Of a DNA stretch of 38,062 bases, positions 1 to 38,062 are shown piece by piece. The notes beneath the pieces were generated by a model, which saw nothing but the letters and a program-made list of their open reading frames with translations, was not told the origin of the DNA and ran no database searches. Where the stretch lies: positions 1 through 38,062 of the forward strand of contig CANSAF010000024.1 of the NCBI GenBank assembly GCA_947644645.1, written 5' to 3'. The first letter of the stretch is position 1. Every line of letters starts with the position of its first letter. Origin of the DNA: an uncultured Sporosarcina sp. (GTDB lineage Bacteria > Bacillota > Bacilli > Bacillales_A > Planococcaceae). The position numbers and the translations under genes were made by a program.

Positions 1-14
1 AAGGAGCGATTAAA

Positions 15-1205
15 GTGGAACGAGTCGTTGGAACAGTTGCGAGAGGTCTTCGTTGTCCAATTATTAACGAAGGCGATCAAATCGAAGAAATCGTTGTAGA
101 TAGTGTGTTAAAGGCCGCTGAAGTTGAAAATTTACAAGTGAATGACAAAGACATTGTTGCGATTACAGAATCGATCGTTGCACGTGCACAAGGAAACTAC
201 GCAACAATTGACCACATTGCAAAAGATGTAACAGCAAAATTTGGTGAGGATACAATTGGTGTTATTTTTCCAATCCTAAGTCGAAATCGTTTTGGAAACT
301 GCCTACGTGGAATTGCAAAAGGCGCGAAAAAACTTGTGATTATGCTAAGTTATCCTTCTGATGAAGTTGGAAACCACTTAGTGGATTTGGATACGCTCGA
401 TGAAAAAGGCATCAACCCTTGGGTAGACGTTTTAACTGAAGAAGAATTCCGTGGACATTTCGGTATTAATAAACATGCGTTCACTGGTATTGATTATATC
501 GAATACTATAAATCACTAGCTGCTGAGTTTAACACAGAATGTGAAATCATTTTCTCAAATAAACCTGAAACAATTTTAGATTACACGAAAAGTGTTTTAG
601 CTTGTGATGTTCATTCACGCAAGAGAACGAAAAGAATTTTACAAGCAAAAGGTGTAGAAAAGATTTTCACATTAGATGATATTTTGACGGAATCAATTGA
701 CGGTAGTGGTTATAATAAAGAATTTGGTCTACTTGGTTCAAACACATCAACAGACGATGGAATGAAACTTTTCCCACGTGATTGCCAACCAGTTGTTGAT
801 AAAATTCAAGAGATGCTAAAAGAGCAAACTGGTAAAACAGTTGAAGTAATGGTTTATGGAGATGGCGCTTTCAAAGACCCTGTAGGGAAAATTTGGGAAC
901 TTGCAGATCCAGTCGTTTCACCAGCTTATACAACTGGCCTTAACGGGACACCAAATGAAATTAAATTAAAATATTTAGCAGATAATAATTTCTCACATTT
1001 ACGTGGTGATGATTTGAAAAAGGCAATTTCAGAGTTTATCGATACAAGAGAAGACGAATTGATCGATTCTTTAGCTTCTCAAGGTACAACTCCTAGAAAA
1101 CTAACGGATTTAATCGGTTCTTTAGCTGACTTAACATCTGGTAGTGGCGATAAAGGAACACCTATCGTCTTTATTCAAGGATACTTTGATAACTTTACTA
1201 AATAA
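15..1205 (+). CDS. CofE-like coenzyme F420-0:L-glutamate ligase family protein
   Basis: The 396-residue protein belongs to the F420-0:gamma-glutamyl ligase (CofE) superfamily, whose archaeal and actinobacterial members add glutamate to coenzyme F420 using GTP. Family-like segments are the N-terminal ARGLRCPIINEGD, the DIVAITESIVARAQGNY block near residues 45-61, SNTSTDDGMKLFPRDC near 240-255 and YGDGAFKDPVGKIWE near 280-294. At 396 residues it is clearly longer than classical CofE (about 250). The start is GTG, with AAGGAG at positions 1-6 just inside the window edge, 8 nt upstream. It stands alone before a strong terminator. Bacillales normally make no F420, so the substrate is probably another acid or peptide-like acceptor; that part is inference. 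Confidence 0.75.
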   Translation: MERVVGTVARGLRCPIINEGDQIEEIVVDSVLKAAEVENLQVNDKDIVAITESIVARAQGNYATIDHIAKDVTAKFGEDTIGVIFPILSRNRFGNCLRGIAKGAKKLVIMLSYPSDEVGNHLVDLDTLDEKGINPWVDVLTEEEFRGHFGINKHAFTGIDYIEYYKSLAAEFNTECEIIFSNKPETILDYTKSVLACDVHSRKRTKRILQAKGVEKIFTLDDILTESIDGSGYNKEFGLLGSNTSTDDGMKLFPRDCQPVVDKIQEMLKEQTGKTVEVMVYGDGAFKDPVGKIWELADPVVSPAYTTGLNGTPNEIKLKYLADNNFSHLRGDDLKKAISEFIDTREDELIDSLASQGTTPRKLTDLIGSLADLTSGSGDKGTPIVFIQGYFDNFTK

Positions 1206-1206
1206 G

Positions 1207-1249
1207 GAGCTGTTCCCTAAAGTTTAAACTTTAGGGGACGCTCTTTTTT
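1207..1249 (+). terminator. Rho-independent terminator of the CofE-like gene
   Basis: A long stem begins right after the stop codon. Arms GAGC and GCTC enclose CCCTAAAGTTT paired with AAACTTTAGGG, and a run of six T follows. Confidence 0.85.
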
Positions 1250-1285
1250 GATTTTGGAGCGATTATGCTGTCATTTAGATGAAAT

Positions 1286-1390
1286 TCAGTGCTTACAGTC
1301 GAGTTTTCAGTGCTTGACCATGATATGTCAGTGCCTTGAGCGTAATTTTAAGTGCCCCACGAAGAGTTGTCAGTGCCTTGATTTCAAGGT
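1286..1390. repeat. Five 21-bp-phased degenerate repeats, core TCAGTGCYT
   Basis: The motif TCAGTGC (once TAAGTGC) starts at 1286, 1307, 1328, 1349 and 1370, exactly 21 bp apart each time. About 9 bp of each unit is conserved and the remaining 12 bp varies, although the last bases tend to be T-rich. The array lies between the terminator of the CofE-like gene and pgeF. It contains no credible ORF. Apart from a few AT-rich promoter-like words before pgeF, I see nothing else in 1250-1508. Confidence 0.8.
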
Positions 1391-1508
1391 AATACATTAT
1401 AAGTCATTTTCTTGTGCTGGATTATAGTAGATCAGCACTCCTAACTAGAAATTTGTTGATTCATATACATTTTAAATCGCATCCTGTATATTAAAAATAG
1501 GTGATGAC

Positions 1509-2270
1509 ATGAAGAATAAACAGTATTTTTCGAATACGGATTATCTTGCTGGAACAACTTTGAAAAATGATGAAGTGCCTGAACAGAATAATATGGCTTT
1601 ACATGTTTGTGAAAATGAAGAAATCATCCTCCAAAATCGGATGAAACTGGCAAGCGAACTAGGTGAACCACTTACTCATTTTGTATGTGCCAATCAAACA
1701 CATAGCGCTAATTTTTATCATGTGACAAAGCAAGATTTAGGACGCGGCGCAACGGATTTAGAAACTGCTATTCCAGACACAGATGCCTTATATACGTACG
1801 AACCAAATACCGTACTTTGCAGTTTTACAGCAGATTGTGTACCTGTCCTTTTTTATCATGAAACAAGCGGTTTAATTGGGGCTGTTCATTCGGGATGGCA
1901 AGGAACAGTGAAAGAGATTACACTAAAACTTTTTGAACATTTAAAGCGTGAAGAACAATGTCAACTAGATCAAATACACGTCCAAATTGGAATGGCTTTA
2001 AGCCAAGATAAGTTTGAAGTGGATGAAGATGTTTATTTAAAATTTAAAGCACTTGGTTACGCAGATGACTGGATGTATTTTAATGAAAAGACCAATAAAT
2101 ATCATATCGACAATCAACAAGTTGTGAAAAAGCAATGTGAAATCGCTGGGATTCCAAGTGAACAAATTGTAGTGGATCCGACTTGTACATTTACTTCTGA
2201 AGAAGGTTTTTCTTACAGACAAGACCGTAAATGTGGTAGACATGTCAGTTATATTTTACGAAAGAAATGA
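1509..2270 (+). CDS. pgeF: Peptidoglycan editing factor PgeF (YfiH/YlmD laccase-domain family)
   Basis: A 253-residue member of the DUF152/laccase-domain family. Characterised relatives either act on purine nucleosides or correct misincorporated L-Ser in the peptidoglycan stem peptide. The family's metal-binding residues are present: NQTHSANF (His65), FTADCVPVLF (Cys110) and GAVHSGWQGT (His127). Length fits the family. The ATG follows a modest AGGTGAT ribosome site. The gene is 9 nt upstream of the acetyltransferase gene, so the two are probably co-transcribed. In B. subtilis the homologue ylmD sits in the division cluster, so this location is different. Which of the two proposed activities dominates here cannot be told from sequence. 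Confidence 0.88.
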   Translation: MKNKQYFSNTDYLAGTTLKNDEVPEQNNMALHVCENEEIILQNRMKLASELGEPLTHFVCANQTHSANFYHVTKQDLGRGATDLETAIPDTDALYTYEPNTVLCSFTADCVPVLFYHETSGLIGAVHSGWQGTVKEITLKLFEHLKREEQCQLDQIHVQIGMALSQDKFEVDEDVYLKFKALGYADDWMYFNEKTNKYHIDNQQVVKKQCEIAGIPSEQIVVDPTCTFTSEEGFSYRQDRKCGRHVSYILRKK

Positions 2271-2279
2271 GATGAGGAA

Positions 2280-2711
2280 ATGACAGTCAAAAAAATTACA
2301 ACAGAGCAACAACTAGAAGAAGCTTTTGTTATTCGAAAAGCTGTATTTGTCGAGGAACAACATGTACCACTGGTCGATGAATTTGACGAGTACGACCATG
2401 TGGATGCAGAATGTAATCATATCCTTGTTTATCATGAAAATAAACCTGTTGGAACAGGACGTCTACGAGTCGTAGATCATGAAGGGAAACTTGAAAGAAT
2501 TTGTCTGCTTGAAAATGTTCGATCTTTAGGACTTGGTAAAGTGATTATCGAAGCTTTGGAAGATATTGCGAAAGAACAGCATATCAAAAAAGTAAAGCTC
2601 CACGGACAAACGCATGCAGAAGGTTTTTATCAAAAATTAGGTTATGAAACGGCGTCCGATGTCTTTATGGAAGATGGCATTCCACATGTTTTAATGACAA
2701 AAACTTTTTAA
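2280..2711 (+). CDS. GNAT family N-acetyltransferase (YjcF-like)
   Basis: A 143-residue GNAT acyltransferase closely resembling B. subtilis YjcF. The N-terminal RKAVFVEEQHVP and the acetyl-CoA pyrophosphate-binding segment RSLGLGK (residues 81-87), preceded by LERICLL, are characteristic. A C-terminal FYQKLGYE strand-turn also fits the fold. The acceptor substrate is unknown. The ATG overlaps the tail of a GATGAGG ribosome site placed directly after the pgeF stop codon, which supports translational coupling. The small CxxxC gene follows after 13 nt, so these three genes probably form one transcript ending at the 2898-2934 hairpin. Confidence 0.85.
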   Translation: MTVKKITTEQQLEEAFVIRKAVFVEEQHVPLVDEFDEYDHVDAECNHILVYHENKPVGTGRLRVVDHEGKLERICLLENVRSLGLGKVIIEALEDIAKEQHIKKVKLHGQTHAEGFYQKLGYETASDVFMEDGIPHVLMTKTF

Positions 2712-2724
2712 GGGGGCTATCCGA

Positions 2725-2886
2725 ATGCAGTGTGGCTCTAAATGTTTTCGCGTTGAGGTAGAAATGAACGGCGAGCAAAAAGAAGAAATTGTACGCGCGA
2801 GAACTTCCGTAAATGCGAGAAAAGTAATCCGAGAAAAATACGGAAAAGAAGTCTCCATTCTCTCCGCGGTAGAAGATAAAAAATAA
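2725..2886 (+). CDS. Small 53-residue protein with N-terminal CGSKC motif
   Basis: This short gene starts at an ATG 8 nt after a strong AGGGGG ribosome site and ends at TAA 2884-2886. The protein opens MQCGSKCFRVEVEM, with two cysteines four residues apart, and continues as a highly charged chain (KEEIVRARTSVNARKVIREK) ending SILSAVEDKK. It has no signal peptide or membrane segment. Codon use matches its neighbours, the start is 13 nt after the acetyltransferase stop, and a terminator follows 11 nt after its own stop, so it looks like the last gene of the pgeF operon. The cysteine pair could bind a metal or form a disulfide. I do not recognise a family. Confidence 0.75.
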   Translation: MQCGSKCFRVEVEMNGEQKEEIVRARTSVNARKVIREKYGKEVSILSAVEDKK

Positions 2887-2897
2887 ATTTTATTATG

Positions 2898-2934
2898 AAA
2901 AGAAGTGCTGGTGGAAGATTTGGCACTTCTTTTT
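2898..2934 (+). terminator. Terminator between convergent genes
   Basis: Arms AAAAGAAGTGC and GCACTTCTTTT (11 bp) enclose a 14-nt loop and end in a T-run. The A-run on the other side means it may also end the convergent OsmC transcript. Confidence 0.8.
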
Positions 2935-2957
2935 GTGTGATCTTTCTTAGTAATTAC

Positions 2958-3404
2958 TTATTTTCTTTCCCATTTACTATTTACTTTCACGCCTGCGTCT
3001 ACAAGTAAATTAAATAATGGACATCTTTGTTCTACTTTTTCTTGTAACTCTTGTAATACCTCGTCTGACTCATCTGTAGAAATAATTATCTTAATTGCTA
3101 CTGTATCAAAGTATGTTTGTATACCTTCCACGCCTTGGAAGCCTCGAGGATCTAAATCCCCACTTGTTTTAAATTCTAGCTCCTGATAAGTTGCGCCTAT
3201 CTCTTTTGCAATAAAAGCTGTCATAATCGAAGTACAAGATGATAAAGCACCTAGAAAGTATTCTAATGGATTTGGTCCACTGTTTAATCCTCCAAGTCTT
3301 TCCGGTTCGTCAATGAAAAATGCGGGTAAATCTCTCACTTGTATACGATTTTTTAATTTTTCTTCCCATTTACCTTCAACTGATAATGTTACTTTTTTGC
3401 TCAT
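2958..3404 (-). CDS. OsmC family (organic hydroperoxide resistance) protein
   Basis: A 148-residue OsmC/Ohr-like thiol peroxidase, which reduces organic hydroperoxides in the cytoplasm. Both catalytic cysteines are visible: Cys57 in ALSSCTSIM and Cys128 in QRCPLFNLL. The GPNPLEYFLGAL segment before Cys57 is typical of the family. I place the start at the ATG (3402-3404) because GGAGG lies 8 nt upstream. A longer reading from GTG at 3431, which overlaps the Nudix stop as GTGA, has a poorer ribosome site. The gene is 23 nt after the Nudix hydrolase gene and is probably co-transcribed with it. Confidence 0.88.
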   Translation of the reverse strand: MSKKVTLSVEGKWEEKLKNRIQVRDLPAFFIDEPERLGGLNSGPNPLEYFLGALSSCTSIMTAFIAKEIGATYQELEFKTSGDLDPRGFQGVEGIQTYFDTVAIKIIISTDESDEVLQELQEKVEQRCPLFNLLVDAGVKVNSKWERK

Positions 3405-3427
3405 ATTATTAACCTCCGCTTTCCAAT

Positions 3428-4051
3428 TCACTTCTCCAACATCTCAATAAAATGCTTCAAAATTCTTGCTGTTAATCCCCAAATTGTATAATCTTTGTAA
3501 TCATAAAACCATTCTTCAATTGCGCGTGTTCCCCATTTATAGTCGGAACCGCCTGCAATTTTATCATACGGGAAATTCTCGTCTGGTGTTGGATGCATCG
3601 ATACTAAATGCATATATGGTTTATGATTTAATAACCATTTTAACGGAACGGTGAAAACTTCTTCGACTTCATCGCGATTATAGGCTGTTAGCGCAAGTGG
3701 ATCATCAATCGTGACAACAAAAGGGTAAACGACAAAAGTTGGCGAAGCAATATAAGGACTTAACGCGGCGAGCACGTCTATTTTTTTAATATCCACGCCT
3801 AATTCTTCATGCGTTTCACGAAGTGCTGCCGCAAGTGGAGATGCATCTGTCGGGTCAATTTTTCCACCTGGAAAACTAATATCGCCTGGTTGTTTTCTCA
3901 TTGAAAGTGCACGCACTTCAAATAATAGATGCCACTCACCTTCTATTTCAATTAAAGGAATTGTAATTGCAGAACGAAAAGCCGTTGTTTCACCAATAAA
4001 TAACGGCGATTGCCCTTCTTGTAGTTGTTCTTTTAAACGATCTAAAAACAT
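3428..4051 (-). CDS. Nudix hydrolase, CoA pyrophosphatase type (NudL/YeaB-like)
   Basis: A 207-residue Nudix hydrolase that by family hydrolyses CoA or related diphosphates. The upstream UPF0035-type signature LLFEVRALSMRKQPG runs into FPGGKID. The Nudix helix carries REThEELG (RET at 78-80, EELG at 82-85), with DASPLAAAL before it, as in NudL proteins. The ATG at 4051 is preferred: GGGGGGAA lies 6-7 nt upstream. The longer frame beginning at 4072 would place that ribosome site inside the coding region. It heads a likely two-gene transcript with the OsmC gene, which would pair nucleotide clean-up with peroxide defence. Confidence 0.85.
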   Translation of the reverse strand: MFLDRLKEQLQEGQSPLFIGETTAFRSAITIPLIEIEGEWHLLFEVRALSMRKQPGDISFPGGKIDPTDASPLAAALRETHEELGVDIKKIDVLAALSPYIASPTFVVYPFVVTIDDPLALTAYNRDEVEEVFTVPLKWLLNHKPYMHLVSMHPTPDENFPYDKIAGGSDYKWGTRAIEEWFYDYKDYTIWGLTARILKHFIEMLEK

Positions 4052-4144
4052 AAAGTTCCCCCCAGTTTCCATGCCTTGCTAGTTCTATCGTATCATTTTC
4101 TCTTCATCCAATAAAGAATATCAATTGACACCAACTTCACTTAA

Positions 4145-4173
4145 TTGAATATTACAACAAGTTTTTATATAAT
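4145..4173 (+). promoter_or_regulatory. Sigma-A promoter of the amphi-Trp gene
   Basis: TTGAAT (4145-4150), a 17-bp spacer and TATAAT (4168-4173). An overlapping alternative is TTGACA at 4125-4130 with AATATT at 4148-4153, also spaced by 17 bp. Confidence 0.6.
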
Positions 4174-4203
4174 TAAACTATAAGATTAATGGGGGTGTTA
4201 GAA

Positions 4204-4479
4204 TTGACAAGTGGACAAAGACGTCCAAAAGAAGTATTAATTGATTTTGAAGAAAAAATGTCATTAGCGAATGCAGCCGCTTATTTTGAATCGATTTCAA
4301 GAAAATTAAAAGAAGAAGGGTCTTTCACTCTAAATTTGAATGGAAAAACAGTTGAAATTAAACCATCCTCGAGCGTTGAATTAGAGATTAAAGTTGAAAA
4401 AGAAAATGATAAACATAAATTTGAAATGGAACTTGAATGGGTAGAGGGACAAGATGACCAGACATTAACGATTGATTGA
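4204..4479 (+). CDS. amphi-Trp domain-containing small protein
   Basis: A 91-residue soluble protein that resembles the amphi-Trp domain family, whose function is not established. It starts TSGQRRPKEVLIDFEEKMS, is rich in Lys and Glu, and ends in an alternating hydrophobic strand containing ELEWVEG with a single Trp. No signal peptide or membrane segment is present. I choose TTG at 4204 because GGGGGTG at 4191-4197 is a good ribosome site with about 7-nt spacing. The ATG at 4189 would lie upstream of that site. The gene is monocistronic, with its own promoter and a terminator shared with pbuE. Confidence 0.7.
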   Translation: MTSGQRRPKEVLIDFEEKMSLANAAAYFESISRKLKEEGSFTLNLNGKTVEIKPSSSVELEIKVEKENDKHKFEMELEWVEGQDDQTLTID

Positions 4480-4511
4480 ATGGGGAAATCCTCCCCATCC
4501 AATCATTTTTT
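4474..4511 (+). terminator. Terminator between convergent amphi-Trp and pbuE genes
   Basis: The hairpin GATTG-ATGGGGA paired with TCCCCAT-CAATC overlaps the stop codon region. It is followed by six T on the plus strand. Confidence 0.75.
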
Positions 4512-5658
4512 AATTTCTAGAAATAGAATATATCGCAAAAAGTAATGCGACTACCACAATTCCACTTCCCCAAAAAGCCATGCTTGCAATGTTTCCTGTT
4601 TGCATGAATACAAGACCGCCAATTCCGGAACCCAGTGAAATCCCGATTTGTAGTGCAGAGTTATTGAAACTTTGTTGAATCGCTGCTGTTTCTGGGTCAA
4701 TTTCAATTAAATAACTTTGTTGCGCAGGGGATAGAGCCCAACTCAGTGCACCCCAAATCATCATGACTGGAATAAATACAATTAGTGAAAACGTCGTAAA
4801 CGGCAAGACAGCCATTGAAATTGCAAAAGCACTTAAGACAATTAAAATACTTTTTCTCGGACCAATTTTATCGGAAAGTGCACCGCCAAATGCCCCTCCA
4901 CTTACCGCCGCAATTCCAAAAGCAAAGTAAATACCACTAATCCACGTCGAACTCAGTTGAAGATTCGTTTCTAAAAATGGTGTGAAATAAGCATACAATG
5001 TAAAATGCCCAGCCAACATCAAAAGAGTTGCCAAATGTGCGCCCATCAATTTTCCACTTCTCAACGTACGGATTTGCTGTGTTAAAGGAACCATCTTTTC
5101 TCCCGGTATCTCTTCTAAATAAAGATAAATTAATAACATAGATCCAATTGAAAGAAGAGCAATTCCTAAAAATAAAACCCGCCAACCAAATAAATCAGCA
5201 ATCAAAATGCCAACCGGAACACCCAACACTAAAGACGAGCTAATCCCCATATAAACGAATCCTAAAGCTTTTGCTTGCTGTGTCGGTTGAACAATTTTGA
5301 CTGCAATCGTTAATGATAATACGACAACAAGCGCTGTACTCATTGCTGTAATTACTCTTGCAATCATCATAAAGGTAAAATTCGGACTGAAAAAAGTCAT
5401 CATATTTCCTAAGAAAAAAACAAATAAAGAAATTAAATATAATTTTTTCCGCTCTACTTTACTTGTAGCCACAAGTAAAATCGGTCCTGCAATCGCATAA
5501 ATTAAAGCAAATATGGTAATTAATTGACCCGCTGTTCCAATTGAAATCGAAAACTCTTCCGCAATTGTTGGCAAAACCCCTCCGACAATTAATTCAACCA
5601 ATCCCACCGCAACAGTCGCCAATGCTAAAATATAAATCCTGAAATTCACTTGTTTCAT
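4510..5658 (-). CDS. pbuE: PbuE-like purine (hypoxanthine/adenine) efflux MFS transporter
   Basis: A 382-residue, about 12-helix major facilitator that closely matches B. subtilis PbuE (YdhL), an exporter of purine bases and analogues. It has the N-terminal VAVGLVELIVGGVLP helix, a TSKVERKKLYL loop 2-3, and the late helices IWGALSWALSPAQQSYL. The assignment does not rest on fold alone: directly upstream is an adenine-type purine riboswitch of the same architecture as that of B. subtilis pbuE. The ATG has a GAGAGGATG region upstream as ribosome site. It is a single-gene unit, convergent with the amphi-Trp gene and downstream of the nadCA terminator. Confidence 0.9.
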   Translation of the reverse strand: MKQVNFRIYILALATVAVGLVELIVGGVLPTIAEEFSISIGTAGQLITIFALIYAIAGPILLVATSKVERKKLYLISLFVFFLGNMMTFFSPNFTFMMIARVITAMSTALVVVLSLTIAVKIVQPTQQAKALGFVYMGISSSLVLGVPVGILIADLFGWRVLFLGIALLSIGSMLLIYLYLEEIPGEKMVPLTQQIRTLRSGKLMGAHLATLLMLAGHFTLYAYFTPFLETNLQLSSTWISGIYFAFGIAAVSGGAFGGALSDKIGPRKSILIVLSAFAISMAVLPFTTFSLIVFIPVMMIWGALSWALSPAQQSYLIEIDPETAAIQQSFNNSALQIGISLGSGIGGLVFMQTGNIASMAFWGSGIVVVALLFAIYSISRN

Positions 5659-5689
5659 CCTCTCTCATATACCTAGAAGATTTACAGAT

Positions 5690-5800
5690 AACAAAAAAAC
5701 CTGATTACAAAAAATGAAAGTTGTCATTTTCTGTAATCAGGATATTTAAGGCTCCTGGTAGAAACCCTTTAGCCGTATTCTAAAGGTTATACAGTACAAT
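5690..5800 (-). promoter_or_regulatory. Adenine (purine-class) riboswitch with intrinsic terminator, pbuE leader
   Basis: On the minus strand the aptamer runs from about 5794 to 5731. P1 is CTGTA/TACAG, followed by the conserved TATAACC, a P2 arm CCTTTAG/CTAAAGG, GTTTCTACC, and P3 AGG/CCT around AGCCTTAAATA. It closes with TGATTACA, where U replaces the C of guanine riboswitches, so adenine is predicted. The terminator CCTGATTACA.../...TGTAATCAGG with seven U (5741-5693) reuses the 3' aptamer strand. In the pbuE paradigm adenine binding therefore prevents termination and turns the gene on. Confidence 0.93.
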
Positions 5801-5816
5801 ATTCTTCTAAAAAATT

Positions 5817-5845
5817 ATATTACTATGTTCACCTTTATTTTTCAA
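5817..5845 (-). promoter_or_regulatory. Sigma-A promoter of the riboswitch-pbuE transcript
   Basis: On the minus strand TTGAAA (5845-5840), a 17-bp spacer, and TAATAT (5822-5817). This places the start about 10 nt before the aptamer. Confidence 0.65.
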
Positions 5846-5850
5846 GTGCA

Positions 5851-5901
5851 AATAAAATAGCTGTCTAGGAAGTCCAATTTGTAGACTTTCTGGACAGCTT
5901 T
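5851..5901 (-). terminator. Terminator of nadCA
   Basis: On the minus strand AGCTGTCCAGAAAGTC pairs imperfectly with GGACTTCCTAGACAGCT, and ATTTTATTT follows. It shares the AGAAAGTCTA core seen in three other terminators of this window. Confidence 0.75.
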
Positions 5902-5911
5902 GAAAACAAGT

Positions 5912-6871
5912 TTATCCAATCGCGACCATACGATCAATCGACAGTTTGGCTTTTTCTCTGATGTCTTCTGGAACAGTAATCTCTGGTTGATTATTCTTTA
6001 GGGCTGCGAGGACTTTTTCGAGTGTTATCATTTTCATAAATGGACACACTGCTTCGGGATTAGCCGCTACAAAGTGCTTTTCTGGATTTTGTTTTTCCAT
6101 TTGATGAATGATTCCGACTTCCGTTGCGACAATAAATTCTTCAGCCGTTGAGATTTTAGACTGCTTTAGCATATTACCTGTCGATAAAATATGCGTCTTT
6201 TCTTCAGGTAAAATCCCTTCAGACTTTAAATACATGCTCGATGTTGAACAACCACATTCCGGGTGAATCAATAATTCTGCCTCTGGATGTTCAGCAAGTA
6301 CTTCATCCACTTGTCCAGCTTTAATCCCCGCATGGACATGACATTCGCCCATCCAAATATGCATATTTTCGCGTCCTGTTTCATTCTTTACAAATTCCCC
6401 AAGAAACATATCTGGTAAAAAAAGAATTTCTTGCTCTTCGGGAATCGACTTCACGATTTCTACAGCATTTGAAGATGTGCAGCAATAATCAGTCTCCGCC
6501 TTCACTTCAGCAGTTGTATTCACGTAAGACACAACAACAGCGTCTGGATATTCTTTTTTCCATTCGCGTAATTGTTCAGCAGTAATTGAGTCTGCCAATG
6601 AACAGCCCGCCTCTAAATCTGGTAGTAATACAGTCTTTTCTGGATTTAAAATAGCAGCCGTTTCCGCCATAAAATGAACCCCACAAAACACAATCACATC
6701 TGCCGTTGTTTCTTCAGCCGCTCTTGCAAGTGCCAAGGAATCTCCAAGTACATCCGCAATATCTTGAATTTCCGGCAACTGATAATTATGTGCAAGCAAA
6801 ATAGCATTTCGCTTCTTCTTCCATTTTTCAATCTCCGCGATTAAACTTTTTTTCTCTTCTGCTAGTACCAT
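5912..6871 (-). CDS. nadA: Quinolinate synthase NadA
   Basis: A 319-residue quinolinate synthase, which condenses iminoaspartate with dihydroxyacetone phosphate in de novo NAD synthesis. The [4Fe-4S] ligands appear as Cys90 (LEAGCSLAD), Cys177 (GECHVHAG) and Cys276 (AVCPFMK). AHNYQLPEIQDIAD near residues 27-40 and HPECGCS near 203-209 are family blocks. The start is the ATG at 6871, one base after the nadC stop (TAAAATG), with GAGGGGG inside the nadC tail as ribosome site. A TTG at 6889 would overlap that site. The arrangement means tight translational coupling to nadC. No nadB (L-aspartate oxidase) is adjacent. Confidence 0.95.
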   Translation of the reverse strand: MVLAEEKKSLIAEIEKWKKKRNAILLAHNYQLPEIQDIADVLGDSLALARAAEETTADVIVFCGVHFMAETAAILNPEKTVLLPDLEAGCSLADSITAEQLREWKKEYPDAVVVSYVNTTAEVKAETDYCCTSSNAVEIVKSIPEEQEILFLPDMFLGEFVKNETGRENMHIWMGECHVHAGIKAGQVDEVLAEHPEAELLIHPECGCSTSSMYLKSEGILPEEKTHILSTGNMLKQSKISTAEEFIVATEVGIIHQMEKQNPEKHFVAANPEAVCPFMKMITLEKVLAALKNNQPEITVPEDIREKAKLSIDRMVAIG

Positions 6872-6872
6872 T

Positions 6873-7718
6873 TTATATTTCCCCCTCAATCATCACTTTT
6901 GCGCTAATATCTAGCGCTCGATAAGCATGCGTTAAAAATCCTAATGATATGTAATCGACTTTCGACTGCTCGTAGTCGGACAAATTATCCAGCGTAATTC
7001 CCCCAGAAGCTTCTGTAATAATGTGTTCAGGGACTAATTGAAGAAACTGATCAATTTCTTCCGGCGTTCGATTATCAAACATAATTACATCCGCACCAGC
7101 TTCGACAGCTTCAATCACTTGTGCTTTCGTTTCCGTCTCTACTTCAATTTTCACCATATGTCCAACTTTCTCACGAACATTTACAACTGCTTTTGTAATT
7201 GATCCAGCAAAAGCAATATGATTATCTTTAATCATGACCCCGTCATATAAACCGTAGCGATGATTATAACCGCCGCCACAATGTACTGCATACTTTTCTA
7301 GCATTCTCAGTCCCGGCGTTGTTTTTCGCGTATCACAAATGCGTGTGTGCGGATTATTCAACTTCTCCACCGCTCGCTTCGTTAATGTCGCAATGCCGCT
7401 CATTCTTTGAATTAAATTCAAAACGACACGTTCTCCCGTTAATAACGCCGCAACTTTCCCCGATATCTTCGCAAGTTGCTGCCCCTTTGAAATAGCATCT
7501 CCATCTTTGACCAGTAACTGAACTTCAATATCCGGATCTAGTAACTGAAAACCACAACTGACAATATCTTCACCACAAAAAACGCCAGCTTCTTTAGCAA
7601 GAAAAACCATCTCACCTTTTGTATCCGCTTCAAAAATTGAAGAAGTCGTTACGTCTTGCTCACCAATATCTTCGATGAAAAATTGCTCTACTAATAATCG
7701 TAACTTCACTTGATTCAT
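6873..7718 (-). CDS. nadC: Nicotinate-nucleotide pyrophosphorylase NadC
   Basis: A 281-residue quinolinate phosphoribosyltransferase that converts quinolinate plus PRPP to nicotinate mononucleotide. Family signatures are DIGEQDVTTSS near residue 18, RKTTPGLRMLEKYAV near 131-145 and the substrate region GLYDGVMIKDNH near 156-167. The C-terminal ASGGITLDN is also typical. The ATG has AAGGCGGAG upstream. It is first in a two-gene operon with nadA. In B. subtilis the operon is nadB-nadC-nadA beside nifS, so here either nadB lies elsewhere or an aspartate dehydrogenase supplies iminoaspartate. Confidence 0.95.
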   Translation of the reverse strand: MNQVKLRLLVEQFFIEDIGEQDVTTSSIFEADTKGEMVFLAKEAGVFCGEDIVSCGFQLLDPDIEVQLLVKDGDAISKGQQLAKISGKVAALLTGERVVLNLIQRMSGIATLTKRAVEKLNNPHTRICDTRKTTPGLRMLEKYAVHCGGGYNHRYGLYDGVMIKDNHIAFAGSITKAVVNVREKVGHMVKIEVETETKAQVIEAVEAGADVIMFDNRTPEEIDQFLQLVPEHIITEASGGITLDNLSDYEQSKVDYISLGFLTHAYRALDISAKVMIEGEI

Positions 7719-7743
7719 AAAGCTCCGCCTTTCTTAAATCAAA

Positions 7744-7789
7744 CTGTCTTTACACATATCATTACATATTTTTCATATAAAAACAACAA
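7744..7789 (-). promoter_or_regulatory. Candidate nadCA promoter with operator-like sequence
   Basis: On the minus strand TTGTTG (7789-7784), a 17-bp spacer and TGTAAT (7766-7761). Just downstream is ATATGTGTAAAGACAG (7759-7744). The position fits a repressor such as NiaR, which controls NAD genes in Bacilli, but I cannot confirm the motif. Confidence 0.35.
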
Positions 7790-7881
7790 CTAGAGACAGA
7801 GGCTTTTCATAAAAAAACTAGTTTTTATGTTTGCTTAATGAACAGCTTATTTCTACAAGACCTCAATGATATGATCCAAAC

Positions 7882-7923
7882 AAAAAACGTTCCCAAAAGC
7901 TCATCATTCAGCTTTTGGGAACG
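7882..7923 (-). terminator. Terminator of the oligopeptide transporter operon
   Basis: On the minus strand CGTTCCCAAAAGCT pairs with AGCTTTTGGGAACG around a 7-nt loop, followed by a six-T run. Confidence 0.92.
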
Positions 7924-7931
7924 CATCATAT

Positions 7932-9767
7932 TTATTTCTTTTTAAAACCAATTAAATGTCTATAATAATTGTCTTCGGTATCAATCGTGTAGTTTAAAAG
8001 ATCTTCGTTAATTGGTACTAACATCGCACGGTATAAAATTGGGAACACTGGGATTTCATCTACCATTAATTGTTGCCACTCTTTATACACATTCTGACGG
8101 TACCCTAAGTCAAATGCGTCTTCAGAAAGCCCGTCTTCAAGTAATTCCGTATTTTTTTCACTTTCATAACGTGGGAAGTTAAACATTGCTTTCGTTCCAT
8201 ATAAACCTGTTGGGTCAACGTCTGATCCAACTGACCAAGCACCCATATAAATATCTAATTCAGGGTCATCATTTCCACCGTTACCAACACGGTCATAGAA
8301 TGTGTTGAACTCTTGTAAACGTCCGTCTAATAACTCAACGTTAATCCCTACTGCTTCCCAAGCTTGCATATAGTAGTTTGCAATTGGTTCAGCAGTTTCT
8401 CCACCTGACATTGAAGCAAAGTTCAATTTCAGTTCAGAACCATCTGGATTTTCAACAAATCCATCGCCATCTGTATCTTCATAACCTGCGTCTGCTAAAA
8501 TTTCTTTTGCTTTTTCTGGGTCATACTTTGGCGTTTCAATTGTTCCATCATGGAAGCTTGCATGAGATGGTGCAATAAGTGTTGTACCTGCCCAACGGAA
8601 TCCATCATAGAATCTTTCACCAACAGCGTCATTGTCGACTGCATACCACATTGCTTTACGTAACTCAACATCACTTACTTTTGACTCTTCAGGCTTGTAT
8701 TCAATTTGTTTATTTTCTTTATCCCATGTACCAAATTTAAATCCGATATATGTGTATGACCCTTCAACATTTCCAAGGAATTTTACACCTTCCATATCTT
8801 TATTCGTTTCATACTGATCTGTTGGGAATGCATCAACAGTGTCAAGATTCCCAGATTTAAGCTCATTTGCCACTACTGACGAGTCCACAACTTTTAAAAT
8901 AACTTCATCAAGTTTTGGTGCACCTTGCCAGTAATCTTCGTTTTTAGAATAAACAACTGACTCTCCTGATACAATGCTTTCCACTTTAAATGGTCCCATT
9001 CCGATTGGATTTTTACGAACCGCATCCGAAGCAGACATTTCCGCTACAGGGATATCTTTAAAAATATGTTTTGGCATTGCATATGACCAAATTCCACCTG
9101 CAAGTAATGATGGCGTTGGATCTGTATACGTAATCTCTAATGTTTTTTCATCAATTACGTTAATACCAGAAATCGTATCTGCTTCTCCAGCATTATATGC
9201 TTCCATACCTTCAATAATTGTGAAGTCTGAACCATAACGTGGCCCGTCATAATCTGCATGTCCAATAACTTCATATGAGTATGCCCAGTCCTCTGCTGTA
9301 ACAGGCTCTCCATCATGCCAATTTACATTGTCACGAATTTTAAATGTCCAAACTGTATAATCATCATTGTGTTCAAATGTTGCTGCACCGTCTTGTGTGA
9401 ATTGGAAATCTTCATCCATTCCTAGTAAACTTTCATCAAACCACTCGATTACTTTTGCATCGAATGCCCCCGCATAAAAGTTAAAGTTCAGCGTTCCTTC
9501 AAATGGCGTATCCGTAACTAAACCATATTTTAACGTGCCGCCTTCTTCAACTTCTCCCGCTTCACCACGTGTATCAAATTCATCGATACGAGATCCGTCT
9601 CCTGCTACATCCCCGTCTTTTTCATCTTTTTCTTCTTGTTGTGCTGTATTATCGTCATCTTTCTTTTCCCCATCGTCTTTCTTACCATCGTCATTTCCAC
9701 TACATGCCGCTAATGCAAACACAAGTACTAATAACAGAGCTAATAAAGCCTTATTCAAACCCTTCAT
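7932..9767 (-). CDS. Oligopeptide ABC transporter substrate-binding lipoprotein (OppA/AppA-like, SBP family 5)
   Basis: A 611-residue lipoprotein that captures peptides outside the membrane for the permease pair encoded upstream. The signal peptide ends in the lipobox LAAC, and the mature protein starts with a very acidic Asp/Glu/Lys linker of about 50 residues. The family 5 SBP fold begins near GGTLKYGLV. Other signatures are NVNWHDGEPVTAEDW and KNPIGMGPFKV. A DTDGDG calcium-loop-like stretch sits in the C-terminal half. I use the ATG at 9767, 7 nt after GGGGGAG, rather than TTG at 9773. It is last in its operon, behind a 161-nt structured gap that may allow it to be made in excess. Confidence 0.9.
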   Translation of the reverse strand: MKGLNKALLALLLVLVFALAACSGNDDGKKDDGEKKDDDNTAQQEEKDEKDGDVAGDGSRIDEFDTRGEAGEVEEGGTLKYGLVTDTPFEGTLNFNFYAGAFDAKVIEWFDESLLGMDEDFQFTQDGAATFEHNDDYTVWTFKIRDNVNWHDGEPVTAEDWAYSYEVIGHADYDGPRYGSDFTIIEGMEAYNAGEADTISGINVIDEKTLEITYTDPTPSLLAGGIWSYAMPKHIFKDIPVAEMSASDAVRKNPIGMGPFKVESIVSGESVVYSKNEDYWQGAPKLDEVILKVVDSSVVANELKSGNLDTVDAFPTDQYETNKDMEGVKFLGNVEGSYTYIGFKFGTWDKENKQIEYKPEESKVSDVELRKAMWYAVDNDAVGERFYDGFRWAGTTLIAPSHASFHDGTIETPKYDPEKAKEILADAGYEDTDGDGFVENPDGSELKLNFASMSGGETAEPIANYYMQAWEAVGINVELLDGRLQEFNTFYDRVGNGGNDDPELDIYMGAWSVGSDVDPTGLYGTKAMFNFPRYESEKNTELLEDGLSEDAFDLGYRQNVYKEWQQLMVDEIPVFPILYRAMLVPINEDLLNYTIDTEDNYYRHLIGFKKK

Positions 9768-9832
9768 ATACAAACTCCCCCTTCTTTGTAATTGTTTTTA
9801 CCTTGATTCGTTTTGTCATGCGCTACAGCTCT

Positions 9833-9932
9833 GATCAAGCCCTAGAGCATCACCTCCTCAAAGTTAGGCTCTTCAAACAGTCATCATGCCGACTTGCTGA
9901 ATACACCTTCTTTTTCCGTTAAACTCTTGATC
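9833..9932 (-). other. Structured RNA spacer between oppC-type and oppA-type genes
   Basis: On the minus strand GATCAAG (9932-9926), right after the permease stop, can pair with CTTGATC (9839-9833). This encloses a hairpin AGTC/GACT and a second AGAGC/GCTCT whose loop holds a perfect GAGGAGGTGAT. No start codon is suitably placed after that Shine-Dalgarno-like sequence. It could stabilise or process the mRNA for differential SBP expression; that is inference. Confidence 0.4.
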
Positions 9933-9934
9933 CA

Positions 9935-10843
9935 TTAACCCCTTCTTTGTCTTGCATCTGTTGCACGCTTCATTGCTTCCCCTACATTTCGTACAGCCAA
10001 CATCAATATTAAAATCAGTAAAGCTGCGGGCAACCAAATCCACCATCTATGTTCTAAGACTTGTGGATTTCGCGCATAACTTAATAATGTCCCTAGACTC
10101 GGTGTTGACTCGGGAAATCCAAATCCTAAAAACGATAATCCTGATTCAATTCCAATATTTGCTGCTAGGTTCAGCGTCATCGTTACAATAATTAACGAGC
10201 TTAAATTCGGTAATAATTGAGTAAACATAATCTTTATATGGGATGATCCCAATGTTTTCGACGCTTGGATATAATCCAACTCTCCTTCTTGTAAAGCTCT
10301 GGACCGAATCAGCCGGGTAATCCCCATCCATAAAAACAACGTCATAATGAGCGAGAAATTGGTAACAGTGTATTTAGGCACAATTGCAACAAAAACAATA
10401 ACAATCATTAAGAATGGTAATACCATGAAGAAATCAACAATTCTCATCATAATATTATCGACTGTTCCGCCGAAATAACCTGAAATAATCCCGACAACAA
10501 TCCCAATGAAACCACTCATTAAAGTAACCAAAATCCCAATAGTCAGTGAGTTCTTCGTCCCAATGATTAATTGACCGAAAACATCACGCCCGCCATAATC
10601 TGTTCCTAGCCAATATTCACTTGAAGGTGGTTCATTAATGGCAAATAAATCAACTTTGACAATCTCATCTTGATTTAAAGTCCATGAAACACCGTATACA
10701 AACGCTGCGATTAATATTAATAGCAATAACGATGCCATTGCCAACTTATCTTTTTTTAATTCTCGCCAAACGACTCTTAAACCACTTGGACTTTTTTCAA
10801 TTTCTTTTACTTCTATCTCAACGCTTGATTGATTTGTTTCCAT
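9935..10843 (-). CDS. Oligopeptide ABC transporter permease (OppC/AppC/DppC type)
   Basis: A 302-residue inner-membrane permease with an N-terminal cytoplasmic extension of about 30 residues, a first helix near 34-55, then a five-helix BPD_transp core. The large loop has the OppC-type LGTDYGGRDVFGQLI. The cytoplasmic EAA loop that docks on the ATPases reads ASKTLGSSHIKIMFTQLLPN. The start ATG follows GAGGTGAAATGAA. It lies 28 nt after the OppB-type gene. Substrate range (oligo- or dipeptide) cannot be read from sequence. Confidence 0.92.
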   Translation of the reverse strand: METNQSSVEIEVKEIEKSPSGLRVVWRELKKDKLAMASLLLLILIAAFVYGVSWTLNQDEIVKVDLFAINEPPSSEYWLGTDYGGRDVFGQLIIGTKNSLTIGILVTLMSGFIGIVVGIISGYFGGTVDNIMMRIVDFFMVLPFLMIVIVFVAIVPKYTVTNFSLIMTLFLWMGITRLIRSRALQEGELDYIQASKTLGSSHIKIMFTQLLPNLSSLIIVTMTLNLAANIGIESGLSFLGFGFPESTPSLGTLLSYARNPQVLEHRWWIWLPAALLILILMLAVRNVGEAMKRATDARQRRG

Positions 10844-10871
10844 TTCATTTCACCTCTTTTGTGAGCATAGT

Positions 10872-11834
10872 TTATTTAATACGAATTCTAGGGTCTACAA
10901 GACTTAAAACGATGTCAGAAATTAATGACCCAAGAATTGTAGCTAAGCCGAAAATTAAAACCGTCGCTGTCACTACAGAATAATCTCGTAAATTAATCGA
11001 GTCTAAAAATAGTTGGCCCATTCCGGGATAACTAAAAATCGTTTCGACGAAAATCGAACCGCCAATTAACGCCGCCATTTCATAACCGAAAAATGCAGCA
11101 ATTGGAAGTAGCGCATTTCTGAAAATATGACGATTATAAACTCTAGACTCAGATGCTCCTTTTGCTCTTGCAGTGAGAATGAAATCTTTTTGTTTCGTAT
11201 CGATAATTTCACTTCGTAAATATTGAACGGTTCCTACCGTTGCAATAAGCGCCATAGAAATTGCTGGCAATAACATATGGTGAATTTTACTCATAAAATA
11301 AGAAAATGTTCCCGGTGTCAATCCAGGCTTTACACTTCCGCCCGTTGGAAACCAGTCTAAATAGAAACCAAAAAACCAAACCATCAATAATGCGAAAATA
11401 AATAGAGGTGTTGCAAATCCAATATACGTGTATCCCGTAATTAATTGATCCGCGATACGATCATTATAACGGCCACTAATAACTCCAAGTGGAATTGCAA
11501 TTAAATACGTAATGACTAATGACAGCAAAGACAGCCATAAAGTATTGGTCATTCTTTCCGAAAGCAGTTCTGTTACTTGAACTTTATGTCTAAAGGATAT
11601 GCCAAAGTCACCTTGTACAACCCCAGAAATCCATCTTCCATATTGCTGATACCATGGATCATTAAAACCAAGTTCTTCTCGTTTTTTCTCTATCGTTTCA
11701 AAATCCAAACTCGGATCAATTTGCCCAGATAATGCATCTCCCGGCATTAAACCTGCTAAAAAAAAGATTAAAATACTCAATAAAATGAGCTGCGGAATCA
11801 TAATGAGGATACGTCTAACAATAAACTTCCACAT
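10872..11834 (-). CDS. Oligopeptide ABC transporter permease (OppB/AppB/DppB type)
   Basis: A 320-residue six-helix permease. It starts MWKFIVRRILIMIPQL, the usual OppB opening, followed by a long extracytoplasmic loop with GDFGISFRHKVQVTELL. The EAA loop is ARAKGASESRVYNRHIFRNA and a conserved GGSIFVETIFSYPGMG segment follows. It partners with the OppC-type protein encoded immediately downstream. The start lies only 2 nt after the upstream ATPase stop, so translation is coupled. Confidence 0.93.
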   Translation of the reverse strand: MWKFIVRRILIMIPQLILLSILIFFLAGLMPGDALSGQIDPSLDFETIEKKREELGFNDPWYQQYGRWISGVVQGDFGISFRHKVQVTELLSERMTNTLWLSLLSLVITYLIAIPLGVISGRYNDRIADQLITGYTYIGFATPLFIFALLMVWFFGFYLDWFPTGGSVKPGLTPGTFSYFMSKIHHMLLPAISMALIATVGTVQYLRSEIIDTKQKDFILTARAKGASESRVYNRHIFRNALLPIAAFFGYEMAALIGGSIFVETIFSYPGMGQLFLDSINLRDYSVVTATVLIFGLATILGSLISDIVLSLVDPRIRIK

Positions 11835-11836
11835 AA

Positions 11837-12772
11837 TTATTCACCCCGCCCCGGCAACGCCACTAAATGAGTGTCCGAAATTTTTCGAAGAGGATAGACC
11901 AATCCATCTTCATCAAAATAATCACTAAACGATTCTTCATATTCCTTTTGAACTTGCGCCCTGAAGTTAATTTGCTTTCCGCGATTTCTTGGATCTATAT
12001 CTGGAATCGCAGACACCAATCGTTTCGTATAAATATGTTGTGGATTATTAAAGATTTCGTCGGTATTACCTTCCTCCACAAATCTACCTTTATACATAAT
12101 CCCAATTCGGTCACAAACATGACGAATGACCCCTAAATCATGTCCGATGAAAATATACGTTAGCCCATACTCTTCTTGAATTTGCTGCATAAAATTCAGC
12201 ACTTGTGCTTGTACCGATACGTCCAGTGCAGATACTGGCTCATCCGCAATAATCAGTTTCGGTTGCAGTGCGACTGCACGTGCAATCCCAATTCTTTGCC
12301 TTTGTCCACCTGAAAACTGGTGTGGATATTTATAGATACTTTCAGGACTCAGACCTACAATTTCAAGCAGTTCATAAATTCTTTTTTTCTCTTCCGATTT
12401 TGATAATTTCTCAAAGTTTCGTAATGGCTCCGCCAATATCTCATACACACGTTTTCGCGGATTCAATGAAGAGTAAGGATCTTGGAAAATCATTTGTACG
12501 TCTTTTCTGAAATCTTCTCTCGTTCCTCGTTCATTTGTTACGTCTTTTCCATCAAAAATAATATTACCTGCTGTTATTTTATTTAAGCCCATAATTGCGC
12601 GACCCGTCGTAGATTTTCCAGAACCTGATTCGCCGACCAATCCATAAGTCTTTCCTTTTTCAATTCGCATCGTAACGCCGTCAACAGCTTTTACATGGTC
12701 AACAGTTCTGCCAAAAATTCCGCCTTTAATTGGAAAATGGACTTTTAAATCATTTACTTCAAGATACGCCAT
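11837..12772 (-). CDS. Oligopeptide ABC transporter ATPase (OppF/AppF type)
   Basis: A 312-residue ATPase with Walker A GESGSGKST, Q-loop MIFQDPYSSLNP, signature FSGGQRQRIGIARA, Walker B LIIADEPVSALD and switch His in FIGHDLGV. A C-terminal oligopeptide-transporter extension follows, ending in a segment that lacks the Cys cluster of the D-type partner. I prefer the ATG at 12772 (MAYLEVNDLK): GGGAGG lies 9 nt upstream. The frame is open to 12832, but that start would be deep in the preceding gene. The chosen start overlaps the upstream ATPase gene by 14 nt. Confidence 0.92.
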   Translation of the reverse strand: MAYLEVNDLKVHFPIKGGIFGRTVDHVKAVDGVTMRIEKGKTYGLVGESGSGKSTTGRAIMGLNKITAGNIIFDGKDVTNERGTREDFRKDVQMIFQDPYSSLNPRKRVYEILAEPLRNFEKLSKSEEKKRIYELLEIVGLSPESIYKYPHQFSGGQRQRIGIARAVALQPKLIIADEPVSALDVSVQAQVLNFMQQIQEEYGLTYIFIGHDLGVIRHVCDRIGIMYKGRFVEEGNTDEIFNNPQHIYTKRLVSAIPDIDPRNRGKQINFRAQVQKEYEESFSDYFDEDGLVYPLRKISDTHLVALPGRGE

Positions 12773-13772
12773 ATTGTCCATCCTCCCTTTCACCCGGTAG
12801 ATAAAAATCCTGATAACAAGTACAGCGAACAAAATGTTCTGGCTCTACTTCTTCCAAAGTTGGATTTTCCGCATGTTTTGACGCGTCTATCCAAGGAATT
12901 CTTGCACTAAAACGGCAACCCGTTCTTGGTAGGTTCTGCAAAGCAGGAACGACACCTTGAATGACATGTAATTCCGATTTTGGCTGAACATTAGCCGGTA
13001 TCGAATTTAATAAAGACTTCGTATACGGATGAAGCGGATTTTCAAACAGAGTAAAAACGTCTGCTATTTCAACAATTTGACCCGCGTACATGACCGCAAC
13101 TCTGTCTGCTATCTCAGCAACCACACCCAAGTCATGTGTAATTAGAACAATCCCAGCATCCATTTTTTCTTTCAATTCATTCACTAATCCTAGAATTTGC
13201 GACTGGATTGTCGCGTCTAGTGCAGTTGTCGGCTCATCAGCAATTAAAAGGCTTGGATTATTCGCAATCGCAATCGCAATAATAATCCGTTGTCTCATCC
13301 CACCCGACAACTCGTGTGGAAACTGGTCATACGTTCTTTCTGGATAAAGAATCCCTACTTGATCAAGTAAAGACAATACCCTTTCTTTCCTTTTGGCTGC
13401 CGACATTGATGGATTATGTAAAAAAAGTACCTCATCAATTTGTTGACCAATAATCATTAAAGGATTTAAAGCCGTCAGAGGGTCTTGGAAAATCATCCCC
13501 ATCGATTTACCTCTTAACTTATTTAATTGTACTGGAGAAATCCCAACTAAATTTTGGCCATTATACTTAATTTCTCCTTCAATTTTTGCCTGTCGATGAA
13601 GCCCCATTATTGAGAATGCTAAAGCACTTTTCCCACATCCTGATTCTCCAACAATCGCAAGTACCTCATTCTTATTAACCGTCAACGATACATCATCAAC
13701 CGCTGGATAGTACGCATCGCCAATTCGAAATGATGTTGTTAAATGATTCACTTCAAGAATACGATTAGACAT
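12759..13772 (-). CDS. Oligopeptide ABC transporter ATPase (OppD/AppD type)
   Basis: A 337-residue ATPase, first gene of the operon. It has Walker A GESGCGKSAL, Q-loop MIFQDPLTALNP, signature LSGGMRQRIIIAIA, Walker B LLIADEPTTALD and switch LITHDLGV. The C-terminal HPYTKSLL (oligo_HPY) region is followed by TGCRFSARIPW and RCTC, a cysteine pattern that in some OppD/DppD proteins ligates an Fe-S cluster. It pairs with the OppF-type ATPase to power the two permeases. The ATG follows GGACGGTGAG. Transcription comes from the long regulatory region 13773-14276. Confidence 0.92.
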   Translation of the reverse strand: MSNRILEVNHLTTSFRIGDAYYPAVDDVSLTVNKNEVLAIVGESGCGKSALAFSIMGLHRQAKIEGEIKYNGQNLVGISPVQLNKLRGKSMGMIFQDPLTALNPLMIIGQQIDEVLFLHNPSMSAAKRKERVLSLLDQVGILYPERTYDQFPHELSGGMRQRIIIAIAIANNPSLLIADEPTTALDATIQSQILGLVNELKEKMDAGIVLITHDLGVVAEIADRVAVMYAGQIVEIADVFTLFENPLHPYTKSLLNSIPANVQPKSELHVIQGVVPALQNLPRTGCRFSARIPWIDASKHAENPTLEEVEPEHFVRCTCYQDFYLPGEREDGQYGVS

Positions 13773-14064
13773 TTTCTCACCGTCCTAGTTAAAAAATTAC
13801 ATTTCTATCAACCTTACATATTCATGCACAAAACACTTAATCTTTTACCGCTTAGACACTATATTAAAATATAAATTCCATTTGATTTTTGTATAAATTA
13901 ATTCATATATTTATACATTTTCTTCACATTGACTTTCATCATCAATACTAAAAATAAAATAGAATTGTACTTATATAGCTAATTTTCTGTTTTTAAAAAG
14001 CGGAATAACACATGAAATTATCTGCCTCTAGCCTAAGAGACATTAAAAAAACAATATACAACTG

Positions 14065-14079
14065 AATTATCTGAAAACT
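14065..14079 (-). promoter_or_regulatory. Candidate CodY box upstream of the oligopeptide operon
   Basis: Minus strand AGTTTTCAGATAATT matches the CodY consensus AATTTTCWGAAAATT at 13 of 15 positions. It lies about 30 bp downstream of the promoter at 14115-14143, a good position for repression in rich medium. Peptide transporters are classic CodY targets in Bacilli. Confidence 0.55.
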
Positions 14080-14114
14080 AAACAGAATATGAATCGATAT
14101 TCATTACTTCCTAC

Positions 14115-14143
14115 ATTTAATCAATAACTATTCTAATTGTCAA
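14115..14143 (-). promoter_or_regulatory. Candidate sigma-A promoter of the oligopeptide operon
   Basis: On the minus strand TTGACA (14143-14138), a 17-bp spacer and TTAAAT (14120-14115). The resulting leader is about 335 nt. The stretch 13773-14060 is AT-rich and holds no gene or clear riboswitch that I can see. Confidence 0.5.
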
Positions 14144-14242
14144 GATGCTTTTGTTCTACTTGGTCAAATCCTTTTAATATTCAATTAGTAATATCTGTTT
14201 ATTTTCCAGTTTCAAAAAATCATTGTAAATCTCTCGTTCAAA

Positions 14243-14256
14243 TGAATGCGCTTTCA
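14243..14256 (-). promoter_or_regulatory. Catabolite-responsive element (cre), CcpA site
   Basis: TGAATGCGCTTTCA matches TGWAANCGNTNWCA with one mismatch and sits in a wider near-palindrome, AATGAA...TTCATT. It lies 5-18 bp downstream of the start expected from the extended -10 at 14268-14276, a roadblock position. Confidence 0.65.
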
Positions 14257-14267
14257 TTTATGCTTTT

Positions 14268-14276
14268 ATTATAGCA
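14268..14276 (-). promoter_or_regulatory. Extended -10 promoter facing the oligopeptide operon
   Basis: Minus strand TGCTATAAT, a perfect extended -10, without an obvious -35. Transcripts from here would carry a leader of almost 490 nt into the OppD-type gene. Confidence 0.45.
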
Positions 14277-14422
14277 CAAGAAAAATGTAATTGTGATTGA
14301 AATTTGTGAATTATTGGTTTTTAATTACAATAATTTTACAATAACCCCATCAACACAACCTTTAGAACGTTTCAGTTTACTAAGTAATGTGATAAAATTC
14401 AAATATAAATATTGTAAATTAA

Positions 14423-14450
14423 TAGAACCTTTTTTGTTTTTAATCGTATA
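14423..14450 (+). promoter_or_regulatory. Sigma-W-like (ECF) promoter of the YdjG/YdjH-like pair
   Basis: TAGAAC (14423-14428), a 16-bp T-rich spacer and CGTATA (14445-14450). The sigma-W consensus is TGAAAC-N16-CGTA. The B. subtilis homologues ydjGH belong to the sigma-W-controlled pspA-ydjGHI operon, which supports the call. Confidence 0.6.
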
Positions 14451-14497
14451 AGAGATAATCGGTTTTACATGATTTAAAGAAAAAAGGAGGGATTTCT

Positions 14498-15526
14498 TTG
14501 TTATTGCATTATAAATGTCCAAGTTGTGGTGGGAATATGGCATTTGATGTTGATACAGGTACGCTTCTATGTCCAAACTGTCATCATGAGGAGAATATCG
14601 AAACATATAACGATGAATATATAGAACAAAATTTTGATGGAGAAGACACAGTTGAGTACCGTTGTGATAACTGCGGGGGAACAGTCATTACAGATGCCGA
14701 CACAACGGCTACATCTTGTAGTTTCTGTGGTTCTGGTGTCGTCATGGGAGATCGACTAGCTGGAAAACTTGCGCCTGTGAAAATTATTCCATTTACAGTA
14801 AGCAAAACTGAAGCGCAAGAACAATTTAAAAAATGGTGTAAAAACGGTCGCTTTATCCCAAATAGTTTCAAGTTGAATAGTCGAATTGAAAATATTACAG
14901 GGATGTATGTGCCTTATTTTATTTATGATTTGCATTCAAAGGTAACGCTCGATGCAGTTGGTACAAAAGTTTCTTCTTATAGAAAAGGCGACTATATTTA
15001 CACAGAAACAAAGTTTTATCAAGTTAGCCGAGATTTTGACTTATTTTACAATAAAGTACCCGCTGATGCTTCGGAAAAAATGCAAGATGAAATTATGAAT
15101 AAAGTAGAACCTTATCATTATGAGGATTTAAAAATATTCAAAACACCTTATTTAGCTGGATATTTAGCGGAAAAATATAATTATGACGCCAAAGATTTAT
15201 TTAATCGTATTAAAACAAAAGTTTTTCCATTTGCGGATAATTATTTACGTAAGTCTGTCGCAGGCTATGCAACATTGACGAATAAAGACGAATCGATTCA
15301 AATTCAAGAGAAAAATAGCATGTATGTATTATTCCCAATTTGGATTGTTTCTTATGATTACGAAGATCAAAAACATACACTCGTCATGAACGGACAAACC
15401 GGAAAGATTGTTGGAAAAACACCGTTAAGTATCGGAAAAGTAGCACTCTGGCTAGGCGGAATTTCGGCAGCTTCTTTCACAATCATTAAAATTTTTAGCG
15501 GCATTTCGGGAGGTGTTTGGTGGTGA
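14498..15526 (+). CDS. YdjG-like TFIIB-type zinc-ribbon membrane protein
   Basis: A 342-residue protein resembling B. subtilis YdjG of the cell-envelope stress operon pspA-ydjGHI. Two zinc ribbons are visible: CPSC (Cys7, Cys10) with CPNC (Cys25, Cys28), then CDNC (Cys56, Cys59) with CSFC (Cys74, Cys77). A long soluble domain follows, and a single membrane helix lies near the C-terminus (VALWLGGISAASFTIIKIF). The start is TTG, supported by GGAGG 7 nt upstream; no better start exists. It overlaps the next gene by 4 nt. The pspA and ydjI partners are not in this window. Molecular role is unknown; a link to membrane stress is inferred from the homologue and promoter. Confidence 0.75.
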   Translation: MLLHYKCPSCGGNMAFDVDTGTLLCPNCHHEENIETYNDEYIEQNFDGEDTVEYRCDNCGGTVITDADTTATSCSFCGSGVVMGDRLAGKLAPVKIIPFTVSKTEAQEQFKKWCKNGRFIPNSFKLNSRIENITGMYVPYFIYDLHSKVTLDAVGTKVSSYRKGDYIYTETKFYQVSRDFDLFYNKVPADASEKMQDEIMNKVEPYHYEDLKIFKTPYLAGYLAEKYNYDAKDLFNRIKTKVFPFADNYLRKSVAGYATLTNKDESIQIQEKNSMYVLFPIWIVSYDYEDQKHTLVMNGQTGKIVGKTPLSIGKVALWLGGISAASFTIIKIFSGISGGVWW

Positions 15527-16317
15527 GAATAACTAAATTTTTCATCGCATTATTCGTCGTTTTTCTACTCGTTCCGCTATTTTCTACCGCTCACGCAGCG
15601 ACAGATAGACAAAGAATTTTTGATGATGCCCATACTCTTTCTGACAAGGAAAAATCGTCTCTAGAACGCTTTGCCCAAAAATATAGTGACAAGCGTAAAG
15701 TAGATTTTATCATCATTACGATGGATGGCGATGAAGATATTACAAAATATATGGGTGATTTATATGATGAAAAAGGATTTGGCTATGATAAAAAACATGG
15801 AGATGTTGCGTTAATAGCTTTGAATACGCACCCCAAAAAACGAGATGTTCAATTAGCCGGTTTTGGTGAAGTGGAATATAAATTACCGGATGAGCGATTT
15901 TACACCATTCGTGAAAAAATTACGCCAAACTTATCCGACGGCAATTACCAGGCAGCTTTTGAAGATTTCATCAAATTATCTGCACGGTATATGCAATTTA
16001 AACCGGGTGTAGATCCAGCTAATCCCGTTTATAATCCTTATGTACAAATCATCATTGCCTTTCTCATTGGGCTGATTACCGTCGGAATTATGGCTTCAAA
16101 TCGACGACCAAAAATCACCTTTACAGCCGCAACTTATTTCGATGAACGTACATCAAAAGTGAATCGACAAGAAGATAAATATTTGCGTAGAACAATCTCT
16201 AAAACCTACTCTCCACAAAAGAAAGATAGTGGCGGTGGAGGCAGCGGTGGTGGATTTTCCGGTGGCGGTACAACTGGCGGCGGAAGTTCATTCAGTGGAA
16301 GTCGCGGGAAATTTTAA
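15523..16317 (+). CDS. TPM domain protein, YdjH-like
   Basis: A 264-residue secreted and membrane-anchored TPM-domain protein. A signal peptide ends near STAHA, the TPM domain (from RIFDDAHTLSDKEKSSLERF on) covers about residues 30-160, a membrane helix IIIAFLIGLITVGIMA follows near 175-190, and the C-terminus is a Gly/Ser-rich tail typical of this family. GTG at 15523 overlaps the upstream stop as GTGA, with GGGAGG 9 nt upstream. GTG at 15520 and TTG at 15517 are alternatives. TPM domains are linked to membrane-protein quality control and envelope stress. Together with the YdjG-like protein it forms a two-gene operon. Confidence 0.8.
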   Translation: MRITKFFIALFVVFLLVPLFSTAHAATDRQRIFDDAHTLSDKEKSSLERFAQKYSDKRKVDFIIITMDGDEDITKYMGDLYDEKGFGYDKKHGDVALIALNTHPKKRDVQLAGFGEVEYKLPDERFYTIREKITPNLSDGNYQAAFEDFIKLSARYMQFKPGVDPANPVYNPYVQIIIAFLIGLITVGIMASNRRPKITFTAATYFDERTSKVNRQEDKYLRRTISKTYSPQKKDSGGGGSGGGFSGGGTTGGGSSFSGSRGKF

Positions 16318-16326
16318 TGGAAAAGA

Positions 16327-16372
16327 GGTGTTCAGAAAGTCTCAAAAACTTTCCGAACACCCCCTAATTTTT
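16327..16372 (+). terminator. Terminator of the YdjG/YdjH-like operon
   Basis: GGTGTTCAGAAAGT pairs with ACTTTCCGAACACC around a short loop, then a T-rich tail. It carries the shared CAGAAAGTCT core. Confidence 0.85.
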
Positions 16373-16380
16373 AACAAATT

Positions 16381-16761
16381 TTAAACGAGTATACTCCACT
16401 CAATGATAAAATAAAGAATAGCCGCAATCGCTAAAATGATTAAAAAAATAGACGTTGTTAATACTGGAAAACTAATCATATAAAAGAGACCCGTCTCAAT
16501 TTGCTGTTTCTTTTTCACAAAGCTATAAGTAGCAAAAATGATAATAACAACCCCTAAAACGGCTGCACCTGAACCTACGATCAATGCCAACACATTACTA
16601 ATCATTTTACCCGTATCACCAATTAAAAAATGTAAACTCGATGATAATGAGCCTATCCCGATAATCGCAATAGCTGTACGAATCCAAGCCAAATAAGTTC
16701 GTTCATTGGCAAGATGTTGCTGCGTATAGAGTAATTGATTGTTTTTTTCACGTTGTGCCAT
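16381..16761 (-). CDS. DUF202 family membrane protein (YidH-like)
   Basis: A 126-residue protein with three membrane helices, near residues 25-46, 58-80 and 97-120. The cytoplasmic N-terminus holds the DUF202 signature LANERTYLAWIRTAIAIIG. Function is not established for the family. The ATG follows AAGGGATTCT. It has its own promoter and is separated from the flavin reductase gene by about 100 nt. It is convergent with the TPM gene and may use the same hairpin region as terminator. Confidence 0.85.
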   Translation of the reverse strand: MAQREKNNQLLYTQQHLANERTYLAWIRTAIAIIGIGSLSSSLHFLIGDTGKMISNVLALIVGSGAAVLGVVIIIFATYSFVKKKQQIETGLFYMISFPVLTTSIFLIILAIAAILYFIIEWSILV

Positions 16762-16810
16762 AGAATCCCTTCTTCGCTACACATTTAGAATGTTCCGACT
16801 ACTTATTTTT

Positions 16811-16839
16811 ATTATAACAAAAATGAAGAGGGCTGTCAG
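16811..16839 (-). promoter_or_regulatory. Sigma-A promoter of the DUF202 gene
   Basis: On the minus strand CTGACA (16839-16834), a 17-bp spacer and TATAAT (16816-16811). A perfect -10 and one mismatch in the -35. Confidence 0.65.
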
Positions 16840-16866
16840 GATTTGAGGACTGATGTCATCTGCTTT

Positions 16867-17925
16867 TTAAATGTTCATTCCACTTTTTTTCAATAACTCT
16901 TTGTTCTTCTCTTTGAATATTTGATTATGTGAAGAAACCATGCCAATTGCTGTAGCTTCAGGTTGGATGTATTGCTTTGCTTTATTGACTGCGTTTGCTG
17001 CGTCCTGAAATGCACCTGCAATTAAATTCACTTTACCATCATGCTTTAAAATATCGCCCGCAGCATATAAACCTGGAATGGAAGACTCGCTTGTAACATT
17101 TCCAGCAATATAATAATCATCTATCATTTCAACCTTCACTTCACTATTCTCCAGTAATTTCGCATCTTGTTCATACCCATGATTAATAATAACTTCATCG
17201 ATCGGTAAATGAGAAATTTCTCCGGTTTCATGATTTGTCAGTTCTACTCGTTCAATACATGCATTATTTTTACAAGCGAGTAACTTTGTAATGGACGTAT
17301 GACAATAACACTCAACCGAACTTTTCTTCAATTGCGTGACTTGTGACTCGTGACCCGAAAACTCACCTTTTCGATAAGTAATAAAGATTTTTTTAGCAAT
17401 TGGTTCTAACTCATTTGCCCAGTCTATTGCAGAATTTCCTCCGCCCGAAATAATAATCGTCTTATCTTCAAAAGACTTTAATGACTTCACCGTGTAATTA
17501 AGATTAGCAATTTCAAATCGCTCTGCACCTTCTATTTTCAACTTTTGTGGCTTTAATATGCCACTACCAATCGCAACAATGATTGTTTTTGTAAAATGCT
17601 TTCGACCCGAAGCAGCCCTTAATACAAAAATGCCATCTTCATTACGTGTCATTGATGTAATTTTTTCGTTCAATACAACCGTTGGATTAAATGTTAAACC
17701 TTGTTCAACAAGCTGCTCAATCAACTTTGCACCTGTAATCGGTGTTTGTCCGCCTACATCCCAAATCATTTTTTCCGGATAGACATGAATTTTCCCACCT
17801 AATTTCGGCTGATATTCAATCAATTTCGTTTTCATTTCTCTAAGCCCGCTATAAAAAGTAGAGTAAAGCCCCGCCGGACCTCCCCCTATTACCGTCACAT
17901 CAAATAACTCATCGTATTGCCTCAC
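16867..17925 (-). CDS. FAD/NAD(P)H oxidoreductase, ferredoxin-NADP reductase type (YcgT/IruO-like)
   Basis: A 352-residue flavoprotein of the thioredoxin-reductase-like ferredoxin/flavodoxin-NADP+ reductase family. The FAD site VIGGGPAGLYS lies at the N-terminus, the NADPH site IISGGGNSAIDWA near residue 160, and the second FAD motif GLYAAGDI near 287. No CxxC redox pair is present, so it is not a thioredoxin reductase. Homologues include B. subtilis YcgT and S. aureus IruO, which supplies electrons for iron release from siderophores or haem. Its GTG start has AGGAGGG 6 nt upstream. A Fur box covers its promoter, and it diverges from a siderophore ABC operon. A cytoplasmic siderophore-iron reductase is the likely role. 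Confidence 0.82.
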   Translation of the reverse strand: MRQYDELFDVTVIGGGPAGLYSTFYSGLREMKTKLIEYQPKLGGKIHVYPEKMIWDVGGQTPITGAKLIEQLVEQGLTFNPTVVLNEKITSMTRNEDGIFVLRAASGRKHFTKTIIVAIGSGILKPQKLKIEGAERFEIANLNYTVKSLKSFEDKTIIISGGGNSAIDWANELEPIAKKIFITYRKGEFSGHESQVTQLKKSSVECYCHTSITKLLACKNNACIERVELTNHETGEISHLPIDEVIINHGYEQDAKLLENSEVKVEMIDDYYIAGNVTSESSIPGLYAAGDILKHDGKVNLIAGAFQDAANAVNKAKQYIQPEATAIGMVSSHNQIFKEKNKELLKKSGMNI

Positions 17926-17955
17926 TACGGTCCCTCCTACATAACCAAATGCAAT

Positions 17956-17970
17956 TGATTATCATTCTCA
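17956..17970 (-). promoter_or_regulatory. Fur box of the flavin reductase gene
   Basis: Minus strand TGAGAATGATAATCA matches the 7-1-7 Fur consensus TGATAATNATTATCA at 13 of 15 positions. It covers the expected transcription start just downstream of the promoter at 17975-18003. Confidence 0.8.
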
Positions 17971-17974
17971 ATAT

Positions 17975-18003
17975 AATATATATCTTTTTCTAAATTTTTT
18001 CAA
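17975..18003 (-). promoter_or_regulatory. Promoter of the flavin reductase gene
   Basis: On the minus strand TTGAAA (18003-17998), a 17-bp spacer and TATATT (17980-17975). Confidence 0.6.
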
Positions 18004-18017
18004 CAAAAAGTTTAGTG

Positions 18018-18046
18018 TTGACATTTAAAATAGACGGACTTATGAT
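18018..18046 (+). promoter_or_regulatory. Strong promoter of the siderophore ABC operon
   Basis: TTGACA (18018-18023), a 17-bp spacer and TATGAT (18041-18046). The expected start is near 18053, inside the inverted repeat that holds the Fur box. Confidence 0.8.
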
Positions 18047-18086
18047 TAACTAACTGATATTGAGAATCATTATCAGTTAGTTAATC
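18044..18086 (+). promoter_or_regulatory. Fur box at the centre of a 43-bp inverted repeat
   Basis: TGAGAATCATTATCA (18061-18075) matches the Fur 7-1-7 consensus at 14 of 15 positions. Around it, GATTAACTAACTGATA (18044-18059) and TATCAGTTAGTTAATC (18071-18086) are perfect 16-bp inverted arms with an 11-bp centre. TGATATT at 18054-18060 adds a third half-site-like word, so two overlapping Fur dimers are plausible. The left arm starts inside the -10 element. Confidence 0.88.
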
Positions 18087-18112
18087 AATACTTTTTAAAG
18101 GAGGATAATAAG

Positions 18113-18967
18113 ATGGTTCGCCTATCAACGGTAGATTTAAATATTGGTTATGGTGAACGGTTAATTGTAAATAATCTTAGTCTTACAATTCCGGATAAAA
18201 AGATTACAACAATCATTGGTCCTAATGGCTGTGGAAAATCGACCTTATTAAAAGCAATGACGCGAATTATTCCGAAGAAGTCGGGAGCTGTTTTATTAGA
18301 TGGCGTTAATATTTCAAAAGAAAGCACTAAAGCGCTTGCTAAAAAAATGGCGATTCTTCCACAAACGCCAGAAAGTACAAATGGTTTAACAGTTAGCGAA
18401 TTGGTTTCTTACGGTCGCTTTCCTTATCAAAAAGGCTTTGGACAATTGACAAAAAAAGATTTCGAAGTCATTGAATGGGCACTGGAAGTAACGGGAACGA
18501 AGGATTTTAAATATCGTCCTGTTGACGCATTATCGGGTGGTCAACGTCAACGCGTTTGGATTGCGATGGCATTAGCTCAGGAAACCGATATTATCTTCCT
18601 AGATGAACCGACGACTTATTTAGATATGGCACATCAACTAGAAATACTAGAACTTTTACAAAGATTAAATACTGAACAGGAACGAACGATTATTATGGTG
18701 CTACATGATTTAAATCAAGCAGCTCGTTTTGCAGACTATATCATTGCCTTAAAAGACGGAAAAATTGTTGAAGCGGGCACTTGTGAAAAAGTAATTCATC
18801 ATGACGTACTAAAAAAAGTCTTTCAAATCGATGCGAAAATCGGGCGCGATCCCGAAACCAATAAACCAATATGCCTGACTTATAATTTATTAAAAGGAGA
18901 GAAACAAGTTGAAAAAGATTTTATTTCCTTTCCTGCTGCTAGTGGTTCTCGTGATGAGTGCTTGTAG
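18113..18967 (+). CDS. Iron-siderophore ABC transporter ATPase (FecE/FhuC type)
   Basis: A 284-residue ATPase energising the FecCD permeases encoded downstream. Walker A GPNGCGKST (36-44), Q-loop LPQTPE, signature LSGGQRQRVWIAMA, Walker B IIFLDEPTTYLD and switch MVLHDLNQA are intact. The ATG has AAAGGAGGATAATAAG upstream. FhuC-type proteins normally end near the LTYNLLKGEK position. Here the frame continues about 20 residues (from QVEKDFISF on) and overlaps the next gene by 59 nt in another frame, probably after loss of an earlier stop. It is the first gene of the Fur-controlled operon. Confidence 0.92.
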   Translation: MVRLSTVDLNIGYGERLIVNNLSLTIPDKKITTIIGPNGCGKSTLLKAMTRIIPKKSGAVLLDGVNISKESTKALAKKMAILPQTPESTNGLTVSELVSYGRFPYQKGFGQLTKKDFEVIEWALEVTGTKDFKYRPVDALSGGQRQRVWIAMALAQETDIIFLDEPTTYLDMAHQLEILELLQRLNTEQERTIIMVLHDLNQAARFADYIIALKDGKIVEAGTCEKVIHHDVLKKVFQIDAKIGRDPETNKPICLTYNLLKGEKQVEKDFISFPAASGSRDECL

Positions 18968-19823
18968 TGGTGAAACAAAAACCAAAGACGAAACAAAAGA
19001 AAAAGAAACAGACACCATTACTTATCAATCAGAAACTGGTCCGATTGAAGTACCTGCAAATCCACAACGTGTTATTTTATTATCCGGCTTCACAGGAAAC
19101 GTACTTCATTTAGGCGTAAATGTCATTGGTGTTGACGTTTGGTCAAAAGATAACCCTACTTTTGCCGAAGAATTAAAAGACGTTGAAGAAGTTTCAGATG
19201 AAAGTTTAGAAAAGATTTTAGAACTCGAACCAGACCTCATTATTGGATTAAATAATATTAAAAATATAGATAAATTAAGCGAAATTGCACCAACTGTAAC
19301 TTATACATGGGGTCAAGTAGATTATTTAACGCAACACTTAGAGATTGGAAAACTCTTAAATAAAGAAGCTGAAGCACAAGAATGGGTAGAAGATTTTAAA
19401 AAGCGTGCCGAAACAACTGGTGAAAAAATCCGAGCAAAAATTGGTGAGGATGCAACTATTACTGTTATTGAAAATTATGAAAAAGATTTATATGTATTCG
19501 GTGATAACTGGGCACGCGGGACAGAAATTTTATATCAGGCAATGCAATTAAAAATGCATGAAAAAGTAGAGGAAATGGCTTTAGATTCAGGTTTTTATAC
19601 ATTATCTGCTGAAGTACTTCCAGAGTATGTCGGTGATTATTTAATCTTAAGTAAATATACAAATGCCGATTCTTCTTTCCAGGAAACAGAAGCTTATAAA
19701 AATATGCCTGCTGTGAAAAATAATCACGTCTTTGAAATGCTTGGAAACGGAGCTTCTTTTAGTGATCCAGTCACATTAGAAAAGCAATTACAATTTTTCG
19801 AGTCATCATTTTTAGGCGAATAA
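18909..19823 (+). CDS. Iron-siderophore ABC transporter substrate-binding lipoprotein (FecB/YfmC-like)
   Basis: A 304-residue periplasmic-binding-type lipoprotein (TroA/BtuF fold) that captures ferric siderophore outside the membrane. A signal peptide runs to the lipobox MSAC, with Cys19 as the lipidated residue, then a Lys/Glu linker. QRVILLSGFTGNVLHLGVN and LEKILELEPDLIIG are typical of the ferric-siderophore SBP N-lobe. The start is TTG with AAAGGAG about 9 nt upstream. The start sits inside the 3' end of the ATPase gene. The siderophore type cannot be told from sequence. Confidence 0.9.
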   Translation: MKKILFPFLLLVVLVMSACSGETKTKDETKEKETDTITYQSETGPIEVPANPQRVILLSGFTGNVLHLGVNVIGVDVWSKDNPTFAEELKDVEEVSDESLEKILELEPDLIIGLNNIKNIDKLSEIAPTVTYTWGQVDYLTQHLEIGKLLNKEAEAQEWVEDFKKRAETTGEKIRAKIGEDATITVIENYEKDLYVFGDNWARGTEILYQAMQLKMHEKVEEMALDSGFYTLSAEVLPEYVGDYLILSKYTNADSSFQETEAYKNMPAVKNNHVFEMLGNGASFSDPVTLEKQLQFFESSFLGE

Positions 19824-19865
19824 ATTTTAAGAAGCCCATTAATTGATTCGTGAAAAATAGGGATG

Positions 19866-19902
19866 AAAAGGCATCCAATGTTCAACTTTGGACTTGCCTT
19901 TT
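19866..19902 (+). terminator. Attenuator-like hairpin between binding protein and permease genes
   Basis: AAAAGGC (19866-19872) pairs with GCCTTTT (19896-19902), with an inner CCA/TGG pairing, and short T-runs follow. It may let only part of the transcripts continue, giving more binding protein than permease. It also argues against starting the permease at 19863. Confidence 0.45.
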
Positions 19903-19931
19903 CTATTTACGAAAGAAAAGATGAGATATTT

Positions 19932-20942
19932 ATGATAAAAAACGAAGTACAAAGAATACCATTTATAATTAAATTGCTAGGTAGCGTTTTAGCATTATTA
20001 TGTATGTTTGTCATTGCCAATATTTTTGGGGCTGCAAATATTGAGGCGAAAGAGATTTGGCTTGCATTTTTTTCAAGCTCTTCCGAAGAAAATAATTCGA
20101 TTATCCGCGAAATTCGATTACCGCGGGAACTGGCTGCAATATTTGTTGGGGCTGCCCTCGCTGTTTCCGGAGCCGTTATGCAAGGCATGACTAGAAATCC
20201 ACTCGCTGATCCTGGTTTACTCGGTTTGTCTGCTGGAGCAAATGCAGCTTTGGCAATTACAATTGCCTTTCTTCCTGCTGTAAATTATTTTGGCATTATG
20301 ATTGCATGTTTTATCGGTGCCGCAATTGGCGCTGGTATGGTTTTTGGCATTGCCGCGATACAAAAAGGAGGGTTTTCTCCATTTCGAATTGTTTTAGCCG
20401 GGGCCGCAATATCCGCTTTTCTTTATGCAATTGCTGAAGGAATCGGACTCTACTTTAAAATTTCAAAAAACATTTCAATGTGGACTTCTGGCGGAATGGT
20501 GGGCACTTCTTGGGGACAACTCCAAGTGATTATTCCATTTATTTTAATAGGCGTTTTGCTGGCGATGTTACTTTCTAGACAACTTACCATTCTTAGTTTG
20601 GATGAAGAAGTAGCGGTTGGTTTAGGACAAAATACAAAGAAAATAAAATTCTTTTTATTTATTGTCATTACATTACTTGCCGGTGCTGCCGTTGCTTTAG
20701 TTGGAAATATGGTTTTTATCGGTCTAATGGTTCCCCATATTGTACGCGCGATGGTCGGAACAGATTATCGTTTAATCATCCCTATGTCCGCAGTTATCGG
20801 GGCAACTTTGATGTTATTCGCGGACACATTAGGGCGGACCATTCATGCACCTTATGAGACGCCTGTTGCTGCTATCGTTGCTTTAATCGGTTTACCTTTC
20901 TTCTTAGTAATTGTGCGTAAAGGAGGTAAAGCCTTTTCATGA
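19932..20942 (+). CDS. Iron-siderophore ABC transporter permease (FecCD family), first subunit
   Basis: A 336-residue, roughly ten-helix FecCD permease. Family blocks are IREIRLPRELAAIFVGAALAVSG (split around the first coupling region), MTRNPLADPGLLGLSAGAN and GLMVPHIVRAMVG near the C-terminus. I choose the ATG at 19932 (MIKNEVQRIPF). The open frame back to 19863 would run through a hairpin and add a non-family N-terminus. The ribosome site is weak (GATGAGA). It overlaps the second permease gene by 4 nt (ATGA), so the two subunits are made together. Confidence 0.9.
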   Translation: MIKNEVQRIPFIIKLLGSVLALLCMFVIANIFGAANIEAKEIWLAFFSSSSEENNSIIREIRLPRELAAIFVGAALAVSGAVMQGMTRNPLADPGLLGLSAGANAALAITIAFLPAVNYFGIMIACFIGAAIGAGMVFGIAAIQKGGFSPFRIVLAGAAISAFLYAIAEGIGLYFKISKNISMWTSGGMVGTSWGQLQVIIPFILIGVLLAMLLSRQLTILSLDEEVAVGLGQNTKKIKFFLFIVITLLAGAAVALVGNMVFIGLMVPHIVRAMVGTDYRLIIPMSAVIGATLMLFADTLGRTIHAPYETPVAAIVALIGLPFFLVIVRKGGKAFS

Positions 20943-21946
20943 TTCATCCATCGATGATTAAAAAACAAAGAATGATTTTATTACTGTTAACTGCACTTAT
21001 TTTAGCAACAATTGTCATTGGCATGGGCATAGGATATTCGACTTTATCTTACAATCGATTAATCCCGACCCTTTTAGGACACGGGACATTTAAAGAAGAA
21101 TTTATTTTGTTTTCCATTCGACTCCCAAGATTATTCATTACTTTATTGGCAGGAATGGCGCTCGCATTATCTGGAGCAATTTTGCAAAGTCTTACACGTA
21201 ATGATTTAGCTGACCCAGGTATTATTGGGATTAATTCGGGGGCAGGAGTAGCAATCGCTATATTCTTTTTATTTTTTCCATTAGAGGTCGGATCATTTGC
21301 TTATTTATTACCTGTGGTAGCTTTTTTGGGAGCTTTATTATCCGCTATCCTCATTTATTTATGCGCTTATCATAAAACAGAAGGCCTTCAACCTGTGAAG
21401 TTAGTTCTAGTTGGTATCGGATTTTCCTTTGCACTTTCGGGAATAATGATTTTGCTCATTTCATCAGCAGATCGAACAAAAGTGGACTTTATCGCTAAAT
21501 GGTTGGCGGGAAATATTTGGGGAACGGATTGGCCATTTATATGGGCGATTATTCCGTGGTTATTGGTCTTAATCCCTTTTACATTGTACAAATCAAATCG
21601 CCTCAATCTAATTCGACTTAGTGAATCTGTAGCCATTGGCGTAGGTGTCTCAATTGAAAAGGATCGTATAATTTTACTATTAACAGCCGTTGCACTCGCC
21701 GCCTCAGCTGTTTCCGTCACGGGGGGTATTTCCTTCATCGGGTTAATGGCTCCTCATATTGCGAAAGCATTGGTCGGTGCTAGACATCAATTAATGATTC
21801 CCGTCGCAATTCTAATTGGCGGCTGGCTATTAGTTGTTGCAGATACAATCGGTCACAATATTCTTTCTCCAGACGGTATCCCAGCAGGTATCATGGTCGC
21901 ATTAATTGGCGGGCCTTATTTTATTTACTTATTATTAAAGAAATAG
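20939..21946 (+). CDS. Iron-siderophore ABC transporter permease (FecCD family), second subunit
   Basis: A 335-residue FecCD permease that forms a heterodimer with the preceding product. It has FSIRLPRLFITLLAGMALALSG-type opening blocks, LTRNDLADPGIIGINSGAG, and GGISFIGLMAPHIAKALVG before the last helices. The start overlaps the upstream stop as ATGA, with AAAGGAGG inside the upstream gene about 13 nt before it. It is the last gene of the operon, ended by a very strong terminator. Confidence 0.92.
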   Translation: MIHPSMIKKQRMILLLLTALILATIVIGMGIGYSTLSYNRLIPTLLGHGTFKEEFILFSIRLPRLFITLLAGMALALSGAILQSLTRNDLADPGIIGINSGAGVAIAIFFLFFPLEVGSFAYLLPVVAFLGALLSAILIYLCAYHKTEGLQPVKLVLVGIGFSFALSGIMILLISSADRTKVDFIAKWLAGNIWGTDWPFIWAIIPWLLVLIPFTLYKSNRLNLIRLSESVAIGVGVSIEKDRIILLLTAVALAASAVSVTGGISFIGLMAPHIAKALVGARHQLMIPVAILIGGWLLVVADTIGHNILSPDGIPAGIMVALIGGPYFIYLLLKK

Positions 21947-21992
21947 GCTTACAGAAAGTCTAAGAATAGACTTTCTGTAAGCCTTTGTTTTT
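21946..21992 (+). terminator. Terminator of the siderophore ABC operon
   Basis: A perfect 17-bp stem: GGCTTACAGAAAGTCTA with TAGACTTTCTGTAAGCC around a 4-nt loop, then TTTGTTTTT. It has the shared CAGAAAGTCTA core. Confidence 0.95.
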
Positions 21993-22014
21993 GGTAAATT
22001 ACAATCAAAAATTC

Positions 22015-22419
22015 TTATGCATCCACTTTTTCTAAACTATCTTCAATGAAAGAAAGTCTTAAGATTTCATCGCCTTTAAAACTTTTTCCTTCATGCTCAA
22101 CTTCGTACTGGACACGGGCATTTAAGTTCGCCGGTAAATTCTCCAATTCAAACATTTCAAATCTACGATCCATTTCCTCGTCTATTTGTCGATCACTGGC
22201 TTCAATAAATTCCCCCGCATGATTTTCTACTTGAAAACCTGTAATCGTTTTTTGACTTTGTAACAACAAAGACAATGTAAAGTACTCGTCGTGATTGGTA
22301 ACAACCGCCATTTTCGATAAATAATTAGCCATCGCTGAAGGTTCATCCGCATCCTTTTTTAATGCCTCAACACCAATTGCGTACTTGCCTTTTTCAATTT
22401 GAATGGTTTTTTGGTTCAT
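22015..22419 (-). CDS. Stand-alone NEAT-like domain protein without signal peptide
   Basis: The 134 residues read almost entirely as one NEAT (haem-transport) domain. GKYAIGVEALKKD forms strand 1, EPSAMANYLSKMAVV the 3-10 helix lip, YFTLSLLLQSQKTITGFQVE the central strands, and RRFEMFELENL with VQYEVEHEGKSFKGDEILRL the end. In haem-binding NEAT domains the last hairpin carries YxxxY. Here the equivalent place reads GDEIL, so the haem-ligand Tyr is missing. No signal peptide, sortase signal or membrane helix exists, and an in-frame TAA lies just upstream of the ATG, so none was missed. The ribosome site is AAAGGGG. It is convergent to the siderophore operon and 122 nt downstream of rlmH. Confidence 0.65.
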   Translation of the reverse strand: MNQKTIQIEKGKYAIGVEALKKDADEPSAMANYLSKMAVVTNHDEYFTLSLLLQSQKTITGFQVENHAGEFIEASDRQIDEEMDRRFEMFELENLPANLNARVQYEVEHEGKSFKGDEILRLSFIEDSLEKVDA

Positions 22420-22541
22420 CTTTTCTAATCCCCTTTAACTATTTGATAAATATTTATGCAACTTTATTAAGCATACCAGTTGATCATATAAAGTTACTCA
22501 TGTTTGCTTAACGAGATATTTATTTTATGCGGATTATTAGA

Positions 22542-23021
22542 TTATTTATGATAAGGCTCACCCTTCATAATTCTAAACGCCCGATACACTTGCTCCATTA
22601 AAATTAACTTCATCATTTGATGCGGGAAAGTCATCTTGGAGAATGAAAGCAGTTCATCAGCACGTTTGTAAATAGAATCGTGGAGACCGAGTGATCCGCC
22701 GATAACAAAAACGACTTTGCTGCGACCATACGTCATGAGCGCTTCCATATCTGTTGCGAGTTGTTCTGATGTTTTCATTTTCCCTTCAATTGCGAGTGCA
22801 ATGACATATGCATCTGTTGGGATTTTAGCTAAAATGCGATCTGCTTCTTTCTTCTTCACAAGTTCCATATCCGCTTCACTCAATGATTCAGGCGCTTTTT
22901 CATCTGCCACTTCGACTAAATTCATTTTTGCATAGGATTTTAAGCGTTTATCGAACTCATCCATGCCCATTTTTAAATACTTTTCCTTTAATTTCCCTAC
23001 AGTTATGATTGTAATATTCAC
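22542..23021 (-). CDS. rlmH: 23S rRNA (pseudouridine1915-N3)-methyltransferase RlmH
   Basis: A 159-residue SPOUT methyltransferase modifying helix 69 of 23S rRNA. Family blocks are [14 protein letters not shown] at the N-terminus, FVIGGSLGL (SAM-binding knot) near residue 103, [24 protein letters not shown] and the invariant C-terminal GEPYHK. The GTG at 23021 gives the standard 159-residue length and has AAGGTGGAT upstream. The open frame to 23075 would add 18 unrelated residues. The upstream region carries a DnaA-box cluster, as reported around the homologue yydA in B. subtilis (from memory). Confidence 0.96.
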
Positions 23022-23025
23022 AAGT

Positions 23026-23361
23026 TTATCCACCTTTTTTTCGTCATTATAAACACTTTTTATACACATATCCACAAGTTATAACTACATATTGTGCCCG
23101 ATTATTCGTTCGCCACTATATGCGAAACTCATTTTAATCCTGTTATTAACATGTGGATAACTTTTTATTTTAAATGTAAACGCCATCATTTTTAATATTT
23201 AAATCACTTTTTAATAAATCACTTTAACCCTTGCGATAATTAGATTCGTTGACCTTTCGCATGATTGATTTACAAGCTTTTATAGATCAAATAAAGTTAT
23301 TCACAATTTCTAATAATTGTCCACAATCCATTTTAAATTAAGCTTTTAAAAGTTTTCCACA
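23026..23361. promoter_or_regulatory. DnaA-box cluster upstream of rlmH
   Basis: Three perfect TTATNCACA boxes lie at 23060-23068 (TTATACACA), 23152-23160 (minus strand TTATCCACA) and 23297-23305 (TTATTCACA). One-mismatch boxes are at 23026-23034, 23068-23076, 23317-23325 and 23353-23361. Most face the same way. The region is AT-rich and has no gene. Confidence 0.75.
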
Positions 23362-23416
23362 CTATAAAAATACAGTCGTCAACTTCTAAGCTTATTTTAA
23401 CACGATTCGACAGGAA

Positions 23417-23700
23417 GATTTACTTTTGATTGCGGATGAATTTACATTCCTTGCATACGAATTTACAGCGCGTCCTTATGAATTTACATCAATGACGTCT
23501 GAGTTTACAGTCCCCGAATGAGTTCACAACGAATACGCCCCAGTTCACAGCAAGTCGCGGCGAGTTTACAGCAATCGCTCACAAGTTTACAGCCCCGACA
23601 TGAGTTCACAACAAAGACGTTCCAGTTCACGGCAAACAGCAGCGAATTTAAATCGACGACGTCTGATTTCACAAGCCCGACACGAGCGCACAACAAATCA
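23417..23700. repeat. Nested degenerate repeat array: 21-bp units in 82-bp super-units
   Basis: About 14 units share a core near GAGTTTACAGC (variants GAATTTACA, CAGTTCACA). Starts fall at 23417, 23438, 23459, 23480, 23501, 23520, 23541, 23562, 23583, 23602, 23623, 23644, 23665 and 23684. The step is 21 bp, except three 19-bp units. From 23480 these form a higher-order repeat of 21+19+21+21 = 82 bp: copies at 23480 and 23562 and a partial copy at 23644. By hand the first two copies agree at about 60 of 82 positions. The non-triplet 82-bp period argues against coding. Confidence 0.85.
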
Positions 23701-23742
23701 GAGCTTTCCAGAAAATCTATAGCTAGACTTTCTAGAAAGCTC
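23701..23742 (-). terminator. Terminator hairpin of htrA
   Basis: On the minus strand GAGCTTTCTAGAAAGTCTA pairs with TAGATTTTCTGGAAAGCTC around a 4-nt loop. The T-run after it is poor. It carries the shared AGAAAGTCTA core and directly abuts the repeat array. Confidence 0.7.
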
Positions 23743-23753
23743 CATTAATTACC

Positions 23754-24938
23754 TTAAAATGTTGTGCCGTCTTCTAAAATCATTTCTAATTCAAGTACTT
23801 CGCCTTCTCGATATACTTTAATTTTCATTGATTCGCCGACTTCTTTTTCATTATACAAATGCTTCCTTAAAGAAATCATATCTGTAATTGATTCGCCGTC
23901 CATTTCGACAATGACGTCATAACGCTCCACACCTGCAAGATCTGCTGGTGAATCCGGTACGATATCATTGATGACGACGCCTTCTTTAACTTCTTTCGGC
24001 AATTTTAAAACGAATTGTTGTTGGATTGGGATGCTTGCTAAATCGATGAGCGTCACACCCATCGTAGGACGGATAACTTCTCCGTGTTTTTCCAACTTCT
24101 CAATAATCGGTGCAGCTAAGTTAATTGGGATGGCAAGTCCAATTCCTTCTACTGTTTCCTGCGAAATTTTCATCGAGTTAATGCCGATTAATTCGCCGGC
24201 TAAGTTAATGAGTGCGCCACCTGAGTTTCCAGGGTTAATGGCTGCGTCTGTTTGTAAAACGTCTGCATACCAATCAACACGTCCGTCTCGGTCAAAGTCG
24301 ATTGGAATAGAACGGTCTTTTCCCGAAACTACACCGACTGTAACGGAGCCTGAAAATCCTAAACCAAGTGGATTTCCGATTGCGATCACATTTTCTCCGC
24401 GTTTTAATAAATCAGAGTTTCCAAATTCCGCAACAGCGTCGACTAACTCATCATCAATTTCAATGACCGCTAAATCAGTCCATATATCACTTCCGATTAG
24501 CTTACCTTCTGTTTTAGTTCCATCGTCAAATGTAATTTCAAGCATTTCGGCATTCTCTACAACATGATGATTCGAAACGATATAAGCCTTGCCGTTAGCT
24601 TTCTTATAAATAACGCCTGAACCTGTTCCTGTTTCCTGAGTTGTTTCTGTAGAAGACCAGAAATCATTTACTGTTTGCAAATTGGTTACGCCGACAACAG
24701 TATGCGCCGTTTTATCGACGACATCTGTTATATCCGTCCGAATATCCGCGTAAATTTGTTTTGAAGATGACCCTTGATCCTTTAAAACTGATTCAGGAGG
24801 TGTAATATTTTCTGTTGGTGTTAAAATCCAAACAAGCAATGCGCCAACGACTACGCCTATAATTCCAGCTAAAAAAGCCCCCATTGGATTAGATTTAGGC
24901 TTTCTGGGTGTCGGGTTAAAATCATCCATTTCCATCAT
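23754..24938 (-). CDS. htrA: HtrA-like serine protease with PDZ domain (YyxA/HtrC type)
   Basis: A 394-residue membrane-anchored quality-control protease. A short cytoplasmic N-terminus with Pro/Lys is followed by one membrane helix (MGAFLAGIIGVVVGALLVWI, about residues 19-38). The trypsin-like domain has the catalytic His in SNHHVVENA, Asp in SDIWTDLAVIEI and Ser in NPGNSGGALIN. A PDZ domain near residues 290-390 includes IVPDSPADLAGV. Three ATG codons lie at 24938, 24935 and 24929 behind GAGGAAAGG; the true start is one of these. It follows walJ at the end of the wal cluster, the place held by yyxA (htrC) in B. subtilis. Confidence 0.93.
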   Translation of the reverse strand: MMEMDDFNPTPRKPKSNPMGAFLAGIIGVVVGALLVWILTPTENITPPESVLKDQGSSSKQIYADIRTDITDVVDKTAHTVVGVTNLQTVNDFWSSTETTQETGTGSGVIYKKANGKAYIVSNHHVVENAEMLEITFDDGTKTEGKLIGSDIWTDLAVIEIDDELVDAVAEFGNSDLLKRGENVIAIGNPLGLGFSGSVTVGVVSGKDRSIPIDFDRDGRVDWYADVLQTDAAINPGNSGGALINLAGELIGINSMKISQETVEGIGLAIPINLAAPIIEKLEKHGEVIRPTMGVTLIDLASIPIQQQFVLKLPKEVKEGVVINDIVPDSPADLAGVERYDVIVEMDGESITDMISLRKHLYNEKEVGESMKIKVYREGEVLELEMILEDGTTF

Positions 24939-24979
24939 CCTTTCCTCATATCTATTCCCTAATTTTTTCAGTAATAGCC

Positions 24980-25033
24980 AAAAACCTTACTAAGCATATG
25001 AGTATTCTCCAATACTACAAAGTAAGGTTTTTT
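24980..25033 (-). terminator. Terminator of the wal operon after walJ
   Basis: AAAAACCTTACT (24980-24991) pairs with AGTAAGGTTTTT (25021-25032). An inner hairpin AGTATT/AATACT lies between them. It separates walJ from htrA. Confidence 0.8.
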
Positions 25034-25052
25034 TCGGCCACAGATTTTATCT

Positions 25053-25841
25053 TTAAACTGTCACCAGTTTTGTTGGTTCTTCTGGGTCTGTATCAAATAA
25101 ATGAACAAACTCTCCCGCAATAATCCCGCAAGTTTCCAATGTTTGTGCTACGCTCATTTTCGCAAGATCTTTCATATTATTATCTTTACTCAAATGCGCT
25201 AAATAAATACTTGTTTCTTTTTCAGCAACAACTTCGCTCATCGCAACTGCCGCGTCTTCATTGGAGACATGTCCAACATCACTTAATATTCTACGTTTAA
25301 CTGACCAAGGATAGCGCCCCATTTGCAACATCCCAACGTCATGATTGCTTTCAAAAACATATGCGTCAGACGCTTGAATAATCCCTTTCATACGATCACT
25401 GACATAACCCGTATCCGTAATAATCGAAAGTTTTCGGTCGTTTTGATAAAAAGTATAAAACATCGGATCGGCCGCGTCATGCGATACACCAAAAGATTCG
25501 ATATCCATGCCGCCAAATGTTTTCACCGTTTCCATATCAAATGTAAAACGTTGATCGAGTGGCACTGTTCCGATTAAACCATCCATCGCTTTCCATGTTT
25601 TTTCATTTGCGTAAATTGGAATCTGGTATTTTCTCGCCACAACACCAAGCCCTTTAATATGGTCGCTATGTTCATGCGTTACAAAAATACCGTCCAAATC
25701 TGCCATAGAACGATCGATTTTAGCGAAAAGTCCTTCTAACTTTTTACCACTTAGCCCTGCATCGACTAAAAATTGATGCTCATTATTTTCTATAAAAATT
25801 GCATTCCCGCTACTACCGCTTGCGAGTACACTAAACCGCAT
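25053..25841 (-). CDS. walJ: Metallo-beta-lactamase-fold hydrolase WalJ (YycJ)
   Basis: A 262-residue MBL-fold protein with the metal motif THEHSDH near residues 55-61, an opening [18 protein letters not shown], and DTGYVSDRM and AHLSKDNN as later ligand regions. WalJ homologues are reported as 5'-3' exonucleases or hydrolases, linked with the WalRK system and coordination of division with replication. The ATG follows AAGGAGTTTTTATT. It is 12 nt after walI and ends the wal operon. Confidence 0.93.
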
Positions 25842-25853
25842 AATAAAAACTCC

Positions 25854-26663
25854 TTAATATTCTACATCTTCCTGTTCACCTTGAAACTCTACAATTTTTC
25901 CTTCAATTGCATTGATGAAATGATCCTCATATTCTCCGTTCTTTAATTCTACACGAACACGCCATGTCGGTGCAAACACTTGCGTTTTCGTTAAAGTGAT
26001 TAAAGTCGAATACCCCAATGAAATACTCCTTACCTTGGAATCTTTCTTTAAAAAGTCGCGAGAATACAATGTATTAATGACATCACGTGGGGATAAAATA
26101 TCTTTCTTTTTATTAAAGTACTCAAATTCCCCAAAACGTTGTTGATCATAATTGACGATATATCCATCTTCATCCCAATAAACGATTAGCATCGCATTAT
26201 AATTAAAATAAATTGGATACTCATCCACTTTTTGAAAGAAAACCGCAAACTGATTTTCTTCAACCACTTCCCATAATAAATATTCGTCACCGAACAAAAC
26301 GTAATCCGATAAAAACTCTTTAAATTGATATTCACCTTTTGAATTTTTCATTTTCATAGGCTCATCTAAAGTTGCATGTAAAGTAGTCCCACCCGAAATA
26401 GAATATGTTTGTGTCTTTAATTTTTCTAATTCATCCTTTGAAAATGGCGCAGTATCCGCAGACACATAAGATAATTCCTTTGGATAATCTGGTAACTCAT
26501 CATAAGAAATATTATCTTGTTTTAAAAAATCATCTATCGACATTTCTCCTAAAACACGCACGTTTTGAACTTCCGTATACTGACTTAAATAAAGGGAATA
26601 TAAAAATACATTCAGAATGGCGAAAACAACGATGAAAATCGTTTTTGTTTTATTCCAATCCAT
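25854..26663 (-). CDS. walI: WalRK accessory membrane protein WalI (YycI)
   Basis: A 269-residue bitopic protein: MDWNKTKTIFIVVFAILNVF is a short cytoplasmic start plus one membrane helix, followed by a large extracytoplasmic domain. With WalH it forms a complex with the WalK kinase and modulates its activity. Its start overlaps the walH stop by 14 nt, and GGGGGG lies 6 nt before the ATG. Sequence identity in this family is low; the order walR-K-H-I-J secures the call. Confidence 0.92.
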   Translation of the reverse strand: MDWNKTKTIFIVVFAILNVFLYSLYLSQYTEVQNVRVLGEMSIDDFLKQDNISYDELPDYPKELSYVSADTAPFSKDELEKLKTQTYSISGGTTLHATLDEPMKMKNSKGEYQFKEFLSDYVLFGDEYLLWEVVEENQFAVFFQKVDEYPIYFNYNAMLIVYWDEDGYIVNYDQQRFGEFEYFNKKKDILSPRDVINTLYSRDFLKKDSKVRSISLGYSTLITLTKTQVFAPTWRVRVELKNGEYEDHFINAIEGKIVEFQGEQEDVEY

Positions 26664-27993
26664 CTTTTTCCCCCCCTAATTGTTCATCAGAAAAGCGAAA
26701 CCATTTTCCATTTCTTTTGTAATACCAAGAAGGTTCTAATACAAATATATTTAAATCTATATCTTGCTCCATATAATAGGCAGGAATGATTTCATCAATC
26801 GCATGAAATTCAATCTCATCGGAAGCCATCAATGCTTCAGCTACTTCTTTTCCAGAGGGTAAAGTCACTTTTTCCAGCTCAGACGGCAATGTATCTCCAA
26901 GTGTATAGTAAGGACGTTTATATCGATAAACAGACTCTTCTCCCCAAGTTTCCTCAATTTCAGTGGATGTATTGCCTCCTAGAACGGGAATCCCACGGAC
27001 GTAAAGTTTGAAATTTACATAACGTGTTTTAAAATTCATATGGCTAAATCGATATTCATCCGTCCAACCGCCATGCTCATTAATAAAATCAATCGTATCC
27101 TCCAATAACTCCGATGGAATAGCAATTTCCTTACTCTCCGCTACTGGATGGACAAATTGTAATTGTTTTTTCTCCGTATCGACAGACATTAACGCATGAT
27201 TGTCTTGGAAATCTTCTTGATTGCTTGTCACTGACTTTCTTCGCACTGCGTTAGGATCACTAAATAACGCACTTCTAAATCGCGTCGGATTGATTTCATC
27301 TTTTTCATTTTGAAAATACGTATTTTGAATTAATTGAACTTCCTCGACTGGCACAACAATAAATTGCTGCCCCGCTGGATTCACTTCTACGTATTCATCA
27401 TAAGATCGGCCGACATTAATAATTTCACGATTAAATGATTGCTGATCATAAAATTTCGCCACAGATTCATAACGTAATTCATTTTCACGGCTAATGAAAT
27501 GAATGCCTAACGTCGATGCCTCCACATCCCATTCAACAACCATTAAATCGAAGCTGACTTCAGGAACATTTGGATTTTCAATATTTAAGACACTTTCATA
27601 AACAGGTAAAGGTACAGCTCCTGGAAAATAAAAGACAAAGCGATGTTCTCCTCTTAAAAACTGATTCAACTTCGCTTTATTAAAAGACTTATCTGCTAAA
27701 ACAGGATTCGTGAGACGCCATCTTTTCAAATGATCGACCATATAATCGATTTGTTCGGCATCCGTTGTTCCTGTTAAACCTTCCTCAAAATTAAAATGAA
27801 TTTTGTAAGGCTTTACGACGGAAGCAATATCCTTTTTTTCCGCGGAATCAGTAATTGAGACATCCACCGTTGCACGCTTTCCAATCGTGTCATAAGGTGC
27901 AGAATTCCATATTAAAAAAGTTAAAACTAAGCTCAGTCCGATTAAGAAAATAAGCGTAATCGTTTTAATCATTTCAATATACTTCAATCCCAC
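26650..27993 (-). CDS. walH: WalRK regulatory membrane protein WalH (YycH)
   Basis: A 447-residue protein with one N-terminal helix (ITLIFLIGLSLVLTFLIW) and a long extracytoplasmic region, typical of YycH, a modulator of WalK. The start is GTG at 27993, overlapping the end of walK by 10 nt, with GAGG 7 nt upstream. An ATG at 27963-27973 (MIKTITLIF) is a weaker alternative. It acts with WalI, encoded immediately downstream. Confidence 0.92.
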   Translation of the reverse strand: MGLKYIEMIKTITLIFLIGLSLVLTFLIWNSAPYDTIGKRATVDVSITDSAEKKDIASVVKPYKIHFNFEEGLTGTTDAEQIDYMVDHLKRWRLTNPVLADKSFNKAKLNQFLRGEHRFVFYFPGAVPLPVYESVLNIENPNVPEVSFDLMVVEWDVEASTLGIHFISRENELRYESVAKFYDQQSFNREIINVGRSYDEYVEVNPAGQQFIVVPVEEVQLIQNTYFQNEKDEINPTRFRSALFSDPNAVRRKSVTSNQEDFQDNHALMSVDTEKKQLQFVHPVAESKEIAIPSELLEDTIDFINEHGGWTDEYRFSHMNFKTRYVNFKLYVRGIPVLGGNTSTEIEETWGEESVYRYKRPYYTLGDTLPSELEKVTLPSGKEVAEALMASDEIEFHAIDEIIPAYYMEQDIDLNIFVLEPSWYYKRNGKWFRFSDEQLGGEKDGLE

Positions 27994-29813
27994 TCACCGT
28001 CCTCATGCATTTCAAATGGCAATGTAAAGAAAATCGTTGTCCCTTTACCTTCCTCACTTTCAGCCCAAATCTCTCCACCATGTGCGATAATCATTTCCCT
28101 AGAAATAGCAAGGCCAAGCCCTGTTCCGCCCATCGCTCTTGAACGTGCACGATCTGCTCGGTAAAAACGTTCAAAAATACGATTCACGTTATTTGGAGAA
28201 ATCCCCATTCCTTCATCGGAAATCATCACTTTAAAATACTTTTCTAACACTGAAATTTCAAAGTAAATATCTCCACCGTCTGGAGAATATTTCAATGCAT
28301 TGGAAATAATATTATCAATTACTTGAGTCATTTTATCTGTATCTATTTCTACAAATAAATCTGTCGGAGGTAATAATCTTCTAAAATTCACGTTTTGAGA
28401 CTTCGAAAGTTCGAATCGGTCGATAATAAAATTAAAGAATTGGTTAAACTCGACCCATTCTTTCGTTAGCTCATACTCCTGACTATCCATTCGCGATAAT
28501 TTCAATAAATCTTCAACAAGTCGGATCATCCGCTCTGTTTCCGTTTGTGTGACATGTAAAAAAGAAGGTGCAATTTCTTCATTTTTCCAAGCACCATCTG
28601 CAAGCGCCTCTAAATAACTACGCATTGTTGTTAGCGGCGTTCTTAACTCGTGGGATACGTTCGAAACAAATTCTCGCCTCTCCATATCCACTTTTTCTTG
28701 CTCCGTATTATCATGTAATACGACAATTAACCCGTTTACAAATCCCGTTTCTTTTTGCGTAATTGAGAAACTCGCACGTAAAATATACGGCTGATCTTCC
28801 GTACTAAAATCTAAAGCAAGCGATTCTTTTTGTTGTGCTAAATCCTCGAAAGTATATAATTCTTCTAATCCAAGCACTGTTGCGATTGGACGATTTAAAA
28901 TATGTGTATCATCATGAACGCCTAGCATTTGTAGCGCTGGTTCATTAATGAGCACAACTCTTCCTTTACGGTCTGTTGAAATAACACCATCTGTCATATT
29001 TTCAAGAACAGAAGTTAACTTTCTCCGCTCTGCTTCCGTGAGTTCATGCGATTCTTGTAAGCGATTGGTTAAATGGTTGAACGCCACAGCGAGTTGGCCA
29101 ATTTCATCATCCCCGTAAACGCGTACTTTCCTCGAAAAATTTCCTTTCGCCATTTCCTGCGCTTGACGTCTCATATCAGAAATCGGACGTGTCATCGTTT
29201 GCGCAATAAAGATTCCAAGAATAACCGTGATTGTTAAAGAGGCGGCGGTCCCTCCCGCAAGAATTTGGTTAATCTCTTCCATTTGTTTAAACATCTTTTC
29301 GATATTGGCATCTACATAAATGGCACCAATTACTTCTTCACCATTTTTGACAGGAATCACGCGAATCATCACACGATATCCCGTATTCTCGTCTAATTGA
29401 ATAACGTTTTCACTAGATGTCCCAGAAGCAATCGTTCTTTTAATTACATCATCTAAAGAACGTTGACCGATCATCGATTTATTATCCAAAACCGATGTTG
29501 CAAGTATTCTAGAATGTGAATTGATCACGCGTATCTCATTCACATCTTGCGAATCAAATCCAGATAACACATTATTTAAACTAACTTCAACCGTTGGATC
29601 GTCTTCAGTCCGTTCCTTTAATAATTCTTCCCGTACACTAAATTCAACAAGACTCATTCGATCCGCAATCGATTCGGTAAAGTTCGTTTTCAATGTGCTT
29701 TCAAGCCCTCTAATAAAATACAGCCCAATAATTTGCATCGCTATTAAAATTAAAAGGACATAGATCAATACAAATTTTACATGTATCGAACGAAATATTC
29801 CGACTTTCTTCAT
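27984..29813 (-). CDS. walK: Essential cell-wall sensor histidine kinase WalK (YycG)
   Basis: A 609-residue kinase. Order of domains: TM1 near residues 12-33, an extracytoplasmic PDC/Cache-like sensor, TM2 near 180-200, HAMP (TMTRPISDMRRQAQEMAKG), PAS (from LTSVLENMTDGVISTDRKG), dimerisation domain with the phospho-His in FVSNVSHELRTPLTT, then the catalytic domain with the N-box NIISNALKYSP and GTGLGLAISR. The ATG at 29813 has AGGAG 8 nt upstream. The ATG at 29819, which overlaps the walR stop as TAATG, is too close to that site. It controls peptidoglycan hydrolase genes through WalR. Confidence 0.96.
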   Translation of the reverse strand: MKKVGIFRSIHVKFVLIYVLLILIAMQIIGLYFIRGLESTLKTNFTESIADRMSLVEFSVREELLKERTEDDPTVEVSLNNVLSGFDSQDVNEIRVINSHSRILATSVLDNKSMIGQRSLDDVIKRTIASGTSSENVIQLDENTGYRVMIRVIPVKNGEEVIGAIYVDANIEKMFKQMEEINQILAGGTAASLTITVILGIFIAQTMTRPISDMRRQAQEMAKGNFSRKVRVYGDDEIGQLAVAFNHLTNRLQESHELTEAERRKLTSVLENMTDGVISTDRKGRVVLINEPALQMLGVHDDTHILNRPIATVLGLEELYTFEDLAQQKESLALDFSTEDQPYILRASFSITQKETGFVNGLIVVLHDNTEQEKVDMERREFVSNVSHELRTPLTTMRSYLEALADGAWKNEEIAPSFLHVTQTETERMIRLVEDLLKLSRMDSQEYELTKEWVEFNQFFNFIIDRFELSKSQNVNFRRLLPPTDLFVEIDTDKMTQVIDNIISNALKYSPDGGDIYFEISVLEKYFKVMISDEGMGISPNNVNRIFERFYRADRARSRAMGGTGLGLAISREMIIAHGGEIWAESEEGKGTTIFFTLPFEMHEDGEWD

Positions 29814-29818
29814 TCCCA

Positions 29819-30535
29819 TTACTCCTGCTCTGGATCACGTAAATAATATCCGACACCGCGTCTTGTAACAATCCATTCTGGGTGGCTCGGCGTATCCTCT
29901 ATTTTCTCGCGTAGTCTTCGAACCGTAACATCGACAGTTCTCACATCACCAAAATAATCATAGCCCCATACCGTCTGTAATAAATGCTCTCGCGTCATCA
30001 CTTGTCCAATATGCTTTGCCAAATAATGAATGAGTTCAAACTCACGATGCGTCAATTCAATCGCTTCGCCTCGTTTTTGAACAATATAGGCATCTGGCTG
30101 AATGACTAACTGCCCAACCATTACATCATTCGATTCTATTTTCTCTTCTTCCTCTGCGGCAATTTTCATATGTCGACGTAAATTGGCTTTAACACGTGCA
30201 ATTAACTCTCGCGTACCAAATGGTTTTGTCACATAATCATCCGCGCCTAACTCTAGTCCTAGTACTTTATCAATTTCAGAGTCTTTCGCTGTTAGCATAA
30301 TAATCGGAAAATCATATTTTTTCCTGATTTCACGGCAAACTTCCATGCCATCTCTTTTCGGTAACATAATATCCAATAACATTAAATCAGGTTGTACTTC
30401 TTCTACTTTTTCAAGCGCTTCTTCTCCATCATAAGCACAATAAACTGTAAAGCCTTCTTTTTTTAAGTTAAATTGTAATATATCTGCAATCGGTTTTTCA
30501 TCATCTACTACAAGGATTGTTTTATCTTGCATCAT
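29819..30535 (-). CDS. walR: Essential cell-wall response regulator WalR (YycF)
   Basis: A 238-residue OmpR/PhoB-type regulator. The receiver has the acidic pair DDE near the N-terminus, phospho-acceptor Asp in [13 protein letters not shown], and Lys in [12 protein letters not shown]. The C-terminal winged helix carries [15 protein letters not shown] and [16 protein letters not shown]. The protein binds TGTWAH direct repeats in wall-hydrolase promoters. The start ATG doublet follows AAAGGAACGGGG. It heads the walRKHIJ operon; the 248-bp leader holds a short ORF and a palindrome. Confidence 0.96.
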
Positions 30536-30580
30536 GCCCCGTTCCTTTCTCGCCCGTTTGGCTATCTCACTCTATTCTTT

Positions 30581-30628
30581 TTACTTTATCACTATTTTTT
30601 CAGTTTCGCACGTTCTAGTCTTTTTCAT
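30581..30628 (-). CDS. Possible 15-residue leader ORF upstream of walR
   Basis: An ATG at 30628, preceded by GAGGAG with 8-nt spacing, opens MKKTRTCETEKIVIK and stops at TAA (30581-30583), 45 nt before walR. The ribosome site is better than that of walR itself. Whether it is translated or conserved is unknown. Confidence 0.3.
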   Translation of the reverse strand: MKKTRTCETEKIVIK

Positions 30629-30686
30629 ACGTGATTTCTCCTCTATAAAAACTTTAAGATAAATAGGTTTCTGAACTCCTTCTATT

Positions 30687-30702
30687 TATTTCCCAGGAAA
30701 TA
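30687..30702. promoter_or_regulatory. Perfect palindrome in the walR upstream region
   Basis: TATTTCC-CA-GGAAATA, with 7-bp arms, lies about 150 bp before walR. It resembles a dimeric-repressor operator, but I do not recognise the regulator. Confidence 0.35.
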
Positions 30703-30736
30703 TTTCCTTTCCCTTCAGCAATTTCAAAAGTAATAC

Positions 30737-30783
30737 AAAAAAATGAGGCGTTCAGCAAATTATAAACCTGCTGAACAGCCTCT
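30737..30783 (-). terminator. Terminator of the LysM-G5-M23 gene
   Basis: On the minus strand GAGGCTGTTCAGCA pairs with TGCTGAACGCCTC, followed by seven T. Confidence 0.9.
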
Positions 30784-32247
30784 TTATTTTAGAACTGATA
30801 ATGGATTCACGAGCGTACCATTTTGCGTCACTTCAAAATGAAGATGCGTACCTGTAGAACGTCCTGTCGACCCCATTACACCTATTTTTTGACCCGCAGT
30901 TACTGTTTGACCAGGCGATACGTCAATCGATGATAAATGTGCATATAATGTACGATAACCATTTTTATGATCGACGATGATTCGATTTCCATATGACCCA
31001 TCCGCGCCAGTTGACACAACAACGCCATTATCTGCCGCTAAAATTGAATAGTTAGATGGACGTGCGATATCAATACCTCGGTGCATTCTTCCCCAACGAG
31101 TACCCATCGGACTCGATACATAGCCACCTACTGTTGGCCATGAGAATGAACCTGTTCCTCTTGAAGAAATTACTTTCGTTCCAACAACCGTCACTTCACT
31201 TACAGGTTCAGCTAAAACTTGCTCAGCTGTAACCGACTTACCGATTACTTGTCCATTCTTCTCACGAATATATTCCGTCACCATTTTCGCACCGTCTTGA
31301 CCATTTTGTGTTACTTTACGGTCTCCTTTGAAAAGGGTATCGTCTTTCTCCGTGATTTTCTCATGCGCAATCACTTGTTTATTTTTTGCTTCATAATGAA
31401 CTTCTAACTCTACAAATGGTTTTGCCATCGTAACATTGAGTTCATCATCAATTTGTAAAATAGTTTCTGGTGTTACACCTGCATTTAATTCAATCATTTG
31501 AGCTGTTGTCATCTGATGCTTTTTAGCAATCGTTTCTAAAGCATCACCAGCTTGTACTGCATATTTTTTCTCGCCTAAAGTTCCTTTATTTAACAGTTGT
31601 AAAGCATCTTCAACGGATAATACAGCTTCTGGTTTTACTTTTGCTGCTACTGGACTTAACTCTGCACTTAAAACCATATCTGCAATTCTTTTTTCATCTT
31701 CTTGTAAATCAGCAACTGGCGCATCATTAGTTTGACGCTCTTCATACGCCGCAAGTGCTTCTGCAGAAACAAACTGTAACTTGAAATCCTTCAATAATTG
31801 CTCATAATCTTCCGCATCTTTCACATAAAGCGGGATTTCTTCACCAATTTGAAGCCCAACTGCTTCTGTTTCAATCGCCAATTCTGCTTCTAGTTTCTCA
31901 ATAACTTGACGATCATCTATGTTTACACTAAAAACGCGTTCTGGAATGACAGATAAACCATCTTCGATCGCTAAATCGAAGGCTCCAAATTGTCCAGACG
32001 CTGTTTCAATTTTCTTTTCTTTAATTTCTTCTAATTTATTTTCGTCGGATAATAAACCGACATACTGATCATTTAAATAAACATGGTAAATTGTTTGAAA
32101 ATCCTCTGATTGACTTGCACGAACATCACCTGTGCTAAATTGTAAACCAATTAACAATGTACTTGCCACTAACAAATGTTTTACTTTAGATTGCTTTTTT
32201 AACGAGTGTTTTTCCTCATGACCTCGTTTATATATATTAAACAACAT
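30784..32247 (-). CDS. Secreted LysM-G5-M23 peptidoglycan peptidase
   Basis: A 487-residue exported murein hydrolase or hydrolase-like protein. A long basic N-terminus leads into a signal helix (HLLVASTLLIGLQFSTG, cleavage after about residue 44). An unassigned region follows, then LysM (227-272), a G5 domain (about 278-357) and a peptidase M23 domain (385-480). All zinc and catalytic residues are there: His389 and Asp393 in MHRGID, His437 in YAHL, and His468 and His470 in THLHFE, so it should be an active endopeptidase. The ATG follows GCGGGG. Lying directly upstream of walRK it is a plausible WalR target. Confidence 0.88.
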   Translation of the reverse strand: MLFNIYKRGHEEKHSLKKQSKVKHLLVASTLLIGLQFSTGDVRASQSEDFQTIYHVYLNDQYVGLLSDENKLEEIKEKKIETASGQFGAFDLAIEDGLSVIPERVFSVNIDDRQVIEKLEAELAIETEAVGLQIGEEIPLYVKDAEDYEQLLKDFKLQFVSAEALAAYEERQTNDAPVADLQEDEKRIADMVLSAELSPVAAKVKPEAVLSVEDALQLLNKGTLGEKKYAVQAGDALETIAKKHQMTTAQMIELNAGVTPETILQIDDELNVTMAKPFVELEVHYEAKNKQVIAHEKITEKDDTLFKGDRKVTQNGQDGAKMVTEYIREKNGQVIGKSVTAEQVLAEPVSEVTVVGTKVISSRGTGSFSWPTVGGYVSSPMGTRWGRMHRGIDIARPSNYSILAADNGVVVSTGADGSYGNRIIVDHKNGYRTLYAHLSSIDVSPGQTVTAGQKIGVMGSTGRSTGTHLHFEVTQNGTLVNPLSVLK

Positions 32248-32353
32248 TTACTATTCCCCGCTTATATCATTTTATATCTTTATGTGTATTGTGAAATTTA
32301 CACCTTATATAAAATAACATATCTAGATCTCTATTTGGGCGTTGAAACCTTTT

Positions 32354-32370
32354 TGTAATATAACTGTATC
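32354..32370 (+). promoter_or_regulatory. Possible WalR-type direct repeat upstream of the M23 gene
   Basis: TGTAAT-N5-TGTATC matches TGTWAH-N5-TGTWAH at 11 of 12 fixed positions. It points away from the gene, about 110 bp upstream of its start. Confidence 0.3.
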
Positions 32371-32451
32371 ATTGCTACCATTTATTTAGAATTAGTTTCC
32401 AGAAATTATGTAAACAGCATGACAAAGTGAATAATCACTCAACTTGCAGCA

Positions 32452-32494
32452 ATAAAAAACGCCTAAGTAAGTGATCAAAAGCACTTACTTAAGC
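32452..32494 (-). terminator. Terminator of the yybS-gdpP-rplI-dnaB operon
   Basis: On the minus strand GCTTAAGTAAGTG pairs with CACTTACTTAGGC, followed by a six-T run. Confidence 0.9.
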
Positions 32495-32506
32495 ATTTTC
32501 ATTTAT

Positions 32507-33856
32507 TTAAAAGTCGGGCTGTTGTTCGCCCCAATCGACGTTCACGAATTTATTGAACTCTTTTGCGAATGCAAGCGTTACTGTACCAGTTGGTCCGTTA
32601 CGTTGCTTTGCAATAATTATTTCAATCATATCCTTATTCTCTGTTTCTTTATCGTAATAATCTTCACGATATAAGAAAGCAACAATATCAGCATCTTGCT
32701 CAATACTTCCAGATTCACGTAAATCGGACATCATTGGGCGTTTATCTTGTCTTTGCTCTACACCACGAGAAAGCTGCGACAATGCGATAACCGGTATTTT
32801 TAATTCCCGTGCCAGTCCTTTTAATGAACGTGAAATCTCGGATACTTCTTGCTGACGGTTTTCTCCGGGTTTTCCACTTCCTGAAATCAACTGCAAGTAA
32901 TCGATAATGACCATACCGAGTCCATGCTCTTGTTGGAGACGTCGGCATTTAGAGCGCAGTTCATTCACTCGAATCCCCGAAGAATCATCAATAAATATTC
33001 CCGCATTCGATAGACTTCCCATTGCCATTGTCAGTTTGCGCCAATCTTCAGCTTGCAGTGAACCTGTTCGCATCACTTGTGCGTCAATATTGCCCTCAGC
33101 ACAAAGAATCCTTGTCACGAGCTGGTCTGCACCCATCTCCAAACTAAAAATCGCAACATTTTCGGATGTCTTAGTAGCCACGTTTTGTGCAATATTTAAA
33201 GCAAATGCGGTTTTACCAACTGATGGACGTGCAGCGACAATGATTAAATCATTTCGCTGAAAACCAGCCGTTACGCGGTCTAAATCCGTAAAACCAGTCG
33301 GAATCCCGGTTACTTCTCCTTGTTGCGTATGGAGCAATTCAATATTGTCATAAGTTTGGACAAGCACGTCTTTAATATGCTTGAAGTCCCCCGCATTTTT
33401 ACGATTGGACACTTCCATCATATTTTTTTCGGCTTCAGATAATAACGCTTCAACCTCGTCTTCTCTTGTAAATCCATCTTCAACAATTTGAGTCGCTACT
33501 CGAATCAGTCTACGTAATAAAGACTTCTCTTCAACAATTTTGGCATAATGCATAATATTGGCTGCTGTAGGAACAGAACTGGAGATTTCTGTAATATAAG
33601 AAATACCCCCGACATCTTCCAACTCTTTTTTAGCGGTTAATTCTTCAGTGACAGTTACAACGTCAATCGGTTGTCCTTTATCACTCAGAGATAGCATCGT
33701 ATTAAAGATTTTCTGATGCGCGACGCGGTAAAAATCTTCTGGAATTAATACTTCAGCAGCCGTGATTAAGGCTTGTGGTTCTAAAAATATTGCTCCGATG
33801 ACCGACTGTTCTGCTTCATTATTATGCGGAGGGACGCGATCGATCATCTCATTCAT
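32507..33856 (-). CDS. dnaB: Replicative DNA helicase DnaB (DnaC in B. subtilis naming)
   Basis: A 449-residue hexameric replication-fork helicase. The N-terminal domain opens with RVPPHNNEAEQSVIGAIFL. The RecA-like domain has Walker A AARPSVGKTAFALN near residue 208, Walker B VIIDYLQL, and ALSQLSRGVE with SDLRESGSIEQDAD. Length is normal and no intein is present. The ATG follows GAGGAGAGATAACA and lies 15 nt after rplI. Confidence 0.97.
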   Translation of the reverse strand: MNEMIDRVPPHNNEAEQSVIGAIFLEPQALITAAEVLIPEDFYRVAHQKIFNTMLSLSDKGQPIDVVTVTEELTAKKELEDVGGISYITEISSSVPTAANIMHYAKIVEEKSLLRRLIRVATQIVEDGFTREDEVEALLSEAEKNMMEVSNRKNAGDFKHIKDVLVQTYDNIELLHTQQGEVTGIPTGFTDLDRVTAGFQRNDLIIVAARPSVGKTAFALNIAQNVATKTSENVAIFSLEMGADQLVTRILCAEGNIDAQVMRTGSLQAEDWRKLTMAMGSLSNAGIFIDDSSGIRVNELRSKCRRLQQEHGLGMVIIDYLQLISGSGKPGENRQQEVSEISRSLKGLARELKIPVIALSQLSRGVEQRQDKRPMMSDLRESGSIEQDADIVAFLYREDYYDKETENKDMIEIIIAKQRNGPTGTVTLAFAKEFNKFVNVDWGEQQPDF

Positions 33857-33871
33857 TGTTATCTCTCCTCA

Positions 33872-34318
33872 TTATTCTTCAATCACATGGACTTTCAAAG
33901 TTGCCGTTACGTCAACATGAAGTTTAATTGGGATATTCGTATAACCAAGTGAACGAATTGCATCTGGCAACTCCATACGGCGACGATCGACTTTAATGCC
34001 TTCTTTTTTCGCCAATTCTTCCGCAATTTGTTTCGTTGTAATTGAACCGAATAACCTTCCACCTTCACCAGATTTCGCTTTCATTTCAACTGTAATTTTT
34101 TCGATCTTTTCTTTCAATGCTTTTGCTTCTGCAAGTTCAGCCGCTGCATCTTTTTCAGCTCTTTTTTGCTGCCCTTTTAATTTACTCATATTCCCTGGCG
34201 TTGCTTCAATCGCCAATTTATTTTTCAATAAAAAGTTTTGTGCATAACCTACTGGAACGTCTTTTATTTCCCCTTTTTTCCCTTTACCTTTAACATCTTC
34301 TAAAAAAATAACTTTCAT
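33872..34318 (-). CDS. rplI: 50S ribosomal protein L9
   Basis: A 148-residue L9. The N-terminal domain [21 protein letters not shown] is diagnostic, followed by the long connecting helix rich in Lys, Glu and Ala, and the C-terminal RNA-binding domain with [14 protein letters not shown]. The ATG at 34318 gives the canonical start. A TTG at 34324 would overlap the gdpP stop. GAAAGGGGAAA, inside the gdpP 3' end, is the ribosome site. Confidence 0.97.
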
Positions 34319-34320
34319 TT

Positions 34321-36291
34321 TCAATTTCCCCTTTCTTCTTCCTGATTTAATACATCTTTAAGCAATTCACTCGCTTTTTCAACTGAATCGACTTCCAACT
34401 GACAAGCCGCATTCGTTAAATGTCCACCGCCACCTAATTCTTCCATGACGACTTGAACATTTAATTCGCCTAAAGAACGTGCACTAATTCCTATCTTACC
34501 ATCTGCACGAGGTGCAATGACAAACGATGCTGCAATGCCTTCCATTGTTAACAATATATCAGCAGTTTGTGCGATTAAAACTGGACCATAAATTTCCTCA
34601 TTTTTTCCCTTTGCAATCGCAATACCAGGATCTAAAATCTCCACTGTTTCAATCAATTTTGCCCGTTCAACATAAGTCGCAATATCTTCTTTTAAAAGAC
34701 GTTGAACGAGTACTGTATCCGCACGATTCGTCCTTAAAAAAGAAGCCGCTTCAAATGTTCTCGAGCCGGTTCTTAATGTGAAGCTCTTCGTATCCACAAT
34801 AATACCAGCAAGTAAAGCCGTCGATTCTAGCATCGTTAACTTCTCCGTTTTCGGCTGATATTCCAGTAATTCCGTCACAAGCTCTGCAGTTGACGAAGCA
34901 TAAGGTTCCATATATACGAGCATTGTATTCTTAATAAACTCTTCTCCGCGTCGATGGTGGTCAATAACAACAACCTTTTCCGCCTTCTCGACAACTCTTT
35001 CATCGATGACTAAACTCGGCTTATGTGTATCGACAACAATCACAAGCGATTGTTCCGTCATCATGCCAAGCGCTTCTTCAGGCTCTATAAATTGTTCATA
35101 TAACTCCTCATCTTGCTGAATTTCTTCCATCAATTTCGACACGCTATTGTCGAGTTCATTGTATTTAAGTACCACATATCCTTCAATATTATTCATTCTC
35201 GCCATTTTACGAACGCCAATTGCAGCACCAATCGCATCCATATCCGGCATTTTATGCCCCATAATAAACACTTTATCACTATCTTGAATTAAATCGCGTA
35301 AAGCATGAGAAATCACTCGCGCACGGACACGCGTTCTTTTTTCCGCTGGATTGGTTTTCCCACCGTAAAACCGAACTTTCCCGTCTGCCTGCTTAATCGC
35401 AACTTGGTCACCGCCACGTCCGAGTACTAAGTCTAAACTTGACTGCGCCAGTTCTCCTAATTCTGTTAATAAAGTCGAACCCACACCAACGCCAATACTT
35501 AATGTGAGTCCCGTACTTTGCTCCATCGTCGCTTCTCGAATATCATCTAGAATGGAGAAACGTTCACGCTCAATTTGCGCCAACGAAGCCTCATTAAATA
35601 CTGCCAAAAATCGGTCTGTATTAATCCTCTTCACATAGACATCATTTTCATTGCCCCATTTTGTCACAAGTGATGTCACCAATGAATTTAACTGACTCCT
35701 CGTTTGGTCATTCATCCCTTGAGACAACTCATCGTAATTATCAACAAGAATAATGCCAAGTACTGTTTTATCCGCATGATATAAATTTTCAATTGCAACG
35801 GTTTCTGTCATATCAAATAAATAAAGTAGTTTCTCTTCCTTATTAAAAAAGACTTTATAAGAAAACTCTTCAACTTCAATCAGCATCTCTCCACTTTGAT
35901 CGCTTTGAACAACTGCCTGCAAAGCTTCGGATAACTCAATCAGAGATTGCCCAATTAACGTCTCTCTTTCAAATATCTTGGCTGCAAAAGCATTTGCCCA
36001 CTCGATATTTTGTTCATCATTCAGTAACACAATACCGATTGGCAACTCCAATAAAGCTTCTTCGCCAACCTTCTTTACTCGATGGGAAAGCGTCTCAATA
36101 TGTTTTTCTGTTGAAAAATATGTCTCATCTTCTGTTTTCCATGCTAAGCCAATCATAATTAAAAACAATGTCGAGAAGATAAGTCCTAGCCAAAAATTAT
36201 TTAAAAATAATAGCACGGCTGCAATTATACCGAGCAGCGATAATCCCAATAATGGGAAACGAATCGCCCTTTTTCTAAAAAAAGTATTCAC
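34321..36291 (-). CDS. gdpP: Cyclic-di-AMP phosphodiesterase GdpP (YybT)
   Basis: A 656-residue membrane protein that hydrolyses c-di-AMP to pApA. Two N-terminal helices (about residues 12-50) are followed by a PAS-like haem or ligand domain near 75-150 and a degenerate GGDEF domain near 170-305. The DHH phosphodiesterase has [13 protein letters not shown] near 345 and [11 protein letters not shown] near 420, and DHHA1 has [10 protein letters not shown] near 625. All family motifs are present, so it should be active. GTG start with AAGGAG about 10 nt upstream. It sits between yybS and rplI as in other Bacillales. Confidence 0.95.
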
Positions 36292-36305
36292 GGTAAATCA
36301 ACTCC

Positions 36306-37241
36306 TTATCTCGATTTGTTTTTTCCAACCCACGCACGGATATTTACACCTGTGTCAAGAATACCTAGGATAATCGTCAACGGACTCAATAAAATAGCAA
36401 CAATCGATAATAAAATGGTAAGCCATTTTTGGGTTTTCATCTCATGCATTACATGATGGATGAAAGAGATTCCTTGTAATAGAAATAAGAACCTTAAAAT
36501 AAATGAGCCGTTAATATACGTTAATTCTGCTGTAGAACCTGGCTCAATATTCATAAACAATGGCAATAAAATAATAATCATATATACCCAAACTGTAAAC
36601 ACAGGTAATTTCATTAAACGAAATGGTGGGAATTTCGGAATCTCGTGACCGAGTCGTTTAATGATTGGTAAATTCACCATAAGTATAATAAATGCAAAAA
36701 GAAATGAAGATAGAATCACAGCAGAAGGAATTGACATCAATGTGTATTGAAGTGTTTCATTCATTTGTTTAATAAATTCTTCTGGAACATCACCGATTCT
36801 CTCCAAATAAGTGATCATTTGCTTTTGTGTTGCTTCAATTCCTTTTGTTAACTCATCAATCATATTAATGCCAAATAATGCGACTGATAATACATATAAA
36901 ATCATCGTCGTAATTAAAAATGTTAACCCTGCGGCCATAAATGTATATAGTTTAGTTTTCTTACTTTGAATGGTTTCACTAATTACAAAGCCTAATAAAC
37001 CAAAAGTAAAAGTAACTGGGACTAGTAAAATGCCCCCGAATAAAGAAAGCACAATACCTGCTATGAGCACAAAAATAGATGCAGTTCGATCATAACGCAA
37101 ACGATAAAGCATCATCGGTAAAGGGACAAAAAGCATTGTCACTGTTCCAAGCAACGGAACGTATACCGAAATCGCTGCTAAAATGACTAAAACAGCAATC
37201 ATCATCGCGCCATAAGTGAGTTTCCTCGCGTTATCTTGCAT
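36306..37241 (-). CDS. YybS family (DUF2232) membrane protein
   Basis: A 311-residue integral membrane protein with about eight helices, typical of YybS/DUF2232. It opens NARKLTYGAMMIAVLVILAA, a fold related to S-component transporters. Function is unproven. Between helices near residues 125-150 is an extracytoplasmic loop (ELTKGIEATQKQMITYLERI). The ATG follows GGAGG with about 10-nt spacing. It is the first gene of the yybS-gdpP-rplI-dnaB operon and ends 14 nt before gdpP. Confidence 0.88.
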   Translation of the reverse strand: MQDNARKLTYGAMMIAVLVILAAISVYVPLLGTVTMLFVPLPMMLYRLRYDRTASIFVLIAGIVLSLFGGILLVPVTFTFGLLGFVISETIQSKKTKLYTFMAAGLTFLITTMILYVLSVALFGINMIDELTKGIEATQKQMITYLERIGDVPEEFIKQMNETLQYTLMSIPSAVILSSFLFAFIILMVNLPIIKRLGHEIPKFPPFRLMKLPVFTVWVYMIIILLPLFMNIEPGSTAELTYINGSFILRFLFLLQGISFIHHVMHEMKTQKWLTILLSIVAILLSPLTIILGILDTGVNIRAWVGKNKSR

Positions 37242-37335
37242 ATGTAAAATTCCTCCAATAATTTTGCCGCCTCTGGACGGCTACTCGCCATCGTTCTTTT
37301 CAGACACCCCGAAAAGGATACAAATTGTAGTTTAC

Positions 37336-37365
37336 ATTATATCATGATTAGAGAGTAGAAACCAA
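37336..37365 (-). promoter_or_regulatory. Promoter of the yybS-gdpP-rplI-dnaB operon
   Basis: On the minus strand TTGGTT (37365-37360), an 18-bp spacer and TATAAT (37341-37336) with an extended -10 TGA. The leader of about 90 nt can form hairpins CTTTTC/GAAAAG and GCCG/CGGC. Confidence 0.65.
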
Positions 37366-37474
37366 AGACGAACATGCAAGATTGAGTCAAGTTTTTGTGG
37401 GAATTAATTTTGAAAGGGAAATTCTTTTCTAAATATAGCTTCTGTTTTTCTTTTTATGGCGAATTGTAAGGCAA

Positions 37475-37607
37475 GTTGATTTCCGTTCCGAGCGGACGCG
37501 TTCGGTGGGGTGCGCGGTAAGCCTCCTCGTCGCCAAAACCGGGCTCCTGTGGGGTCTTACCTGTCGCACTACTCCCACCCGAGTCGCCGCTCTGCACTTC
37601 AATCAAC
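37475..37607. repeat. GC-rich nested palindromic intergenic repeat element
   Basis: A 133-bp island much richer in GC than its surroundings. Its ends are GTTGATT and AATCAAC. Inside these lie GAGCGG/CCGCTC, GGTGGG/CCCACC, GTGC/GCAC and GGTAAG/CTTACC, all in nested order, so the whole element can fold into one long hairpin. Similar GC-rich hairpins with GTTGATT-type ends are, from memory, abundant between genes in Bacillaceae and Planococcaceae genomes. Confidence 0.7.
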
Positions 37608-37724
37608 GAATCTTTTCTTTTATAAAGAATTGTAATAAGCTGATCCAATGAACACTTAAAAATGTAAATTAAGTTCACTAAATAAGCCACTGAAAATCAA
37701 GTGGTTTTCAAAAAATATAATAAA

Positions 37725-38062
37725 TTAAAAGCCTTGAAGTCCTTTTAACGCCTGATAGACTGGTTTACCTGTAGCCTGTTGTAAATAAGAAATATTGTTT
37801 CTTACAGCTTCTCCTACGCAACTTGTTAGACGCTAATTATAAAACTTTGGTGGTTTATTTTCCGATGAATCTTCGATTTTCTGTGTCATTGTTCCAACGA
37901 GCGTTTTAATATCCAACCCGTCTTTTAACGCAATCATAAATCGTATGAATGCTTGAATTCCTCTGTTACTCCAACTTCTACCGTTCTTCAAGCGTTTCGC
38001 AAATACACGCATCGTACTTTCTGACGCGCCCATTGGGCGCATATCACTTGTATCTATCCCTT
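37725..38062 (-). pseudogene. ISLre2 (UPF0236) family transposase, 3' part with in-frame amber codon
   Basis: The minus-strand frame enters from the right edge and reads GIDTSDMRPMGASESTMRVF, then AKRLKNGRSWSNRGIQAF, a strong match to the C-terminal part of ISLre2-type transposases (Lre2, UPF0236). It meets TAG at 37833-37835 after PPKFYN. The same frame then continues for 35 more codons (RLTSCVGEAVRNNISYLQQ, then ATGKPVYQALKGLQGF) to TAA at 37725-37727. That tail looks like the family's own C-terminus, so the TAG appears to be a nonsense mutation. The 5' part is outside the window, and the exact IS end is not visible. Confidence 0.75.

Follow-up and report, generated by a model that had tools for sequence, protein, structure and literature searches.

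Short direct repeats set at whole turns of the DNA helix form dispersed arrays in the genome of an uncultured Sporosarcina, preferentially just beyond transcription terminators. The arrays have in common that a core is repeated in one direction at whole-turn distances, and the same spacing is seen with unrelated cores in other species of the genus. The array from which the analysis started lies in a stretch of 38,062 nucleotides, here called the window. From the cores, their spacing, their dispersal and their position beyond terminators, all of which are observed directly, we infer that the arrays are phased sites for one or several putative sequence-specific DNA-binding proteins. To this tentative reading we assign a probability of roughly 0.4.

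Results

A phased array in the window

The array and its surroundings contain the following features:

23438 to 23692, + strand: phased array of 13 units GARTTYACA with an 82-bp super-repeat (motif and lag analysis)
23703 to 23740, - strand: terminator-like hairpin between htrA and the array, with a weak T-run (by reading)
23754 to 24938, - strand: gene for an htrA-type serine protease, its 3' end toward the array
22542 to 23075, - strand: rlmH, with the limits of the listed ORF; the gene may actually begin further in
23014 to 23361, no strand assigned: DnaA-box cluster, a neighbour only, outside the array family

The 13 units match GAGTTYACARC in at least 8 of its 11 positions, and they start at 23438, 23459, 23480, 23501, 23520, 23541, 23562, 23583, 23602, 23623, 23644, 23665 and 23684. 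The steps between them are 21, 21, 21 and 19 bp, in a cycle that is run three times, and the identity of positions 23417-23700 with themselves at a given lag is highest at 82 (0.60), followed by 21 (0.47), 103 (0.43) and 61 (0.41). The spacing of 21 bp with a 19-bp unit at every fourth step, and the super-repeat of 82 bp, are therefore as a preliminary description of this DNA had them. That description counted fourteen units, of which 13 were recovered; the remaining one, GATTTACTT at 23417, has 4 of 9 core positions. It further stated that the core is kept where the rest has diverged, which agrees with neighbouring units that have the same core and differing spacers, and it likened this to selection for phase on one DNA face; a link between the spacing and the helix does seem to exist. 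All units of the array are direct, and the only match of 8/11 on the opposite strand, at 23375, is outside it.

A chance origin of the array is excluded, because 359,751 bp of shuffled loci from the same genome, the control that had been proposed, gave no chain. Tandem Repeats Finder, run at its lowest score, returned no row over the array. That the array is not a coding repeat, as had been stated, follows from the absence of any stop-free frame over its first six units and from the 19-bp steps, which shift the frame; a 76-aa ORF overlaps part of it. RNA folding of the array, on both strands, was no better than that of shuffles, and a comparison with plasmid and phage sequences gave no match at an E value of 0.01. 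The Rfam scan of the window reported only a purine riboswitch, at 5714-5814 on the minus strand.

The same core at 26 places in the genome

With the DNA of the window array as query, eight further matches were found, at seven places in the same genome. A pattern made of two GAGTTYACA units gave 60 exact matches in this genome and none in the reversed control; when up to two mismatches were allowed, it gave 94, against 3 in the reversed control, at 26 places. For the 25 places beyond the window array the surrounding stretches were taken for a chain test, and 23 of the 26 loci pass its threshold, giving 24 chains (L110, L112 and L123 give none). The chains have 102 steps of 21 bp, 27 of 19 bp and 9 others. 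Four successive steps total 82 bp in 51 of 68 cases, while 5000 shuffles of the steps inside the arrays averaged 29 such cases and never exceeded 44, and a stretch summing to 82 bp is present in 15 of the 18 arrays with at least four steps. Steps are constant at 21 bp in L118, in L131, in L230 of genome G185 and in the TTCAGTGC arrays described below, and constant at 20 bp in the arrays of genome G183.

The arrays of this genome occur in both orientations. Their last unit carries TTC in 19 of the 24 chains, whereas among inner units 40 of 112 do so (p = 2e-4), from which it follows that GAGTTYACA arrays have a distinct 3' end. One array (L107:2513-2642), overlapping the start of a 302-aa ORF call, has an altered core, GAGTTCTCA, which is exact in 5 of its 7 units, as if replaced in concert. 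GAGTTYACA cores, and also the ATGTCCG cores described below, are often followed by CAAT or CAATCG, as if a half-motif were shared.

Among 67 congeners none has a match to the GAGTTYACA core. In other genera it was matched in 2 of 193 genomes by a single dimer per genome (steps of 18 and 17 bp), and the reversed control gave five hits in one genome; the two dimers are probably due to chance. A three-unit pattern matched 31 stretches in a collection of 84,980 species with one genome each, where the stretches are pattern matches only and where records near the present genome are possibly lacking. In viral contigs the same pattern matched six times. L172 and L174 are inside long open frames, and L175 is a 20-bp tandem repeat. 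The other three (L173:6745-6880, L176:4815-4925 and L177:245-380) share palindromic TGTGAGTTCACA sites about 20-24 bp apart in noncoding DNA; these probably belong to an operator or origin of a phage and were left uncounted.

Arrays are enriched just past terminators

It had been proposed to compare the positions of arrays with those of terminators. An inward-facing terminator is found within 80 bp of 16 of the 23 array loci, compared to 35 of 94 random intervals drawn in non-divergent gaps (p = 0.009), so that arrays are enriched just past terminators. Among 20 hand-picked arrays from all species, with both arrays of the window included, 11 directly follow a terminator and 4 precede one, whereas 5 have none nearby. 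The 20 loci that could be classed by gene orientation are convergent in 7 cases, codirectional in 12 and divergent in 1, a bias that is not significant (p = 0.054 for convergent and 0.13 for divergent gaps). Of the 24 arrays of this genome, 8 share DNA with an ORF call, and three of these ORFs are long (302 aa at L107, 486 aa at L121 and 164 aa at L128); the starts of array-overlapping ORF calls are taken to be mis-set.

These positions bear on the possibility that the arrays act in RNA, as an element of the 3' UTR such as a sponge for a protein or a small RNA. At a few loci (such as L111 and L113) transcription of one flanking gene would cross the array and end at a two-way terminator that both sides share, as this would have it. 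With most arrays past an inward terminator, with arrays in both orientations and with a window array that lacks RNA structure, we consider it unlikely.

Beside several arrays the terminators are GAAAGT...ACTTTC hairpins, a repeated word in terminators, which is found at 103 places in this genome and at 13 in the reversed control, i.e., about eight times more commonly. In some bacteria it is the uptake words that are the repeated word of terminators. A link between arrays and GAAAGT hairpins was dropped, because the hairpins are commoner than the arrays.

The neighbouring DnaA boxes

The gene order is htrA, rlmH, dnaB, where rlmH is what we take to be yydA; further neighbours are putatively walRK and purA, and this setting would suggest Bacillales. 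The ten DnaA-like boxes of the cluster, of which three are exact, match TTATNCACA with at most one mismatch; over the whole window there are 56 such matches, not above the chance mean of 51.8. When the gap between htrA and rlmH was read in four congeners (L078, L079, L082 and L085), DnaA-like boxes were present and the array was absent. Since B. subtilis has a DnaA-binding region upstream of yydA (PMC4447404), the cluster is probably ancient. The tie between array and DnaA-box cluster that the preliminary description drew is not supported, given a core family at 26 places and four gaps with boxes alone, and we take the position of the array beside them for coincidence. In L079, L082 and L085 a small ORF with paired cysteines lies between htrA and rlmH, of which seemingly only a stretch like its last part remains in the window, at about 23080-23400 (by reading).

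Among the 67 congeners, 29 htrA loci were scanned and none has an array. Arrays are not kept in place across congeners, and this counts against our preferred reading.

Other cores with the same spacing

To find arrays without a preset motif, a de novo scan was made for 9-mer cores with at most one mismatch between neighbours and at least four units in noncoding DNA, where a chain counts as noncoding when no stop-free frame of 90 codons passes through it. In the genome under study the scan gave two further core families, TTCAGTGC and ATGTCCG, for which pattern searches found 10 loci each, with 22 and 24 exact dimers, respectively. A TTCAGTGC array is also present in the window:

1284 to 1376, + strand: second array, of the TTCAGTGC family, with five units in 21-bp steps, just past the terminator of ORF 15-1205

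Its units start at 1284, 1305, 1326, 1347 and 1368, and the last ones are degenerate.

A search of relatives had also been called for, and comparable arrays are present there with other cores: in 8 of 10 sampled congeners (1.6 Mb), with AAACGACYAAA, AGTGCAAGCAAA, GTTGCATAC, CGGTGATAA, GTTGGACTA, CAAAAGTCC and more, at steps of 19-21 or 40-42 bp. When the 18 noncoding congener chains are sorted into lag bins from 12 to 69, the 21 bin has 13, the 39/42 bins have 3 and 2 lie elsewhere, where the five hits of G183 sit in one 20-kb stretch and three of them are copies of one block. One of two chains at lags 24-28 is a plain 28-bp tandem repeat. In L236 of G183, near 5894-6270, a tandem block of 150 bp has 20-bp CAAAAGTCC arrays nested inside it. 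No de novo array was found in G191 and G228 (40 kb each); G191 still holds 26 exact GTGCAAGC dimers. Twenty genomes of other genera, five of which supplied just 0.5-3 kb, gave one array (AATAGACAAT, about six units) in 307,505 bp, and 100 kb of E. coli gave none.

A k-mer profile of noncoding DNA has peaks at 20/21, 40/42, 63 and 82, with extra peaks, from few loci each, at 66/67 (a CRISPR-looking array), 92 (an array with steps 21,21,21,29) and 28. The CRISPR-looking array, L205:18069-19942 (about 58.1-59.9 kb of C2 in the genome under study), has a period of 66-67 bp and a repeat with ATTTCAATCCACGCACCCATAAAGAGTGCGAC.

To exemplify how the spacing recurs, consider G184 and G232. In G184 an array with an ATGTCC-like core has steps of 21,21,21,19,21,21,21,19, and in G232 an array with a GTTGCR core repeats 21,21,19,21 in a cycle; the two cores are unrelated, yet both arrays cycle as 21,21,21,19. 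G232 has 72 exact GTTGCRTNC dimers (the reversed control gave five hits in one genome), and among the matches listed, 58 of the 72 dimers at 14 loci, offsets recur modulo 82 in the 8 loci with at least three dimers. In one array of G206 the steps are 21,21,21,29, which makes 92 bp, or nine turns, so that the long step holds one extra turn (by reading).

Some core families are shared by species among the 68 genomes searched. AACGACYAA is found in 3 (G173, G205 and G206; reversed control, single hits in 16/68), GTGCAAGC in 8, chiefly G173, G191, G205 and G206 (control, single hits in 2/68), and ATGTCCG in 12, five of them with single matches (control likewise 2/68). Matches to GAGTTYACA and TTCAGTGC are confined to the species under study.

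Cores, spacers and local duplication

Between adjacent units the identity is 0.88-0.96 at 6 of the 9 core positions and 0.78, 0.67 and 0.47 at the other three, values that are inflated because the chains were picked by core; at the ten positions after the core it is 0.25-0.42 at nine and 0.59 at one. Variation at core positions 3 (G/A) and 6 (T/C) consists mainly of transitions. The spacers have a GC content of 0.52, while the AT-rich flanks have 0.36. This difference, together with the helical period, would be expected if the arrays served sequence-directed bending or flexibility of the DNA with no specific protein; exact 8-9-mer cores common to many loci are more than bendability needs, and such an explanation is improbable.

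Spacers of different loci are on average nearly unrelated, with an identity of 0.31-0.34 in register and 0.26-0.31 out of register. Some pairs of loci are more alike: L111 and L113 are 87% identical across 78 bp, and a further three pairs 76-78% across 118-140 bp, in a comparison from whose BLAST part L117 is missing. Unrelated spacers between neighbours would also be the mark of a guide-like RNA array, of TIGR or CRISPR type, in which the 8-12-nt repeats part variable guide spacers, and the lengths of repeat and spacer are near those of TIGR arrays. That the arrays are dispersed, mostly past terminators, that their spacers are copied in 82-bp blocks, that the main family has no alternating pair of repeats and that no match to the Nop domain (PF01798) was found in the genome, when the control search matched in 4 of 14 genomes, leave this very improbable.

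The copying of spacers is seen when units 82 bp apart within a locus are compared. Their spacer identity is 0.50 (51 pairs), and the pairs are partly duplicates. Where both units were called and their spacers are at least 60% identical, differences are seen at 18 of 207 core positions and 63 of 216 spacer positions (p = 6e-8), a test that is biased because both units were selected by core. When the partner is instead taken as found, cores differ at 58 of 270 and spacers at 90 of 286 positions (p = 0.009), where in 6 of 30 pairs the partner is uncalled and looks like a chance flank match or a shifted unit. At 70% spacer identity the partner-as-found values are 16 of 99 and 19 of 106 (p = 0.85). 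These numbers hint at selection that acts on the core once units have been duplicated.

Decay after slippage had been put forward as the null model. As the whole account it was rejected: neighbours share cores yet have unrelated spacers, and units that had all decayed to chance-level spacers would leave no findable core. What stands of the model is that local 82-bp duplication occurs; it copies the 19-bp step along with the rest and therefore accounts for part of the 82-bp rule.

From here it is a short way to selfish or drifting repeats of the kind of STAR elements, with cores spread and homogenised by copying or biased repair, no role for the host, and post-terminator DNA simply where repeats are tolerated. 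The local duplication, the locus pairs that are similar beyond average, the abundance of a core within one species (60, 22 and 72 exact dimers), the loci that differ by species and the congener htrA loci without array all speak for it, as does the likeness of STAR in location and growth (PMC3532100). It leaves unaccounted for that one spacing rule holds for unrelated cores in several species and that a filler may be one turn long (21,21,21,29), and it fits poorly with between-locus spacers that are on average nearly unrelated. Since loci are not kept between species and the constraint on the core is not firm, it is a close rival, possible although somewhat less probable than phased protein sites.

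Discussion

According to the explanation that we prefer, the genome would have over 40 scattered sets of sites, the window array among them: 23-26 sets with its core and 10 with each of the two others. On these sets the putative protein or proteins would line up next to one another along a single face of the helix, with one subunit or group per two turns. A point against this is that three cores in the same genome would call for more than one protein or more than one specificity. The arrays are favoured just beyond terminators and grow by local 82-bp duplication; they are gained and lost between species, the core changing fast while the spacing rule stays. A nucleoprotein block at the ends of genes might then hinder read-through transcription, as a roadblock or boundary, or anchor the nucleoid.

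The usual helical repeat of DNA is 10.5 bp per turn, and 82 bp make 8 turns at 10.25 bp per turn. A value below 10.5 would fit DNA that is wrapped or overwound, and the 21,21,21,19 cycle, which is common to the species under study, G184 and G232, may reflect DNA wrapped, or slightly overwound, with sites in groups of four. The value of 10.25 is not general, because some arrays keep a constant 21 or 20 bp.

The preliminary description had offered a binding array for a nucleoid, replication or segregation protein as one reading. The description is supported in part, by cores that are kept where spacers differ and by a spacing that looks helical; a tie to the DnaA-box cluster is unsupported.

A bolder version, which we regard as doubtful, is that the genus has a new chromatin-like system in which a fixed ruler, four sites in 8 turns or about 82 bp, is combined with a rapidly changing DNA specificity. 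Species-specific arrays would be coated beyond the ends of genes, one architecture being re-coded in each species, in a manner that may be likened to the fast-evolving satellite and centromere proteins of eukaryotes.

If unrelated arrays obey one spacing rule throughout a genus, then it is the rule that is kept and not the sequence. The arrays would in that case be the readable footprint of a bacterial complex that organises DNA or blocks transcription, and a bacterial example of an architecture that stays constant while each species rewrites the motif. The phase itself provides a motif-free way to find such arrays in other genomes.

Comparison with known systems

The repeats and spacers of CRISPR arrays are about 25-40 bp, whereas the unit here is only 19-21 bp, in accordance with the preliminary description, which had set the array apart from CRISPR. 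Plasmid iterons and phased operators are direct repeats about two turns apart that are bound by one protein. Iterons are bound by a replication initiator whose gene is close by, and they belong to a single origin or centromere, in contrast to the dozens of chromosomal loci and the several cores found here. REP and BIME elements are known for gene ends. They are dispersed repeats (PMC2817692, PMC3733652). REP are palindromes with regular spacing and alternating orientation, whereas the present cores are non-palindromic and run in one direction.

TIGR arrays have 8-12-nt repeats and 9-nt spacers, some up to 12 (PMC12045711), and the repeats of 8-12 nt and spacers of 9-12 nt are a likeness. In TIGR-Tas systems edge and loop repeats alternate and are processed to 36-nt RNAs, and a Tas protein with a Nop domain is encoded next to the array. 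Unlike TIGR arrays, those described here are dispersed, have no Nop protein match and show no dual repeat: edge/loop-type alternation of two repeats was looked for in the GAGTTYACA family and was absent, and a PF01798 search of the whole genome gave 0 matches, a search that a very divergent Tas could escape.

Among the open-access papers surveyed, nothing like these repeats was found except STAR. STAR elements are direct repeats scattered over intergenic DNA, in which the core is conserved and the spacers vary; their loci differ per species and grow and shrink locally (PMC3532100), and in all this the present arrays are like them. Here, too, the loci are dispersed, intergenic and different between species, with the ORF calls at 8/24 arrays noted above. 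STAR has one GC-rich core of 14 bp and spacers of 40-44 bp (PMC3532100), whereas the cores described here vary by species, the spacing is in whole helical turns and the spacers are about 8-12 bp, or 10-12 bp after a 9-bp core at steps of 19-21. With one mismatch, the STAR core TGTTGNGGCCC occurs once in the window (at 20401), against a chance expectation of 0.97, and it is absent from the array. In behaviour the array set is nearest to STAR, yet by its core and the length of its spacers it stands apart from it.
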